Assembly: GCF_003352915.1 (NCBI RefSeq) | Contig: NZ_CP022314.1 | Location: 1,391,295-1,455,294, forward strand | Source: Arthrobacter sp. PM3 | Lineage (GTDB): Bacteria; Actinomycetota; Actinomycetes; Actinomycetales; Micrococcaceae | DNA: 64,000 nt | Reading direction: 5' to 3' | Shown: positions 1-64,000 of the stretch, in pieces | Layout of the letters: each line of letters opens with the position of its first letter | Numbering within the stretch: the stretch's first letter is position 1 | The notes under the pieces: model-generated | Told to the model about the DNA's origin: nothing | Seen by the model: the letters and a program-made list of their open reading frames with translations, nothing else | The model's database searches: none | Position numbers and translations under genes: made by a program

Positions 1-261
1 TCCATCACTCGCGGCACAGCCACGCAGCGGCATGATCCGGGGGTCTGCACTCCCCCTTTTCCTGCCAGCGGTACCGGCTTCCGGCACCTGCTGTCGCGTT
101 CCGTCCGTTGATACAGCTGTCCCGCAGGTGGTGAGACGGTGAGTCTCTACGCCATGCGGCCCGGAACCATGAGGCCGCATGCCCGCGGGGCATCCGTATT
201 TTTTTCAACCGTAGGCATGGCCGTCCGCATCCGCTAGACGTGCCGGTCGACTATGTGGCTA

Positions 262-285
262 TCCGCACCAACTTTGTGGTGCGGA
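262..285 (-). terminator. Hairpin after M18 aminopeptidase gene
   Basis: A 9-bp perfect stem (TCCGCACCA at 262-270 with TGGTGCGGA at 277-285) and a 6-base loop lie just beyond the stop codon at 301 of the minus-strand peptidase gene. There is no clear U-tract, so it may stabilise the 3' end rather than end transcription by itself. I see no gene in bases 1-261. Confidence 0.5.
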
Positions 286-300
286 CCAGACCCCGGACCT

Positions 301-1611
301 TCACGCCGCCGTGCGGAAGAACAGCTCGGTCACCTCCGCCAGCCGGCGCGGGTCCTCGACGCCGCACAGTTCGCGCGCCGAGTGCATCGACAGCAGCGGC
401 ACCCCGACGTCGACCGTCCTGATCCCCAGCCGGGTGGCCGTGAGCGGGCCGATCGTCGAGCCGCACGGCATCACGTTGTTGGAGACGAACTCCTGGTACG
501 GAACGCCGGCCTCGGTGCACAGCCGCGCCCAGTAGGCGGCACCGGCGGCATCTGTGGCGTAGCGCTGGTTCGCGTTGATCTTCAGCAGCGGCCCGCCGTT
601 GAGGACCGGGCGGTTGGCGGGATCGTGCCGCTCCGGGTAGTTCGGGTGCACGGCATGGCCGGCATCCGCCGACACGCAGAACGACGCCGCGAACGCCTGC
701 CGCCGCTGGCTTGCCGTGGCGTCGAGCCCGTCGGAGATCCGCACCAGGATGTCTTCAAGGACAGGCCCGCACGCACCGGACCTCGACGCCGAGCCGATCT
801 CCTCGTGATCGAAGGCGGCCAGCACGGCGATCGGCGCCTCTTCCGGCAGCGGTGTCCCGGCGTGCGCGATCAGCGCTGTCAGCCCGGCGTGCGTCGCGGA
901 GAGGTTGTCGAGCCTGCCGGAGGCGAAGAACTCGCCCTTCGCACCGAACACCGCCGGAGCCTGGGTGTCGGCGATGACGATGTCGTACCCGCCGATCTGC
1001 GCCGGGTCCACCGCGGCGCCAGCGACCCGCGCCGCGAGCAGGCCGAGCAGGTCCTCGGCGGCAGGATCGCCCAATCCGAACACCGGGTTCATGTGCTGCT
1101 GCTTGTCCAGGGCCAGCCCGTCATTCACTGCCCGGTCCAGGTGGATGGCCAGCTGCGGGAAGCGCAGCAGCGGGCCGGTGGCCGTGAGGTGCTGCGTGCC
1201 GTCGCGCATAACGAGGCGGCCGGCGAGCTGGAGTTCGCGGTCCAGCCAGGAGTTCAGGAGCGGCCCGCCGTAGACTTCGACGCCGGCCTGGAGCCAGCCG
1301 AACCTGCCAGTGGTGGGCTTCGGCTTGAGTTTGAACGACGGCGAGTCCGTGTGGGCGCCGAGGATGTTGAAGCCGGTGGTCGCGCCGGCGCCGGCGGGCA
1401 GCACCCAGGCGATGAGCGCGCCGTCGCGGATCACGTAGAACTTGCCGCCCGCGGCGGATGCCGGCCAGGGCAGCAGTTCATCGAGTCCCGTGAAGCCGGC
1501 CGCGTCGAGCCGGCGTGCCGCCTCCCGGACGGCGTGGAAGCTCGACGGCGACGCGCTGACGTAGGCGCCGAGGTCCTGGATGTGGTCTGCGGCAGTGCTC
1601 GGTGTTGGCAT
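301..1611 (-). CDS. M18 family aminopeptidase
   Basis: A 436-residue cytosolic metallo-aminopeptidase that removes N-terminal residues (typically Asp/Glu or hydrophobic) from peptides. The M18 two-metal site is visible: the HTDSPSFKLKP segment supplies a His ligand and neighbouring Asp, DHEEIGS the general-base/ligand Glu pair, and SADAGHAVHPNYPE further ligands near the C-terminal third. Length is normal for bacterial M18 enzymes (about 430). The frame extends upstream to 1680, but the added residues are repeat-like Arg/Ala sequence; the ATG at 1611 (MPTPSTAADHI) starts right at the conserved N-terminus and is preferred. It is a stand-alone gene with intergenic repeats upstream and a hairpin downstream. 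Confidence 0.92.
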   Translation of the reverse strand: MPTPSTAADHIQDLGAYVSASPSSFHAVREAARRLDAAGFTGLDELLPWPASAAGGKFYVIRDGALIAWVLPAGAGATTGFNILGAHTDSPSFKLKPKPTTGRFGWLQAGVEVYGGPLLNSWLDRELQLAGRLVMRDGTQHLTATGPLLRFPQLAIHLDRAVNDGLALDKQQHMNPVFGLGDPAAEDLLGLLAARVAGAAVDPAQIGGYDIVIADTQAPAVFGAKGEFFASGRLDNLSATHAGLTALIAHAGTPLPEEAPIAVLAAFDHEEIGSASRSGACGPVLEDILVRISDGLDATASQRRQAFAASFCVSADAGHAVHPNYPERHDPANRPVLNGGPLLKINANQRYATDAAGAAYWARLCTEAGVPYQEFVSNNVMPCGSTIGPLTATRLGIRTVDVGVPLLSMHSARELCGVEDPRRLAEVTELFFRTAA

Positions 1612-1718
1612 GGCTTCGAGTCTAGCCCGGCCCGCGACGGCCCGGACCCTGACGCTGAGGCCCGCGGCGGACGCGGACATGCCCTCCCTCCGCGCCGAAG
1701 AGTGGACATGAGGGCACT

Positions 1719-1880
1719 ATGTCCAGTGCTGGGCGTCGGGGGAGGGCATGTCCCGTGGTGAGGGTCAACTCGGGGGAGCATGTCCAGTGCTGGGCGCCGG
1801 GGGAGGGCATGTCCGGTGGGTGGGGTCAGCGCGGGGGAGCATGTCCAGTCCTGGGCGCCGGGGGAGGACATGTCCCGCAG
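1719..1880. repeat. 61-bp tandem repeat, three copies
   Basis: ATGTCCAGT recurs at 1719, 1780 and 1841, exactly 61 bp apart. Each unit contains a second GCATGTCC or ACATGTCC core after CTGGGCGNCGGGGGAGG. Copies 1 and 2 are complete, copy 3 is cut after about 40 bp. The array fills the gap between the amino-acid permease stop and the aminopeptidase start. Several short ATG-initiated frames run through it but are only by-products of the repeat. Function unknown; it resembles a dispersed intergenic element rather than an operator. Confidence 0.85.
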
Positions 1881-1905
1881 TACGGCCCCCGCGGGGTGCG
1901 GGATC

Positions 1906-3408
1906 CTACGCCTCGGTGCGGGCCCCCGCGCCGGCCGACCCGGTGCGGGCCCCGGCTGCCTCCAGGTCGGCACGCTTCGCCGCGGCCCCGCCCACAGCAT
2001 CCGAAGCCCGCCCGGCGGGAGCGGCGGAAGCAGCACCCGCCGCCGGGGCGGCCGCTGCAGCGCCGTTCCTGCGGTACCGGAAGACGCCGATCCCCACCAC
2101 CACGGCGGCGAGGGCCAGCGAGAGCACCAGCGATTCCCGCGTGGATTCCAGGATCACCATGCCGATCAGGAGGGCGACGATGCTGCCGATGGCCACCCAG
2201 GTCAGGTACGGGAAGAGCCACATCTTCAGCTGCAGGTCCTTGGCCGCGGCGCCCATGCGCCGGCGCAGCACCAGCTGGGAGGCGGTGATTACGAGCCACA
2301 CAAACAGGGCGATGGCTCCGGAGGTGTTGACCAGGAACAGGAAGACGGTGTCCGGGGCGATGTAGTTCAGGCCCACCGTGATGAAGCCGACCACCGTGGA
2401 GGCCAGCACCGCGGCGGAGGGCACGCCGGTCTTGGAAATCCGCATCCAGGACCGGGGTGCATCCCCGCGCCGGGACAGTGAGAACAGCATGCGGCTGGCG
2501 GTGTAAAGGCCGGAATTCAGGCAGGAGAGCACCGAGGTCAGCACCACGATGTCCATGATGGTGCCGGCGCCGGGGATGCCGAACAGTTCGATGACGGCCA
2601 CGTAGGGGCTCTTGGCGACGGAGGCCGAGTTCCACGGCAGCAGGGTGACCACAATGGCGATGGAACCGATGTAGAAGACGAGGATGCGCCAGACGGTGGA
2701 CTTCACGGCCTTCTTGACGGCGTCGACCGGGTTCTCGGATTCGCCTGCGGCGATGGTGGCGATCTCGGCGCCGAAGAAGGAGAAGACGACGACGAGGATG
2801 CCGGCCAGGACGGCCCCGGGACCGTTGGGCATGAACCCGCCGTTGCCGATCAGGTTGTCCAGTCCGGGCGCCGGGACGCCGGGGATGAGGCCGAGGATCG
2901 CGGCGACGCCGAAGATCAGGAACAGCACGATGGCCGCCACCTTGATGGACGCGAACCAGAACTCGAATTCGCCGTACGACTTCACGGACCCGAGGTTGGT
3001 CAGCGTCAACAGCACCATGAGGGCCAGCGCCCACACCCACTGGTCGATGCCGGGGACCCAGCGGTGCATGATGGCTGCCCCGGCCGTGGCTTCGATGCCG
3101 AGGACAATGATCCAGAACCACGCGTAGAGCCAGCCGATGCTGAAACCGGCCCAGCGGCCCAGGGCCTTGTCCGCGTAGGTGGAGAAGGATCCGGTTTCCG
3201 GGTTGGCGGCGGCCATTTCACCCAGCATCCGCATGACGAGGATGACGACCAGTCCCGCCGCGGCGTAGGCCACCAGGATGCCGGGGCCGGCCTGCTGGAT
3301 CGCCGCGCCCGAACCGACAAATAGTCCGGCGCCGATCACCCCGGCGATGGCGATCATGGACAGATGCCTGGGTTTCAACGATTTTGATAGCTGCTGGTCA
3401 GCGTGCAT
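1906..3408 (-). CDS. APC-superfamily amino-acid permease
   Basis: A 500-residue cytoplasmic-membrane proton/amino-acid symporter. The N-terminal LKPRHLSMIAIAGVIGAGLFVGSG is the diagnostic first-helix motif of the amino acid transporter (AAT) group, which includes GABA, Asn, Pro and aromatic permeases. About twelve hydrophobic segments follow; FFGAEIATIAAGESENP, in the sixth-helix region, is typical of GabP/AnsP-like members. The C-terminal 50 residues are an Ala-rich soluble tail of low complexity (AAAAAPAAGAASAA), longer than usual. The ATG at 3408 (MHADQQLSK) is preceded by GAAGGACGG at good spacing; an in-frame start at 3489 lacks this. Substrate cannot be settled from sequence. Confidence 0.93.
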   Translation of the reverse strand: MHADQQLSKSLKPRHLSMIAIAGVIGAGLFVGSGAAIQQAGPGILVAYAAAGLVVILVMRMLGEMAAANPETGSFSTYADKALGRWAGFSIGWLYAWFWIIVLGIEATAGAAIMHRWVPGIDQWVWALALMVLLTLTNLGSVKSYGEFEFWFASIKVAAIVLFLIFGVAAILGLIPGVPAPGLDNLIGNGGFMPNGPGAVLAGILVVVFSFFGAEIATIAAGESENPVDAVKKAVKSTVWRILVFYIGSIAIVVTLLPWNSASVAKSPYVAVIELFGIPGAGTIMDIVVLTSVLSCLNSGLYTASRMLFSLSRRGDAPRSWMRISKTGVPSAAVLASTVVGFITVGLNYIAPDTVFLFLVNTSGAIALFVWLVITASQLVLRRRMGAAAKDLQLKMWLFPYLTWVAIGSIVALLIGMVILESTRESLVLSLALAAVVVGIGVFRYRRNGAAAAAPAAGAASAAPAGRASDAVGGAAAKRADLEAAGARTGSAGAGARTEA

Positions 3409-3693
3409 GGAAGCGCCGTCCTTCGTGGGGGTCCAGGGCCGCTCGGATGCCGGCACGGCATGGATTCCATACGGTGCGGCGGGCCACAATGTCGTTTCAC
3501 CCTAAACGCCGTCGCACAGGGCCCGTCTTGTGCAGTCCTCCAAATGGAGCCGGAACAAACGGGGCCATGCTCCAACATAAAGGCACAGAGAGCAACCAAT
3601 GTTGCCTCAAGGGCAATTCGGTAATGTGCCTGAAACCACTGCTTCAGAAGCTACCGGCCGGTTCCCGGCTGTCCGGCCTTTTGTGACGCGGTC

Positions 3694-4398
3694 CTAATAG
3701 TCCGCGTTGCTCGGCACCACGAGGCCGGTCTCGTACGCGTATACGACAGCCTGGACGCGGTCGCGCAGGTGAAGCTTGGTGAGGATCCGGCGCACGTGCG
3801 TCTTGACAGTGGCCTCGGACAGGAAATACCGGTGGGCGATCTCGGCATTGGAGAGTCCCTCCGCCATCGCCCCGAGCATCTCGGCCTCCCGCGGGGTGAG
3901 GTCCTCCAGCAGCGGGTCCCGCGCCGGGCGGGCGGGAACGCCGGCACCGCCGGGGACGCCGGCACCGCGGACATAGGTCTCCAGGAGCCGCTGCGTGACC
4001 CGCGGGGCGACGACGGCGTCTCCGCTGGCCACGACCCGGACGGCGCTGACGAGTTCGTCCGGGGCCACGTCCTTGAGGAGGAACGCCGAGGCCCCGGCCC
4101 GCAGCCCGGCGAAGGCGTATTCGTCGAGGTCAAACGTGGTCAGGATGATGATTTTGGCCGCGGATCCCGCGGACGTGATGGCCCGGGTCGCCTCGATCCC
4201 GTCCAGAACCGGCATCCGCACGTCCATCAGGACGACGTCCGGCGCGAGCTCGCGGACGTGACGGACCGCTTCGGCCCCGTCGGACGCCTCCCCCACGACG
4301 CACAAGTCGTCTTCACCCTCCAGGATGAGGCGGAACCCCATCCTGAGCAGCGGCTGGTCATCGACCAGCAGAACGCGAATCGGTGGTTTGTCGGCCAC
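3694..4398 (-). CDS. NarL/LuxR-family response regulator
   Basis: A 234-residue DNA-binding response regulator. The receiver domain (about residues 6-125) has the acidic pair in LLVDDQP, the phospho-acceptor Asp in VVLMDVRMP, and the conserved Lys in FLLKDVAPDE. A LuxR-type helix-turn-helix follows (LTPREAEMLGAMAEGLSNAEIA to TVKTHVRRILTKL, about 165-220). GTG at 4398 behind a GAGGGGG ribosome site is the likely start. It overlaps the end of the upstream kinase gene by 41 bases, so the two are translationally coupled. An earlier in-frame ATG at 4458 would add the repetitive peptide MKNLKTLKTLQTL, an antiphase reading of the kinase C-terminus. With the ABC transporter genes upstream, it probably responds to an envelope signal or drug. 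Confidence 0.93.
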   Translation of the reverse strand: MADKPPIRVLLVDDQPLLRMGFRLILEGEDDLCVVGEASDGAEAVRHVRELAPDVVLMDVRMPVLDGIEATRAITSAGSAAKIIILTTFDLDEYAFAGLRAGASAFLLKDVAPDELVSAVRVVASGDAVVAPRVTQRLLETYVRGAGVPGGAGVPARPARDPLLEDLTPREAEMLGAMAEGLSNAEIAHRYFLSEATVKTHVRRILTKLHLRDRVQAVVYAYETGLVVPSNADY

Positions 4399-5779
4399 TG
4401 TGCCCCCTCGTTTGCGTTGCAGTGTCTGAAGTGTCTTCAGTGTCTTCAGGTTCTTCATGGCAGTTCAGCTCGGCGTGCACCCGCCAGCCGCCGTCGCCGG
4501 ACCGTCCGGCGTGCACGGTCCCGGCGTAGATGCGGGCCCGCTCGCGCATCCCGGCGATTCCTTGCCCGGTGCCGGGGGATGCCGGGGCGCCGCCTGCGGT
4601 TGCGGCGGAGTCGACGGTGCCCCGGCCGTCGTCGACGACGTCGATGGTGACCCGGGACCCGTCCCGGAGAATATGCACATCTACCCGGCTAAGCGCCCGG
4701 CCGTAGCGCAGCACGTTGGTCAGCGACTCCTGGACGATCCGGTACACGGTCAGCTGGAACGCCGCGTCCGCGGGCAGCGAGGGCCCGGTGTGCGTGTAAT
4801 GCAGCGGCAGGCCCGCGGTGCGGAAGCCCTCCAGCAGCTTGGTCAGGTTGCCGCCGGCCACCAGCGGCTCGCGCGGGGCATGTCCAGCGGCGCCGGCGTC
4901 GTCGCGCAGCACGCCCAGGACGCTGCGCATGTCCGCCAGTGCGGTGCGCCCCGTCCGGGACAGTTCCGCGAGGACGCCCGCGGCGCGCCCGGGATCTTTC
5001 CTGACCACGACGGCGGCGCCGTCCGACAGGCTGATCATGACCGTCAGCGAGTGGGCCACGACGTCGTGCATTTCCCGGGCGATCCGGTTCCGTTCGGTGA
5101 CCGAGCCCAGTTGCCGGGCCCGGGCGGCCCAGGCCGCAATTTCGTGCTCGTGCTCGCGCCGCTGCCGGACCGAGATCCCGATCCCGGCGGCGATCACATT
5201 GGACAGGGTGATGCTGATGGCGGCTGCGATGCTCGCCACCAGCTGGAAGTTCTCCGGGCTGCTGACCGCCATGTCCGGAAGCCTGCCGTCGAGAGGTCCG
5301 ACGGCCAGCGTGAAGTACAGGAGCACCAGCGGGGCCGTCGTCAGGGCCAGGGCCGCCACGGTGAACCGCCGGGTGCGGACCAGGGCCACGGAGTACAGCG
5401 AAAACCAGAGCCCGGCGGAGACATTGGATCCCCAGGGATGAAGGAACGTGGCGGACAGTTCCAGCGACGCCACGGCCGCCGCCACCAGCACCGGACGGGT
5501 CCGCCGGAAGAGCAGGACGGGGCCGGCCGCGGCGAGCAGCAATGCCACCGGCCAGTCGCCGTCGGCAATGGACTCGACCGCCGTCGGCGTGACCAGGACC
5601 AGGTAGCAGAGCATCACCAGGACATCCATGACCCGCGGACGGGCGAACAGGTAGCGCCGAATCCGGCCCCGCCGGCGGGCGGTCAGTTCGGCAAGGGACG
5701 CGTCAGCCTGTCCGGCCGGCGCGTCCCTTGCAGGCACAGCGTCTATGGGCACTGCGTCCAAGGGCACCGCATCGATCAT
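4358..5779 (-). CDS. HisKA_3-type sensor histidine kinase
   Basis: A 473-residue membrane sensor that autophosphorylates and passes phosphate to the adjacent regulator. Residues roughly 45-200 hold several membrane helices with short loops and no large extracellular domain (intramembrane-sensing type). The dimerisation/phospho-acceptor box is RNRIAREMHDVVAHSLTVM (His about 235-240). The HATPase_c domain shows the N-box region FQLTVYRIVQESLTNVLRYG and the G1 box VVDDGRGT. The N-terminus begins with a short repeat (DAVPLDAVPIDAVPA) that looks unstructured, so a later start is possible. The gene starts 30 bases after the ABC permease stop, in one operon. Confidence 0.93.
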   Translation of the reverse strand: MIDAVPLDAVPIDAVPARDAPAGQADASLAELTARRRGRIRRYLFARPRVMDVLVMLCYLVLVTPTAVESIADGDWPVALLLAAAGPVLLFRRTRPVLVAAAVASLELSATFLHPWGSNVSAGLWFSLYSVALVRTRRFTVAALALTTAPLVLLYFTLAVGPLDGRLPDMAVSSPENFQLVASIAAAISITLSNVIAAGIGISVRQRREHEHEIAAWAARARQLGSVTERNRIAREMHDVVAHSLTVMISLSDGAAVVVRKDPGRAAGVLAELSRTGRTALADMRSVLGVLRDDAGAAGHAPREPLVAGGNLTKLLEGFRTAGLPLHYTHTGPSLPADAAFQLTVYRIVQESLTNVLRYGRALSRVDVHILRDGSRVTIDVVDDGRGTVDSAATAGGAPASPGTGQGIAGMRERARIYAGTVHAGRSGDGGWRVHAELNCHEEPEDTEDTSDTATQTRGHSGRQTTDSRSAGR

Positions 5780-5809
5780 GCTCCGAGCCTAGACGTTCGG
5801 GGCCCCGGC

Positions 5810-6700
5810 CTAGACGTCCCGCTTCTTGAGCAGGACCGCGGCCAGGACCACGGGGATCACCACCCACGCGCCCAGGACCAGGCCGGCCTGCCAGGCTTCC
5901 AGGGTGTTCGGGACGTGTTCCACCGCCGTGAGCGGCTCCACCGTGTTGCCGGGCAGGTACTTGCGGGCCTCCACGAAGAAGTCGCCCGGAATGAGCTGGA
6001 AAGCGATGGGCGCCACGAAGAACAGGCCCACCAGGCTCATGATGCCGCCGGCGGAGTTGCGGATCAGCGTCCCCAAGGCCATGCCGATCGCCGCGACGGC
6101 GGCCACGTAGATGCTGTTGACGATCAGCAGCTTGACCGACTGCGAGCTGCCCATGTCCAGGCCCAGGCCGTAGTTGTCCAGGATCGGCACCGACACGAAC
6201 CCGGCGGCCAGGGTGGACGCGGCGGTGATGACGAAGGACGTCACACCCACCACCACGAGCTTCGCCGCGAACGCGGGGATGCGCTTGGGCACGGCAGCGA
6301 ACGTCGAGCGTGCCATGCCGGTAGTGAATTCCGAGCTCATCAGCAGCACCCCGAGGGAGCCGAGGATCAGCTGGGCGAACGCGATCCCGGAGGTGGGGAC
6401 CCCGACGGCGAGGTCTCCGCCCTGCGCCGCGAACTGGGCGGCCGCCTGCGGGTCCGAGGCCGCGGCCTCGGAGAACTGTCCCGTGCCCCAGGCCGAAAGC
6501 GCCCCGAAGCCCACCATGACCGCCACGGTGGAGCCGAGCAGGATCAGGGTGGAGAGCAGGGTGCGGAACTTGATGAATTCGGAGTTGAGGACCCGCGCGA
6601 AGCTGGGGCCGGGGCCGGAACTGGTGCCGTTGCCGGTCCGCTGGTGGCCGGTGGCGGCGCCGCGGGGCGAGGGCGTGGATTCAACGGTGGTTGAGCTCAT
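5810..6700 (-). CDS. ABC-2 type transporter permease subunit
   Basis: A 296-residue integral membrane protein, the membrane half of an ABC exporter. A soluble N-terminal 30 residues (Ser/Gly/Pro-rich) is followed by FARVLNSEFIKFRTLLST, a typical start of ABC-2 permeases, and six hydrophobic segments. The ATG at 6700 lies 3 bases after the stop of the ATPase gene, indicating obligate co-expression. With the ATPase upstream and the two-component system downstream it forms a four-gene operon resembling antibiotic or antimicrobial-peptide export modules. Substrate is not evident. Confidence 0.9.
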   Translation of the reverse strand: MSSTTVESTPSPRGAATGHQRTGNGTSSGPGPSFARVLNSEFIKFRTLLSTLILLGSTVAVMVGFGALSAWGTGQFSEAAASDPQAAAQFAAQGGDLAVGVPTSGIAFAQLILGSLGVLLMSSEFTTGMARSTFAAVPKRIPAFAAKLVVVGVTSFVITAASTLAAGFVSVPILDNYGLGLDMGSSQSVKLLIVNSIYVAAVAAIGMALGTLIRNSAGGIMSLVGLFFVAPIAFQLIPGDFFVEARKYLPGNTVEPLTAVEHVPNTLEAWQAGLVLGAWVVIPVVLAAVLLKKRDV

Positions 6701-6703
6701 GGC

Positions 6704-7645
6704 TTACTTGCCTCCGGCTTCGACGGGAACGGCGCCCGTGGTGATCAGCGAGTGGTATTCGACCTCGTCCTTGGTCAGTTCCATGTAGGCCTCTTCGAGG
6801 CTGGCCGTCAGCGGCGTGAGTTCGTAGACCAGGACCTGGTTTTCCAGTGCCGCCGCGGCGATCTGGCGGGCGTCCAGTCCCGTCACTTCCAACAGTTCGC
6901 GCTCCTGGACCTCCACGGAGACGCCCGTCCCGGCCAGCACCTGCATGAGACGCTCGGGCTGGTCGGTGCGGACCCGGGTGCGGCCCTGGCCCTTGCCGGT
7001 GATGATCTCCTGGATCGGGGCGTCCGCGATGATCTTCCCGCGGCCGATCACGATCAGGTGGTCCGCCGTAACAGCCATCTCGCTCATGAGGTGGCTGGAG
7101 AGGAACACCGTGCGGCCCTCGGAGGCCAGGTACTTGACCAGGTTGCGGACCCACACCACCCCTTCGGGATCCAGGCCGTTGACGGGTTCGTCGAGGATGA
7201 CGGTCTGCGGGTCGCCGAGGAGGGCCGCGGCGATGCCCAGCCGCTGGCCCATGCCGAGGGAGAAGCCGCCGACCTTCTTCCGGGCCACCTCGGCCAGCCC
7301 CGTCATCTCGATGACCTCATGGACGCGCTTCTTGGGGATGCTGTGCGTTGCGGCCATGGCCAGCAGGTGGTTGTACGCCGAGCGGCTTGTGTGGACGGCC
7401 TTGGCGTCCAGCAGCGCGCCGACGTCGCGCAGCGGCGCGGCGTGCTTGGTGAGCGGCGATCCGTTGACGGTGACAGAGCCCGACGTCGGCCGGTCCAGTC
7501 CCATGATCATGCGCATGGTGGTGGATTTTCCGGCCCCGTTTGGACCCAGGAAGCCGGTGACCCGGCCGGCTTCGACGGTGAAGTTGACGCCGGCGACGGC
7601 GGTCTTGTCGCCATAAACCTTGGTCAGGCCTCGTGCTTCGATCAT
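6704..7645 (-). CDS. ABC exporter ATP-binding protein
   Basis: A 313-residue nucleotide-binding subunit. Walker A is GPNGAGKST (about 35-43), the signature region is FSLGMGQRLGIAAALL, Walker B is VILDEPVNGLDP, followed by the switch His in FLSSHLMSEM. After the ABC core comes an extension of about 90 residues (from about 215) seen in the DrrA/BcrA-like subfamily paired with ABC-2 permeases. The ATG at 7645 (MIEARGLTKVYG) is behind AAAGGATCG; the longer frame to 7708 adds only Pro/Arg-rich residues. First gene of the exporter-regulator operon. Confidence 0.94.
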   Translation of the reverse strand: MIEARGLTKVYGDKTAVAGVNFTVEAGRVTGFLGPNGAGKSTTMRMIMGLDRPTSGSVTVNGSPLTKHAAPLRDVGALLDAKAVHTSRSAYNHLLAMAATHSIPKKRVHEVIEMTGLAEVARKKVGGFSLGMGQRLGIAAALLGDPQTVILDEPVNGLDPEGVVWVRNLVKYLASEGRTVFLSSHLMSEMAVTADHLIVIGRGKIIADAPIQEIITGKGQGRTRVRTDQPERLMQVLAGTGVSVEVQERELLEVTGLDARQIAAAALENQVLVYELTPLTASLEEAYMELTKDEVEYHSLITTGAVPVEAGGK

Positions 7646-7808
7646 GGAAGCGATCCTTTGCGTAGCGGGTGGTGGTCCGGGAGACCGCAAGTGCGGGCCC
7701 GTCTGCACTCCACGCTACCGACGCCGGCGGCGCATTTCGCCGGTCTCAGGGATGATTCAGGGGCGAATCAGGGTCGTCCGGGAGGATGACATCGTCGGGG
7801 ACATCGGC

Positions 7809-9305
7809 TCAGCCAAGCGGCGAGTAGTAGGTCAGCGCGTCACGGCGGACCGCGAAGTCCACCCGCCGCACGCCGGGCATGACTTCGCCGTCGACGGCCA
7901 GGACCATGGGGCCGTTTCCGGGTTCCACCGTAATCCGGTCCGTTTCGGTGAGGTGGGTGATCCCCGAGGTCGCCACGGTCCCGGTCAGCACCGCCCAGAG
8001 CAGCCGCAGCCGGGCGAACGGCTCGTCGGCCGTGATCATCCGCAGGTCCAGGACGCCGTCGGCCAGAACGGGCCGCACCAGCGGCGCGTGATCGCGGGGG
8101 TAGTAGCGGCCGCGGCCGATGTACAGGATCCACAGCCGGTGCCGGACCCCGTTGACAACCAGGGTGGTGGGCGTGCCGGCGGCGAAAGTCCGGAACATGG
8201 CCACCACACCGGCCAGGGGCTTGCCCAGGGCGGGCTGCAGCTGCTCCCGGCGGCGCACCAGGTTCGGGTAGAGCCCGATGCTGGCCGTATTGAGCATGCT
8301 CAGTTCAAGGCGTTCGGGGCTGTCCGGAAGTCCGCGCTCGACGCTCACATTCCCGATGTCGGCCACGGCGGCCTCCCCGCGCGTCGCGGCCTGCACGGCG
8401 GCCTCCAGGGTGGGTGTCCCGGCATCGCGGGCAAAGTGGTTCAGTGTCCCTCCGGGGAGCACCAGGAGAGGCAGGGAATTTTCGACGGCGGCGGCCGCCG
8501 CGGTGCCCACGGTGCCGTCCCCGCCCCAGACGCCGAGCGCCACGATGCCCGGCCGGGACGCAACCCGGGCGATTTGCGCCGCGATGTCCTCGCCCTGCCC
8601 GATTTCCTGTATATACGCTTTGGGGAATATTTTCTGGAGGGCTTCGACGGTCTCGTCGGCATAGGAGCCGCCGAGGGTGTTGACGGCGATGCCGAGGCCC
8701 TGCCCGTCGGGGAGTTCCGGGGCACGGACGGCGCTGCGGCGGGTGTCCGGGAAGGGCGGCCGGACGGGCCACCATTTGCGGGTCAGCAGCGCCGCGCCGG
8801 CGCCGATCGCGGAGCCGAACAGGACGTCCGAGGGCCAGTGGGCTCCGGTATGGATCCGGGAGTAGGCCACCCCGGCCGCGACGGGAGCCAGTCCCGCGCC
8901 GAGCCCGGGCCGGACCAGTCCGACCCCTAGCGCGAAGGCAACCGCGGAGGCGGAATGGCCCGACGGCATGGAGGAGCTTGTGGGCTGCGGATGGACAAAC
9001 CGGAAGACCGGCAGGTGCTCGGGCAGGGGGCGCCTGCGGGGCAGGAGGGTCTTGAACACCACGTTCGTCACGGCCGACGCCACGCCCTGGGCCAGGAGCC
9101 CGTGAACCGCCGCGCGCCTGGTCTTTCCGGGCACGAGCGCCATCACGCCGGCTATGCCCAGCCAGAGCTTGCCCTTGTTGGCCGCCGCGGACAAGCGGCG
9201 GAAGAATTCATCATGGCTGCCGGCCGGGAGGTGGGAAACCGCGCGCACCAGCCGGCGGTCGAAGGCCGCCAGGCGGCCGGGCGCCTTCCTCAGCATGGTT
9301 CGCAT
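7809..9305 (-). CDS. PAP2 phosphatase fused to diacylglycerol-kinase-like lipid kinase
   Basis: A 498-residue two-domain protein. Residues about 1-190 are a PAP2 (lipid phosphatase) domain with its three motifs: KTLLPRRRP, PSGHSAS and SRIHTGAHWPSDV, including the catalytic His. Residues about 205-498 are a DAGK_cat-type domain with the nucleotide-binding WGGDGTVG and LPGGTLNHFARD, then the C-terminal beta-sandwich typical of YegS/DgkB-like kinases. The combination implies interconversion of phosphorylated and dephosphorylated lipids at the membrane, such as phosphatidate or polyprenyl phosphates. This fusion is known in Actinobacteria. It is a single gene, 163 bases upstream of the exporter operon. 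Confidence 0.92.
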   Translation of the reverse strand: MRTMLRKAPGRLAAFDRRLVRAVSHLPAGSHDEFFRRLSAAANKGKLWLGIAGVMALVPGKTRRAAVHGLLAQGVASAVTNVVFKTLLPRRRPLPEHLPVFRFVHPQPTSSSMPSGHSASAVAFALGVGLVRPGLGAGLAPVAAGVAYSRIHTGAHWPSDVLFGSAIGAGAALLTRKWWPVRPPFPDTRRSAVRAPELPDGQGLGIAVNTLGGSYADETVEALQKIFPKAYIQEIGQGEDIAAQIARVASRPGIVALGVWGGDGTVGTAAAAAVENSLPLLVLPGGTLNHFARDAGTPTLEAAVQAATRGEAAVADIGNVSVERGLPDSPERLELSMLNTASIGLYPNLVRRREQLQPALGKPLAGVVAMFRTFAAGTPTTLVVNGVRHRLWILYIGRGRYYPRDHAPLVRPVLADGVLDLRMITADEPFARLRLLWAVLTGTVATSGITHLTETDRITVEPGNGPMVLAVDGEVMPGVRRVDFAVRRDALTYYSPLG

Positions 9306-9426
9306 CAGTCCACCATACGTCCCGACCCGGCCTCCCGGCGGCAGTGCCCCGCGGGAAGTTGCCGGGCCCGGACATGATGCGGCGGCCGGTCTTTACCGGG
9401 CGGCCGGTTCTACGTGGCGGACGGTT

Positions 9427-10629
9427 TCACTTGGCGGCCAGGGGCTTGGCGGCCAGGGGCTTGGCGGCGCCGGCGAGCAGCAGGGCCACGAGAATGGGAA
9501 TCCCGATGGCCAGCAGGGCGGTCCTGATGCCGGTCACGTCGCCCAGGTAGCCCAGCAGGGGAGGCCCTGCGAGGAACGCGATGTAGCCCAGGGTCGACAC
9601 GACGGACACGCGGGCCGCGGCCCGCGCCGGATCGTCCGCCGCGGCGGACATGCCCATCGGAAAGGCCAGGGCCGCTCCGACACCCCACAGCGCGGCCCCG
9701 GCGGCGGCCAGCCAGATGTTGCCGGCGAACACGAAGAGCGTGAGGCCGGCCGCGGCTGCGGCCATACTGGCGCGGAGCACGGCCACCCGGCCGTAGACAT
9801 CGATGGCGCGGCCGCCGAAGAACCGCATGGCGGTCATCGCGAGCACGAAGACGGCGAACAGCAGGGCACCGGTGGACTCCTCGGCACCCAGGCCGTCGAC
9901 GGAGGCCTTGGCGATCCAGTCGTTGCCGGCGCCTTCGGTCAGGGTGGCGCCCAGAACCACGACGCCGATCAGCAGGGTGCGTCCGTCCCGCCACGCCGAT
10001 CCGCCCTTGGCGGGGGCCTCTTCCCCGGCTGCCGGCGCGGCGGCCGCCTGGTGCGGCAGGAAGAACCGGGGGGCCACCAGGGCCACCACGGCCACGATCG
10101 CGGCAATGACCAGCAGGTGGACCGGCAGTCCGACGCCCGCAGTAGAGAGACCGGCACCGATCAGCGCCCCCACAAAGGCTCCGCCGCTGAAGGCGGCGTG
10201 GAACTGCGGCATGATGGTGCGCCCGAGCTGGTGTTCGACGTCGGCCCCTTCGATGTTCTGCGAAACATCCCACAAACCGATCCCGATCCCGAAAAAGAAC
10301 AGGGCAATGGCGGTCGCCGGGACGGAGGCCGCCATCAGGGACAGGGCCACTGCCACGCCGGCCGCCGCGGCGATGATGCCGGCGCCCCGCACGGTATTGG
10401 CCGTGCCGATCCGGCCCACGACGAACCCTGCCGTGGGCAGCGCGATGAGCGAACCGACGGCAACGCACAACAGCAGCGTTCCCATCTGGCCCGAGGTGAG
10501 CTGCAGGATTTCCGTCACGGCGGGGATCCGGGCGGCCCAGCTGGCGAAGACCAGTCCGTTGATGCCGAAGACCAGGAAGGTGGCCCCGGTGGCGGCTTTG
10601 AGCTGCGGCCTGGTTGCGGTACTGGTCAT
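9427..10629 (-). CDS. MFS transporter (YbjJ/sugar-permease type)
   Basis: A 400-residue major-facilitator protein with about twelve hydrophobic segments. The N-terminus (FLVFGINGLVFASWAARIPAV) and GLWDVSQNIEGADVE match the YbjJ-like branch related to fucose/sugar permeases. Its ATG (10627-10629) overlaps the TGA of the upstream DeoR regulator gene in an ATGA junction, so translation is coupled. The last residues are a repeated PLAAK tail (AAKPLAAKPLAAK), encoded by a short tandem DNA repeat at 9427-9465; such a tail may vary between strains. The substrate is probably what the DeoR regulator senses. Confidence 0.9.
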   Translation of the reverse strand: MTSTATRPQLKAATGATFLVFGINGLVFASWAARIPAVTEILQLTSGQMGTLLLCVAVGSLIALPTAGFVVGRIGTANTVRGAGIIAAAAGVAVALSLMAASVPATAIALFFFGIGIGLWDVSQNIEGADVEHQLGRTIMPQFHAAFSGGAFVGALIGAGLSTAGVGLPVHLLVIAAIVAVVALVAPRFFLPHQAAAAPAAGEEAPAKGGSAWRDGRTLLIGVVVLGATLTEGAGNDWIAKASVDGLGAEESTGALLFAVFVLAMTAMRFFGGRAIDVYGRVAVLRASMAAAAAGLTLFVFAGNIWLAAAGAALWGVGAALAFPMGMSAAADDPARAAARVSVVSTLGYIAFLAGPPLLGYLGDVTGIRTALLAIGIPILVALLLAGAAKPLAAKPLAAK

Positions 10630-11399
10630 ACGATCACGGCTTCCACTGAGTGTTGGGCAAGGAGGGTCAGTTCGTCGGCGCTGAGGGCCTTGTCGGTGAC
10701 AATGGCATCCACGGCACTCAGCGGAGCAACCAGCGCCATGGCACTGGCGTTCCATTTGGCGCCGGAACAGGCCACGATCACCTTGGCCGCCGATTCCAGG
10801 CCGGCGCGCTTCACCGCGGCGTCGTCGAGATCGTGGGCCAGCAGCCCGTCACGGAGGCTCAGCGCACAGGGCGTGACCACGGCGGCGTCAAAGCGCAGCG
10901 AGCGGACGTTTCCCTCCGTCATGGGTCCGCGGAAGGACAGTTCGCCCGGAACGAGGCTCCCGCCCGGCAGCAGCAGCTCGGGGCGGTGCCCGGCCTGGCC
11001 CTGGTCACCGGCCAGCGCACTGACGGCCTGCAGGGACATTGGCATGATCGTCATGTCGCGCTGTTGCAGGTGCCGGGCGATCTCGGTAGCCGTGGTGCCG
11101 CTGTCCAGCCAGAAGCGGCCCCGGTCCTTGAGCATCGCAGCCACCGCGGCGGCGATCCGGACCTTGGCCGCGTGGCCCTCCAGCTCGCGCTGCCCGTAGC
11201 CGGGGTTTTCGCCCTGCAGCAGCAGGCTCATGGCTCCACCGTGGACCCGGCGGAGCACGCCATGTCCGGCCAGGATGTCGAGATCACGCCGGATGGTTGC
11301 CCCGGAGGCACCGCAGGCGGCCATCAGCTCGTCCACGGTGATCTGCTCGCGATGCCTCAGCAGCTCGCCGATCAGGCGGTGCCGCTCATCAGTATTCAT
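10626..11399 (-). CDS. DeoR/GlpR-family transcriptional regulator
   Basis: A 257-residue repressor-type regulator. The N-terminal winged helix-turn-helix (RHRLIGELLRHREQITVDELMAACGASGATIRRDLDILAGHGVLRRVHGGA) carries the DeoR signature. The C-terminal DeoRC sensor domain (about 80-235), with the phosphosugar-isomerase-like DSGTTATEIARHL loop, binds a sugar-phosphate effector. It is the first gene of a two-gene operon with the overlapping MFS transporter and probably regulates it. The ATG at 11399 directly precedes the HTH. Confidence 0.93.
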   Translation of the reverse strand: MNTDERHRLIGELLRHREQITVDELMAACGASGATIRRDLDILAGHGVLRRVHGGAMSLLLQGENPGYGQRELEGHAAKVRIAAAVAAMLKDRGRFWLDSGTTATEIARHLQQRDMTIMPMSLQAVSALAGDQGQAGHRPELLLPGGSLVPGELSFRGPMTEGNVRSLRFDAAVVTPCALSLRDGLLAHDLDDAAVKRAGLESAAKVIVACSGAKWNASAMALVAPLSAVDAIVTDKALSADELTLLAQHSVEAVIV

Positions 11400-11499
11400 G
11401 AGTAAATGCTAGCAGTTGATGATCATTTGATCACTATGTGCGCATTTCGAGCACAGCGGCGCGGGTGCCGGACTGGGCAGAGACCCGCCTCACCCCGGG

Positions 11500-11545
11500 A
11501 CGCTCCCTCACTTCCTGCAGTCAATTTCGCTACGCTCCCTCACGG
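11500..11545. repeat. Two-copy 32-bp-spaced ACGCTCCCTCAC repeat
   Basis: ACGCTCCCTCAC occurs at 11500 and 11532, 32 bases apart, in the gap between the DeoR start and the ABC-F stop. It is the reverse complement of the core of the four-copy array at 13339-13448, with the same 32-bp step, so both belong to one dispersed family. The two arrays flank the ABC-F gene in opposite orientation. Confidence 0.7.
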
Positions 11546-11595
11546 TGTGCGGGAGCGATGGCCGAAAACGTGCAGGACGTGATGGAGGGTCCGGC

Positions 11596-13278
11596 TCAGC
11601 GGGCGCGCTCGACGCGCTTTTCGTCCCAGACCGGCTCGGCGGACTCGTAGACCTTGCCGTCGGAGCCGAAGACCAGGAAACGGTCGAAGGTCCGGGCGAA
11701 CCAGCGGTCGTGGGTGACGGCCAGGACGGTGCCTTCGAAGTGGTCGATCGCCCGTTCCAGTGCCTCGGCCGAGTGCAGGTCCAGGTTGTCCGTGGGCTCG
11801 TCGAGCAGCAGCAGGGTGGCGCCGGACAACTGGAGGAGCAGGATCTGGAACCGGGCCTGCTGGCCGCCGGAGAGGGACTCGTACTTCTGCTCGGACTGCC
11901 CGGCCAGGCCGTAGCCGTCCAGCGCACCGGCGGCGGCTTCGCGGCCCAGTCCTGAACGGTGCTCGTCGCCGCGGTGCAGGATCTCCAGAAGGGTCTTACC
12001 CAGGAGGTCGGGCCGGACGTGGGTCTGGGCGAAAAAGCCGGGCCGGATCCGGGCACCGAGTTTCACGGTGCCCTCGTGCGGGACCTCTGCGATTTCGACG
12101 TCGGACACCGGCAGGTGCTCCCGTTCCGGGTCGGTGCCACCGGTGGCGAGCAGGCGCAGGAAGTGGCTCTTGCCCGAGCCGTTGGAGCCGAGCACGCCGA
12201 CGCGGTCCCCGAACCAGATCTCGGTGGAAAACGGCTTCATGAGACCGGTCAGTTCCAGCCTTTCCGCCACGATGGCGCGCTTGGCGGTGCGGCCGCCCTT
12301 GAGCCGCATCTGCACGTTCTGCTCGATGGGCAGGGCCTCGGGCGGCCCGGCCTCCAGGAACTTCGCCAGCCGGGTCTGCGCCGCGTGGTACCGGTTGGCC
12401 ATGTCCGACCGGAACGCGGCCTTGTTCTTGTACATGTTGACGAGTTCCTTGAGCTTGACGTGCTCCTCGTCCCAGCGCTTGCGCAGCTCCTCGAAGCGGG
12501 CGTTGCGGTCCGCGCGCGCGTCCACGTAGGAGCCGAAACCGCCGCCGTGGATCCAGGCGCCGGCACCGTTGATGCCCGGCTCCAGGGTGACGATGCGTCC
12601 CGCCGCGTTGTTGAGCAACTCCCGGTCGTGGCTGATGAAGAACACGGTCTTCTTGGACTCGTTGAGCTTGGCCTCAAGCCAGCGCTTGCCGGGGACGTCG
12701 AGGTAGTTGTCCGGTTCGTCGAGGAGCAGGAGTTCGTCGGGGCCTGCGAAGAGGGCCTCGAGCACCAGCCGCTTCTGCTCGCCGCCGGAAAGGCTCGACG
12801 CCGGGCGGTGCTGCGCGCGGTCGAACGGCAGGCCGAGTGCGGCCATGCAGACCTCGTCCCAGACGGTCTCGACGTCGTAGCCCCCGGCGTCTCCCCAGTC
12901 CACGATCGCCTGGGCATAGGCCATCTGGGTGGGTTCGTCGTCGTGCTCCAGCATGGCGAGCTCGGCCTCGTCCACGGCGCGCGCGGCGGCAGCCAGCGCG
13001 GGCGGGGCCGCGGAGACCAGGAGGTCGCGGACCGTGGAGTCGTCACGGACCTGGCCCACGAACTGGCGCATGATGCCCATATTGCCGGAGCGCCCGATCA
13101 CCCCTTCGTCGGGGACGAGGTCGCCGGCGATGATCCGGAACAGTGTGGTCTTGCCGGTGCCGTTCGGCCCGATCAGCGCCGTCTTGGTGCCGTCCGGAAC
13201 CTTGAACGTCACCCCGTTGAGCAGCTGGGTGCCGTCGGAGAGGAAGTAGTCGATGCCGGAAACGTCAATATGAGCCAC
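11596..13278 (-). CDS. ABC-F family ATPase
   Basis: A 560-residue soluble protein with two fused ABC domains and no membrane segment. Domain 1 has Walker A GPNGTGKTT, signature LSGGEQKR and Walker B LLLLDEPDNYLD. Domain 2 has GSNGSGKSH, LSGGQQARF and LLLLDEPTDNLD. The charged linker (about 240-300, RNARFEELRKRWDEEHVKLKELVNMYKNKAAF) corresponds to the P-site tRNA-interaction motif region of ABC-F factors. Such proteins act on ribosomes as translation factors or antibiotic-protection factors. The Lys-to-His change after GSNGSGKS replaces the usual Thr/Ser. Start ATG at 13278 begins at the first beta strand (MAHIDVSGIDYFL). Confidence 0.9.
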   Translation of the reverse strand: MAHIDVSGIDYFLSDGTQLLNGVTFKVPDGTKTALIGPNGTGKTTLFRIIAGDLVPDEGVIGRSGNMGIMRQFVGQVRDDSTVRDLLVSAAPPALAAAARAVDEAELAMLEHDDEPTQMAYAQAIVDWGDAGGYDVETVWDEVCMAALGLPFDRAQHRPASSLSGGEQKRLVLEALFAGPDELLLLDEPDNYLDVPGKRWLEAKLNESKKTVFFISHDRELLNNAAGRIVTLEPGINGAGAWIHGGGFGSYVDARADRNARFEELRKRWDEEHVKLKELVNMYKNKAAFRSDMANRYHAAQTRLAKFLEAGPPEALPIEQNVQMRLKGGRTAKRAIVAERLELTGLMKPFSTEIWFGDRVGVLGSNGSGKSHFLRLLATGGTDPEREHLPVSDVEIAEVPHEGTVKLGARIRPGFFAQTHVRPDLLGKTLLEILHRGDEHRSGLGREAAAGALDGYGLAGQSEQKYESLSGGQQARFQILLLQLSGATLLLLDEPTDNLDLHSAEALERAIDHFEGTVLAVTHDRWFARTFDRFLVFGSDGKVYESAEPVWDEKRVERAR

Positions 13279-13338
13279 GCGTACAATCTTCCCACGGCAG
13301 GACGGGGCCCCGGCGGCCGGTGGTTGCCCGCACGGCAG

Positions 13339-13448
13339 GAGGGAGCGTCCGGCCGTTCCGTGCGAAACCTGAGGGAGCGTCCGGCCGTTCCGTGCAGAAC
13401 CTGAGGGAGCATCCGGCGGTTCCGTGCAGAACCTGAGGGAGCGTCGGG
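13339..13448. repeat. 32-bp tandem repeat, four copies
   Basis: GAGGGAGCGT or GAGGGAGCAT recurs at 13339, 13371, 13403 and 13435, exactly 32 bp apart, with CCGGCCGTTCCGTGC following in each full unit. The last unit runs into the 3' end of the penicillin-binding-protein gene. There are no unique spacers, so it is a tandem repeat and not a CRISPR array. It fills the gap between the PBP stop and the ABC-F start. Confidence 0.9.
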
Positions 13449-15464
13449 TCAGCTGGCCCGGGTGAGGAACTCCTTCAGCAGCGGTCCGGAGGTGGTGGCG
13501 CCGAGGCCGCCGTCCTCGACGAAGACGGCGACGGCGAGGTCACCGTGCGTCGCCACGATCCAGGCGTGGGTCTTCGGCGGATTGTCGTTGCCGAATTCCG
13601 CCGTCCCGGTCTTCGCACCGACGGGCTCGCCCGGGACGGACGCCAGGAACCCGGCGTGCCCGCTGGTCACCACGGCGCGCATCATGTCGGCCAGCGACGC
13701 CGCCTCCGCCGCGGTCACGGGCGTCCCGGCCGCGGGGGCGGGTGCAGGGACGGTGGACGGCGGGGCATCACCGGACGGTGAGGCACCCGATGACGGGCCC
13801 GCTGAGGCGGTGCCGGATCCGCCGGCCGCCGGATCCGCGACGCTCTCGTTCGGATTCAGGACCAGCCGGGCCGCCACGGGGGCGCCCTTGGCCACGGAAC
13901 CGGCCATGATGGCGGCGGCCAGCGGCGACAGCAGGACCTTCCCCTGGCCGATCATCGACGCGGCGTGTTCGGTGCCCTCGGCCTCGCCGGGCACGGAGCC
14001 CAGGAAGGCGGCGGCCCCCAGCGCGGGCGCTTCGACGGCGACACCGAGGGAGGTGGCGGCGGATTCGAGCTGCGCCTGGCTGACGCCGTCCCGGGCGTTG
14101 ATGAAGGCCGTGTTGCAGGAATGCGCGAAGGCGTCGCGGAGGGTCACGGAGCCCAGGGAGGACGCGGGGTAGCCTTCGGCGTTCTTGAAGGTGCGGCCGT
14201 CCACGGTCAGGGTTGCCGGGCAGTCGACTTTCGAATCCGGGGTCATCCCGTTGCGGAACATGGCCAGGGAGTCGACCAACTTGAAAATCGAACCGGGGGC
14301 GTACTGGCCCAGCATGGCGGTGTCGTAACCGTTGCTGCCGGGTCCCGAGGCTGCGGCCAGGACCGCACCGCTGGAGGGCCGGAGCGCCACGATGGCCGAT
14401 GCAGGGCCGACGCCGGCCAGGACGTCCTCGGCCAGCTGCTGCAGGTTCGGGTCAAGGGTGGTCCTCAGCGGGGTCCCTGCCTTGATCTTGGTCTCGAACA
14501 GGTTCCGGCGCTGATCCGGGGTGGCGGACTGGATTTCCGCGGGGGTGAGGCCGGCTTTCTGTGCCCTGATGACGATGCCGTCGGTTCCACGCAGCTGCGC
14601 GTCATACTGCTGCTGCAGACCGCCGGTGCCGGTGGTGTCGCCGGGTTTGAGGGCACCGCCGGACTTCTCGATCTGTTCGGCGTTGGCCTCAGCTGCTGTC
14701 CCCAGGAGGGCCCGCGCGAACGTGCGGGTTGGCGCCAGCGGGAGATAGTCCTTGATGGCCCGGCCGCCGGGGATGGCCGAAATCTGTGCGTCCGTGATGG
14801 TCCGGGACCCGTCCTCGCGCAAGGTGATGGCCGCAACGAAGGCGTCCGGTCCGGCGGCGGCGACCTGCTGGGCGTAGGCGGCCGGGTCGACACCCACGAG
14901 CTGCGCGAGCTTGGTGGCGGCGTCAGCGGGGTCCGCGCCGCCGAGCTTGGGCTTGTCGATGCCGACGTTGACGACCGGCCGGTAGGTGACGAGCGGAACG
15001 TCGCCGGCCCCGAGGATGGCGGCACGCTGCGGGGTGTTCGTGGAGCGGGTGAGGATCTCACCATCGGCCAGGTCCGGGGCCAGCATCGCCGGCTTCCACA
15101 CGGGCAGCCATTTGTCGCCGGACTTCTTCAGCTGCGCGGACACGGTGTATTTCCATTCCTCCGCGCCGACCTTCCAGGTGTAGTTCAGCGGAAACGTGGC
15201 CGTGTCCGCCTCAAAGGCCAGGTCCCCGGCCTGCACGGCGGGTTTGTCCGGAGCGAGCCCCTGGAACACCTCTTTGAGCTGTTCGTTGGCGGCGCCGGAT
15301 TCCTTGCCGTCAAAGGCGACGGCCCCGACATCGAGCGCGGACACGGCGCCGGCAAGCTGATTGGCAGCGTCTGCCGCGCCGGCCCGGCCGTCGCTGCAGG
15401 CGACCAGCGAGCCGCCAAGGACAAGGCCGACAAGGGCCAGTGAAAGTTTTGATGAGTTCCCCAT
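13449..15464 (-). CDS. Penicillin-binding transpeptidase lipoprotein
   Basis: A 671-residue class-B-like D,D-transpeptidase that crosslinks peptidoglycan outside the membrane. The N-terminus is a lipoprotein signal (hydrophobic stretch to LVAC; Cys about 23). Residues about 30-145 match an NTF2-like MecA_N domain, followed by a dimerisation domain. The transpeptidase domain has all three motifs: SIFK (Ser about 391), SCN (about 449) and KTG (about 619). A Pro/Ala/Ser-rich insert (about 550-580, ASAGPSSGASPSGDAPP) interrupts the domain before the last motif. An intact active site suggests function. A MecA-like N-domain does not by itself imply beta-lactam resistance. It follows the second two-component system by 85 bases on the same strand. 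Confidence 0.92.
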   Translation of the reverse strand: MGNSSKLSLALVGLVLGGSLVACSDGRAGAADAANQLAGAVSALDVGAVAFDGKESGAANEQLKEVFQGLAPDKPAVQAGDLAFEADTATFPLNYTWKVGAEEWKYTVSAQLKKSGDKWLPVWKPAMLAPDLADGEILTRSTNTPQRAAILGAGDVPLVTYRPVVNVGIDKPKLGGADPADAATKLAQLVGVDPAAYAQQVAAAGPDAFVAAITLREDGSRTITDAQISAIPGGRAIKDYLPLAPTRTFARALLGTAAEANAEQIEKSGGALKPGDTTGTGGLQQQYDAQLRGTDGIVIRAQKAGLTPAEIQSATPDQRRNLFETKIKAGTPLRTTLDPNLQQLAEDVLAGVGPASAIVALRPSSGAVLAAASGPGSNGYDTAMLGQYAPGSIFKLVDSLAMFRNGMTPDSKVDCPATLTVDGRTFKNAEGYPASSLGSVTLRDAFAHSCNTAFINARDGVSQAQLESAATSLGVAVEAPALGAAAFLGSVPGEAEGTEHAASMIGQGKVLLSPLAAAIMAGSVAKGAPVAARLVLNPNESVADPAAGGSGTASAGPSSGASPSGDAPPSTVPAPAPAAGTPVTAAEAASLADMMRAVVTSGHAGFLASVPGEPVGAKTGTAEFGNDNPPKTHAWIVATHGDLAVAVFVEDGGLGATTSGPLLKEFLTRAS

Positions 15465-15549
15465 GGCGCCATTATGCCCCGAGCCGCCGACATTGCCCTT
15501 GTCACAAAGAGGAGCACAAAGCGCCGCAGAGCGCCATCGACCGATGCCG

Positions 15550-16206
15550 CTAAGGCCGCCTGATGATCCGGCGCCGCGCGGCCACGGCGATGGCGGCAGT
15601 GCGGTTGTCCACGCCGAGCTTGCCGTAGATGTGCACGAGATGGGTTTTCACGGTCGCCTCGGAGATGAACAGCTGCTTCGCGATCGCCCGGTTTCCCATC
15701 CCGGTGGCCAGCAGTTCCAGCAGCTGGATCTCGCGGGCGGACAGCGCCGGCTCCGGATTCCGGATCCGGCCCATCAGCCGGGCCGCAACCTCGGGCGCCA
15801 GCGCCGTCTGCCCGGCGGCGGCGGAGAGCACGGCCTGGCGGATCTGCTCGGGCGGGGCATCCTTGAGCATGTAGCCGCTGGCGCCGGCCTCCACGGCGGC
15901 GAGGATGTCGGCGTCGGAATCATAGGTGGTGAGAATCAGCACCGGCGGCGCCGGCTGGCCGGCCTCCCCGGCCCTGATCCGGCCGGTGGCGGTGACCCCG
16001 TCCATGCCCTCACCCATCTGCAGATCCATGAGCACCACGTCCGCGGGCTCGCCCAGGGTGTGAAGCCTGGCCAGTCCGGCCAGGGCGGCGCCGCCGTCCG
16101 CGGCCTCGGCAACCACGCTGATGCCCTCGAGGTCACCCAGCATGGCCCGCAGCCCGGCCCGGACCACCGGGTGGTCGTCCACCAGGAACACGCGGATGGT
16201 GTTCAT
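15550..16206 (-). CDS. NarL/LuxR-family response regulator
   Basis: A 218-residue response regulator with receiver (VFLVDDHPVVRAG; phospho-Asp in VVLMDLQMG; Lys in YMLKDAPPEQI) and LuxR helix-turn-helix (LSAREIQLLELLATGMGNRAIA to TVKTHLVHIYGKL). Its ATG at 16206 overlaps the TGA of the kinase gene in an ATGA junction. It probably acts on the palindrome at 17659-17680 in front of the divergent ABC transporter. Confidence 0.94.
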   Translation of the reverse strand: MNTIRVFLVDDHPVVRAGLRAMLGDLEGISVVAEAADGGAALAGLARLHTLGEPADVVLMDLQMGEGMDGVTATGRIRAGEAGQPAPPVLILTTYDSDADILAAVEAGASGYMLKDAPPEQIRQAVLSAAAGQTALAPEVAARLMGRIRNPEPALSAREIQLLELLATGMGNRAIAKQLFISEATVKTHLVHIYGKLGVDNRTAAIAVAARRRIIRRP

Positions 16207-17600
16207 GTCCGGTCCCCCGTCGCCGGTGCCGGAGCGGAACCGGCCGCTTCGCCCAGCGGGAGCCGGATGGCAACAACCGTGCCCTCGCCCGGGGCGGATT
16301 CAATGTCCAGCCGGCCGTGCAGGGCGGCCACGCGGTCGCGCAAGGACGTCAGCCCGTACCCGGATCCGTCCGGCCGGGCGGCCGGGGCGGGCAGCGCTGC
16401 GGGATCGAAGCCGGTGCCGTCGTCGTAGATGTCCATCGCGACGTCGGGACCCAGGAAGGAAAGGGTGACGACGGCGGTGCTCGCCTGTGCGTGGGCCCGG
16501 ACGTTGGCCAGGCTCGACTGTGCGGCGCGGAGCAGTGCTGTCTGGTGGGTTCCGGGGAGCGGCACCGGGACTCCCTCGACGTCGAGGCGGCAGTGCAGCC
16601 CGGCGCCGTGCGCGGCGGACTGCGCTTCGGTCTGGGCGCACAGCCGCTGCAGGCCGGCCACGAGGGAGCCGCCCTCGAGGTCGGGGGACTGCAGCGCCCT
16701 GACGAAGTTGCGGGCCTCTGCCAGGTTGGCGGCGGCCGTGTCCCGGACAATGCGGAGCCTGTCCCGGGCCACGGCGGTGTCGCCGTCGTCCAGGGCTTTC
16801 TCGGCGGCGCGGCCCATCAGGACAATGCTGGACAGGCCCTGGGCCAGGGTGTCGTGGATTTCGCGGGCCAGCCGGGTGCGCTCGGCGAGGGTGCCGGCGT
16901 TGTGCTGGGTGCGGGCGAGTTCGGCGCGGGTGCGCCGGAGCTCCTGGGCCGCCAGCCGCTGGTTCTCTGCTTCAAGGAACAGCGCCCGGTACGCCAGTCC
17001 CGTGACCACGGCGAACGCCGCGCCGAACAGGGGGCCGAGCACCATGGGCAGCTGCAGCGCCGCGCCGCCCGGCACCGGCGGGCCGGCCCCGCCGTTGTGG
17101 AACCAGAGCGCCGCGATGACCACGAGGGTGCTCAGCGCGATGGCCGGCAGCGCCAGCCGCCGCCGCAGCACGTGCAGCTGCAGGAAGAACAGCGGGAACG
17201 CCAGCCACACGAAGTCGGCGCTGGCGAGGACCAGCAGCAGCCAGAGGACGCTGACGCCGGCCAGCCACCAGCCCGAATACGGCCGCGGATCGAACCGGGC
17301 GTGGTGGGCGGCATGCCGCTTTTCCAGGACGGTCCCGGCGAGGTAAACGGTAGCCAGCAACAGGGCGAGGAGCAGGGTGATCCAGCCCGTGCCGGCGACT
17401 CCGCCGGCCAGGAGCCGGATGACGGCCACCAGGAGCAGCACCGCGAAGCCGACGTGAAGGCTCACGCGCAGGACGCGCAGGATGACGGCTGCCCCGGTGG
17501 ACTCCGCGGAAATCTCGCGGCTGTCTGCGAGGTGTGTGCCCGCTTGTTCCATGCCCGCGTGGTGTCTGCCGTGGACCGGTTTGCCGGCGTCGCCCTCCAT
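16203..17600 (-). CDS. HisKA_3-type sensor histidine kinase
   Basis: A 465-residue membrane sensor kinase. About five or six hydrophobic segments occupy residues 40-210, with little extracytoplasmic sequence. A coiled-coil-like stretch (LEAENQRLAAQELRRTRAELARTQ) leads to the phospho-acceptor box RLAREIHDTLAQGLSSIVLM. The HATPase_c domain has DIYDDGTGFDP and GSGYGLTSLRDRVAALHG. ATG at 17600 (MEGDAGKPVH) is preferred; in-frame starts up to 17765 would run across the intergenic operator. Divergent from the ABC transporter genes, a layout common to LiaS/DesK-like systems that sense envelope stress. Confidence 0.9.
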   Translation of the reverse strand: MEGDAGKPVHGRHHAGMEQAGTHLADSREISAESTGAAVILRVLRVSLHVGFAVLLLVAVIRLLAGGVAGTGWITLLLALLLATVYLAGTVLEKRHAAHHARFDPRPYSGWWLAGVSVLWLLLVLASADFVWLAFPLFFLQLHVLRRRLALPAIALSTLVVIAALWFHNGGAGPPVPGGAALQLPMVLGPLFGAAFAVVTGLAYRALFLEAENQRLAAQELRRTRAELARTQHNAGTLAERTRLAREIHDTLAQGLSSIVLMGRAAEKALDDGDTAVARDRLRIVRDTAAANLAEARNFVRALQSPDLEGGSLVAGLQRLCAQTEAQSAAHGAGLHCRLDVEGVPVPLPGTHQTALLRAAQSSLANVRAHAQASTAVVTLSFLGPDVAMDIYDDGTGFDPAALPAPAARPDGSGYGLTSLRDRVAALHGRLDIESAPGEGTVVAIRLPLGEAAGSAPAPATGDRT

Positions 17601-17658
17601 GCTTCCAGCGTAGCGCCGGCAGCGCGGCGCCCCCGCGGAAAACGGCCTGCCTGCGCTC

Positions 17659-17680
17659 GAATCAACCTTTCGGTTGATTC
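17659..17680. promoter_or_regulatory. Palindromic operator between kinase and ABC permease genes
   Basis: GAATCAACC and GGTTGATTC form a perfect 9-bp inverted repeat around a 4-base TTTC centre. It lies in the 188-bp gap between the divergent kinase (start 17600) and ABC permease (start 17789). Size, symmetry and place fit a binding site for the NarL-family regulator of this module; that role is inferred. Confidence 0.6.
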
Positions 17681-17788
17681 CGCGGCCGTCCGTCCGGTGC
17701 CGGTGATCCGGCCGGCCGGCCGATGCCGTCATCCGGGGCGGCAGGAAGGCTGGAAGAAACGCCAATTACGTCACCACAAAGGACAACC

Positions 17789-18886
17789 ATGTATCTCGCC
17801 ATCCGCGACATCCGCTTCGCCAAGGGCCGGTTCGCCCTGATGGGCGCGGTCGTCGCCCTCATCACGCTCCTGCTCGTCATGCTTTCCGGCCTCACGGCCG
17901 GGCTGGGCAACCAGTCGACGTCGGCCCTCGCCGCCCTTCCGGCAGACCAGGTGGTCTTCGGCGCCCCGGCCGGCAGCGAGCCCAAGGCCTCGTTCACGGA
18001 GTCGGAGGTCACGCGCGCCCAGCAGGCGCAGTGGACGGCCCGCGACGGCGTCGCCCGCGCCGAGGCCCTGGGAATCAGCCAGGGCCGGTTCCAGGCGCTG
18101 GGCGCCGGGGGCCTCCCGGCCCGCACCGCCAGCGTGGCCGTCTTCGGCGCCGACCCCGGCACAGGCCTTGCTCCCGCCCGGCTGTCAGAGGGGGGCGTCG
18201 CCGTCGGAACCGGCCTGGCCCAGGAACTGGACCTCAGCCTCGGCAGCCGGGCGTCGGTGGGCGGCACGGAGCTCGTCGTGACGGCCATCGTTCCGGATCA
18301 GTGGTACTCACACACCGGCGTTGTCTGGACCACCCTCGCGGACTGGCAGAAACTGGCGCATGTCCGGGACGCGGGCGCCGCAACGGTGCTCGCCGTGACG
18401 TTTGAACCGGGGAGCGCCGGCGCGGACGTCGCCGCGGCCAACGCGGCCGCGGGAACAGTCAGCACCACCGTGGACGGCTCCTTCCAGGCCCTTGGCTCCT
18501 ACAAGAGCGAGAACGGCTCGCTACTGCTCATGCAGGCATTTCTCTACGGCATTTCAGCACTCGTCATCGTCGCCTTCCTGACGGTCTGGACGGTGCAGCG
18601 CACCCGTGACATCGCCGTCCTGAAGGCCCTGGGCGGGTCCGCCCGCTACGTTCTCCGCGACGCCATGGCACAGGCAGCCCTGATTCTGCTGGCCGGTGCC
18701 GCGGCGGGGGGAGCGGCCGGAGCCGCCGCCGGGGTCCTCGCCTCCCGGGCCGCGCCGTTCCTCCTCACGCCCTGGACAACCCTGCTGCCCGTGGCCGGAA
18801 TCGTGATCCTGGGCCTGGCCGGCGCAGCCCTGGCCGTCCGCAGCGTCGCCCGCGTCGATCCACTGATCGCCCTTGGCGGCAACTGA
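17789..18886 (+). CDS. FtsX-type ABC transporter permease (DevC/MacB-like)
   Basis: A 365-residue membrane protein. One N-terminal helix (FALMGAVVALITLLLVMLSGL) is followed by an extracytoplasmic domain of about 210 residues and three C-terminal helices (about 255-360, including FLYGISALVIVAFLTVWTVQRTRDIAVLKALGGS), the FtsX arrangement. The motif RTRDIAVLKALG is the coupling region contacted by the ATPase. ATG at 17789 is preceded by AAAGGACA. The family exports or mechanically transmits signals for lipids, peptides or antibiotics. It pairs with the next gene and is divergent from the two-component system. Confidence 0.92.
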   Translation: MYLAIRDIRFAKGRFALMGAVVALITLLLVMLSGLTAGLGNQSTSALAALPADQVVFGAPAGSEPKASFTESEVTRAQQAQWTARDGVARAEALGISQGRFQALGAGGLPARTASVAVFGADPGTGLAPARLSEGGVAVGTGLAQELDLSLGSRASVGGTELVVTAIVPDQWYSHTGVVWTTLADWQKLAHVRDAGAATVLAVTFEPGSAGADVAAANAAAGTVSTTVDGSFQALGSYKSENGSLLLMQAFLYGISALVIVAFLTVWTVQRTRDIAVLKALGGSARYVLRDAMAQAALILLAGAAAGGAAGAAAGVLASRAAPFLLTPWTTLLPVAGIVILGLAGAALAVRSVARVDPLIALGGN

Positions 18887-18929
18887 GCTCACCAGCACCG
18901 CCCTGTACATTCCCAGAAAGGCATATTTT

Positions 18930-19682
18930 GTGAACCCCGCCCAGAACAATTCCGTTCCTACCAATTCCGCCCTGAACCTTGTCAACGTCACACTGGAGTA
19001 CCCGGACGGAGACGGCACCCTCAAGGCCCTGGACGAGGTCAGCCTCAAAGTCCGCCCGGGGGAGTTCGTCTCCCTGATCGGCCCCTCGGGGTCGGGGAAG
19101 TCGTCCCTGCTGGCCGTCGCGGCCACCCTCGTCCGGCCCTCGGCGGGCCTGGTGCTGATCGACGGGCAGGACGCGGGCAGCCTGTCCGACGCCGGCCGCA
19201 CGGCTTTGCGCCGGGACAGGATCGGCATCATCTTTCAGCAGCCCAACCTCCTGCCCTCACTGACCGCTGTGGAGCAACTGGTGATCACCCAGCGGCTGCG
19301 CGGCGGGACCGCCCGCCAGGCGGCAGAACGCGCCACGGAGCTGCTGGATCTCGTGGGACTCGCCCAGTCCTTGTCGAAGCGGCCACACCAGCTCTCCGGC
19401 GGCCAGCGGCAGCGCGTCAACATCGCCCGGGCGCTCATGGGCAGTCCCGCCGTGCTGCTCGTGGATGAGCCGACGGCGGCCCTCGACCATGAGCGCAGCG
19501 ACGCGATCGTCCGGCTGCTGCGGCAGGTCACGGACGAATTCGGCGTGGCCACCGTCATGGTCACCCACGACACCCACTTTGTCGCGTTGACGGATGCCGT
19601 GGCGAACATGCGCGACGGGCGACTTTCCGCTGCGGCGGCACCGGACCGGCGGCTTTCCGCCGCAGCGCCGCGCCTCGGCTAG
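18930..19682 (+). CDS. ABC transporter ATP-binding protein (LolD/MacB type)
   Basis: A 250-residue ATPase: Walker A GPSGSGKSS, Q-loop FQQPNLLPSLTAVEQL, signature LSGGQRQRV, Walker B VLLVDEPTAALDHE, switch VTHDTHF. The GTG at 18930 (VNPAQNNS) follows AGAAAGG at good spacing, 44 bases after the permease stop. The last 20 residues are a repeated RLSAAA motif whose DNA forms a 10-bp stem (19629-19638 with 19657-19666), perhaps a terminator within the coding end. Only 4 bases separate this gene from the convergent oxidoreductase gene. Confidence 0.93.
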   Translation: MNPAQNNSVPTNSALNLVNVTLEYPDGDGTLKALDEVSLKVRPGEFVSLIGPSGSGKSSLLAVAATLVRPSAGLVLIDGQDAGSLSDAGRTALRRDRIGIIFQQPNLLPSLTAVEQLVITQRLRGGTARQAAERATELLDLVGLAQSLSKRPHQLSGGQRQRVNIARALMGSPAVLLVDEPTAALDHERSDAIVRLLRQVTDEFGVATVMVTHDTHFVALTDAVANMRDGRLSAAAAPDRRLSAAAPRLG

Positions 19683-19686
19683 CGCG

Positions 19687-21135
19687 TCACGGGCGCCGGT
19701 AACCGAGGTCGGGGACGCCCATCCCGAACATGTCCCGCAGCGCATGGCCGGCCGCGTGGAAGCCGGGCATCCCGGTGACCCCGGGTCCTGGCGGCGTGGA
19801 GGACGAGCACAGGTACACGCCCGGCAGCGGCGTCCGCCACGGCACCCGGCTCAGGACCGGCCGCCGGAACACGCCGCGAAGGTCCATCCGGCCGGCGCTG
19901 AAGTCCCCGCCGACGTAGTTCTCGTCGTACGCCGCCAGCCCGGCCGCCGTCGTGACCCTGAAGTGGACCACCAGGTCCCGGAATCCCGGTGCGAAGCGTT
20001 CCAGCTGCGCCATGACGGCCTCGCCCATGTCCACTGTGGAGCCGGCCGGAACATGGCAGTAGGTCCAGAGGATATGCCGGCCGGCGGGGGCGCGGCCGGG
20101 ATCGAGGCGTGAGGGCTGCGCGACCAGCACGTAGGGCCGGTCCGGGTGCCTGCCGGACGCGACTTCGTTCTCCGCCGCCGCAATCTCGGCCCGGGTCCCG
20201 CCCACGTGGACGGTCCCGGCGTCGGCAAGCCCGCCGGCCGCCCACGGCACGGGCCCGGAAAGGATGAAGTCCACTTTGCAGGCTGCGTTCCCGAAACGAA
20301 AGGCCTCGAGGGCGCGCCGGTAGCCGGCCGGGAACTGCCCGTCCGCCAGGCGCAGCAGGGCCGGGGGCGCCACGTCCAGCAGGGTCGCGCGGGCCGGCGG
20401 CAGTTCGGCGAGTGAACTGATCCGCGTCCCGGTCTGGATCACTGCGCCGTGGGCTTCGAGGTCGGCTGTCAGCGCCCGGGCTATTGCGGCGGACCCGCCG
20501 AGCGGGACGGGCCAGCCGCCGGCGTGGCCCAGGGCGCCGAGCAGGAGGCCTGCACCGGCGGCGGTGGCCGAGGGCAGCCTGCCCACGGCATGCGCGGCAG
20601 CCCCGCTGAGCAGCGCGGGAGCTAAATCGTCCCGGAACCTCGCATTCCAGAACAGTGTGCCCTGTTCGAGCGTCCGGGCGCCGAACACGGCAGCCGCGCC
20701 GGGATCCCGCGGAATCCGCAGGAGATGGTTCAGGGCCAGCCCGGCGACGCCCTCCACCCGGCGCACGAGCGGGGCCATCAACCGGCGGTAGGCTGCGCCG
20801 TCCCGCCCGAGCCCGGCCGCCGTGCGCTCCAGGGAGCGGTGTGCCAGTGCTGCCCGGCCGCCGTCGAGCGGGGACCCGTAGGAGATGTCCGGCACCGCGA
20901 AGCCCACGCGCCGGGACAACTCGAAGCGGCGGAAGAACGGGGACGCCAGGGCCATGGGGTGCACGGCCGAGCAGACATCGTGGAAATGGCCGGGTTCGAT
21001 CAGTTGGGCCGTCCGGAGTCCTCCGCCGGGGGTGGGGGCGGCCTCGAACACCTGGACTTTGAGCCCGGCCCGCGCCATGGTCACCGCGGCAGCCAGCCCG
21101 TTGGGGCCTGAACCGACGACGGCGACGTCAGTCAC
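19687..21135 (-). CDS. Phytoene-dehydrogenase-like FAD oxidoreductase
   Basis: A 482-residue flavoprotein of the CrtI/NAD(P)/FAD-dependent amine-oxidase fold. The dinucleotide-binding motif is at the very N-terminus (VAVVGSGPNGLAAAVTMARAGLKV), and the C-terminal FAD motif is PGPGVTGMPGFHAAGHALRDMFG. No carotenoid genes neighbour it, so desaturation of phytoene should not be assumed; RetSat/pyridine-nucleotide-disulfide-like functions are possible. GTG at 21135 is chosen because it sits just before the nucleotide-binding strand. It overlaps the upstream glycosyltransferase gene by 8 bases, implying one operon. Confidence 0.88.
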   Translation of the reverse strand: MTDVAVVGSGPNGLAAAVTMARAGLKVQVFEAAPTPGGGLRTAQLIEPGHFHDVCSAVHPMALASPFFRRFELSRRVGFAVPDISYGSPLDGGRAALAHRSLERTAAGLGRDGAAYRRLMAPLVRRVEGVAGLALNHLLRIPRDPGAAAVFGARTLEQGTLFWNARFRDDLAPALLSGAAAHAVGRLPSATAAGAGLLLGALGHAGGWPVPLGGSAAIARALTADLEAHGAVIQTGTRISSLAELPPARATLLDVAPPALLRLADGQFPAGYRRALEAFRFGNAACKVDFILSGPVPWAAGGLADAGTVHVGGTRAEIAAAENEVASGRHPDRPYVLVAQPSRLDPGRAPAGRHILWTYCHVPAGSTVDMGEAVMAQLERFAPGFRDLVVHFRVTTAAGLAAYDENYVGGDFSAGRMDLRGVFRRPVLSRVPWRTPLPGVYLCSSSTPPGPGVTGMPGFHAAGHALRDMFGMGVPDLGYRRP

Positions 21136-22630
21136 CCGCGGCGGCCCTCCGCCAGGGCAGGAGGGACTCCGCGGGGCGGCGGAGATCCACCCGCAACCAG
21201 TCCGAGGCGCCGTCAAAGGGTCCGCCGTGCGGATCATCGACGCGCTGGTGGCGGATCACGTCCGAGGACGGTTCCCAGATGTCCCAGGCGACCCGCACCA
21301 TGAGGTAGCCGGTGGCCGCCATGTGGGCCACCACCGCCAGGACGTAATACGGCATGTCGATGTTGTGCTGGGTCGACCCACCGCTGGTTGCCTGCCCGAG
21401 GTACATCCAGATGGCGCCCCAGTGCAAGGCTTCGATGGCCTGCCAGATCAGGAAGTCACGCCAGCGGGGCCGGGCGAGGGCGATCAGCGGGATCAGCCAG
21501 AGCACGAACTGGGGCGAGTAGACCTTGTTGGTGAGGATGAACGCCGCGACGATCAGGAAGGCCAGCTGCGCGATCCGCGGCCGCCGCGGCGCCGTCAGGG
21601 CGAGCACCGCGATCAGGACGCAGGCCACGAAGAACAGGTCCAAGGCCAACGTGTTGATGGGCTGGGCCTCGAGCGGGTTCCAGCCGAGGCGCCCGGCCAC
21701 CAGGTTGTACGCGAACCAGGGCGAGCTGTAGCCGGCCGGCCGTTCCTGGGTGAACTGGTAGAAGTACTTCCAGCCGTCCGGGTTGGTCGCAGCCACCGGG
21801 ACGTTCACCGCCAGCCACGCCACGGCCGCGGACCCGGCGGTGACCAGGAGCGCCCGAAGCCGTCCGGTCCGGAGCGCCAGCAACAGGACGGCCCCGAGGA
21901 TCAGCACGGGGTAGAGCTTGGTGGCCGTGCCGAGGCCGATGAAGATTCCGGCCACGACCAGCCGGTCGCGCGAGAAGAAATACATGCCGAGCGCCAGCAG
22001 GCACACAGCCCACATGTCCCAGTTGATGACGCCGGCCAGGACGATGCCGGGGGCGAGGGCAACCATCGCCGCGTCCCAGGACCGCCGGCGGTACGTCCGG
22101 GCCGTGGCAAGGACGGTGATGATCCAGACGGCGGCGATCAGGGTGGCATTGACGTCGAAGTACCCCAGAATACGGTTCTCTCCCGTGCCGGCGCCGGGCA
22201 CCAGCAGCGCCGTGGCGCCGGCGATGAGTCCCATGAGGACCGGGTACTCAAAGAGGGCTCCCTGGGTGATGAAGGGGAAGGCGCCGTCGGCCAGGCCGCG
22301 GTTGCGGAACAGCTCCGGAAAGTCCGAGTAGCACGTGGCGTAGAACTGCCCGGGGGTTGCCCAGCCGTTGGTGCGGCAGTAGTTCTTGAGCAGAATCCCG
22401 GCCAGGGCGGCCAGAACAGTGAGGATCACCAGGACGCGGTCCACGGTGAAGAAGCCGGGCGAGACGATCCCGGGGGCCGAGCGGTTGCCCAGGGGGCCGC
22501 CGACGAGTTCGGTGAAGTTTCGAAGGAAAGGGTCGTTGCGGCTCGGGATGACCAATCGGGCCCGTTTGCGGTGCTCCGGCGGCTTTGTCTCCTGCATGAC
22601 CTCGAGCTTACCGGGCCGTAGGAGGCTCAT
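21128..22630 (-). CDS. Polytopic glycosyltransferase (GT87/DUF2029-like)
   Basis: A membrane protein of 500 residues (489 if it starts at the ATG at 22597) with about ten to twelve hydrophobic segments. YCRTNGWATPGQFYATCYSDFPELF after helix 1 and GVINWDMWAVCLLALGMYFFSRDRLVVAGIFIGLGTATKLYPVLIL are typical of GT-C-fold transferases that use polyprenyl-phosphate sugars; GTATKLYP is a hallmark of the GT87 family. The product likely mannosylates or otherwise glycosylates envelope lipids or glycans. The 22597 start has GAGG close upstream; neither start is clearly better. A short leader-like ORF ending in a hairpin lies just upstream. Confidence 0.85.
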   Translation of the reverse strand: MSLLRPGKLEVMQETKPPEHRKRARLVIPSRNDPFLRNFTELVGGPLGNRSAPGIVSPGFFTVDRVLVILTVLAALAGILLKNYCRTNGWATPGQFYATCYSDFPELFRNRGLADGAFPFITQGALFEYPVLMGLIAGATALLVPGAGTGENRILGYFDVNATLIAAVWIITVLATARTYRRRSWDAAMVALAPGIVLAGVINWDMWAVCLLALGMYFFSRDRLVVAGIFIGLGTATKLYPVLILGAVLLLALRTGRLRALLVTAGSAAVAWLAVNVPVAATNPDGWKYFYQFTQERPAGYSSPWFAYNLVAGRLGWNPLEAQPINTLALDLFFVACVLIAVLALTAPRRPRIAQLAFLIVAAFILTNKVYSPQFVLWLIPLIALARPRWRDFLIWQAIEALHWGAIWMYLGQATSGGSTQHNIDMPYYVLAVVAHMAATGYLMVRVAWDIWEPSSDVIRHQRVDDPHGGPFDGASDWLRVDLRRPAESLLPWRRAAAGD

Positions 22631-22654
22631 CCGGCGAGGCTTAACGGGCGGTGC

Positions 22655-22717
22655 TTAAAGGGGGGAGCCCGCGCGTCGCCGCACGGGCTCCCGGGAATCG
22701 GTTCCGATGTGGATCAT
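22655..22717 (-). CDS. Possible 20-residue leader peptide
   Basis: A 20-codon ORF starting at ATG 22717, 5 bases after a strong AAGGAG site, and ending with TAA at 22655. It begins MIHIGTDSREP. Its 3' half encodes both arms of a 9-bp GC stem (22663-22671 with 22684-22692), so ribosome movement would affect hairpin formation. It ends 25-58 bases before the glycosyltransferase start. This arrangement recalls an attenuating leader, but no run of one amino acid marks a regulatory signal. Similarity is unknown. Confidence 0.4.
   Translation of the reverse strand: MIHIGTDSREPVRRRAGSPL
22663..22692 (-). terminator. GC-rich hairpin inside leader-like ORF
   Basis: GGGAGCCCG and CGGGCTCCC pair over 9 bp with a 12-base loop. 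On the minus strand the hairpin is followed by CCCTTTAAG, a weak U-tract. It may be an intrinsic terminator or an attenuator in front of the glycosyltransferase gene. Confidence 0.5.
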
Positions 22718-22793
22718 GAAGTCTCCTTCGCTGCGGACAGTCCTGCCGGTGCCTGCTTTCGCTCCTGCCAGGAACGACGGCGGAAGTGTCCGG

Positions 22794-22934
22794 TCAGCGG
22801 CTGAGCCCGGCCTGGTAGAGCGCGAGGAAGACGTCGTCACGCTTTTGGTCCAGGAGCTGACCGTTGAAGCGGGGTGCTTCGCTGCGGGCCGGCTTCCTGG
22901 TCAGGAATAGGGCCTTGTAGAGCTTTTTCATCAT
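22794..22934 (-). CDS. Small basic protein, 46 residues, unknown
   Basis: ATG at 22934 is preceded by a near-perfect ribosome site (GAGGAGGTGACACCC). The 46-residue product begins MMKKLYKALFLTRKPAR and ends LALYQAGLSR; it is Lys/Arg-rich with Leu/Tyr/Phe pairs that could form amphipathic helices. No signal peptide or Cys is present. An in-frame GTG at 23024, behind AGGAAGG, would give a 76-residue form with a Thr/Pro/Ala-rich N-terminus. I do not recognise the family. Strong initiation signals and its place in a row of three tiny ORFs argue that it is expressed. Confidence 0.6.
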   Translation of the reverse strand: MMKKLYKALFLTRKPARSEAPRFNGQLLDQKRDDVFLALYQAGLSR

Positions 22935-23456
22935 GGGTGTCACCTCCTCGTTGGGGTTCAGTTGCGGCTGCCGGGTGGCGGACGCGGTGCTTCGGGGGGC
23001 AGGGGGAGTAGTTGCGGTAGTCACGGTCGACCTTCCTGGCGGGGTTGCTGACCGTCCCCGGGTACGGGAACGGCCGGATAAACGGACACGAATGAATAGA
23101 CAGAGAGTTTTTGGGCATGACAATAAAGCCCTGCAGTGCATCGCTTTTGAACCGAATGAATTCGAGCCGCCGAATCCGGGCACGCCAATTAGGCGCATAA
23201 TTTCAATGCTCTAAATAAGCCGAAATTCCGGGCATGGCAGGTTATGTGCTGGAAAGCGGCCGGAACGCAGTAGCGCCGCACACCCCAACAGGAAGCTGGG
23301 TTCCGAACTATGGGGTGCTGCGCAACCGCGCTGTTCCGGCTGTCGGCTCTCGTCTGAATGCGCGTTTCCGCGTGATCAGGCTGGCGTCAGGAAGCTTCCC
23401 TAGGGGAAGCCCGCATCCGGCGGTCCCGGGCAGCAGTGTCCGGGACGGAGAGGCGG
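22935..23456. other. Intergenic stretch between two small ORFs
   Basis: No convincing gene. It contains a possible minus-strand promoter (TTCAAA, 18-base spacer, TTTATT, complement of about 23118-23150) that could serve the 46-residue ORF. A short perfect hairpin lies at 23394-23410 (GCTTCCC/GGGAAGC), and a second hairpin (CGGTCCCGG-type stem) lies just after the 31-residue ORF. Frames on the plus strand here, such as 23234-23521, lack ribosome sites and composition typical of genes. Confidence 0.4.
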
Positions 23457-23552
23457 TTAGGAGACGGTCAGTCCTGAATTCGGGCGCACGACAGGGAACA
23501 GGGCCGGGATCGCGGTGGTGAAATGCATCCGTCCGCTAGTCAAAGTAATCAT
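23457..23552 (-). CDS. Possible 31-residue peptide ORF
   Basis: ATG at 23552 follows AAAGGAGG with an 11-base spacer rich in A/T (TTGGGATAATA). The 31-residue product begins MITLTSGRMHFTT and ends SGLTVS. It is mildly hydrophobic and Thr/Pro-rich. An AT-rich promoter-like tract lies upstream at 23645-23715, and hairpins follow the stop codon, so it could be a leader peptide or a small regulatory peptide. Unrecognised; supported only by initiation signals and position. Confidence 0.4.
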   Translation of the reverse strand: MITLTSGRMHFTTAIPALFPVVRPNSGLTVS

Positions 23553-23617
23553 TATTATCCCAACCTCCTTTTCCGTCCTGCCGTGGCTCCGGCTGACTGG
23601 CCGGGCGACGTGCGCCG

Positions 23618-23644
23618 TGACCCCGGCAAGCCGCTCTGGGGTCA
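23618..23644. promoter_or_regulatory. Inverted repeat near AT-rich promoter tract
   Basis: TGACCCC (23618-23624) and GGGGTCA (23638-23644) form a 7-bp inverted repeat next to an AT-rich stretch (23645-23715) that separates the histidine phosphatase gene from the small-ORF locus. It could be an operator or the base of an RNA hairpin in the leader of the 31-residue ORF. Confidence 0.35.
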
Positions 23645-23724
23645 GAAATAAAAATACACCACGAATATGGCAGTTGCCTACCTAATTCATAAAGTTTTTG
23701 AATTTTTTATTTCCGGAATCAGGC

Positions 23725-24309
23725 TCAGAGGCCCCAGCGGACGATCGCCGGCGTTTTCTTGTCCCATCCGAGGGTGCAGACTTTCGCGGTCCCCAGGACG
23801 AAATGCCGGCCCTCATGGGGGTCGAGTCCAAGCCACCGGGCGGTCAGGATGCGGGAGAAATGCCCGTGCGCAACGATCAGCACGTTGTCCAGTCCCGATT
23901 CCAGCACCCGGGCCACGATCTTGTCCGCCCGGGCGGCGACGTCGTCGAGCGCCTCGCCGTTGGGGACGCCGTGGGTCCAGATCAGGTACTCCGGGTTGTC
24001 CTTGCGGATGAGGTCCGAGCTGATGCCCTCGTAGTCTCCGTAGTCCCATTCCACCGCGAGCGGTTCCAGCTGGGCATCGGGGTAGCCGGCGAGCTCGGCG
24101 GTCCGGCGCGCGCGGCGCAGGGGGGAGGTCAGCACGAGGTCAAAGTCGACCGTCTCAAGCACCCTGCGCGCCTCCACGGCCTGCTGCTCGCCTTCCACCG
24201 TGAGGGGCATGTCGGTGAGCCCGGTGTACTGCCCGCTCTTGGACCATTCAGTTTCACCGTGCCGCAGGATCCATAGTTGGGGGCGGGGGCCGTTGGAAGG
24301 TGCATTCAC
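23725..24309 (-). CDS. Histidine phosphatase family protein
   Basis: A 194-residue cytosolic phosphatase of the phosphoglycerate-mutase-like superfamily. The catalytic RHGETEW motif is at about residues 15-21 and the second catalytic His is in IVAHGHFSRIL; WDYGDYEG is the acid-base Glu region. Substrate could be a sugar phosphate or other small phosphoester. Its ATG at 24309 directly abuts the stop of the CCA-adding enzyme gene (24310), so they form an operon; no evidence ties it to tRNA. Confidence 0.93.
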   Translation of the reverse strand: MNAPSNGPRPQLWILRHGETEWSKSGQYTGLTDMPLTVEGEQQAVEARRVLETVDFDLVLTSPLRRARRTAELAGYPDAQLEPLAVEWDYGDYEGISSDLIRKDNPEYLIWTHGVPNGEALDDVAARADKIVARVLESGLDNVLIVAHGHFSRILTARWLGLDPHEGRHFVLGTAKVCTLGWDKKTPAIVRWGL

Positions 24310-25788
24310 TTAGGACTCCTCAGGGGTGGAAGGGTCGACGCCGGCGGGCGCCGCTTCGGGCTGGGCCGCCCACCAGTCCCGCAGGCGGGACTCGGCGACG
24401 GCGGGTTCGAGCGGGCCGTGTTCCATGCGTTCTTCCAGCAGGAATTTGTAGGCGCGGCCTACCACGGGGCCGGGTTTGAGTCCCAGCAGGGCCATGATCT
24501 GCCCGCCGTCCAGGTCCGGGCGGACGGCGTCGAGGGATTCCTGTTCGCGCAGGGCGGCGATGCGGTCCTCGAGGTCGTCGTAGGCGAAGGACAGCCGGTC
24601 CGCCTTCCGCTGGTTGCGGGTGGTGACGTCCGAGCGGGTGAGCCGGTGCAGCCGCTCCAGGAGCGGGCCGGCGTCGGTGACGTAGCGGCGGACCGCGGAA
24701 TCGCTCCAGCCGGCGTCGCCGTAGCCGTAGAAGCGCATGTGCAGCTCGACCAGCCGGGCGACGGCCTTGATGGTGTCGTTGTCGAAGCGGAGCGCCTTCA
24801 TGCGCTTGGTGGTCAGCTTGGCGCCCACCATGTCGTGGTGGCGGAAGCTGACGGCGCCGCCGGCTTCGAAGCGGCGCGTGGCCGGCTTCCCGACGTCGTG
24901 CATGAGAGCGGCGAACCGCAGCACAAAATCGGGCCCGGGAACCGGGCCGTCCGCCTCCGTTTCCAGGGCGGCGGCCTGCTCCAGGACCTGGAGCGAGTGC
25001 TGGTAGACGTCCTTGTGGCGGTGGTGCTCGTCGGCTTCCAGGCGCAGGGCCGAGACTTCGGGCAGGACGAGGTCGGCGAGGCCGGTGTCCACCAGGAGAT
25101 CCACGCCGGCGCGCGGGTGCGCGGCGCAGATGAGCTTGGTCAGTTCGTCGCGGACGCGTTCGGCGGAGATGATGCTGATCCGCTCGGCCATCCGGACCAT
25201 CGCCTCACGGACCTCCGGGTGCAGCGACACGCCGAGCTGGGCGGCGAATCTGGCGGCGCGCATCATGCGCAGGGGATCGTCGGAGAACGAGGTTTCCGGC
25301 GGCCCGGGGGTGTTGAGGACGGAGGCGTGAAGGTCGCGGATGCCGCCGAAGGGATCCACGAGCTCCAGCATCGGCAGCCGCAGGGCCATCGCGTTGATGG
25401 TGAAGTCCCGGCGCAGCAGGTCATCCGTGAGTGAGGTTCCAAAGGCCACCACGGGCTTGCGGGATTCAGGATCGTAGGCGTCGGCACGGTAAGTGGTGAT
25501 TTCGATCTGGAAGCCGCCCTTGCGCATCCCGATGGTGCCGAAAGGCCGCCCGATCTCCCAGTAGGTGTCCGCCCACTTCTTGATCAGGGCGACGGTTTCA
25601 TCCGGTGTGGCATCGGTGGTGAAGTCAAGGTCCGGGGAGGTCCGGCCGAGGAAGAGGTCGCGGACGGGGCCGCCCACCAGGGACAGCTCATGGCCGGCGT
25701 CGACAAAGCGCTGCCCAAGCTCCAGAACCACCGGGTCCACCTGGAAGGAGACGGTGTGGGAGTCAGTCTTGTGATCTGCGTGCGCCAT
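24310..25788 (-). CDS. cca: CCA tRNA nucleotidyltransferase
   Basis: A 492-residue enzyme that adds or repairs the 3'-CCA end of tRNAs. The nucleotidyltransferase head has GGPVRDLFLGRTSPDLDFTTDA with the metal-binding DLD pair (about 40-57). The RNA-binding domain follows (FTINAMALRL; DDPLRMMRAARFAAQLG), then an HD domain (MHDVGKPATRR at about 295). The HD domain is usual in actinobacterial homologues of this length. tRNA-Ile in this window lacks an encoded CCA, so the activity is needed. Divergent from the nudix gene; first gene of a two-gene operon. Confidence 0.95.
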   Translation of the reverse strand: MAHADHKTDSHTVSFQVDPVVLELGQRFVDAGHELSLVGGPVRDLFLGRTSPDLDFTTDATPDETVALIKKWADTYWEIGRPFGTIGMRKGGFQIEITTYRADAYDPESRKPVVAFGTSLTDDLLRRDFTINAMALRLPMLELVDPFGGIRDLHASVLNTPGPPETSFSDDPLRMMRAARFAAQLGVSLHPEVREAMVRMAERISIISAERVRDELTKLICAAHPRAGVDLLVDTGLADLVLPEVSALRLEADEHHRHKDVYQHSLQVLEQAAALETEADGPVPGPDFVLRFAALMHDVGKPATRRFEAGGAVSFRHHDMVGAKLTTKRMKALRFDNDTIKAVARLVELHMRFYGYGDAGWSDSAVRRYVTDAGPLLERLHRLTRSDVTTRNQRKADRLSFAYDDLEDRIAALREQESLDAVRPDLDGGQIMALLGLKPGPVVGRAYKFLLEERMEHGPLEPAVAESRLRDWWAAQPEAAPAGVDPSTPEES

Positions 25789-25960
25789 AGTTACTTAAGC
25801 TTGTCAGAAATCCGCGCCAGCACCACACCGGAGCCCCCGGGGATCCGGCGGGTTCGTCACGATTGCCGGGTGAAGGGGCGCCGGACCACTTTCCCGGCCG
25901 TCTACTTTCCTGTCATGTTTAGGTCATCAACAGCGGGCAAGAGTCGTTAGAGTGGACCTC

Positions 25961-26509
25961 ATGGCCCATCCCGTACCGAGTGCTCCCGGCAGGAGGACAA
26001 ACGCACCGTTGCCGTCGGCAATAGGTGCCAATGTCGCGCCCGTGCAGCACGCGGGCCAGGCGTCCCTGCCAACTGTGGAGGAAGTTTCCGCCGGCGGCGT
26101 CGTGGTGGACATGTCCGACGCCGAACTGCGGGTGGCGATCATCGCCCGGCTTAACCGCGGCGGCCGCCTGGAATGGTGCCTGCCGAAGGGGCATCCGGAA
26201 GGCAAGGAAAGCAATGAGGAAGCCGCCGTCCGCGAGATCGCCGAGGAGACCGGGATCGAAGGCCGGATCCTGGCGCCGCTGGGCAGCATCGACTACTGGT
26301 TCACCGTGAGCGGGCACCGTGTCCACAAGACCGTGCACCACTATCTCCTGCGCGCCACGGGCGGGGAGCTGACCATTGAGAACGATCCTGACAAGGAAGC
26401 CGTGGACGTTGCCTGGGTTCCGCTCCAGGAGCTGGCCCGCAAGCTGTCCTTTCCCAACGAACGCCGCATCGCGGACCTGGCGAAGGAAGTCCTCCCGGAG
26501 GACCAATGA
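25961..26509 (+). CDS. NUDIX hydrolase
   Basis: A 182-residue nucleoside-diphosphate-X hydrolase. The nudix box is complete (GHPEGKESNEEAAVREIAEETGI, about residues 83-105), giving the Mg-binding Glu cluster. The N-terminal 40 residues are disordered-looking. ATG at 25961 is taken; an in-frame GTG at 25952 adds three residues. It lies between cca and murJ, a conserved actinobacterial arrangement, and is often annotated MutT-like, but the substrate is unknown. Confidence 0.9.
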   Translation: MAHPVPSAPGRRTNAPLPSAIGANVAPVQHAGQASLPTVEEVSAGGVVVDMSDAELRVAIIARLNRGGRLEWCLPKGHPEGKESNEEAAVREIAEETGIEGRILAPLGSIDYWFTVSGHRVHKTVHHYLLRATGGELTIENDPDKEAVDVAWVPLQELARKLSFPNERRIADLAKEVLPEDQ

Positions 26510-26570
26510 CGTCCCCGAGGCGGCCGGTCACGGCCCCGGATAGCGACTAATGCCCCGCGCGGGTGAGACG

Positions 26571-28655
26571 ATGAAGACGATGTCATCAGCCAAACCCGCC
26601 CCCGTACCCTCCGGCCGCGCCGAATCCCCGGCCGTCCAATCCGGAGAAGCCCGCTCCAGCGCCATCATGGCCGCCGGAACGCTCGTTTCGCGTTTCCTGG
26701 GCTTCGCGAAGACCTGGATGCTGGCGGCCGCCCTGGGCCTGGGCTCCACCGTCAACGACACCTTCATCAACGCCAACAACCTCCCCAACCTGATCTTCCT
26801 GCTGGTGGCGGGCGGGGTGTTCAACGCCGTGCTGGTGCCGCAGATCATCAAGGCCAGCAGGGCCCCTGACAAGGGAGCCGACTACATCAGCCGGCTGCTG
26901 ACCCTGGCCGTGCTGGTGTTGCTGGTGCTGACGCTGCTGGTCACGCTCATGGCACCCTGGGTCATTCAGCTGACCACACAGGGCTACTCACCGCAGCAGA
27001 AGGCCCTCGCGGTGTCGTTCGCGTTCTGGTGCCTCCCGCAGATCTTCTTCTACGGCCTCTACGCCCTGCTTACGCAGGTCCTCAACGCCCACGGGGCGTT
27101 CGGGCCGGCGATGTGGGCGCCGATCGTCAACAACATCGTGGCGATTGCCGGGCTGGGCATGTTTATCGGCATCATGGGCGCCAATGCCGCCAATCCCCAC
27201 ACGGTTGACAACTGGGGCCCCTTGCAGACACTCCTCGTGGCGGGTTTCTCCACGATCGGCGTCGTCACCCAGACCGCCGTCCTGCTCATTCCCGTGTTTC
27301 GGCTCCGGCTGGGGCTGCGCCCGCGCTTCGGCTGGCGCGGGGTCGGGCTGGGCCACGCTGCAAAACTGAGCGTCTGGACCCTGGCGACGGCCGCCGTCGG
27401 GCAACTGGCGTTCCTCTACGTCATGCGCATCGCCACTATCCCGGGCGCGGAGCGGCTCCGGCTGCAGGAGGCCGGAGACCCGGCGGCGGCCAGCATGCCG
27501 GGCAACGCCGTGCTGGAGGTCGCCAGCCAGCTGTATCTGCTGCCGCACTCCATCATTGCCCTGTCCCTGGCCACCGTGCTGTTTAACCGGATGACCCGGG
27601 CGTCGCAGGACGGAAACCGGGCGGCACTTCGCAGCGCGCTCTCGCACGGGTTGCGGACCATGGCCGTGGCCACGGTCTTCGGGGCGCTGGCGCTCTTCGC
27701 GCTGGCCGGGCCGCTGGGCATGTTCTTCTCCGGCGGCGTGCGCGAGGACGGCGTCATGCTGGCCCAGACCCTCACCATCCTGGCCCTCAGCACGCCGTTC
27801 ATGAGCGCCAACTTCATGATGTCGCGGGTCTTCTACGCCAATGAGGACGCCCGGACGCCCTTCTTCATCCAGCTGGTGCTCGCCCTGGTCAATGTGGTGG
27901 CCGCGTTCGCGATCCAGTTCCTGGCGTTCGACCAGATCATCTTCGCGATCGCCACCTTGTACACCGGCGGCAACATCCTCTCCGTGATTGTCAGCGCGAT
28001 CTTCCTGCGCCGGCTCCTGGGCCACTTGGACGGTCCCCGCGTGGCCAGCTCCTATATCCGCATGGGGTACGCGGCGCTGGGTTCCGCATTGGCCGGAGCC
28101 GTGGCCCTGTGGCTGCTGGGCAGCTACAACCCGGAGGGCTACGCCTGGAGCGACCGGATGGCCGCCCTCGTGACGATCGTCGTCGTCGGTCCCGTCATGC
28201 TGGCCGCCTATTTCCTGCTGCTGAAGATGTTCCGGGTGACCGAACTCCAGGACCTCTTGCAGCCGCTGTTGGGCCGGCTCCGGCGCGGTGCCGCCGCAGC
28301 GCCGGCCGCGCAGCCGGGTGCGGAGGCGGGCACGGAGGCCCGTGCCGGCGCGGCGGAGGAGCCTCGGATGCCGGAGCGGGCCACCGTCTCGGTGGACACC
28401 GGCCTGATTCCGCGGATCTCGGGCGAGTTCGACGCCGCGTCTTTCCGTGCCGGTCCCGACATTCGGGACGTCGACACGTTGCCGTACGGCCGTCCGGCCG
28501 GACCGGAGGGCGGCTACCTGCCGGCGGAGGATCTCCCCAGCACCGCGCAGGGCGGCCTGGGCCGGGGGGATGTGCCGCTGCCTGGCCGGCGGACCTACCA
28601 GGGGCCGGCAGGCCATAACCCGTACTTCCCGTTCAACCGGAAAAAGAAAAAATGA
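26571..28655 (+). CDS. murJ: Lipid II flippase MurJ (MviN) with C-terminal extension
   Basis: A membrane protein of about 694 residues that flips the peptidoglycan precursor lipid II to the outer face. The N-terminal core (ARSSAIMAAGTLVSRFLGFAKTWMLAAALGLG; TINANNLPN-type motif as FINANNLPNLIFLLVAGGVFNAVLVPQ) is characteristic. About fourteen helices span residues 25-555. The remaining 140 residues are a cytoplasmic tail rich in Ala/Pro/Gly, ending in a basic NRKKKK. Starts at 26550, 26571 and 26580 are possible; GGTGAG precedes 26571. The next gene encodes a kinase-like partner, which in Mycobacterium is fused to MviN. Confidence 0.93.
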   Translation: MKTMSSAKPAPVPSGRAESPAVQSGEARSSAIMAAGTLVSRFLGFAKTWMLAAALGLGSTVNDTFINANNLPNLIFLLVAGGVFNAVLVPQIIKASRAPDKGADYISRLLTLAVLVLLVLTLLVTLMAPWVIQLTTQGYSPQQKALAVSFAFWCLPQIFFYGLYALLTQVLNAHGAFGPAMWAPIVNNIVAIAGLGMFIGIMGANAANPHTVDNWGPLQTLLVAGFSTIGVVTQTAVLLIPVFRLRLGLRPRFGWRGVGLGHAAKLSVWTLATAAVGQLAFLYVMRIATIPGAERLRLQEAGDPAAASMPGNAVLEVASQLYLLPHSIIALSLATVLFNRMTRASQDGNRAALRSALSHGLRTMAVATVFGALALFALAGPLGMFFSGGVREDGVMLAQTLTILALSTPFMSANFMMSRVFYANEDARTPFFIQLVLALVNVVAAFAIQFLAFDQIIFAIATLYTGGNILSVIVSAIFLRRLLGHLDGPRVASSYIRMGYAALGSALAGAVALWLLGSYNPEGYAWSDRMAALVTIVVVGPVMLAAYFLLLKMFRVTELQDLLQPLLGRLRRGAAAAPAAQPGAEAGTEARAGAAEEPRMPERATVSVDTGLIPRISGEFDAASFRAGPDIRDVDTLPYGRPAGPEGGYLPAEDLPSTAQGGLGRGDVPLPGRRTYQGPAGHNPYFPFNRKKKK

Positions 28656-28826
28656 GGCCGGCCCCGATTCACATAGCCGTGCTCACACGGGCCGGACAGA
28701 GCATCGGCTAGGATCGAAGACTAACAAGGGGAGTTGCAGACCAGCGGTCAACCGGCTTACCGGAGGGCGTGCGGTCGCCCGCGGCGTGACCACGCCGGCA
28801 AGTCCCGGACAGTCTAGGAGGAGCCA

Positions 28827-30440
28827 GTGTCCCACCCGATCGATGTCGGATCAGTACTCGGTGGCCGTTACAAGGTCACTGCCACCGTACTGACCTCGCA
28901 TGACCAGGATCTGGTGCTGGACGGCGTGGACCAGGTGCTCAATCGTCCGGTGAGCATCCTCGTTGCCGGTCCGGGCAACGCCGATCAGGTGGCCCAGAGC
29001 GCCCGCGAAGTGGCCACCGGCGAACGCCCGGGCAGCGTACAGATCCTGGACCTCGGCGTCAGCGACTCCACCACATACCTGATCACGAACCACACCTCAG
29101 CGGCGGACCTGCTGGATCTCGTGGTGTCCTCCAACCCGCCATATGTGGAGCCCTTCTTCACGGATACCCTGGGCAGCGAGATCTTCGGCCAGGCCCGTTC
29201 CCACGAACCCGAAACCTATGACGGACTCTACGACGACGAGGAAGTCGACGCCGGGTACATCAACTATGGGAAGACCCAGCAGGCTGCCGGACAGCAGCCG
29301 GCTGCTCCGGCGGCGGGCGCTCCGGCACGTCCCGCCTCCGCGCCGTCCGGCGCAGGGGCAGCGGCGGGTGCCGCGGCAGCAGGGGCCGGGGCCGCCGCTG
29401 CCGCCGCCAGGGCTCCCAAAGCCCCCACAACAGCACCCCAGGAGACCGCGGTGCACCCTGCTGTCGAGGAGACCACCGCGCCCCAGCCAGTCCAGCAGGC
29501 CAAGCCGGCACGCCCGGCCGAGCAGGCCGCGGAACAGCCGGCAACCGCGGCGGCGCCCAAAGTCTCGCTGTGGTCCGACGACGACTACACCGACGCCGAC
29601 CGGCAGGGCGCTGCCGATCACCACGCCGGCGCGGGTGCCGCAGCGGCCGCTGCCGCCGGAGCTGGTGCGGCCGCCGGGGCCGGATACGAGCCCGTCAACC
29701 GCGCTCCGGGAAACTTCCCCGCCTCCGCACGCACCGCCGTCGACCACGACGAGTACGAAGAGTATGAGGAAGACACCGGCGCCCGCCGGGAGCCGCGCTC
29801 CACGCGCTGGCTCGTTGGGGGCCTGCTGGCGGCCGTCCTGGTGGTGGGTCTCGTCTTCGCTGTCACCAATCTTGGCAGCCTCTTCAAGAGCAGCCCGCAG
29901 ACGAACGCCGGAACCTCGTCGTCGACGTCGACCAGCGCCCCCGAACAGTCGACCGGGCAGCCCACGTCCTCCGCCAGTGAGGCGCCGGCCGCCGGGCCTC
30001 CCGTCATCACGGACGTGACGCGCATTGGCAACTTCGATTTCGCCGGCAACTACGACACCGACCTCGTCAAGACCTTCGACGGCAACGGGGCGAGCTACTG
30101 GTCGGACATGGAGTTTGCCACCGAGGACTGGGGCGGCCTGGCCTCCGAGGTTCCGCTCGTCGTGAAGCTGAAGGGCCCCTCCAAGGTTTCCTCGGTAACG
30201 CTGAGCCAACTCGGCGCGTCCGGCGGCAGCATCAGTGTCTTCACCAATGACCGGCCAAGCCTGGACGGCGCGAAGCAGATCGGCAGCAACAGCTTCACGT
30301 CCCCGGACCTGACCATGCAGCTGCCGGAACCGGTCACGGCACAGTATGTGATCGTGTCGATCAAGACGCTTCCGAAGCTGGCCGCGCCCAAGACCCGCTA
30401 CGGCTACGGCCTGCGCCTGGCCGAGATCAAGGTGCAGTAG
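28827..30440 (+). CDS. Pseudokinase-like membrane protein downstream of murJ
   Basis: A 537-residue single-pass protein starting at GTG 28827 behind AGGAGGAGC. Residues 1-110 resemble the N-lobe of a Ser/Thr kinase (VLGGRYKVTATVLTSHDQDLVLDG) but the Lys/HRD/DFG catalytic elements are absent. A low-complexity Ala/Pro/Gln region follows (about 150-300). One membrane helix (RWLVGGLLAAVLVVGLVFAV) lies at about 328-350. The extracellular C-terminus (about 395-537) looks like a beta-sandwich, galactose-binding-like domain (FDFAGNYDTDLVKTFDGNGASYWSDMEF). This corresponds to the split-off counterpart of the pseudokinase part of mycobacterial MviN, which controls peptidoglycan synthesis through a forkhead-associated partner. 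Confidence 0.8.
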   Translation: MSHPIDVGSVLGGRYKVTATVLTSHDQDLVLDGVDQVLNRPVSILVAGPGNADQVAQSAREVATGERPGSVQILDLGVSDSTTYLITNHTSAADLLDLVVSSNPPYVEPFFTDTLGSEIFGQARSHEPETYDGLYDDEEVDAGYINYGKTQQAAGQQPAAPAAGAPARPASAPSGAGAAAGAAAAGAGAAAAAARAPKAPTTAPQETAVHPAVEETTAPQPVQQAKPARPAEQAAEQPATAAAPKVSLWSDDDYTDADRQGAADHHAGAGAAAAAAAGAGAAAGAGYEPVNRAPGNFPASARTAVDHDEYEEYEEDTGARREPRSTRWLVGGLLAAVLVVGLVFAVTNLGSLFKSSPQTNAGTSSSTSTSAPEQSTGQPTSSASEAPAAGPPVITDVTRIGNFDFAGNYDTDLVKTFDGNGASYWSDMEFATEDWGGLASEVPLVVKLKGPSKVSSVTLSQLGASGGSISVFTNDRPSLDGAKQIGSNSFTSPDLTMQLPEPVTAQYVIVSIKTLPKLAAPKTRYGYGLRLAEIKVQ

Positions 30441-30616
30441 CGGCCCTGTCATCCGGGGCCTCCTCCGGCCCGCAGCTGCCCTCACCCGGTACCCTGAGTA
30501 GTGGCGTCGCTCCGTGATGCCCATTTGCGCCGGAATATTCAATGCCCGGCGATAGTTGTGCCATGTGGCCGGCCATCGAGGCGGGCGCGTCGACAAAGGA
30601 AGAGGTTCACCGTTCA

Positions 30617-31573
30617 GTGAGCAACGCAGAAGACACTGCCTCCGAAGTACGTGATGTCATCATCGTCGGGTCCGGGCCGGCGGGCTACACAGCAGCGGTG
30701 TACACGGCGCGCGCGAACCTCAAGCCCCTGCTCCTGGCCGGTTCGGTCACCGCCGGCGGCGAACTGATGAACACCACGGACGTTGAGAATTACCCCGGGT
30801 TCCCGGACGGCATCATGGGCCCGGACCTGATGGAAAACTTCGAAAAGCAGGCTGCCCGCTTCGGCACGGAAATCCAGTTCGAGGACGTTACCGAGCTGGA
30901 CCTCGACGGTGCGATCAAGACCGTGACCATCGGCACGGGGGAGACCTTCAAGGCCCGCTCGATCATCCTTTCGACCGGCTCTGCTTACCGCGAGCTCGGG
31001 CTGCCGAACGAGAAGCGACTGTCCGGCCACGGCGTCAGCTGGTGCGCAACCTGCGACGGTTTCTTCTTCAAGGACCAGGACATCGCGGTGATCGGCGGCG
31101 GTGACTCCGCCATGGAAGAGGCACTGTTCCTGACCAAATTCGCCAAGTCCGTCACCGTCGTGCACCGCCGCGATACCCTCCGTGCCTCCAAGATCATGGC
31201 TGATCGCGCACTCGCCCACGAGAAGATCAACTTCGTCTGGAACACCGCTGTGGAAGACGTCCTCGGACAGGACAAGGTCACCGGATTGCAGTTGAAGAAC
31301 CTCGTGGACGGCACAGTATCCGAGCTGGCTGTCACCGGCGTTTTCGTGGCGATCGGCAACGATCCCCGGACGGACCTGGTCAAGGGCAAGCTCGAGCTGA
31401 CCGCCGAGGGCACCATCGCCGTCGACGGACGCACCTCGAAGACCAGCGTCCCGGGCGTCTTCGCTGCCGGCGACGTCATTGACCCGACGTACCGTCAGGC
31501 AATCACGGCGTCGGGTTCCGGCTGTGTCGCGGCCCTCGACGTCGAGCACTACCTCGCAGATGTCCACGCCTAA
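30617..31573 (+). CDS. trxB: Thioredoxin-disulfide reductase
   Basis: A 318-residue NADPH-dependent flavoenzyme that reduces thioredoxin. FAD motif IIVGSGPAGYTAAVYTARA at the N-terminus, redox centre WCATCDGFFF (about 137-143), NADPH motif VIGGGDSAMEEALFL, and C-terminal FAD motif GVFAAGDVIDPTYRQAITASGSGC. GTG at 30617 (VSNAEDTASE) after an AAAGGAAGAGG tract is the likely start; an upstream ATG at 30542 in frame adds 25 unconserved residues. It is followed by trxA after 39 bases. Confidence 0.95.
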   Translation: MSNAEDTASEVRDVIIVGSGPAGYTAAVYTARANLKPLLLAGSVTAGGELMNTTDVENYPGFPDGIMGPDLMENFEKQAARFGTEIQFEDVTELDLDGAIKTVTIGTGETFKARSIILSTGSAYRELGLPNEKRLSGHGVSWCATCDGFFFKDQDIAVIGGGDSAMEEALFLTKFAKSVTVVHRRDTLRASKIMADRALAHEKINFVWNTAVEDVLGQDKVTGLQLKNLVDGTVSELAVTGVFVAIGNDPRTDLVKGKLELTAEGTIAVDGRTSKTSVPGVFAAGDVIDPTYRQAITASGSGCVAALDVEHYLADVHA

Positions 31574-31612
31574 CGGCGCGCAGCAACCAAATCGAAGAGA
31601 GAGACAAAGGTT

Positions 31613-31939
31613 ATGAGCAACGCAAAAGATGTAACTGACGCCAGCTTCAGCACCGATGTGCTGGCCTCTGACAAGCCGGTCATCGTGGACTTCTGGGCCG
31701 AATGGTGCGGCCCCTGCCGCAAGCTCGGACCCATCCTCGACGAAATCTCGGTGGAGTACAGCGAGAAGGTCGATGTGGTCAAGGTGAACGTTGACGACAA
31801 CCCGGCCATCGCTGCAGAGTATGGCATCACTTCGATCCCCGCTGTTTACCTGTTCCAGGGCGGCGAGGTCAAGGGCACCGTCATCGGCGCACGGCCCAAG
31901 CAGTTCTTTGAAAAGGAATTCGCGGACGTCCTGTCCTAA
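31613..31939 (+). CDS. trxA: Thioredoxin
   Basis: A 108-residue cytosolic disulfide reductant. The active-site WAEWCGPCRKLGP and the cis-Pro segment ITSIPAVYLF are intact. It forms an operon with trxB; AGAGAGAGACAAAGGTT precedes its ATG. A strong intrinsic terminator lies about 95 bases after the stop, the last gene feature before the gene-poor parS region. Confidence 0.97.
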   Translation: MSNAKDVTDASFSTDVLASDKPVIVDFWAEWCGPCRKLGPILDEISVEYSEKVDVVKVNVDDNPAIAAEYGITSIPAVYLFQGGEVKGTVIGARPKQFFEKEFADVLS

Positions 31940-32034
31940 GGATCCGGACGAGGCTTCGCGGCTTGCCTGTCCGCATGTGCCGCAAAGCCGCTGATCCCGG
32001 GCAGTACCTGACTTAGTCGCCGGTTCAGCCCTTG

Positions 32035-32066
32035 GTGGTCCCCGCTTTGGCGGGGGCCACTTTTTT
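32035..32066 (+). terminator. Intrinsic terminator of trxB-trxA
   Basis: An 11-bp stem (32035-32045 with 32050-32060; one T-G wobble), TTTG loop and a T6 tract. It ends plus-strand transcription from trxA and marks the left border of the gene-free region. Confidence 0.9.
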
Positions 32067-32451
32067 CGTTTCCGACCGATCTGTTGGTCACCGCCACTGT
32101 CAGATGTCGACGGGTTGGTGACGATCCCGTTCGTTGCCTACTTGTTCGGTGCCGACGCGTTGATCTCAGCGCCCGCTATCGCGGGCAATCATAGCCGCGT
32201 TGCGGGCGCAGGAGGGGAGTGGGGAGCCCCGGAAAGGTCCGCCAGGTCGCGAGTAGGGATCATTGACAGACGCTGGAGGTTGCCTCGGCCTTATGTTTTT
32301 GTCTGTAGGCCCTGTTTGCTCGAAGCATTGCGAATGCCCGGTCTCTGGCATGATGATCACGCTGCGGGCTTCGAGGAGAACACCGTCGTTGGTGATCCTG
32401 GCCGCTGGGAGTGCATTTGCACGGATTCCCGGAGTTCTCCGGAGACGTACC

Positions 32452-32465
32452 GTTTCACGTGAAAC
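32452..32465. promoter_or_regulatory. parS site 1
   Basis: Exact GTTTCACGTGAAAC, the conserved chromosomal ParB-binding palindrome. Leftmost site of the cluster. Confidence 0.93.
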
Positions 32466-32542
32466 TCCGGCCACCCGCCAACCCTGCGCTGGGCATCGCG
32501 GTCCTCCCGTCCGCAGGCCGCCGAGAGCGGTGCCGGGCTCAT

Positions 32543-32556
32543 GTTTCACGTGAAAC
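32543..32556. promoter_or_regulatory. parS site 2
   Basis: Exact GTTTCACGTGAAAC, 91 bases after site 1. Confidence 0.93.
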
Positions 32557-33096
32557 GGCCGCCCCCTTTGAAAGGACGTGAAACACAGCGCAGGCAGGAC
32601 GTACCGTGGGGCGTTCGGCGATAGTAGCGAAGCCAACAGGCGCAATGTTGAACCGCCGACCCCCGGAAGTGAGGCTGCGACCCTCTCCCCACGGGCCTTC
32701 CTCATCAGCTCTCCCGGGGCCAGTCGCCAGGTCCGGAGGCGTCCACCCCATTGGCGGGTGTTCCATGTGTGGGCCTGCCGTGCGACTTGTGACTCCACAG
32801 ACGCGCAGTTCGGATGTGGCCTCCCCATGAGACCTGGTAGGCCGGCCACTTGAAATGGATGGGGCCGCGCATCCCGTCACTGTCACCGGTCCCGACGAGC
32901 GGAAGCAGAGGAGATTCCGCGCATGACGCATACGCAAGGCACGGACTTGCCCTAGCTAGCAGCAATCCGAGGCCACGCAGATGGAGCCGAACTACCTCCC
33001 ACAGTTGGCAGTTCAAGCCGGTCCTCGCTGAATGGCGTCGTCGAATGGAGTCGTCGAATAGCGTCCCTGAACCGTTCGCCCCACACGGTGACCAAT

Positions 33097-33110
33097 GTTT
33101 CACGTGAAAC
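33097..33110. promoter_or_regulatory. parS site 3
   Basis: Exact GTTTCACGTGAAAC within the full 16-bp form TGTTTCACGTGAAACA. Confidence 0.94.
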
Positions 33111-33436
33111 AGTCAGCCCGCGCGCCGTTGAATCGTATTGATAGTTTCGTATTATTTTAATCCGGACCTGTACCTCCCCGGGCTCTGCAGCTTTGAGCCA
33201 CCGCCCTTCCGCTCGCCGCGCCCGTTCATCCTGCATGGAGACCAACCCTCGGGGTGGACTCCGAAGCCTCCACAGCGTCTCCCAGAAGCCGGACCATGGC
33301 ACGGAGGTTCGCTCCACGACTTTGTGGCGGTCCGGCCCCGGGCCCAACCCACTTCCGATATCCCTCGACCAGCCGCCGGACTCCTGGAAGCACGCGGGTG
33401 GAAGCCCCCGAGCCGCCGGTGCGGCCCGCCGGTCTT

Positions 33437-33450
33437 GTTTCACGTGAAAC
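33437..33450. promoter_or_regulatory. parS site 4
   Basis: Exact core within the full 16-bp form TGTTTCACGTGAAACA, 340 bases after site 3. Confidence 0.94.
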
Positions 33451-34690
33451 AGGATGCACGCGCAGCTGGCCGCCGATCTTGGGTGCCTGACGTCGGGGTG
33501 GCCGACTCAGGCACCATCACTGCCACGCCCCCAGGCTGGGAGAATTCCCGTGACCAGCAGCAAGCGGCCTGTGGCCAATGGCCAAAGGCACGAATGCAGG
33601 CCATCCGGCCGCGAAACAAGGCTGCCGAGATAACGAACCTTCCTGCGGTGAAGCGCCGGAAGATGCTCTTCAGGTCGCCTTGCAAAGGCGCCGCCCACAC
33701 GCCCAAGATCAGGAGCCCGCGCACAAGCTATGAGACACCGCCCTCTGCTCGGTCTCGCGGCAAGCCGTCCTCCATCGCTCCTGACTTCGCGGCTTCTGTG
33801 TCCCGGCCGCGCGGGCGGCCCGACGCGGACCCTGTGCTGCCCACCGTCGTGACCGATCCCTAACGGGAGACGCAGGCGTAGCTCACCCGCCATGCAGTAC
33901 CCCCGCCGTTGGCTGTTCCGAGGGGGAAGAGTGGTGCCGGGACAGTCCGGGCTTCCGGGTACCGGTCAGGCTCGTCGGCTCTTCCGTGCCGATTCACCAC
34001 ACGCAGGTCTTAGCCGAACCACACGCCGCATTCCGGCTGGACCCCCAGGTCCTCCCGACCCGGTGTCGCTCCATGTCGGACTTCGCCGACAGCTGCACAC
34101 TCGGCGATCAGCAAGACCTTGACCCGGCAGCCGCCCACTGCGCGCAAGGCACCGCTGCGACCACGATGCTCACGAAGCCGGCCCCTCCCAGAAAGACTCG
34201 GGCATGCTTGCCTGGGAACCAGTCCGCCCGTGCTGCGGACCCGGATGAGCCCAGTGCCCGGTGCCCAGTGTCTGGTTGTCAGGCTAGCAAGCCGCCGACC
34301 ACCGAAGCAGCCGCTCCGGTGAAATGACCGGGGGAGTCTCCTCCGGTCCGATAGTTCTGGCAGTTCTGGCCCGGTTGCACGGGAGTCGTGTCGGAGGTCA
34401 GCGACATCCCGCAAGGACAGTGTTCACCGCCAGGCATCGGATCCTCGTGACACAGGGTCCTCGTCGATCCGGTGGCGGGAATCGGCCAGGCTTCTCTAGA
34501 CGTCGCCGCCCGCCTCACTGCGACACCGATACCACCCGTGTCAGCGACGCCCGGGAGTACACAGGGAGCCCTTTCAATGAGATTCCTAGCACCATAAGCA
34601 GTCAGGTAGACACGCAGGTAGCCACTCGATTTGCCGCTTCCTGGCCGTCGGGCAGCTCGGGAAGGACGCACCGCCTCGTTCTATGTGGCG

Positions 34691-34745
34691 TTCTCCACAG
34701 AAGTTGTTCACACAGTTATCCACAGGCCATGAGAGATTATTCACA
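34691..34745 (+). promoter_or_regulatory. DnaA-box cluster in parS region
   Basis: Four same-strand boxes in 55 bp: TTCTCCACA (34691), TTGTTCACA (34704), perfect TTATCCACA (34716) and TTATTCACA (34737). Density is far above chance in high-GC DNA. About 9 kb from dnaA. Confidence 0.65.
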
Positions 34746-34961
34746 CCTGCTCGCCACCTGTTGAATCGCGCGTCCGGGAACCCCCAACAAGTACCGCGAG
34801 CTCCGCTTCCAAAGCCTTACTTCAAGGTTCTGCGGCCCCTTGGCTGGACGTGTTCCCACTGGACCAAAGTCGCCCAAGAATGCCCGAAAATTAACCATTG
34901 AACGCCGATTTGACCGGACCCTTGCGTGACTCAGGCGACCGCCGCAGGGCCACACCAATGT

Positions 34962-34975
34962 GTTTCACGTGAAAC
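34962..34975. promoter_or_regulatory. parS site 5
   Basis: Exact GTTTCACGTGAAAC, between the two DnaA-box clusters. Confidence 0.93.
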
Positions 34976-35066
34976 CAGATATGGCGCCGGCGCTTGTTCA
35001 CCCGCCCCGGCCAGCCGCTACTCAAGGTCTAAGTGACCGAGGCTGCGGGGCGTCCCAGCCCTTGAA

Positions 35067-35128
35067 TAATCCACAAAGTTATCCACAGCGATATCCACCG
35101 TTCGATCCACTGTGGATGATGGATCGAA
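35067..35128 (+). promoter_or_regulatory. Second DnaA-box cluster in parS region
   Basis: TAATCCACA (35067) and perfect TTATCCACA (35079), then a TATCCAC half-box, and an inverted repeat TTCGATCC (35101-35108)/GGATCGAA (35121-35128) enclosing TGTGGATGA. Confidence 0.6.
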
Positions 35129-36490
35129 TTGCCAAAAGCAGTCCTGCCCCTCTGCCTCGGGGCGCCAACGCCTGCCGTGCCTCCGGTCCCGCACGGGAGC
35201 GATCGAGCGGCCTCATGCACCTGTACGCCCACCCAGGACAACAACGACGTCTCCGCCCTCCGAGCCACTGGCACCACCCACCAGCCGGCCAGCAGGCCAC
35301 CCCAGCGACGCGGGCGGGGCGTTCAGTAGACGAAGCGTCCAGGAGGCGACGCATCCGGTAGGTGTCGGACATCGAAGGAACAGCGCGCGGCCGACGTCCC
35401 TCACGCGGCACCTCAGACCGAAACATGGAGGCATGACTCCGGCGCAATGCGGCCGTCCACAGAACCTTCTGAGGGGGGAGCGCCGCTGCCTCCAAGACGT
35501 GGCGGCGTCCTCCCGGACACGCCGGCATGCCAAGCCCCACGGCCAGCAGCAGCTCGCCCAGCCACCCCAAAGCACGTGGTCCCCGCGCGGTGAACGTCCC
35601 CCGGTGAACCTTGCCCTAGCATCGCGGGCCTCGTCCGCTCGAACCCGACCGGAGTCTCCAAGTTGCATTGTTGCCGCGAGCGTCGCGCAATCGGCGGACC
35701 GAAGAGGGTGGGCGGGAGCATGCGAAGGGACATTGGGCAATGCAGGACGTTCTCCCTGGGGGAGCGGGGAGCAATGAGTGGGGGACCACTCCTGGCTCTG
35801 TCCTCGTACACGCGCGCAGCGGCGGCCCATCTTATGGTCCTCGGTACGACGACCTCGATCCCCTTCCAGGGCCGGACAGGATCATGGCTCGGTCATGGTC
35901 CGAGTCAGGGACGTCGGGCCAGGAAGTAGCTAAGGGGGTAGGAACTCGGGCATGACCGATCCTCCAGCTGCAGTCGAGTAGCACAAACTGTAAGGCCGGG
36001 TACGCAAGACGACAGCAGCACGCGGGGATGCAGCCTCCCACGAATGCGGACGACCTGGCGGCTTCCATCCTCGCGAGAGTCGAGACAGAGCCACTCCGAT
36101 GTGAACTGCCCACACGGAATCATTGGCCAGGGCGCGACGCCCATCCGTGACACGGCGTCAGCAGGAGTGGAGGATGATGTCCGCGTAACCTCCTGGCGTG
36201 CGCATCGGGCGCTATGCCGGCATTCCGCCCTCGTGACTGTCCCGTCGGAGGTCTAGTGGAGATCGGATCTACGATGGCGCCATCGGGGACTCCCGTCCGG
36301 TTCAGGGGCTGGCCGGTTCATGGGTGGCCGGTTCCCCGGCTTACCATCCATCAACTGTCCCGCCAGAGCCAGTCCGCAGAAATCCCTGCCACCTCAGTCT
36401 TCGCGCATCACCACACAAGCCCGGAGGGGAGGAGCGCCAGCCGAATTTTGGCACCGCTCGCGACCGCGGGGGCGCCGGCGCCCTGTCGCC

Positions 36491-36504
36491 GTTTCACGTG
36501 AAAC
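36491..36504. promoter_or_regulatory. parS site 6
   Basis: Exact GTTTCACGTGAAAC; first of four sites spaced 40, 41 and 45 bp. Confidence 0.94.
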
Positions 36505-36512
36505 CGTGCAGC

Positions 36513-36528
36513 AGGTGACGAGTCACCT
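36513..36528. promoter_or_regulatory. Palindrome between parS sites 6 and 7
   Basis: AGGTGAC-GA-GTCACCT is a perfect 7-bp inverted repeat placed centrally between two parS sites. A partial copy (TGACGAGTCA, about 36556-36565) sits between sites 7 and 8. It may bind another dimeric protein or simply belong to the repeated unit. Confidence 0.5.
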
Positions 36529-36530
36529 AG

Positions 36531-36544
36531 CTTTCACGTGAAAC
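36531..36544. promoter_or_regulatory. parS site 7 (one mismatch)
   Basis: CTTTCACGTGAAAC, differing from parS only at the first base; part of a 40-41 bp repeated unit with sites 6 and 8. Confidence 0.85.
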
Positions 36545-36571
36545 CATGCACCTGCTGACGAGTCACTTACC

Positions 36572-36585
36572 GTTTCACGTGAAAC
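36572..36585. promoter_or_regulatory. parS site 8
   Basis: Exact GTTTCACGTGAAAC, 41 bp after site 7. Confidence 0.94.
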
Positions 36586-36616
36586 CGAACCCCTCCTTCC
36601 GCATCTGCATCATGGT

Positions 36617-36630
36617 GTTTCACGTGAAAC
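36617..36630. promoter_or_regulatory. parS site 9
   Basis: Exact core inside an 18-bp palindrome GTGTTTCACGTGAAACAC, 45 bp after site 8. Confidence 0.94.
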
Positions 36631-37384
36631 ACAGTTCATGTCCCTGGCTTCCTCCCGATCAGCCATGCCGCCGTCGCGCATGGCAGTCACGGACAGAACC
36701 TTCCGGATCAAGCACGACCGCCTCCCGTCCAACTTCGAAGCCTGAGGAGACGGGCTTCATCGGCAGGAGGGACGTTCGCCCAGGTGCTCAATGTTCCTCA
36801 GGCCCTGAATGCTGCACTCCATCGGCCAGCAACCAGGAGGTCAAGAGCAGGCGCATCCACCCCACAGCGGGCCGCCCAGCAGGCCGAGGGGCGTCGGGAG
36901 ACGACGACAAGCCTACAATTCACCTGCACGACTGTCTCAGTGGCCGCAGGGGCCGAAGCAGCGGGGCACACCGAGGTCGAGGCGACGTGAAAGGGGCGGC
37001 ATGAGCACCACTTGCAGGCGCGGCATGCCCCTCGGTCCGCCTTTGCGTGCCGGCGCTCGCTCGGCAGCAGCAACACGTTCCGGCCCTACTGAGAGAACCG
37101 GCCTTTGGCAGCCGTCCGCAACGACTGCCTCTATCTTGGGAAGCAGTGGCAAGATGACACTAGGGCAGTCCACATGTGCGACGGAGGGCGGGCAGACAGC
37201 CGTACGCACCTCGGCATCGGCTCAGCGGCAGCGTCTGCCTCCGTGAGAACATCACCAAAGCCTGGGCTCCACGCCGACGGCACCTGTGACTGGCGCTGGC
37301 CTGCAACGCAGACGTCCGAAGTTCCGGGCCCAGTTGGGTGCCAAGAGGGGGCCATTGCACGCAATCCGAGCCGGATTTGTTGCA

Positions 37385-37446
37385 AGAGTGCCAGTGCGCA
37401 AAAGTGCCAGTGCGCAGGAGTGCAGGGCGCAAGAGTGCAGGGCGCG
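37385..37446. repeat. 15-16 bp tandem repeat
   Basis: Four units of (A/G)GAGTGCC/GAGTGC-AG-G(T/G)GCGCA type: two of 16 bp with GTGCCAGTGCGCA, then two of 15 bp with GTGCAGGGCGC. Located about 325 bp from the last parS of the region; role unknown. Confidence 0.7.
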
Positions 37447-37761
37447 AGCATGCCGGTGCCTGGTCGGCCTGCTGCCGACTTCCTAACTCCGCCGTCATTC
37501 CACCTATCACACGCCGCACGGCACGCATACCTGCCAAGGGCCCCTTAGGGACGCCGGCCGTGCGGACGCACCCCGGCCTTGTGAAGCCGTCCGGAGATCG
37601 GCAGTTGAATGTGTTCGATTGTCGGGCTTCCGGACGCGCATTGCTCCCCAGGAGACAACGCGCGGCACAGCGTGGGCACACATGCGCCGCGGACGTGCCC
37701 ATGCGGGCGCCTGCGCTTGGGGACGCTTGAAGAACTGAACGGGGGCACCCGGCACACAAAA

Positions 37762-37793
37762 GGAGGGTCTGTTTCACGTGAAACAGACCCTCC
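37762..37793 (-). terminator. parB terminator containing parS site 10
   Basis: A perfect 32-bp palindrome with an exact parS core at 37771-37784. On the minus strand, 58 bases after the parB stop, it can fold into a hairpin of up to 14 bp followed by TTTTGTGTG, so it looks like an intrinsic terminator. As DNA it is a parS. One element therefore seems to do both jobs, placing a ParB site at the end of the parB gene. Confidence 0.8.
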
Positions 37794-37851
37794 GGGACGC
37801 GTGGCCATCAGCGCCCTGGCTGGAGCAAGGGCGCTGGCGGGATACAGGATC

Positions 37852-39126
37852 CTAGCTGGATGAACCCGGCGTCAGGACGTCCATGATCCGGTTCAGGTCC
37901 TCAACACTGGCAAACTCAATGCTGACACGACCCTTGCGTGCGCCCAGGGAGATCTTGACGTTGGTATCAAGTCGGTCGGCCAGCGACGATGCAAGATAGT
38001 CGAGGCGCTCGTGACGTGCACCCGGCCGCGGGATGTTGTTCTTGGCCGGCGACGCGGGGCTCTGGTACAGCGTCACGGCTTCTTCCGTGGCGCGCACGGA
38101 CATGCCTTCGGCAACGATCTTCTGGGCCAGGCGTTCCATGGCCGCTGCATCGGGGAGGGCCAGGAGGGCGCGGGCATGGCCAGCCGAGATCACGTTTGCG
38201 GCCACGCGCCGCTGCACCAGCGGAGGAAGCTTCAACAGCCGCAGGGTATTCGACACCTGCGGCCGCGAACGCCCGATCCGGTCCGCCAGCTGCTCGTGGG
38301 TGGTACCAAAGTCCTCGAGGAGCTGCTGGTAGGCCGCAGCCTCTTCGAGCGGATTCAGCTGGCTCCGGTGGAGGTTCTCCAGGAGGGCGTCGCGCAGGAG
38401 GTCATCGTCAGTGGTGTCGCGGACAATCGCGGGGATCGTTTCCAGGCCTGCGGCCTGCACTGCACGCCAGCGGCGCTCACCCATGACCAGCTCGTAGGGT
38501 TCGCCACCTTCTTCGGTTGAAGTGCGGACCACGATTGGCTGGAGGACGCCGATTTCGCGCACGGAGTGCACGAGCTCCGCCATGTCGTCCTCATCGAAGA
38601 CGGACCGGGGCTGCTTGCGGTTGGGATGGATGTCGGTGACCGGAATTTCGGCAAACCTGACACCGGGCACAGCGACCAGTTCGACTTCTGCTGCGGCGTC
38701 GACGTGGGTAGTGGCATCAAATGCCAGCTGCTCGCCGGCGGGGGCGGCAGCGCCGGCCTGCGAGGACTTTGGAGCTGCGGGCTTCCGCGCCGGCGCCTTC
38801 CTGGGCTCGGTCGCAGCAGGAGCTACGTCGCCGGGCGCGTCGCCCGACGTCGAAGCTGCCGGCTGCGGTGACTTAGTCTGCGACTTGGCAGGAGACTTTG
38901 CAGGTGACTTGGAGGGCGCTGCTTTGTCCTGGCCCGGCTCGGGAATCGAACCTGGAATATCCAAGAGCGCGCCCGGTCCCGTGTCCGAAGCCTTCTTCCG
39001 GGCTTCGGGGAAGAATAGGTCCACAGGCCGGGACGGGGCAGCACCGTTACCGGAGGTATTAGCCGCGGCGGAACTTGGAATGAGTGCGCCAAGTCCACGG
39101 CCGAGGCCGCGTCGCTTATCGCTCAT
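37852..39126 (-). CDS. parB: Chromosome-partitioning protein ParB (CTPase, parS clamp)
   Basis: A 424-residue protein that binds parS, hydrolyses CTP and slides along DNA to form the partition complex. The first residues ([13 protein letters not shown]) match the ParA-interacting N-terminal motif. A disordered Ala/Pro/Lys-rich linker (about 20-140, including [15 protein letters not shown] repeats) is longer than in most homologues. The CTP-binding domain holds GERRWRA (about 220), and the helix-turn-helix [26 protein letters not shown] follows. A C-terminal dimerisation domain ends the protein. ATG at 39126; the gene is 68 bases after parA and lies next to the parS cluster. Confidence 0.96.
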
Positions 39127-39194
39127 GGATAAATCCCTCCAGTGGAAGAGCCGGCGTGCACCTGGCTCTGGCTAGTGCAAATTTTGAAAAGATT

Positions 39195-40262
39195 CTAACG
39201 TTCAGCGATTTCCGCTGCGGCTTCCAGATAGGACAAGGCGCCGCTGGAAGAAGGATCGTACGTCATGACCGTCTGCTGGTAGCTCGGTGCTTCGGAAATG
39301 CGAACTGAACGCGGCACTACGGCTCCCAGCACCTGCTGCGGGAAGTGCTCGCGGACTTCGGCTGCCACCTGGGCCGCGAGGTTGGTGCGGCCGTCGTACA
39401 TGGTCAGCAGAATGGTGGACACAACCAGATCGGCATTCAAGTGCTTCTGGATCATCTCGATGTTCTTCAGCAACTGGCTCAATCCCTCGAGCGCGTAGTA
39501 CTCGCACTGGATCGGGATGAGCACTTCACCGGCGGCGCAGAAGGCGTTGACCGTCAGGAGACCCAGGCTCGGCGGGCAGTCAATGAAGATATAGTCCAGC
39601 CGCTCCTCGCCGTTCTTGGCGCGCTCCTTGGAATACACGTCGATGGCCCGGCGCAGCCGCTGCTCGCGTGCCACGAGGCTGACGAGTTCGATTTCTGCGC
39701 CGGCCAGGTGAATGGTGGCGGGGGCGCAGATCAGCTTGTCAATGTCGGGGCACGGGGCCACAACATCCTTCAACGGGACGTCGTTGATCAGGACATCGTA
39801 GATGCTGTCGACGTCGGCGTGGTGCTCAATGCCCAGGGCAGTCGAGGCGTTCCCCTGCGGATCGATGTCGATCACGAGCACGTTCAGGCCGGCCGCGGCC
39901 AGCGCGGCGGCGATGTTGACGGTCGTCGTGGTCTTGCCGACGCCGCCCTTCTGGTTCGACACCGTGAAGATCCGGGTCTTTTCCGGCTTGGGCAACTGCC
40001 GGCCCAGGAGCCGTTCACGGCGCTTGTTCTCGTGCGCGAGGTCCCGGGCGATGGGGCTGGAGTCGTCGATGGAGTCCAGCACTGTCCCAAGGTGCGGCAA
40101 GGACGTTTCACGTGAAACACCGGCCATCCCGGTGGCTCTTGCAACCGGTCCCGTGTGAGTACCGGAGTAATCATGAGCGACTGCGGGAGCCGTAAACGCC
40201 CGGGCGGACCCCAGGGACACAAACGGCGGGATCCGCTGTGTGGAGGCTTCGCTACTGCTCAC
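39195..40262 (-). CDS. parA: Chromosome-partitioning ATPase ParA/Soj
   Basis: A 355-residue Walker-type ATPase that moves ParB-parS complexes. The deviant Walker A is NQKGGVGKTTTTVNIAAALA (about 109-128), A' motif VLVIDIDPQGNAS, and Walker B YIFIDCPPSLG. The N-terminal 105 residues are a long extension without conserved motifs, whose coding DNA carries parS site 11 (40105-40118, read as VSRET). GTG at 40262 is the longest start; ATG at 40127 would still include the parS. Gene order rsmG-parA-parB is conserved in Actinobacteria. Confidence 0.95.
   Translation of the reverse strand: MSSSEASTQRIPPFVSLGSARAFTAPAVAHDYSGTHTGPVARATGMAGVSRETSLPHLGTVLDSIDDSSPIARDLAHENKRRERLLGRQLPKPEKTRIFTVSNQKGGVGKTTTTVNIAAALAAAGLNVLVIDIDPQGNASTALGIEHHADVDSIYDVLINDVPLKDVVAPCPDIDKLICAPATIHLAGAEIELVSLVAREQRLRRAIDVYSKERAKNGEERLDYIFIDCPPSLGLLTVNAFCAAGEVLIPIQCEYYALEGLSQLLKNIEMIQKHLNADLVVSTILLTMYDGRTNLAAQVAAEVREHFPQQVLGAVVPRSVRISEAPSYQQTVMTYDPSSSGALSYLEAAAEIAER
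40105..40118. promoter_or_regulatory. parS site 11 inside parA
   Basis: Exact GTTTCACGTGAAAC within the 5' coding part of parA. Closest site to dnaA, about 4 kb away. Confidence 0.92.
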
Positions 40263-40349
40263 TATGACACGCTCACTCTCATTCGGCTCTTGCTGCCGGT
40301 TACTAGCCTAACCTCTTCCCCTCAAACTCCCCGGGCACCGGGGCCGGTG

Positions 40350-41000
40350 CTAGGCAATCTTTTGAGGCTTGTTCACTACGATTCGCACGACGGTGGTGGG
40401 TTCTTCGAGCAGGTCCTCGCCCACCACAACCACGGACGTCTCAACGCCGCCCAGCTTGCGGATCACTTTGGCTGCCTTCTCGATTTCCTCGCCGGCGCTG
40501 CGTCCCTTGATGGCAACGACCTCGCCCTTGCCGTTCAGCAGCGGGATGGTCAGTCCGGCCAGGTTGGACAGTGCTGATACCGCACGGGCCGTGACGACGT
40601 CTGCGTTCACGAGTCCCACGGCGAGCTCCGCCCGCGTGCGCATGATGGTGACGTTGTCGAGCCCGAGATCATCGACGACCTCCTGGAGCCAGATGACCCG
40701 GCGTTCCAGCGGTTCGATCAGGGTCAGTTCGAGATCCGGACGGGCAATGGCCAGGCACAGACCGGGCAGGCCTGCGCCGCTGCCGACGTCGGCAACATGG
40801 CTTCCGTGGGCAATCTGGCTCTCGATGACGGCACAGTTGAGCACGTGCCGGCTCCACAGGCGCGGCACCTCTCGCGGCCCGATCAGGCCCCGTTCGGTTC
40901 CGGAGGTCGCCAGGTGTTCGACGTAGCGCTTGGCCAGGTCCAGCCGGTCGCCGAAAATGGACTCGGCTGCCTTGAGTTCGGGTTCGGTGATTTCAACCAT
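40350..41000 (-). CDS. rsmG: 16S rRNA (guanine527-N7)-methyltransferase RsmG/GidB
   Basis: A 216-residue S-adenosylmethionine methyltransferase modifying G527 of 16S rRNA; loss gives low-level streptomycin resistance in other bacteria. The SAM site is HVADVGSGAGLPGLCLAIARPD, preceded by the conserved RLWSRHVLNCAVI and followed by LIEPLERRVIWLQEV. ATG at 41000 (MVEITEPEL) is chosen over an in-frame TTG at 41012. It lies 16 bases after jag and in the yidC-jag-rsmG-parA-parB block. Confidence 0.95.
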   Translation of the reverse strand: MVEITEPELKAAESIFGDRLDLAKRYVEHLATSGTERGLIGPREVPRLWSRHVLNCAVIESQIAHGSHVADVGSGAGLPGLCLAIARPDLELTLIEPLERRVIWLQEVVDDLGLDNVTIMRTRAELAVGLVNADVVTARAVSALSNLAGLTIPLLNGKGEVVAIKGRSAGEEIEKAAKVIRKLGGVETSVVVVGEDLLEEPTTVVRIVVNKPQKIA

Positions 41001-41016
41001 CAAGCTAGTCAATGGT

Positions 41017-41604
41017 TCAGTCTGCGGAGACGACGATGTGCCGGTCGGCGCCTTCGCCTTCGGATTCGCTCACCAGACCCAGATCGGCCACGGCGTCGTG
41101 CACGATCTTGCGCTCGTAGGCGCTCATCGGGGCCAGGGCCACGGCTTCGCCGGACTTCTTGACCTCGGCGACGGCATCCTCAGCGATCTTCTGCAAATCG
41201 CCGGCACGATCAGCACGGTAGCCGTTGATATCCAGGACCAAGCGGGAGCGGTTTTCGGTGGCGGAGAGTACGGCCAGCCGGGTCAGTTCCTGGAGTGCCT
41301 CGAGCACTTCGCCGTCCCGGCCTACCAGGCTCTCCAGCCCGGCCGATTCCTCTTCGGCAACGATCGAGATGTAGGTGCGCCCGTTGCGGACCTCGATGTC
41401 GATGTCACCGTCAATGTCCGCGATGTCCAGCAGTTCCTCGAGGTAGTCGGCGGCGACGTCGCCCTCCTCTTCGAGACGGCTTGCGGAGACACTCTTGACG
41501 GGGCTGTTCCCCTCGGGAGACGCGTCGCGGGACGCCTCCTGGGCGTCGTCGCGGTCCTCGTCAAACTCGGCGGAAATAGCGTGTTCGGTGCTCTCGGCGG
41601 ACAT
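41017..41604 (-). CDS. jag: Jag/KhpB R3H- and KH-domain RNA-binding protein
   Basis: A 195-residue RNA-binding protein. An acidic N-terminal part (about 1-60) precedes the KH domain (YISIVAEEESAGLESLVGRDGEVLEALQELTRLA), with a GRDG replacing the canonical GxxG, and the R3H domain (VALAPMSAYERKIVHDAVADL). In Firmicutes it helps control cell elongation. Its ATG shares one base with the TAA of yidC (TAATG junction at 41602-41606), so the two are translationally coupled. Confidence 0.93.
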   Translation of the reverse strand: MSAESTEHAISAEFDEDRDDAQEASRDASPEGNSPVKSVSASRLEEEGDVAADYLEELLDIADIDGDIDIEVRNGRTYISIVAEEESAGLESLVGRDGEVLEALQELTRLAVLSATENRSRLVLDINGYRADRAGDLQKIAEDAVAEVKKSGEAVALAPMSAYERKIVHDAVADLGLVSESEGEGADRHIVVSAD

Positions 41605-42581
41605 TACTTCCTCTTCCTGTTTTTACGTTGCGGCTGGACGCGCTGGGTCTTGGCATCCACGGGGGCAACCACGGCTTCGGCTGCCTGTGCTTCTGCCTTC
41701 TTGCCGCCCATGAGGGGCAGAGCCGGCAGGCCCTTGGCGGCCCGGCGTTCGGCGAGAGCCTTGGCGGCCGGGGATCCGGGGGTGGGCATCCGGCGGATCA
41801 CGAAGAACTGCTGCCCCATGGTCCAGAGGTTGGTGGTGGTCCAGTAGATCAGGACGCCAATGGGGAAGTTGATGCCGCCCACACCGAAGACGACCGGCAG
41901 GATGTAGAGCATCATTTTTTGCTGGCGCATGAACGGGCTGGCCAAGGCCTCTTCGGACATGTTCTTGGCCATGATCTGCTTCTGCGTGATGAACTGCGAG
42001 GCCGTCATGGCCAGGATCATCACGATGGACAGGATCCATACCGACACCACATTGCCACCCGGGGGCGTGCCGTGAAGCAGCGTGGCGGAGAGCGGGGCAC
42101 CGAAAATCGTGGACTGGTCGAACTGGACGACCTGTTCGTGGCTCATGGCGCCGATGCCCTGGCCGCTGCTGGCCGCCGAGGTGATGCCGGAGAGCACCTG
42201 GAACAGGGCAAAGAAGAACGGCATCTGGATCAGCATGGGCAGGCAGGCCGAGAACGGATTGGTGCCGTGCTTCTTGTACAGGGCCATCTGCTCCTGCGCC
42301 ATGGCCTGGCGGGACAGCTGATCGGTCTTGCCCTTGTACTTGTCCTGCATTTTCTTCAGGTCCGGCTGCAGGAGCTGCATCCCACGCTGGGCCTTGATCT
42401 GCTTGACGAAGACGGGAATCAGGGCCGCGCGGATCACCAGCACCAGCCCGATGATGGCAAAGGTCCACGTCCAGCCACTGGCCGCCGGCATGCCGATGGC
42501 GCTCAGGCCATCGTGGAAGCCCACCATGATGGCTGAGACCAGCCATTTGAACGGGGCCAGTATTGTTCCAAAGATGTCCAT
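41604..42581 (-). CDS. yidC: Membrane protein insertase YidC
   Basis: A 325-residue insertase of the Oxa1/YidC type without the large periplasmic domain of Gram-negative YidC. Core helices include WTWTFAIIGLVLVIRAALIPVFVKQIKAQRGMQ, with the hydrophilic-groove Arg, and QMPFFFALFQVLSGI. The long cytoplasmic hairpin (LKKMQDKYKGKTDQLSRQAMAQEQMALYKKHG) and basic C-terminus (RVQPQRKNRKRK) contact the ribosome. It sits between yidD and jag as usual. Confidence 0.96.
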   Translation of the reverse strand: MDIFGTILAPFKWLVSAIMVGFHDGLSAIGMPAASGWTWTFAIIGLVLVIRAALIPVFVKQIKAQRGMQLLQPDLKKMQDKYKGKTDQLSRQAMAQEQMALYKKHGTNPFSACLPMLIQMPFFFALFQVLSGITSAASSGQGIGAMSHEQVVQFDQSTIFGAPLSATLLHGTPPGGNVVSVWILSIVMILAMTASQFITQKQIMAKNMSEEALASPFMRQQKMMLYILPVVFGVGGINFPIGVLIYWTTTNLWTMGQQFFVIRRMPTPGSPAAKALAERRAAKGLPALPLMGGKKAEAQAAEAVVAPVDAKTQRVQPQRKNRKRK

Positions 42582-42597
42582 ACGATTTCCCTATTCG

Positions 42598-43008
42598 TCA
42601 GGCCGCGCCGCGGCCTTCTCCATCAGGCTGAGCAGCCAAGTACTTGTCCGGATTGTTCAGCACAACAATTGTGGGGGTGCGGCCGGCCGGCCATTCCCGG
42701 TGCCCGGCGGGGACATGGTCCACTCCGCCGGCATTCCATGGGTGGCAGTGCAACAGGCGCCTGACAGCCAGCCAGCTTCCCTTCACGGCACCATGTACTG
42801 TTATCGCCTCCAGGGCGTAAGCCGAACAGCTGGGGAAAAAGCGGCACACCTGGCCGTAAAGCGGCGAGACCACCTTGCGGTAGGCCATCAGCAGCACAAT
42901 GAGGATATTGCGGGGCAGGTTCCAGACCACGCTGCCCAGCCGGCGCAGGGCCGGCCCGAGAGCCTCAATGCTCAGGCGGGGGACGACGGCGGCAGTTGAG
43001 TTACGCAC
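42598..43008 (-). CDS. yidD: Membrane protein insertion efficiency factor YidD
   Basis: A 136-residue member of the YidD family, which assists YidC-dependent insertion. The family core is LIVLLMAYRKVVSPLYGQVCRFFPSCSAYALEAITVHGAVKGSWLAVRRLLHCHPWNAGG, with the conserved Cys residues. About 30 extra residues precede it and a 35-residue hydrophilic tail follows the core. GTG at 43008 overlaps the end of rnpA by 8 bases. Confidence 0.95.
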   Translation of the reverse strand: MRNSTAAVVPRLSIEALGPALRRLGSVVWNLPRNILIVLLMAYRKVVSPLYGQVCRFFPSCSAYALEAITVHGAVKGSWLAVRRLLHCHPWNAGGVDHVPAGHREWPAGRTPTIVVLNNPDKYLAAQPDGEGRGAA

Positions 43009-43411
43009 GCGGGGTCCCTTCCTGTGTTGTCTCGTTAGAACCTGGTGAAGCAGCCGGGGGAAGTCGATTGCCCAGCCGCTTCATGGTTGCCTCCAAAGCG
43101 GCATCGTAGTCGGCAAGCAACTGCTCCCAGCTGGCCCCTGCGGCAGCGGGCAAGGCCCGGACCACGATAGCGAACCCGAGGCCGTATTTCTGCAACGACA
43201 ATGCACCGGCTTCTCTCAGTCTCCTCTTAACGAGGTTCCTGACAACAGCGTTCCCTACACTTTTGGAAACGATGAATCCGATCCGGCTTGGTTCATCGGC
43301 AGCGAGAGCTGCCGTATATAACACTACGTTCCGGCGTCCATTGCGGACACCGGAACGTACAGTTGTTGAAAAATCGGTTGATGTCCGCAGACGGTTCCTG
43401 GTGGCTAGCAC
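43001..43411 (-). CDS. rnpA: Ribonuclease P protein component
   Basis: A 136-residue basic protein that assists the RNase P RNA in 5'-maturation of tRNAs. The signature NAVVRNLVKRRLRE (RNR motif region) and the N-terminal RLRTSTDFSTTVRSG are present. It starts at GTG 43411 (VLATRN). The gene is 41 bases downstream of rpmH, with the usual rpmH-rnpA co-transcription, and overlaps yidD. Confidence 0.95.
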   Translation of the reverse strand: MLATRNRLRTSTDFSTTVRSGVRNGRRNVVLYTAALAADEPSRIGFIVSKSVGNAVVRNLVKRRLREAGALSLQKYGLGFAIVVRALPAAAGASWEQLLADYDAALEATMKRLGNRLPPAASPGSNETTQEGTPRA

Positions 43412-43452
43412 CGCTAAACTCGCACAGGGATTTGAACCGACGAGTCAGTTAT

Positions 43453-43590
43453 TTAGGCCGACAGTTCGGTGCGGCCCTTGCCACGACGGGCTGCCAGGAT
43501 GGCGCGGCCGGCACGGGTACGCATACGAAGGCGGAAGCCGTGCTTCTTGGCTCGACGGCGGTTATTCGGCTGAAAAGTCCGCTTGCTCAC
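43453..43590 (-). CDS. rpmH: 50S ribosomal protein L34
   Basis: A 45-residue, very basic ribosomal protein. It begins [19 protein letters not shown] after the initiator and ends GKGRTELSA, the standard L34 pattern. Translation starts at GTG 43590. First gene of the minus-strand block, divergent from dnaA. Confidence 0.98.
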
Positions 43591-44038
43591 GTTAGTTACT
43601 CCAGTGGATCAAAGGTGCGCCCACCCGATCAAGGGGAAGAACTGGCCGACGCTAAGTTTTGTGTGTGCCGCTGCTCCGACCCGCACGACGCGGGGCATCG
43701 GGGGGTTCAAATGAAAGCGAAAAGCGGACACAAAGGACTTCACAACGTTAGGCCAAATCCGCCATGTGAGTCAAACCGGCGGGCTTTCCCCAGCTGTGGC
43801 TAACCTGCCCGCCGGCCTGTGGATGAGCCCGGTCACAGGGCCCGTTTGAGAACCACAACGGTGTAATTATCCACAGGACTCAACCCAGCTATCTTCTGGC
43901 GTTTTCATCCCCTACAGTGTCTCAGTAACCCCTTATCCACGGACTGTGCATAACCCTGTGGATTGAGCCGGTCCGATGCGCTGCTCCGGACCGCCAGGAT
44001 GCACGTAATGCAGGCCAGCAAGTTTGAGGAACCGATTG
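43591..44038. other. rpmH-dnaA intergenic region with DnaA boxes
   Basis: About 450 bp without a gene, holding the divergent promoters. DnaA boxes: TGTGGATGA (43818), perfect TTATCCACA (43867), TTATCCACG (43933), TGTGCATAA (43945) and TGTGGATTG (43957). These probably autoregulate dnaA and may contribute to the origin. Confidence 0.75.
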
Positions 44039-45460
44039 ATGACAGTAGACGAAGCCAACCAAGCCAACACTGTCGGAAGTTCCTGGCGGCGGGTAGTGAG
44101 CCTTCTGGAGAACGACCACCGTGTTTCTCCCCGGCAGCGCGGCTTCGTCATCCTTGCTCAGGCGCAGGGCCTGATCGGTTCGACCCTTCTGGTGGCAGTC
44201 CCCAACGAGCTCACCCGCGAAGTCCTGCAGACCCAGGTCAAGGAAGCCCTTGACGACGCCCTGCGGAGTGTTTTCTCCGACGAGATCCGCTGCGCGATCG
44301 ACGTCGACACCGATCTGGTGCCGCTGCACACCGAGCCCGAGCCCGCCGTCGAACTTTCGCTTGCCGCCGATCCTGCCGTGGAATCCAAGCCCCAGCCGAT
44401 GCTGCCGAGCACCTCGCACGAATTTGGCCGCCTCAACCCGAAGTACGTCTTCGACACCTTCGTGATCGGTTCCTCCAACCGGTTCGCCCATGCGGCAGCC
44501 GTAGCTGTGGCAGAGGCGCCGGCGAAGGCGTACAACCCGCTGTTCATCTACGGTGACTCCGGCCTGGGCAAGACCCACCTGCTCCACGCGATCGGCCACT
44601 ACGCACGCCGGCTCTACAGCGGAATCCGGGTCCGGTACGTCAATTCCGAAGAATTCACCAACGACTTCATCAACTCCATCCGCGACGATGAAGGCACCAG
44701 CTTCAAGACCACGTACCGCAACGTGGACGTGCTGCTGATTGACGACATCCAGTTCCTGGCGGGCAAGGACCGCACGCTGGAGGAGTTCTTCCACACGTTC
44801 AATGCCCTGCACAACAACAACAAGCAGGTGGTCATCACCTCGGACCAGCCGCCGAAGCTGCTCGCGGGTTTCGAGGACCGGATGAAGTCGCGCTTCGAGT
44901 GGGGGCTGCTGACGGACATCCAGCCGCCCGAACTGGAAACCCGTATCGCCATCCTCCGGAAGAAGGCCCTCAGCGAAGGGCTTTCCGCCCCGGACGATGC
45001 CCTCGAATACATCGCCTCAAAAATTTCCAGCAACATCCGCGAACTTGAGGGTGCCCTCATCCGCGTCACGGCCTTCGCCAGCCTGAACCGGCAGCCGGTG
45101 GATGTGGCCCTGGCGGAGATGGTGCTCAAGGACCTCATCACCGACGACGGCGCCCAGGAAATCACGTCGGCCCAGATCCTCACGCAGACGGCCGATTACT
45201 TCAAGCTCAGCATGGAAGAGCTCTGCAGCAAGTCGCGCACCCGCACGCTCGTGACCGCACGGCAGATCGCGATGTACCTGTGCCGGGAGCTCACGGACAT
45301 GTCGCTGCCGAAGATCGGCCAGGAACTGGGCGGCCGCGATCACACCACGGTGATCCACGCTGACCGCAAGATCCGCGAACTCATGGCCGAGCGCCGGGTC
45401 ATCTACAACCAGGTGACCGAGCTGACCAACCGGATCAAGCAGCAGCAGCGCAATTCCTGA
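44039..45460 (+). CDS. dnaA: Chromosomal replication initiator DnaA
   Basis: A 473-residue AAA+ initiator. Domain I (about 8-85) is [23 protein letters not shown] onward; a short linker follows; domain III begins at [23 protein letters not shown] with Walker [10 protein letters not shown], Walker [13 protein letters not shown] and the arginine-finger region [10 protein letters not shown]; domain IV ends with the DNA-binding signature [23 protein letters not shown] at 44039 follows TTGAGGAAC at good spacing; an in-frame TTG 15 bases upstream is less likely. DnaA boxes lie on both sides. Confidence 0.98.
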
Positions 45461-46067
45461 GCTGATTCCTGGGCTGATTCCTGTCCCGACCGTCGCGCAC
45501 TCTTACCTTATTAACAGGGGCCTGTGGACAAGCCTGTGGATACTTAAGGGGACAACCGCGGTTAATGGGCTTAAAACCCTTAAGCCGCCTGTGGATCGGC
45601 GAAAACGCCGAAAATGTTGTCCCCATCCACACCCTGTTTAAAACCTGCGCCGCCCACAGTCCATGAACAGGGCTTAACCGCGGAATCGCACCGCAGGAGC
45701 GAGTTATCCACAGTTTCCACAGCAGTTATTAACACTACTAATCCCAAAAAATGAAAATCCCTCAAACAACAATCTCCCTCCCGCGTCCAGCCAGCCCCTG
45801 GCCCGTTCCGGGCCGGCGCCGGAGAACGGGCGGGCAAACCACACTCGTGTAAGCCGGGGATGGGAGAAATACTCACCTTGGGGCTAAGCTGTCTGCAGTG
45901 CGTCCGTCCCGGACATCTTTTGTGGTTCCCACCGGGCCACGGGCCCGGGGTGGGCGGGCGATTTCCCTGTTGACGGAGTCCGGCAGCTATGCCGGGGTCC
46001 GCGCCAGCTTGGGAAATTTTCAGCGATTTTCAGCACAGACAGCAGCAATGAAAGGCGGCACCCTTCC
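45461..46067. other. Probable oriC (dnaA-dnaN intergenic region)
   Basis: A 607-bp gap. DnaA-box-like 9-mers: TGTGGACAA (45523), TGTGGATAC (45535), TGTGGATCG (45590), TTGTCCCCA (45617), CCATCCACA (45623), perfect TTATCCACA (45704), GTTTCCACA (45713). GTTATTAAC at 45725 is followed by an AT-rich tract (45733-45772), the likely unwinding element. GGCTTAA/TTAAGCC (45568-45574/45580-45586) is an inverted repeat. The dnaN promoter must lie in the right half. Position and box density match actinobacterial origins. Confidence 0.85.
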
Positions 46068-47192
46068 GTGAAGTTCAGAGTCGAACGGGACGTCCTGGCA
46101 GAAGCCGTGACATGGACCGCCCGGTCGTTGTCTCCGCGGCCGCCCGTTCCCGTCCTTTCAGGCCTGCTCCTGAAGGCTGAAGCCGGTACCGTCAGCCTGT
46201 CGAGTTTTGATTACGAGACCTCCGCCAGGCTTGAAATCCCTGCCGACATCAGCGCCGAGGGCACCATCCTGGTCTCGGGGCGCCTCCTCGCGGACATCTG
46301 CCGCAGCCTGCCTTCGGCCCCTGTCGAGGTTGAAACCGACGGCAACAAGGTGACTCTCACCTGCCGCCGAAGCAGCTTCCACCTGGCCACGATGCCCGAG
46401 GCCGAATACCCGCCCCTGCCTGCCCTGCCCACCATCAGCGGCACAGTTCCCGGCGATTCCTTCGCCCAGGCGGTGTCCCAGGTGATCATCGCGGCCAGCA
46501 AGGACGACACCCTGCCGATCCTCACCGGCGTGCGCATGGAGATCGAAGACGATCTCATCACCCTCCTCGCCACCGACCGCTACCGCCTCGCCATGCGCGA
46601 AGTCCCCTGGAAGCCCGCCACTCCGGGCATCTCCACCAGCGCCTTGGTCAAGGCCAAGACACTCAACGAGGTTGCGAAAACCCTCGGCAGCAGCGGCGAC
46701 ATCAACATCGCCCTCGCCGACGACGACAGCCGGCTTATCGGATTCGAGAGCGGTGGCAGGACCACCACCTCCCTGCTGGTGGACGGCGACTACCCCAAGA
46801 TCCGCTCGCTGTTCCCGGACTCAACCCCGATCCACGCCACCGTGCAGACCCAGGAGCTGGTCGAGGCCGTACGCCGCGTCTCGCTCGTGGCCGAACGGAA
46901 CACCCCGGTCCGGCTCGCCTTCACCCAGGGCCAGCTGCACCTGGATGCCGGCACCGGCGAGGACGCCCAGGCCTCCGAAGAGCTCGAAGCCCAGCTCTCC
47001 GGCGAGGACATCACCGTCGCCTTCAACCCGCACTACCTGATCGAGGGCCTGAGCGTGATCGAAACCAAGTTTGTGCGCTTCTCGTTCACCACCGCGCCCA
47101 AGCCGGCCATGATCACGGCCCAGCAGGACGCCGACGGCGAGGACAAGGGCGACTACCGCTACCTCGTCATGCCCGTCCGGCTGCCCAACTAG
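46068..47192 (+). CDS. dnaN: DNA polymerase III beta subunit (sliding clamp)
   Basis: A 374-residue clamp that dimerises around DNA and tethers the polymerase. The three-fold repeat of clamp domains is visible by spacing; the start KFRVERDVLAEAVTWTARSLSPRPPVPVLSGLLL and end YRYLVMPVRLPN are conserved, the latter forming the hydrophobic protein-binding pocket. It starts at GTG 46068. A strong hairpin follows at 47204-47229. Confidence 0.97.
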   Translation: MKFRVERDVLAEAVTWTARSLSPRPPVPVLSGLLLKAEAGTVSLSSFDYETSARLEIPADISAEGTILVSGRLLADICRSLPSAPVEVETDGNKVTLTCRRSSFHLATMPEAEYPPLPALPTISGTVPGDSFAQAVSQVIIAASKDDTLPILTGVRMEIEDDLITLLATDRYRLAMREVPWKPATPGISTSALVKAKTLNEVAKTLGSSGDINIALADDDSRLIGFESGGRTTTSLLVDGDYPKIRSLFPDSTPIHATVQTQELVEAVRRVSLVAERNTPVRLAFTQGQLHLDAGTGEDAQASEELEAQLSGEDITVAFNPHYLIEGLSVIETKFVRFSFTTAPKPAMITAQQDADGEDKGDYRYLVMPVRLPN

Positions 47193-47203
47193 CCAGCAGC
47201 TAA

Positions 47204-47229
47204 GGCCGTTCCCAGTCCTGGGGACGGCC
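47204..47229 (+). terminator. Hairpin between dnaN and gnd
   Basis: GGCCGTTCCCAG pairs with CTGGGGACGGCC over up to 12 bp with a very short loop, without a T-tract. It may attenuate read-through from dnaN into gnd. Confidence 0.5.
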
Positions 47230-47294
47230 CCGGCCGCCAGCCGGTTGGGTGGGGCCACCCCGGAAGCATCCCAGCGCAGAAAAGAGTTCATACC

Positions 47295-48179
47295 GTGCAC
47301 ATCGGACTGATCGGCCTTGGAAAAATGGGCTTCAACATGCGTGAACGCCTGCGCAACGGCGGGATCGAGGTCACCGGTTTCGACCGCAACCCGGACGTCA
47401 CCGACGTCGCGACCGTGGACGAACTCATCTCCGCCGTCCCGGCACCGCGGATCATCTGGGTCATGGTCCCCGCCGGTGACATCACCGATGCCGTGGTCAC
47501 CGAGCTCGGCAACAAGCTCGACGCCGGTGACCTCGTGATCGACGGCGGCAACTCGCGGTTCACCGAAGACCAGAAGCATGGCGCCGCGCTGGCCGAGAAG
47601 GGCATCCGGTTCGCCGATTGCGGCGTCTCCGGCGGGGTCTGGGGCCTGCAGAACGGCTACGGCCTCATGGCAGGCGGCGCAGCCGCGGACATCGAACGTG
47701 CCCTCCCTGTTTTCGACGCGCTCCGTCCCGCCGGCGAACGTGCCGACAGTTTCGTGCACGTGGGCGGTATCGGCGCAGGGCACTACGCCAAGATGGTGCA
47801 CAACGGGATCGAATACGGCCTGATGCAGGCCTACGCGGAAGGCTACGAACTCCTGGCCGCGAAGGACATCGTCGCCGATCTTCCCGGAACGTTCCGCGCC
47901 TGGCAGAAGGGCACCGTCGTCCGCTCCTGGCTCCTGGACCTCATGGTGAAGGCCCTCGACGAGGATCCCGGACTTGAGTCGATCTCCGACTACGTCGAGG
48001 ACTCGGGTGAAGGCCGCTGGACCGTGGAAGAAGCGATCGCAAACGCCGTACCCGCGCCGGCCATCACCGCGGCCCTCTTCGCCAGGTTCTCCTCCCGCGA
48101 GGACAACTCCCCGGCCATGAAGATGGTGTCCGCGCTGCGCCACCAGTTCGGCGGCCACGCGACCCGGCCGGCCAAGTAA
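47295..48179 (+). CDS. gnd: 6-phosphogluconate dehydrogenase, decarboxylating (short form)
   Basis: A 294-residue oxidoreductase converting 6-phosphogluconate to ribulose-5-phosphate. N-terminal nucleotide motif GLIGLGKMGFNM; substrate motifs DGGNSRFTEDQK, VSGGVWGLQNGYGLMAGG and the catalytic-region HNGIEYGLMQAYAEGYEL. The 300-residue form lacks the extra C-terminal domain of the 470-residue enzyme and is the type found near actinobacterial origins. GTG at 47295. Its presence between dnaN and recF is conserved and has no evident replication role. Confidence 0.93.
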   Translation: MHIGLIGLGKMGFNMRERLRNGGIEVTGFDRNPDVTDVATVDELISAVPAPRIIWVMVPAGDITDAVVTELGNKLDAGDLVIDGGNSRFTEDQKHGAALAEKGIRFADCGVSGGVWGLQNGYGLMAGGAAADIERALPVFDALRPAGERADSFVHVGGIGAGHYAKMVHNGIEYGLMQAYAEGYELLAAKDIVADLPGTFRAWQKGTVVRSWLLDLMVKALDEDPGLESISDYVEDSGEGRWTVEEAIANAVPAPAITAALFARFSSREDNSPAMKMVSALRHQFGGHATRPAK

Positions 48180-48205
48180 TCCTGCCCTGAGGTCCTGAAT
48201 CCCGC

Positions 48206-49411
48206 GTGTACCTAGAAAAGCTTTCGCTCACTGATTTCCGCAGTTATGCCCAGGTCGACCTGAACTTTGAGCCCGGCGTCACCGTCCTGGTGGGGTCCAA
48301 CGGGATCGGCAAAACCAACCTGATGGAAGCGATCGGGTACCTGGCAACGCTGAGCTCGCACCGGGTCAGCACGGACGCGCCGCTGTTGCGCTTCGGCACC
48401 GAACGGGCGATGATCCGGGCCAGGCTGGTCCGCGGCGAGCAGGCCACTGTTCTTGAACTGGAAATCAACGCGGGCAGGGCCAACCGCGGACGGATCAACC
48501 GCAGCAATCCGGTCCGGGCCCGGGACCTGCTCGGTATCTGCCAGACCGTCCTGTTCGCACCGGAGGATCTGGCCCTGGTCAAGGGCGACCCGTCCAACCG
48601 CCGCCGCTTCCTGGACGAACTCCTGGTCAGCCTCATGCCGCGCCATGCCGCGACCCGGAGCGATTACGACCGCGTCCTGAAGCAGCGCAACGCCCTGCTC
48701 AAGTCGGGTCGGGCCGGAAAATTCAGCGCCGGCCATGAGGCGACGCTCGATGTCTGGGACCAGCACATGGCGCGGGCCGGAGCCGAACTGCTGCACGCGC
48801 GGCTGGAACTTGTGGAGCTCCTGCAGCCGCACCTGAAAAACGCCTATGCCCAGCTCACCGACGGCTCCAAGGAGGCCCGCGCGGTGTACCGGTCCACGCT
48901 GCAGGACATCCTCGACGACGACGGCGCCAGCACCGGCGCCGGCACCGGCGTCAGCACGGCGGTCCCGTCCGAGGACCTGCGCGCGCTTTCAGTGGAGCAG
49001 CTCACCGACCGGTACATCCAGGCCTTTGCCGCGGCGCGCCGCAAGGAACTGGAACGGGGCATCTCCCTGGTGGGCCCGCACCGTGACGAACTGGAGCTCG
49101 TGCTCGGGTCGGCCCCGGCCAAGGGCTACGCCTCGCACGGGGAGACGTGGTCCATGTGCCTGTCCCTGCGGCTGGCGTCCTACTACGTCATGCTCGACGA
49201 CGCCCGCACCGGCGGCTCCCCGCCGATCCTGATCCTGGACGACGTCTTTGCCGAGCTTGACGTGCAGCGGCGGCGTAAACTGGCCGCAATAGTATCCGGC
49301 GCCGAGCAAGTGCTGGTCACTGCCGCCGTCGAGGAAGACATCCCGGCGGAACTGACCGGACGGCGGGTGAAGGTCATCCCGGGAGGAATCGATGAGCAGG
49401 ACAATCGATGA
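48206..49411 (+). CDS. recF: DNA replication/repair protein RecF
   Basis: A 401-residue SMC-like ATPase that helps load RecA at gaps. Walker A GSNGIGKTNLMEAIGYLA follows the typical LEKLSLTDFRSYAQVDLNF; the signature/Walker B region is WSMCLSLRLASYYVMLDD and ILILDDVFAELD. An Ala/Gly/Thr-rich insert (ASTGAGTGVSTAV, about 240-252) looks like a loop. GTG at 48206; the stop overlaps the next start in ATGA. Confidence 0.96.
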   Translation: MYLEKLSLTDFRSYAQVDLNFEPGVTVLVGSNGIGKTNLMEAIGYLATLSSHRVSTDAPLLRFGTERAMIRARLVRGEQATVLELEINAGRANRGRINRSNPVRARDLLGICQTVLFAPEDLALVKGDPSNRRRFLDELLVSLMPRHAATRSDYDRVLKQRNALLKSGRAGKFSAGHEATLDVWDQHMARAGAELLHARLELVELLQPHLKNAYAQLTDGSKEARAVYRSTLQDILDDDGASTGAGTGVSTAVPSEDLRALSVEQLTDRYIQAFAAARRKELERGISLVGPHRDELELVLGSAPAKGYASHGETWSMCLSLRLASYYVMLDDARTGGSPPILILDDVFAELDVQRRRKLAAIVSGAEQVLVTAAVEEDIPAELTGRRVKVIPGGIDEQDNR

Positions 49412-49968
49412 ATGAGGAGACCGGCGGCGGCCTGCAGCCGGGCCGCGAGCCCGACGAGATCGATGCGGCCCAGGCCGCCCTCAACCGGATGCGCGAGGCG
49501 GCAGCGGCCCGCGGCGAGATCCGGCGCGCGGTCCCGCGGTCCGGAACCGGCGCCCGGAAACCCGCCGGCAGCGCACGGGGAACCCGCGGGTTCTCGCAAT
49601 TCCACGGCACCGGCAGGGATCCGCTGGGCCTGGGCAAGGTGGTGGGGCGCCTGGTGGCCGAACGCGGCTGGACCTCGCCCGTCGCCGTCGGCTCCGTCAT
49701 GGCCCAGTGGCCGGCCCTGGTGGGACCGGAAATCTCCGCCCACTGCACGCCTGAGAGTTTCACGGACACCACCTTGCATGTCCGGACGGATTCGACGGCG
49801 TGGGCGACCCAGTTGCGGTTGCTCAGCGGCAGCCTGCTGGAAAAGTTCCGCACCGAACTCGGTGACGGCGTTGTCACCAGCATCCAGGTGCTCGGGCCGG
49901 CCGCCCCGAGCTGGCGCAAGGGCCTCCGGACAGTCAACGGCCGCGGGCCGCGGGACACCTACGGGTAG
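49408..49968 (+). CDS. dciA: DciA-family (DUF721) protein, helicase loader
   Basis: A 186-residue protein of the DUF721/DciA family, the ancestral factor that loads the replicative helicase DnaB in bacteria lacking DnaC. A disordered Arg/Gly-rich N-terminus (about 1-65) precedes the KH-like core (LGLGKVVGRLVAERGWTSPVAVGSVMAQWPALVGPEISAHCTPESF, then LHVRTDSTAWATQLRLLSGSLLEKF). ATG overlaps the recF stop by 4 bases. Located between recF and gyrB as in most Actinobacteria. Confidence 0.92.
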   Translation: MNEETGGGLQPGREPDEIDAAQAALNRMREAAAARGEIRRAVPRSGTGARKPAGSARGTRGFSQFHGTGRDPLGLGKVVGRLVAERGWTSPVAVGSVMAQWPALVGPEISAHCTPESFTDTTLHVRTDSTAWATQLRLLSGSLLEKFRTELGDGVVTSIQVLGPAAPSWRKGLRTVNGRGPRDTYG

Positions 49969-50417
49969 CCCCGGCATACCCGCCGGCCCCGCGCCCGCCC
50001 GGCTCCAGCAGCCATAACGGCGCACCGGATATGAAGCAGTTCTTGCAAAAACCCTTGAAAATTCCGCAAGCGGCGTGTAGGGCGCTTGAACGCCCGGGAG
50101 CCGTATAGGCACCCTAGGGCTGGGCCCCGAAAGCCTTGCAGGGGGAGCCAGCGGCCTCCCAGCGGCAGTTTCCGGCGCGTTTGGCCGCGGGGAATGCGGG
50201 TTTGGGTCCGCTAACACGATAGAATTGTGGTAGATAACTGGGCGCCGGTGAAACGTTGACTGAGTCCGTTTCCGACGCCATTCGGGCGTGCGGCGGACGG
50301 AGTCCCGCAGTCAGCGGCGAAACCGGCGCCGCCAGTGACGTGCCTGTTGGCAGGAGCCCTTTCCACGGAAGAGGCAAGGGCCGGCCTTCAACGAACATAG
50401 AGGAGTCGAAAGCGCCT
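49969..50417. other. dciA-gyrB intergenic region
   Basis: About 450 bp without a recognisable gene. It should contain the gyrB promoter; GATAGAAT near 50218-50225 is a plausible -10. The gyrB frame stays open to a TTG at 50256, so a longer N-terminus is formally possible. Confidence 0.5.
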
Positions 50418-52505
50418 GTGGCTAACGACAATGCAGAGATCCCGGCAGTGGAAGACGACACGGTAGGGGCGCCCGAAACGGCCCCGTCCGGGACGCCGAC
50501 ACCGCGCGAATACGGCGCCAGCGACATCACGGTCCTCGAAGGCCTTGAAGCGGTTCGGAAGCGACCGGGCATGTACATCGGTTCCACCGGACCCCGCGGT
50601 CTCCACCATCTCGTCTATGAAGTGGTGGACAACTCTGTCGACGAGGCTCTGGCAGGGTACTGCACCCACATCGAAATCGTGCTGCAGGCCGATGGCGGCG
50701 TCAAAGTGGTGGACAACGGCCGCGGCATTCCGGTCGACATGCACCCGACGGAGCACAAACCCACGGTCGAGGTCGTCATGACCATCCTGCACGCCGGCGG
50801 CAAGTTCGGCGGCGGCGGCTACGCGGTCTCCGGCGGCCTGCACGGCGTCGGCATCTCCGTGGTCAATGCGCTCTCCAGCAGGGTCGAGACCGAGGTCCGC
50901 CGGCAGGGCCACGTCTGGCGGATGTCTTTCGCCGACGGGGGCAAGCCGCAGGGCAGCCTGGTCCAGGGCGAGGAAACCACGGAGACCGGCACCACCCAGA
51001 CGTTTTACCCGGACGGCAGCATCTTCGAGACCACGGAGTTCGACTTCGAGACGCTCCGGGCCCGCTTCCAGCAGATGGCGTTCCTGAACAAGGGCCTGCG
51101 CATCACGCTGACCGATGAGCGCCACTCCGCGGCGGAGGCGTCCGAAGACGCCGACCTCGACCTCGATGCGGTGGTAACCGAGGGCGAAGTCCCCGCCGAA
51201 TTCCACACCGTGGTTTACCAGTACGACGATGGCCTGCTGGACTACGTCCGGCACCTGAACTCCGGCAAAAAGGTCGATGTGGTCCACGAGGACGTCATCG
51301 CCTTCGAAACCGAGGACACGGAGCGGCACATTGCCCTGGAAATGGCGATGCAGTGGACCAACGCCTATTCCGAGAGCGTGCACACGTACGCCAACACCAT
51401 CAACACGCATGAGGGCGGCACCCACGAAGAAGGCTTCCGCGCCGCGATGACGTCGCTGATCAACCGCTACGCGCGGGAGAAGAACATCATCAAGGAAAAG
51501 GACGACAACCTCACCGGTGACGACATCCGCGAAGGCCTGACGGCCGTCATTTCCGTCAAACTCTCCGAACCCCAGTTCGAGGGCCAGACCAAGACCAAGC
51601 TGGGGAACTCCGAGGTCAAGGGCTTTGTCCAGCGCGTTGTCACCGACGGCCTGGGCGACTGGCTCGAGCGTAACCCCGGACCTGCCAGGGACGTGATCCG
51701 CAAAGCCATTTCTGCCGCCCAGGCCCGCATGGCCGCGCGGAAAGCCCGCGACAACGCCCGCCGCAAGAGCCCGCTCGAGTCCTTCGGCATGCCCGGCAAG
51801 CTCTCCGACTGCTCCTCCAAGAACCCGGAGAAGTGCGAGGTCTACATCGTGGAGGGTGACTCGGCCGGCGGCTCGGCCAAGCGCGGCCGCAACCCCGAGA
51901 CCCAAGCCATCCTGCCGCTCCGCGGCAAGATCCTGAACGTGGAACGGGCACGCCTGGACAAGGCCCTCGGCAACGCAGAGGTCCAGTCCATGATCACGGC
52001 CTTCGGCACCGGCATCGGCGAGGACTTCGACCTCGCCAAACTGCGGTACCACAAGATCGTCCTCATGGCCGACGCCGACGTCGACGGCCAGCACATCACC
52101 ACCCTGCTGATGACGCTGCTGTTCCGCTACATGCGGCCGCTGATCGAAAACGGCTTCGTGTACCTCGCCCAGCCGCCGCTGTACCGGATCAAGTGGTCCA
52201 ACGCCCCGCACGACTACGTCTACAGCGACCGTGAACGCGACGCAAAGCTGCTCTCCGGCCAGGCCGCCGGCCGCCGGATCCCGAAGGACAACGGCATCCA
52301 GCGCTACAAGGGCCTCGGCGAGATGGACTACACCGAACTGTGGGACACCACCATGGACCCCGAACACCGGACCCTCCTGCAGGTCACGATGGACGACGCC
52401 CTGGCGGCGGACCAGATCTTCTCCGTCCTGATGGGCGAGGACGTCGAATCGCGCCGAAACTTCATTCAACAGAACGCCAAGGACGTGCGGTTCCTGGATA
52501 TCTAG
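50418..52505 (+). CDS. gyrB: DNA gyrase subunit B
   Basis: A 695-residue ATPase subunit of gyrase. The GHKL ATP site is [26 protein letters not shown] and [15 protein letters not shown]. The Toprim domain has [31 protein letters not shown] and the metal-binding [10 protein letters not shown]-terminus [21 protein letters not shown] is standard. GTG at 50418 ([13 protein letters not shown]) is preferred over the longer frame from 50256, which lacks conserved sequence; GAGGAG lies 12 bases upstream. Confidence 0.96.
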
Positions 52506-52564
52506 CGGCAAACGCCCCCTAATATTCCAGAGCTGATATATACCTGAAACGGAAAATATAGACT

Positions 52565-55308
<2,744 letters not shown>

Positions 55309-55312
<4 letters not shown>

Positions 55313-55941
55313 GTAATTCCGACTCATATCCCAACCCGAGCAGCGGCGCACCGGGCGGAGTGCGGCAACCCGCCGCCGCGCCGCGGGTAGGCGCTCCCTC
55401 GCGTCCGCAGCAGCGTCCGGGGGTCTCGGGCGCCTCCGCCGGTACCGGCCAGCGTCCGCCGGCCCCCGGCCAGCGCCCCGCCGCGCCGGGACAGCGTCCT
55501 GCCGTTCCCGGCCAGCGCCCTGCCCAGTCCGGCGGGCAGAACACTGCGGGCCTGGTCAAGCCTGCCCCCAAGGCGAAGGTCCGCCGCGCCAGGCTGCTGG
55601 TCAGCAAGGTGGACCCCTGGTCCGTTCTGAAGATGGCATTCCTGCTCTCCGTGGCCCTGGGCATCGTCACCGTCGTGGCGGCAATCGTCCTCTGGACCGT
55701 CCTGGACCTGACTGGCATCTTTGACCAGGTGGACAGCCTGCTGGGAACCCTGGCGGGCACCGAGGGCGGCGGCTTCGAACTGAAGAAGGTGGCCTCCCTG
55801 GGCCAGGTGGCCTCGTTCGCCACCATCATCGCCGTCATCAACGTGGTGCTGCTGACGGCGCTGTCCATGCTGTCAGCGGTGCTGTACAACATCGCCGCGA
55901 CGCTCGTGGGCGGCATCGGCGTGACCCTCACGGACGACTAA
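55309..55941 (+). CDS. DUF3566 membrane protein
   Basis: A 210-residue protein. The first 80 residues are a Pro/Gln/Arg-rich tract with repeated PGQRPAxPGQRP units. Two membrane helices ([31 protein letters not shown] and [41 protein letters not shown]) are joined by about 45 residues. DUF3566 genes follow gyrA in most Actinobacteria; function unknown, presumably linked to envelope or division. GTG start overlaps the gyrA stop by 4 bases. Confidence 0.92.
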
Positions 55942-56049
55942 AACCCGGCCATGTCCGCGGAATTCCCCGGAATTCCGCGGAGAAATGCCTCGATTTGAGA
56001 TCGGGCCGGGATGTGCTGTAAAGTCATATCTCGGCCCGATGAGGCATCG

Positions 56050-56123
56050 GGGCGTATAGCTCAGGCGGTTAGAGCGCTTCGCTGATAACGAAGAGGTCCC
56101 AGGTTCAAGTCCTGGTACGCCCA
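56050..56123 (+). tRNA. tRNA-Ile (anticodon GAT)
   Basis: A 74-nt tRNA with acceptor pair GGGCGTA/TACGCCC, anticodon loop CTGATAA, and T-arm GGTTCAAGTCC. The CCA end is not encoded (ACGG follows), so it requires the CCA-adding enzyme. Confidence 0.97.
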
Positions 56124-56191
56124 CGGAACCTGTACTGGTTCTACGGAGGAAAGTGAAGGTCCGTCCACGACGGAACCGGAACGGAGTGCGT

Positions 56192-56308
56192 GTGAAGAAG
56201 TTGCTGGTTATCGCAGCTACGGTCGCAGGCGTGTTCCTCTACAGAAAAGTACAGGAATCCGAAGCCCGGAAAGTTCTCTGGAGCAACTCAACCGACACGG
56301 TTGATTAG
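56192..56308 (+). CDS. DLW-39 family small protein
   Basis: A 38-residue peptide starting at GTG 56192: KKLLVIAATVAGVFLYRKV, then a charged half ending NSTDTVD. An N-terminal membrane helix with a short cytoplasmic tail fits the DLW-39 family, which sits between tRNA-Ile and tRNA-Ala near gyrA in Micrococcales; the family's DLW motif appears as VLW here. An in-frame GTG at 56186 would add two residues. Function unknown. Confidence 0.85.
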   Translation: MKKLLVIAATVAGVFLYRKVQESEARKVLWSNSTDTVD

Positions 56309-56379
56309 CCCGGAGCCTTGGGTCGGAAGCCGGAAAGCGGCAGCCGAACCTAGGGTATGATAGTCGGGTTGCTTCTTAT

Positions 56380-56455
56380 GGGGGCATGGCGCAATTGGTA
56401 GCGCACCTGCTTTGCAAGCAGGGGGTTCGGGGTTCGAGTCCCCGTGCCTCCACCA
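56380..56455 (+). tRNA. tRNA-Ala (anticodon TGC)
   Basis: A 76-nt tRNA including an encoded CCA (56453-56455). Acceptor GGGGGCA/TGCCTCC shows the G3-U70 wobble that identifies tRNA-Ala; anticodon loop TTTGCAA. Confidence 0.97.
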
Positions 56456-56460
56456 TAGGA

Positions 56461-56498
56461 AAAGTCCCGGATCGCGAAACGCGGTCCGGGACTTTTTT
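56461..56498. terminator. Bidirectional terminator between tRNA-Ala and cupin genes
   Basis: A 16-bp stem with one G-T pair (AAAGTCCCGGA...TCCGGGACTTT, inner CGCG/CGCG, AAA loop) followed by T6 on the plus strand; the reverse complement ends in an AAA-flanked stem, so it can serve both converging genes. It ends at the cupin stop codon. Confidence 0.92.
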
Positions 56499-56866
56499 CA
56501 TTCTTTCGGTTTGGCGTAGTCCGCCATCCCCTGCCAGTCGATGAACACATAAGGCTCATCGCCGAGCACCCAGGCATCGTGACCCGGCGGGATGACGCCG
56601 AAGTCGCCCGGCCCGAATTCCAGCTCCTCGCCGTCGTCCATAACCACTTTGATGCGACCGGAAATCGTGTAGCCGGTGTGGCTGGCCTGGCAGCTGTCCG
56701 TCTTGGCGATCGGTTTGACGTGATCGGACCATTTCCAGCCCGGCAGGAACGTGGCCCGGCCAACGGGGCCGGCCTCGAGATTGACGAGCTCCACCTGACC
56801 CATACCGTCGGCAACAGGACGTGTTTCTTCCGGATCGTCCAGGCTCTTGCGGATCATTGACGCCAT
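56498..56866 (-). CDS. Cupin-domain protein
   Basis: A 122-residue single-domain cupin. The fold is recognised from VGRATFLPGWKWSDHVKPI, HTGYTISGRIKVVMDDGEELEFGPGDFGVIPPGHDAWVLGDEP; the usual metal-binding His pair of motif 1 is only partly kept (DHVKP), and GDEPYVFIDWQG ends the barrel. It probably binds a small ligand. ATG at 56866 (MASMIRKSL) follows AAGGAGACC. Unlinked to the tRNA operon. Confidence 0.88.
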   Translation of the reverse strand: MASMIRKSLDDPEETRPVADGMGQVELVNLEAGPVGRATFLPGWKWSDHVKPIAKTDSCQASHTGYTISGRIKVVMDDGEELEFGPGDFGVIPPGHDAWVLGDEPYVFIDWQGMADYAKPKE

Positions 56867-56995
56867 GATGGTCTCCTTCTTCGATGATGGTGATACCGGA
56901 ATGTGAGACCGCAGTTTAAGCGTGGCACCGCGGTATTCGCCGGTCAAGGATCAGCACCCTCAGGGCCATTGACATCCGCCCACTAGTGTTGGACC

Positions 56996-57940
56996 GTGAC
57001 CTTTTTACTCGCCGCCGTTGGAGTACTGGGCGTGGCGTCCTCCGGACCCCTTATTGCCGCCACTCTCGGCGCCACGTCCGTCAGTGCACTCGCCATCGCC
57101 TTCTGGCGCAACGCGATCGGCTCCGTCGTCATGGCCGGTCCTGTGCTGGTGCGCGACGCACGCCAGTTCGGACGCGTGACCGGGGCTGAATTCCGATGGT
57201 CCCTCGCCGCTGCGGTGGCCCTGGCATTGCACTTTGCCTGCTTCATCAGCTCCCTGCAGCTGACGTCCGTCGCGGCCGCGACGGCACTCGTGTGCCTGCA
57301 ATCGGGCTGGATCGCGGTGTTCCAGCTTTTCCGGGGCGTCCGGCACCGCTGGCCCGTGCTCGTGGGACTGGGAATCGCGTTCGGCGGCGTCGTGACCATC
57401 ACCGGCTTTGATATGGGCACCTCGCCCGAGGCGCTCCTCGGCGATCTCCTGGCGGTGGCCGGCGGGGCCCTGGCGGGCATCTACACGCTCGCCGGAGGCA
57501 AAGCCCGGCAGAGCATGGGGACCGGCGTCTACACGACGCTCTGCTACGGCATGTGCGCCGCGATCGTGGCCGGCATGGCGCTGCTGGCCGGTCAGCCGCT
57601 GGCAGGGTTCGAGGCCGCCGGCTGGCTGGGGATTCTCGCTATCACCGTCTGCGCCCAGCTCGTGGGCCACACGGCGTTCAACCACCTGCTGGCGACGATG
57701 AGCCCGTTGCTCGTGTCCATGATCATCCTGCTGGAAATCCCGGGTGCGGCGCTCCTGGCTGCCGCATTCCTGGCAGAGACGCTCCCGGTCGGGACCTATG
57801 CGGGGCTGGCGATGATCCTGGTGGGACTCGCCGTCGTCGTCCTGGGGCAGCGGAGGTCGCGCACCGTCCGCGGCGGCGCAGTGGCACCGGGTGCGGAGGG
57901 ACCCGGTACGGAGCGGCTGATAGAGCTCGGCACCGATTAG
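56996..57940 (+). CDS. EamA/DMT-family transporter
   Basis: A 314-residue membrane protein with ten predicted helices in two EamA repeats (FLLAAVGVLGVASSGPLIAAT... and LLGDLLAVAGGALAGIYTLAGGKARQ...). It resembles RhaT/YdcZ-like exporters of amino acids or metabolites. GTG at 56996. Substrate unknown. Confidence 0.9.
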   Translation: MTFLLAAVGVLGVASSGPLIAATLGATSVSALAIAFWRNAIGSVVMAGPVLVRDARQFGRVTGAEFRWSLAAAVALALHFACFISSLQLTSVAAATALVCLQSGWIAVFQLFRGVRHRWPVLVGLGIAFGGVVTITGFDMGTSPEALLGDLLAVAGGALAGIYTLAGGKARQSMGTGVYTTLCYGMCAAIVAGMALLAGQPLAGFEAAGWLGILAITVCAQLVGHTAFNHLLATMSPLLVSMIILLEIPGAALLAAAFLAETLPVGTYAGLAMILVGLAVVVLGQRRSRTVRGGAVAPGAEGPGTERLIELGTD

Positions 57941-57964
57941 TCGCGGCACCAACCGACTGCGTGG

Positions 57965-58837
57965 CTACTGGCCGCCCCGTCGGGCCGGCTGGGCCGTGTT
58001 GACCGTGTGGATGGCGCGGAGAAGCTTGGCCGGGAAGTAGACGGAGAAGAACACCACCATGGGGGCTTTCAGCGCCATCTTCTTAACGTTGTGGGCCTTG
58101 TAGGTGCGGTCAAAGCGCGTCACGTAGTAGCGGTAGTCCCGGGGCGAGTCCTCCAGCCGCCGGGCCGACATCCCCGAGATCATCTGGGGCCAGTACTGGA
58201 TCCTGAGGTCGTGGTCGGCCAGGTGCAGCGAGAGGTCGATGTCCTCGTGCATTTCGTCGCGTTCGTCCCGGCAGGTGTCGGCGCGGATGGTCTCCCAGGC
58301 CGAGCGGCGCAGGGCCATGTTGGAGCCGAAGAGGAAGTGGTACTGGTGTTTGGCGAGCCTGAGCATCAGCTGCCGCATTTTGTCGTCCGCCTTGAGCCCG
58401 AACCGGCGCATCGGCATGTCGTAATAGACTACGGGCCCGGTCGCCGCGTGGACCGACTCGTCCGCGAAGGCCTTCTGCACCTGCTCCACCCAGTCCGGCT
58501 CGAGCACGGAGTCAGCGTCGATGCGGCCGAGGATGTCGCCGGTGGCGTGGTCGAGGCCGAAATTGCGGGTCGGAATCAGCCCCTGGTCGCGGTCCTGGCT
58601 GAGCAGGATGATGGGACTTTCCGGATACTCCAGCTGCATCTGCCGCACGATCTGTGCCGTGCGGTCCTTGGACATGTTGTCCACCACGATGATTTCGTGG
58701 GCCGGCACCGACTGGTACACCGCGGCAATGAGGCACTGCCGGATAACGCTTTCCTCGTTGTAGGCCGGGATCACCACAGAAACAGCCGGCGGCGGAGCAG
58801 TAAGCAAGGCGTCCTGGGGTGATCTGTGCGGTGACAT
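57965..58837 (-). CDS. Family 2 glycosyltransferase
   Basis: A 290-residue GT-A enzyme. VSVVIPAYNEESVIRQCLIAA starts the nucleotide-sugar domain, with VVDNMSKDRT and the metal-binding DADSVLEPDW; SAWETIRADTCRDERDEMHEDIDLSLHL holds the ED catalytic-base pair. One C-terminal hydrophobic stretch (MALKAPMVVFFSVYFPAKLL) may attach it to the membrane. ATG at 58837 (MSPHRSPQ) chosen, removing 41 unconserved residues. Likely envelope glycan or lipid glycosylation; acceptor unknown. Confidence 0.9.
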   Translation of the reverse strand: MSPHRSPQDALLTAPPPAVSVVIPAYNEESVIRQCLIAAVYQSVPAHEIIVVDNMSKDRTAQIVRQMQLEYPESPIILLSQDRDQGLIPTRNFGLDHATGDILGRIDADSVLEPDWVEQVQKAFADESVHAATGPVVYYDMPMRRFGLKADDKMRQLMLRLAKHQYHFLFGSNMALRRSAWETIRADTCRDERDEMHEDIDLSLHLADHDLRIQYWPQMISGMSARRLEDSPRDYRYYVTRFDRTYKAHNVKKMALKAPMVVFFSVYFPAKLLRAIHTVNTAQPARRGGQ

Positions 58838-59048
58838 CACCACCAACTTAGCATCCGGGCCGCCGTCGAAACCGGGCTGCGGCGCGGCATGACGCGCCGG
58901 CGGGCCAGCCAGGCATGGCGCCCGGGCACGCAGGGCGGCAACAGCGGCCGGGCACAACAAAGGGAGGGCTCCCGCCGTGGCGGAATCCCTCCCTCGTCGG
59001 ATCCGGTGTCTGACCCTGTACCTGCTCGGACCGGCGTTCCGGCCGGTA

Positions 59049-59999
59049 CTACTGGCCGGGCTTGTTGGCGCCGTTGTTCAGGTTGGACGCGATGTTGCGG
59101 ACGGCAGTCTTGGCATCGGTGGCAACCTTGGAAGCGGCTTTCGTCGCGTCGTCGGCCGCGTCCTTGGCAGCATCCGCAGCGTCGTCGGCCGCGTCAGCCG
59201 CGGTGTCGGCTGCCGCGTCCGCTGCGGCGACGGCGGCGGCACCGGCCTTATCGGCGGTGTCCTTGAGGGTCTCGCTGACACCCGAGGGCGCCGGGGCCGG
59301 CGTCACGGGCGTCGGAACCTTCCACGGGTCCTCCACCGGCTTGGATGCCCTCCAGGCAGCGACGCCGGCAGCTACCGCAGCGGCGAGGATGCCGAAGATG
59401 AGCAGCCCGCGGTGCTTGTGCTTGGGCTTCTGCGGCTTGCCGAGCTTGGCGCTGGCGGTCTTGGAGGCCTCGCTGGCGACAGCCTTGATGTTCTTGCCGG
59501 CGACATGGGCCTGCTCCTGGACGCTGCGGACCACACCGGAGTCGACAAGCTTCTGTGCCACGGCGTCCACGTGCGCCGGAGCGTTTTCCAGCGTGCGGTG
59601 GACAGCCTCCGAAGCGTGCCCGAGCTGGTCGGAGAGCCGGGGAAGGTATTCGACAACCACCCGGTCACGTGCGTTGGCGATCACCGGGGCCGCCTTGTCC
59701 ACAGCTTCGTGCAGGCGCGGTGCTGCGCCCTCGGCGGCGTCGGTGATCTTGGGCGCAAGGTGGGCCAGGCTGTCCTGGAGGCGGGGGGTGACAGTGGCGA
59801 CGCTGCCGGCCAGGGTGTGGGCGGCAGTCTTGAGCCCCTCCTGGATCTTGGGAGAAGCGGTGTCCAGTCCATACTGCAACCGGGGAACGGCCCAATTCAC
59901 GGCCGCTTCAACCCGCGGGGCCGCCCAATCCTTGGCGGTGTCCACCCCGCTGCTGACTGTCTGCTCCAGATCACGGGCAATACGATCCGATTTCTTCAC
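59049..59999 (-). CDS. Ala-rich single-pass membrane protein, amphipathic repeats
   Basis: A 316-residue protein of unknown function, starting at GTG 59999 after GGGAGGTAGTT. Residues about 20-190 consist of helical repeats with AAPRxxxAV/LDTASPK-like heptads, predicted long amphipathic coils. A basic stretch (KPQKPKHKHRG) and one membrane helix (LLIFGILAAAVAAGVAAW) lie at about 190-215. The C-terminal 100 residues are extremely Ala/Asp-rich (DAAADTAADAADDAADAAKDAAD), like LEA or apolipoprotein repeats. It may associate with membranes or stabilise the envelope. Confidence 0.75.
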   Translation of the reverse strand: MKKSDRIARDLEQTVSSGVDTAKDWAAPRVEAAVNWAVPRLQYGLDTASPKIQEGLKTAAHTLAGSVATVTPRLQDSLAHLAPKITDAAEGAAPRLHEAVDKAAPVIANARDRVVVEYLPRLSDQLGHASEAVHRTLENAPAHVDAVAQKLVDSGVVRSVQEQAHVAGKNIKAVASEASKTASAKLGKPQKPKHKHRGLLIFGILAAAVAAGVAAWRASKPVEDPWKVPTPVTPAPAPSGVSETLKDTADKAGAAAVAAADAAADTAADAADDAADAAKDAADDATKAASKVATDAKTAVRNIASNLNNGANKPGQ

Positions 60000-60153
60000 A
60001 ACTACCTCCCGATTAATGTGACGGTCTGCTGTTAGCCTACGTGTCTAGGAACGCACCGGCTATTCTTCAGGCCGAATTCCAGTGGATTTCACCCAGCGCG
60101 GAACTGACTCCGGTGCCCCCGCCGCCCGGACCCGTCATGGAAGAATAGGGCCT

Positions 60154-60699
60154 ATGACTGCCAACGCAACCGCTAAAGCCACCATCCACACGAGCCTCGG
60201 CGACATCGTCGTCAACCTCTTCGGCAACCACACGCCCAAGACCGTCGACAACTTCGTCGGGCTCGCCACCGGTGAGAAGGCCTGGACCCACCCCGAGACC
60301 GGCGAGGACAAGACGGGCACGCCGCTCTACGACGGCACCATCTTCCACCGCATCATCAAGGACTTCATGATCCAGGCCGGCGATCCCCTGGGCCGCGGCA
60401 CCGGCGGACCGGGCTACCGGTTCGACGACGAAATCCACCCGGAGCTGACCTTCAACGAGCCGTACAAGCTGGCCATGGCCAACGCCGGCATCCAGATGGG
60501 CCGCGGCACCAACGGCTCGCAGTTCTTCATCACCACCGTCCCCACGGGATGGCTGCAGGGCAAGCACAGCATCTTCGGCGAAGTGGCCGATGAAGACTCC
60601 AAGAAGGTCGTCGACGCCATCGAAGGCGTCCGCACCGGCATGGGTGACCGCCCGGTCGAGGACGTCACCATCAACAGCATCGACATCGAAAAGCTCTAA
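60154..60699 (+). CDS. Peptidyl-prolyl cis-trans isomerase, cyclophilin type
   Basis: A 181-residue cytosolic cyclophilin that speeds proline isomerisation. Conserved active-site segments: YDGTIFHRIIKDFMIQAGDP (catalytic Arg), NGSQFFIT and KHSIFGEVADED. ATG at 60154 (MTANATAKATIH) removes 24 residues of the longer frame. The rhomboid gene begins 9 bases later in the same operon, as in many Actinobacteria. Confidence 0.95.
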   Translation: MTANATAKATIHTSLGDIVVNLFGNHTPKTVDNFVGLATGEKAWTHPETGEDKTGTPLYDGTIFHRIIKDFMIQAGDPLGRGTGGPGYRFDDEIHPELTFNEPYKLAMANAGIQMGRGTNGSQFFITTVPTGWLQGKHSIFGEVADEDSKKVVDAIEGVRTGMGDRPVEDVTINSIDIEKL

Positions 60700-60708
60700 T
60701 CCCACACC

Positions 60709-61575
60709 ATGAGCTACGGAGTTCCGGCGGCAGAGCCGTCCGCGGAGGTCCCGGTCTGCCCCAGGCACCCGGACCGGCCAGCCTATGTGCGCTGCCAGCG
60801 ATGCGGGCGCCCTGCGTGCCCCGATTGCCAGCGGGCGGCCGCCGTCGGATTCCAATGCGTTGACTGCGTCAACGAAACCAAACGCACGACGCCGGCCGTC
60901 CGGACTGTCTATGGCGGCGCCGTCACGACCGGCAAACCCGTGGTCACCTTCACGATCATCGGCCTGTGCGCCCTTGTCTATGCGCTGCAGTGGATAGTCC
61001 CCAACGACGGCATCTACCAGCAACTGGCCTACGCCCCCGCCTTCACGGATACCGAGCCGTGGCGGATGCTCACCTCGGCATTCCTGCACTCGCAGGGATT
61101 CCTGCTTCACATCGTCCTGAACATGTATACGTTGTGGATTTTCGGCCAGATCCTTGAACCGCTGCTGGGCCACGCCCGCTTTCTGGTCATCTATCTGCTC
61201 TCGGCCGTCGGCGGATCGGCCGGCTTCCTCCTGCTGACCCCGGTTTATCCGGTGAACGGGCCGGTGGGCCTCGTGGGAGCCTCAGGCGCCATCTTCGGCC
61301 TGTTCGGCGCCCTGCTGGTGGTCCAGCGGCAACGCGGCGGCGATATCCGCCAACTTCTGGTGCTGATCGCCATCAACGGCGTCATCGGTTTCATGGTCCC
61401 CCAGATCGCGTGGCAGGCCCATCTCGGCGGCCTCGTCACCGGCGTACTAAGTGCCGCCGTCATCGCCTACACCCCTCGTGGCCCCCGGCAGACCCTGGTG
61501 CAGGTTCTTGGCCTGGCCGGCGTCTTGGTGCTGGTTATCGTCGCATCCGCCGTACGGATGGCCAGCGCCGCCTAG
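60709..61575 (+). CDS. Rhomboid-family intramembrane serine protease
   Basis: A 288-residue membrane protease. An N-terminal zinc-ribbon/B-box-like region has paired Cys/His (CPRHPDRPAYVRCQRCGRPACPDCQ, CVDC; residues 17-53). Six helices follow; the catalytic Ser is in GASGAIFGLFGA, the catalytic His in WQAHLGGLVTG, and the oxyanion Asn in LHIVLNMYTLWIFG. All catalytic residues are present. It cleaves transmembrane substrates. The cyclophilin gene precedes it by 9 bases. Confidence 0.94.
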   Translation: MSYGVPAAEPSAEVPVCPRHPDRPAYVRCQRCGRPACPDCQRAAAVGFQCVDCVNETKRTTPAVRTVYGGAVTTGKPVVTFTIIGLCALVYALQWIVPNDGIYQQLAYAPAFTDTEPWRMLTSAFLHSQGFLLHIVLNMYTLWIFGQILEPLLGHARFLVIYLLSAVGGSAGFLLLTPVYPVNGPVGLVGASGAIFGLFGALLVVQRQRGGDIRQLLVLIAINGVIGFMVPQIAWQAHLGGLVTGVLSAAVIAYTPRGPRQTLVQVLGLAGVLVLVIVASAVRMASAA

Positions 61576-62613
61576 TTCGGCCTGCCCCCTCGCCGTCGGC
61601 GCGCACCCCGCCCTGCGCGTGCCTCTCCCTCTCCCTCGCCGTCGGCGGGCTTCTCCGTCCGGGGCTACTTCGACACGAAAACACTGCTCCCTGGCCCTTC
61701 ATCGCCGCCTCAGTGCCGCAAAGCCGCCCCGGACGGCGCCCGACTTCCTCCCCTGCCCGCGGGAGCGCAACGGCAGTCCGCTTACCCGAGGGCAAACCGG
61801 CCCGGCCGTCGGTGGTTTCTGCTGCAGCGGGCGGAAGTTTTCCACAAGCGTTTTCCACAGTGTTAATAACTTACAGGCATGTAGTTCCGGGCGGCGTACC
61901 CGATCTGACCGCCACGACGGGCGATTTTCGACGTCGCCCGAGCCGACTTCGGTCGGATGTCCACACCTGTGGATAACTTCTGTGGGTTCTTCTGTTAGTA
62001 AGTGGACAACTTGGCGGTCTCGAAGTTCGTATCCAACGGGCACGACGCCGGCAGTGCCCCGCCATCAACCGTCTGACCGCTGCCGCAAGGAGAGTACCCC
62101 GCAGCGCCCGGTGGGGGGCGCGGTCAGGCGGGGCACGTTTCAACAAGGTTATTCACAGTGTTAATAACTCGGCACTCCCGGTACCGGGCGGGAAGTTTTC
62201 CGGCTCATGGCCCGTCAGCGGGGATTGCCACATGGTTTCCCCGACGTTTATCCCCAGCTGTGGATAACTTGTGGGTAGCGGGGTGTTACTAAGTGGATAA
62301 CTCTCCGGCTGCCTCTGACGATGTCTGTGGAACCAGGGGTTGTACCGCGAACCGATCATCCAAGCATCAATCTTCGCTCGAAAACCCGAGGGTGGCACTT
62401 TTCCACAGGGAATCCACACTGTTAATAACTTACAGAGGTGTAATTCAGCCGAGGCCCGAGGCGGACCCGCCTGCCGGAAACCCGTTATTGGCCTCTGACC
62501 AGCGCTTTAACCTCTCAGGAGACTGGAAATGGTTGGAACTTATGAACATTGTGGATAAGTTTCCCCAGACTTGTGCACAGCTGTGGAAAAGCTCGGCAGG
62601 GGAACTGGTGTCC
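61576..62613. repeat. DnaA-box array in three 291-bp diverged repeats
   Basis: A gap of about 1 kb without a gene. Perfect minus-strand DnaA boxes (TGTGGATAA) at 61968, 62259 and 62550 are exactly 291 bp apart. Upstream of each is a plus-strand box-like sequence (TTTTCCACA 61838 and 61851; TTATTCACA 62149; TTTTCCACA 62399 and GAATCCACA 62410) followed by GTTAATAAC (61862, 62160, 62421). AGTGGACAA (62001) and AGTGGATAA (62292) repeat at the same 291-bp step. TTATCCCCA (62248), TTGTGCACA (62571) and TGTGGAAAA (62582) add further sites. Sequence between boxes is diverged. Confidence 0.8.
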
Positions 62614-63543
62614 CTAACCAGGGCTGGTTTGGGCCTGGACCCATTCCACTTCATCGGCCAGCAGTTCCAGACTGGTCCCGGCCGGTTTGTATCCCAGATC
62701 CCGGGACGCAGTGGTGTCCAGGGTCATTGCTGTCCGCCACGGGTGCTGCCCGCGGTTGGACGTAGTCGGGACCAGCTCGATTGTTCCGCTCCATGCGAGT
62801 TGAGCAGCAATGGCCTGCACAATTTGCACCGCTGAAGGGGTGTCCGGATCGGCGGCGTTCAGGATGCGGGCCCCGGGGTGGGCCGCGAGAGTCTCGATCA
62901 GGGCGGCGGCATTGGCGGCTGCGCTGAGATGGTCGATAGTTTCCGGGTCGGCCAGCTCTATGGTCGGCTCTCCACGGAGCATGTGCTCAACGATGCCTTG
63001 TGTGCGGGCCTGTCGGGCCCAACGGCCGTGGACTTTCGAGGGTCGGATTACGGTCACCGGCAGGCCGGAGTCGAGTGCTGCAAGCTCAGCGGCGACCTTG
63101 CAGGGTGCGTATCCCTCCCGGCTGTAGGGGCTGACATCGTCTCCGGCCGGCGGAAGCGTAGGGGCGTCCTCGCAGATAGGCTGCTCAAACCGGGGAGACT
63201 CGTCACTGTTGACATGCCTGCCCGCCCTGTCGGCGTAGACAGCTCGGCTCGACACCAACACCGGGCAGGTCACTGACGCCATTACCGGAAGAATGGCCCT
63301 GACGTCTGCAGCCGTATATGCGGTGAGATCGACCAGCAGATCCGCACCGCCGCCTAGGAGCCCCTCAATTCCTGCGCTGTTGCTGCGCTCGATCTGGTGG
63401 AAGCGTACCCCTGCCTCCAAGAGCTCGACAGGCATTCGCGAACCATCGCGGCCTGTCACATCCACGTTCCACCCTGCTTTGGCGAGCCGCAACGCGGTCA
63501 TGCCGCCCATGGCTCCCGTGCCGCCTAACAGAACCGCCCGCAC
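62614..63543 (-). CDS. NAD(P)-dependent epimerase/dehydratase family protein
   Basis: A 309-residue Rossmann-fold protein of the extended SDR family. The nucleotide motif is AVLLGGTGAMGGMTALRLAKAGWNV; VLVSSRAVYAD and YSREGYAPCKVAAE hold the Ser/Tyr/Lys catalytic set, with the Tyr somewhat displaced. It resembles RNA-binding/isoflavone-reductase-like SDRs more than classical sugar epimerases. GTG at 63543 behind GGGGGAGACA. Its stop is directly next to the DnaA-box repeat region. Confidence 0.85.
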   Translation of the reverse strand: MRAVLLGGTGAMGGMTALRLAKAGWNVDVTGRDGSRMPVELLEAGVRFHQIERSNSAGIEGLLGGGADLLVDLTAYTAADVRAILPVMASVTCPVLVSSRAVYADRAGRHVNSDESPRFEQPICEDAPTLPPAGDDVSPYSREGYAPCKVAAELAALDSGLPVTVIRPSKVHGRWARQARTQGIVEHMLRGEPTIELADPETIDHLSAAANAAALIETLAAHPGARILNAADPDTPSAVQIVQAIAAQLAWSGTIELVPTTSNRGQHPWRTAMTLDTTASRDLGYKPAGTSLELLADEVEWVQAQTSPG

Positions 63544-63618
63544 TGTCTCCCCCTCGACCTCGAAACACGTCCACGCCAGCTAGCGCGCTTCGCGCTTCAC
63601 AACTTATGGGCAGCGGTG

Positions 63619-64000
63619 CTAGTGCGGCCAGACTCCCGACGTTCCTCGCCGGTGGCTGTCCAGCAGATGGGTGTCGACCATGCCGATGGCTTCCATGAGC
63701 GCGAACATGGTGGTGGGTCCGACGAACGCGAAGCCCTTCTTCCGGAGCGCCTTGGACAATGCGATGGATTCGGCGGAGGTGGTGGGGATCTGGTCGAGGG
63801 AGCCGGGCCGGGGTGTGGCGGCCGGCTGGAAGGCCCAGACGAAGTCAACCAGGCCGCCGTCGTCCCTCAACGCCAGGGTGGCACGCGCATTGGTGATGGC
63901 CGCCTGGATCTTGAGCCGGTTCCGGACGATGCCGGCATCGAGCATGAGCCGTTCGACGTCGGCGTCGGTGAAGGAGGCCACGGTTTCCGGGTGGAAGTCC
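63619..64000 (-). CDS. tag: DNA-3-methyladenine glycosylase I (partial, 5' end outside window)
   Basis: The C-terminal 126 residues of a base-excision enzyme that removes 3-methyladenine. The reading frame stays open to the window edge (DFHPETVASFTDADVERLMLDAGIVRNRLKIQAAITNARA), so the true start lies beyond 64000; the internal GTG at 63981 is not a start. ALSKALRKKGFAFVGPTTMFALMEAIGMVDTHLLDSHRR is the standard Tag C-terminus; the zinc-site His/Cys at its end are partly lacking. Confidence 0.9.
   Translation of the reverse strand, partial: DFHPETVASFTDADVERLMLDAGIVRNRLKIQAAITNARATLALRDDGGLVDFVWAFQPAATPRPGSLDQIPTTSAESIALSKALRKKGFAFVGPTTMFALMEAIGMVDTHLLDSHRRGTSGVWPH

Follow-up and report, generated by a model that had tools for sequence, protein, structure and literature searches.

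A DnaA-box cluster of conserved place and geometry about 16 kb from oriC in an Arthrobacter genome: a candidate locus for control of replication initiation

Clusters of DnaA boxes outside oriC are a kind of element that is already known. Work by Okumura (2012) is said to deal with clusters proximal to oriC in Bacillus subtilis, and work by Smulczyk-Krawczyszyn (2006) reportedly deals with those in Streptomyces coelicolor; one of the Streptomyces clusters may sit near the same genes as the Arthrobacter cluster considered here. To our knowledge, how actinobacteria reset DnaA after initiation is poorly known. According to one review, the essential boxes of datA all point in one direction and an IHF site is required, and in the DARS sites box I is opposite to boxes II and III, head-to-head contact being a prominent feature (PMC5742627). 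Another paper states that datA and DARS differ between strains of E. coli mainly in their spacers (PMC4585315). In the MG1655 genome, the cores of DARS1 and DARS2 were sought first in the uvrB-ybhK and mutH-ygdR gaps, respectively, and were found in other gaps, namely bioD-uvrB (putative DARS1 core) and rppH-mutH (putative DARS2 core). The boxes are unlabelled in the record and the cores, as read here, have the order box(+) -14- box(-) -12- box(-).

The window is the whole stretch of DNA that was analysed (64 kb). It belongs to a genome of a single contig of 4,350,352 bases, in which DnaA is encoded with its C-terminal helix-turn-helix domain. The cluster (61838–62590) is located in the non-coding gap 61576–62613, separate from oriC and about 16 kb away from it. 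Ten sites with at most one mismatch to TTATCCACA were found in this gap, whereas 500 dinucleotide shuffles gave 0.09 on average and never more than 3; the whole 64 kb contained 27 such sites, with a shuffle mean of 3.14 and a largest value of 8. Perfect TTATCCACA was found 26 times in the genome and the reversed pattern 5 times. The 464 kb around the origin contained seven runs of boxes, a run being at least three boxes with no more than 300 bp between neighbours; the cluster, with 10, was the largest. An excess of boxes in non-coding DNA away from oriC, as is general for DnaA-box clusters, was thus found in the gap, and it recurs in relatives. As judged from the sequence, this stretch would be, with a probability of roughly 0.7, a non-coding locus of initiation control that assembles DnaA away from oriC, like datA, DARS and the Bacillus and Streptomyces clusters. 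Several of the cluster boxes are weak (two or three mismatches), which counts against such a function. The features are listed in Table 1.

Table 1. Features of the cluster and its surroundings (window coordinates).
Feature	Position	Strand	Remark
dnaA	44024–45460		
dnaA-dnaN gap, presumed oriC	45461–46067	.	conserved box-box-GTTATTAACACTACTAAT element; GTTATTAAC at 45725–45733
dnaN	46068–47192		
Rhomboid gene	60709–61575	+	stop faces cluster; PF01694
Module 1 part A, DnaA box-like TTTTCCACA, first of tandem pair	61838–61846	+	13-bp step to next box recurs in relatives
Module 1 part A, DnaA box-like TTTTCCACA, second of tandem pair	61851–61859	+	
Module 1, GTTAATAAC	61862–61870	+	
Degenerate box ATGTCCACA, head-to-head partner (11 bp) of 61968 box	61957–61965	+	
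Module 1 part B, perfect DnaA box	61968–61976	-	
Module 1 part B, degenerate third box TGTGGGTTC, 13-bp step	61981–61989	-	by eye
Box-like site AGTGGACAA, 33 bp past perfect box of module 1	62001–62009	-	
Module 2 part A, DnaA box-like TTATTCACA	62149–62157	+	
Module 2, GTTAATAAC	62160–62168	+	
TTATCCCCA, head-to-head partner (11 bp) of 62259 box	62248–62256	+	
Module 2 part B, perfect DnaA box	62259–62267	-	
Module 2, degenerate third box TGTGGGTAG, 11-bp step	62270–62278	-	by eye
Box-like site AGTGGATAA, 33 bp past perfect box of module 2	62292–62300	-	
Module 3 part A, DnaA box-like TTTTCCACA	62399–62407	+	
Module 3, GTTAATAAC	62421–62429	+	
Module 3 part B, perfect DnaA box	62550–62558	-	
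TTGTGCACA, head-to-head partner (11 bp) of 62582 site	62571–62579	+	
Module 3, box-like site TGTGGAAAA	62582–62590	-	TGTGGATAA in L003–L006
NAD-dependent epimerase-like gene	62614–63543	-	stop faces cluster; PF01370

The genes that flank the cluster, rhomboid (+) and epimerase-like (-), are convergent and both end at the gap. A match to a B-box-type zinc finger (PF00643) was observed at the N-terminus of the rhomboid protein (60709–61572). The distance from the start of dnaN to the start of ppiA was 14.0 kb in the window and 10.4–14.1 kb in the loci of 37 relatives. The dnaN search had covered 39 genomes, two of which were left out: in L056 the coordinates would put a distance of about 46 kb between dnaN and ppiA, with the genes on opposite strands, and in L043 dnaN is split into three matches. 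These distances assume that the contigs of the dnaN and ppiA searches are identical, as their close agreement suggests.

For comparison, the ppiA protein was used to retrieve related loci, of which the best 80 of 575 confirmed ones were kept (mostly Micrococcaceae, few others). A methyladenine glycosylase gene convergent with the rhomboid gene lies downstream in 42 of these best 80 of 575 loci (counted by hand), and no tblastn match to the epimerase-like gene was found at 1e-5 in any of the 80. The epimerase-like gene, which lies between the cluster and the glycosylase gene, is likely an insertion in this lineage. In other bacteria DnaA has a further role in transcription control, and the cluster might on this ground regulate the transcription of a neighbouring gene; this is the least probable of the explanations considered, both flanking genes ending at the cluster and the downstream gene differing among the loci as just described. 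No promoter-like site was found at the cluster, which says little because only 0.1 was expected by chance. A reading as an RNA gene was dropped, no Rfam family having reached its gathering score in 61500–62700.

The preliminary description had presented the cluster as three copies of a 291-bp module. The minus strand does carry perfect TTATCCACA boxes exactly 291 bp apart (61968, 62259 and 62550). An upstream plus-strand box-like site followed by GTTAATAAC is present in each unit as well (61862, 62160 and 62421), but with steps of 298 and 261 bp instead of 291 bp, and AGTGGAYAA, said to repeat at the same step, is present at 62001 and 62292 but is replaced by TGTGGAAAA at 62582 in the third unit. 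An exact 291-bp module does not hold among relatives, where the steps differ (for example, 456 and 313 bp in L003, 257 and 292 bp in L004), and the period, which is peculiar to this genome, is therefore most reasonably regarded as coincidental. Tandem Repeats Finder detected no array at the cluster. A recent tandem duplication of a 291-bp unit was rejected, since the steps vary and since a part B copy is closest to the copy of equal rank in other species: in the 38 loci with at least two copies (from the best 80 of 575), the nearest neighbour of a copy had the same rank in 76 cases out of 76. The modules are therefore old and separately kept (orthologous).

It is the geometry, not the period, that is conserved. 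The map that recurs after the rhomboid gene begins with box(+) -13- box(+) -11- GTTAATAAC and continues, some 85–100 bp further on, with a head-to-head pair, box(+) -11- box(-) (10–11 bp), often followed by -33- or -25- box(-). It is present one to three times per locus, many of the loci (best 80 of 575) having only parts of it. An information profile was obtained from 91 copies of part A (54 loci) and 117 of part B (70 loci), the full set being 81 loci (the window plus the best 80 of 575). It revealed conservation on both sides of GTTAATAAC, namely a T that precedes it and TTACA....TGTAGTTC that follows; part of the conservation within the motifs is by choice, because the copies were picked by motif.

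Box density was counted in a fixed stretch of 1.6 kb after the rhomboid gene. Of the best 80 of 575 loci, three had fewer than 900 bases there and were dropped, which left 77. The stretch contained 657 boxes in 123,200 bases, whereas 269 were found in 1,411,400 bases elsewhere in the same loci (5.33 vs. 0.19 per kb). For GTTAATAAC, 87 copies were counted after the rhomboid gene vs. 2 elsewhere, and by coordinates both of the latter belong to L027, whose cluster is displaced. Four or more boxes were present in 70 of these 77 loci; fewer were found in L027, L047, L054, L071, L077, L078 and L080. The cluster of L027 is located 2.3 kb off, and in L019, L043, L045 and L049 the cluster is split by gaps of 1.9–3.4 kb, with boxes remaining on both sides. 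In an alignment of the window with four close relatives (L003–L006), in which element columns were defined on the window, 112 of the 117 box and GTTAATAAC columns were identical in all five sequences vs. 266 of the 921 other columns. The earlier suggestion that selection has kept the box positions while the spacers diverged is strongly supported by this difference and by the densities given above.

The cluster was also compared with the dnaA-dnaN gap. Analysis of 31 such gaps (the window and 30 relatives) showed that a box, a second box, GTTATTAACACTACTAAT and then AT-rich DNA are widely conserved, and that 27 of the gaps contain TTATTAACACTAC[TG]AAT, a putative unwinding core, which we take to fit the published DnaA-trio idea. 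Like this actinobacterial oriC, the cluster contains DnaA boxes and GTTATTAAC; the preliminary description had correctly placed the latter after a box in the dnaA-dnaN gap (45725). Unlike it, the cluster is somewhat less AT-rich and shows no putative unwinding element next to a box: TTATTAACACTAC[TG]AAT was absent from all 81 cluster stretches examined (window plus the best 80 of 575; the window gap, or 1.7 kb from the end of the rhomboid gene). The maximum AT content in 50 bp had a median of 0.70 (0.64–0.74) in the dnaA-dnaN gaps (n = 31) and 0.66 (0.58–0.68) in the cluster gaps (n = 37), and in the window it was 0.72 and 0.62, respectively.

A second or relocated origin had been considered earlier; the cluster might also be the auxiliary half of a bipartite oriC. 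The boxes beside GTTAATAAC resemble parts of the dnaA-dnaN gap and the AT maxima differ moderately, with overlapping ranges, but the distribution of the core (27 of 31 for the dnaA-dnaN gaps, 0 of 81 for the cluster stretches) makes a relocated origin unlikely and leaves the earlier idea unsupported. The AT difference within the window and the change in gene strand also argue against an origin here, called genes being mostly on the minus strand up to 43411 and mostly on the plus strand from dnaA on, with three minus-strand genes at 56–60 kb. In Kocuria, a putative oriC with an unwinding element and DnaA-trios has been placed between dnaA and dnaN (PMC12500396). Taken as a whole, an origin function of either kind is very unlikely. 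GC skew at four-fold sites (crude gene calls, 464 kb) was noisy and too weak to separate places 16 kb apart.

The element GTTAATAAC occurs five times in the genome, with three copies in the cluster, one on the opposite strand in the dnaA-dnaN gap and one at 2,903,392, where one box-like sequence was located about 0.7 kb away within the 2 kb inspected; the reversed pattern was found twice. Downstream of GTTAATAAC, modules 1 and 3 have a conserved TTACA....TGTARTTC, an imperfect inverted repeat (61871–61887 and 62430–62446). We know of no binder for either sequence. Neither is a DnaA box, and this counts against reading the stretch as a site of initiation control. The cluster might mainly bind another protein that recognises GTTAATAAC, for instance one involved in nucleoid structure or segregation, and DnaA only secondarily; the placing of GTTAATAAC in the cluster and oriC, and the conserved repeat after it, would fit such a protein. 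This is unlikely, however, as DnaA boxes outnumber GTTAATAAC and as GTTAATAAC (one mismatch allowed) with an upstream box is lacking in 27 of 81 loci (window plus the best 80 of 575), many of which still bear boxes.

For an initiation-control locus, the orientation of the boxes allows a closer comparison with datA and DARS. Head-to-head pairs 10–14 bp apart numbered 171, in 75 of 81 loci (window plus the best 80 of 575), and tail-to-tail pairs numbered 6. Their spacing was 10 or 11 bp in 164 pairs, 14 bp in 5 and 12 bp in 2. A third box (at most two mismatches) in the same direction followed in 69 of the 171 pairs, in 53 of the 81 loci, against a mean of 1.27 and a largest value of 5 when the tail was shuffled. 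The second spacing (n = 69) was 11 bp in 35 cases, 13 in 16, 12 in 13, 10 in 3 and 14 in 2. The remaining 102 pairs, without a third box within two mismatches, count against the control function, as do the third boxes of the window, which were recognised by eye and are degenerate. Same-direction pairs at 13 bp numbered 58 in the loci from the best 80 of 575, alongside the 171 head-to-head pairs.

Like datA, the cluster is a non-coding group of DnaA boxes outside oriC that varies mainly in its spacers, and its tandem pair at 13 bp, head-to-tail, follows the direction rule reported for datA. It differs in that the essential boxes of datA are unidirectional and accompanied by an IHF site, whereas head-to-head pairs are frequent in the cluster beside the same-direction ones. 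With DARS1 and DARS2 the cluster shares a non-coding position and one box set opposite two same-direction boxes at short spacing. It differs from them in its first spacing (10–11 vs. 14 bp), its several modules, GTTAATAAC and its location about 16 kb from oriC. The candidate triad is DARS-like in orientation, not in first spacing.

The cluster could be a DARS-like site in the strict sense, where ADP-DnaA would assemble head-to-head on the triads, lose ADP, reload ATP and promote initiation. The orientation in the MG1655 cores, the prominence of head-to-head contact between box I and the opposite boxes II and III in PMC5742627, and the third box 10–14 bp on in 69 of 171 pairs all favour this. 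The spacing, however, departs from the 14 and 12 bp of E. coli: the first spacing was 14 bp in only 5 pairs, the second was mixed (11–13 bp in 64 of 69), and the arrangement also occurs far from the rhomboid gene in other families. A strict DARS-like site is rather improbable; it is a sub-case of the initiation-control explanation, and the odds of the two overlap.

To evaluate how widely the cluster occurs, the rhomboid protein was searched for in 108 genomes of the class, 102 of which gave a match at 1e-15. Forty of these 102 regions were picked for family spread, non-randomly, and up to 2.8 kb after the match was analysed (one region was incomplete), with boxes counted as TTATCCACA or TTGTCCACA with one mismatch. 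The first 500 bp contained 74 boxes (3.70 per kb) vs. 48 beyond (0.53 per kb), and one mononucleotide shuffle of the 40 regions gave 9 boxes in all. At least two boxes were present in the first 500 bp in 19 of the 40 regions and a head-to-head pair 10–13 bp apart in 12, so that related arrangements follow the rhomboid gene in several other actinobacterial families; 7 of the 40 regions had no box, which counts against the control reading. A strict triad pattern was found in 106 of 296 genomes of the class, with 0 for the reversed control. By hand count it was present in 33 of the 108 rhomboid-searched genomes, at most 10 kb downstream of the rhomboid gene in 16 and upstream in one. The remaining matches lie further off or on other contigs, some apparently on the dnaA side, and the triad is therefore not specific to a control locus. 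The strict pattern is absent from the genome of the window because the third boxes there are degenerate. A head-to-head pattern matched 20 of 297 genomes of the order, this one not among them, the pattern being too strict.

The locus thus presents DnaA-box sites of conserved geometry in a conserved place, and it lacks the putative unwinding core of the oriC gap. A titration or DnaA-reactivation site is plausible as the best reading of these features, with titration as the default because of the analogy to what has been published on clusters in Bacillus and Streptomyces. DnaA would bind the phased boxes and form multimers away from oriC, on one to three modules that are old and have been kept separately. 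The pool of initiation-competent DnaA would then be lowered or reset shortly after the origin-proximal DNA is copied, either by a sink or inactivation like that of datA or by nucleotide exchange like that of DARS, with a probable effect on the timing of initiation. A wider proposal is tentative and somewhat doubtful, namely that a DARS-like, triad-based DnaA control locus follows ppiA and rhomboid near oriC across much of the actinobacterial class, to which the Micrococcaceae would add an origin-linked GTTAATAAC read by a partner of DnaA, and that it is a Gram-positive counterpart of DARS or datA. What we take to be new is GTTAATAAC, the triad of DARS-like orientation, the presence of three old modules and the conservation of the place; a literature search covering titles and the starts of abstracts, with most subscription papers outside its scope, returned no report of this locus. 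The cluster may help to decide when the chromosome is copied, and its shortness and its conserved place and geometry would make the question of DnaA resetting directly testable in soil bacteria that are harmless, with natural variants that have one, two or three modules.

Other box clusters were observed nearby. A four-site cluster is located about 20 kb to the left of the window (G000:1370427–1370790; L113 1428–1799), upstream of a gene that by eye resembles that of the replicative helicase DnaB. Within the window, two groups of three boxes were found in apparently non-coding DNA at 34691–35119, near parA- and parB-like genes (by eye). Both places have pairs 363 bp apart (G000:1370427/1370790 and window 34716/35079), and an inverted duplication was considered and rejected, as no blastn similarity was found at 1e-5 and the sequences differ by eye. 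Between the two groups of 34691–35119 lies GTTTCACGTGAAAC, which we take to be a parS-like site. The same sequence is contained in a tandem 40-bp repeat at 36489–36586, a parS-like array near the parB-like gene.
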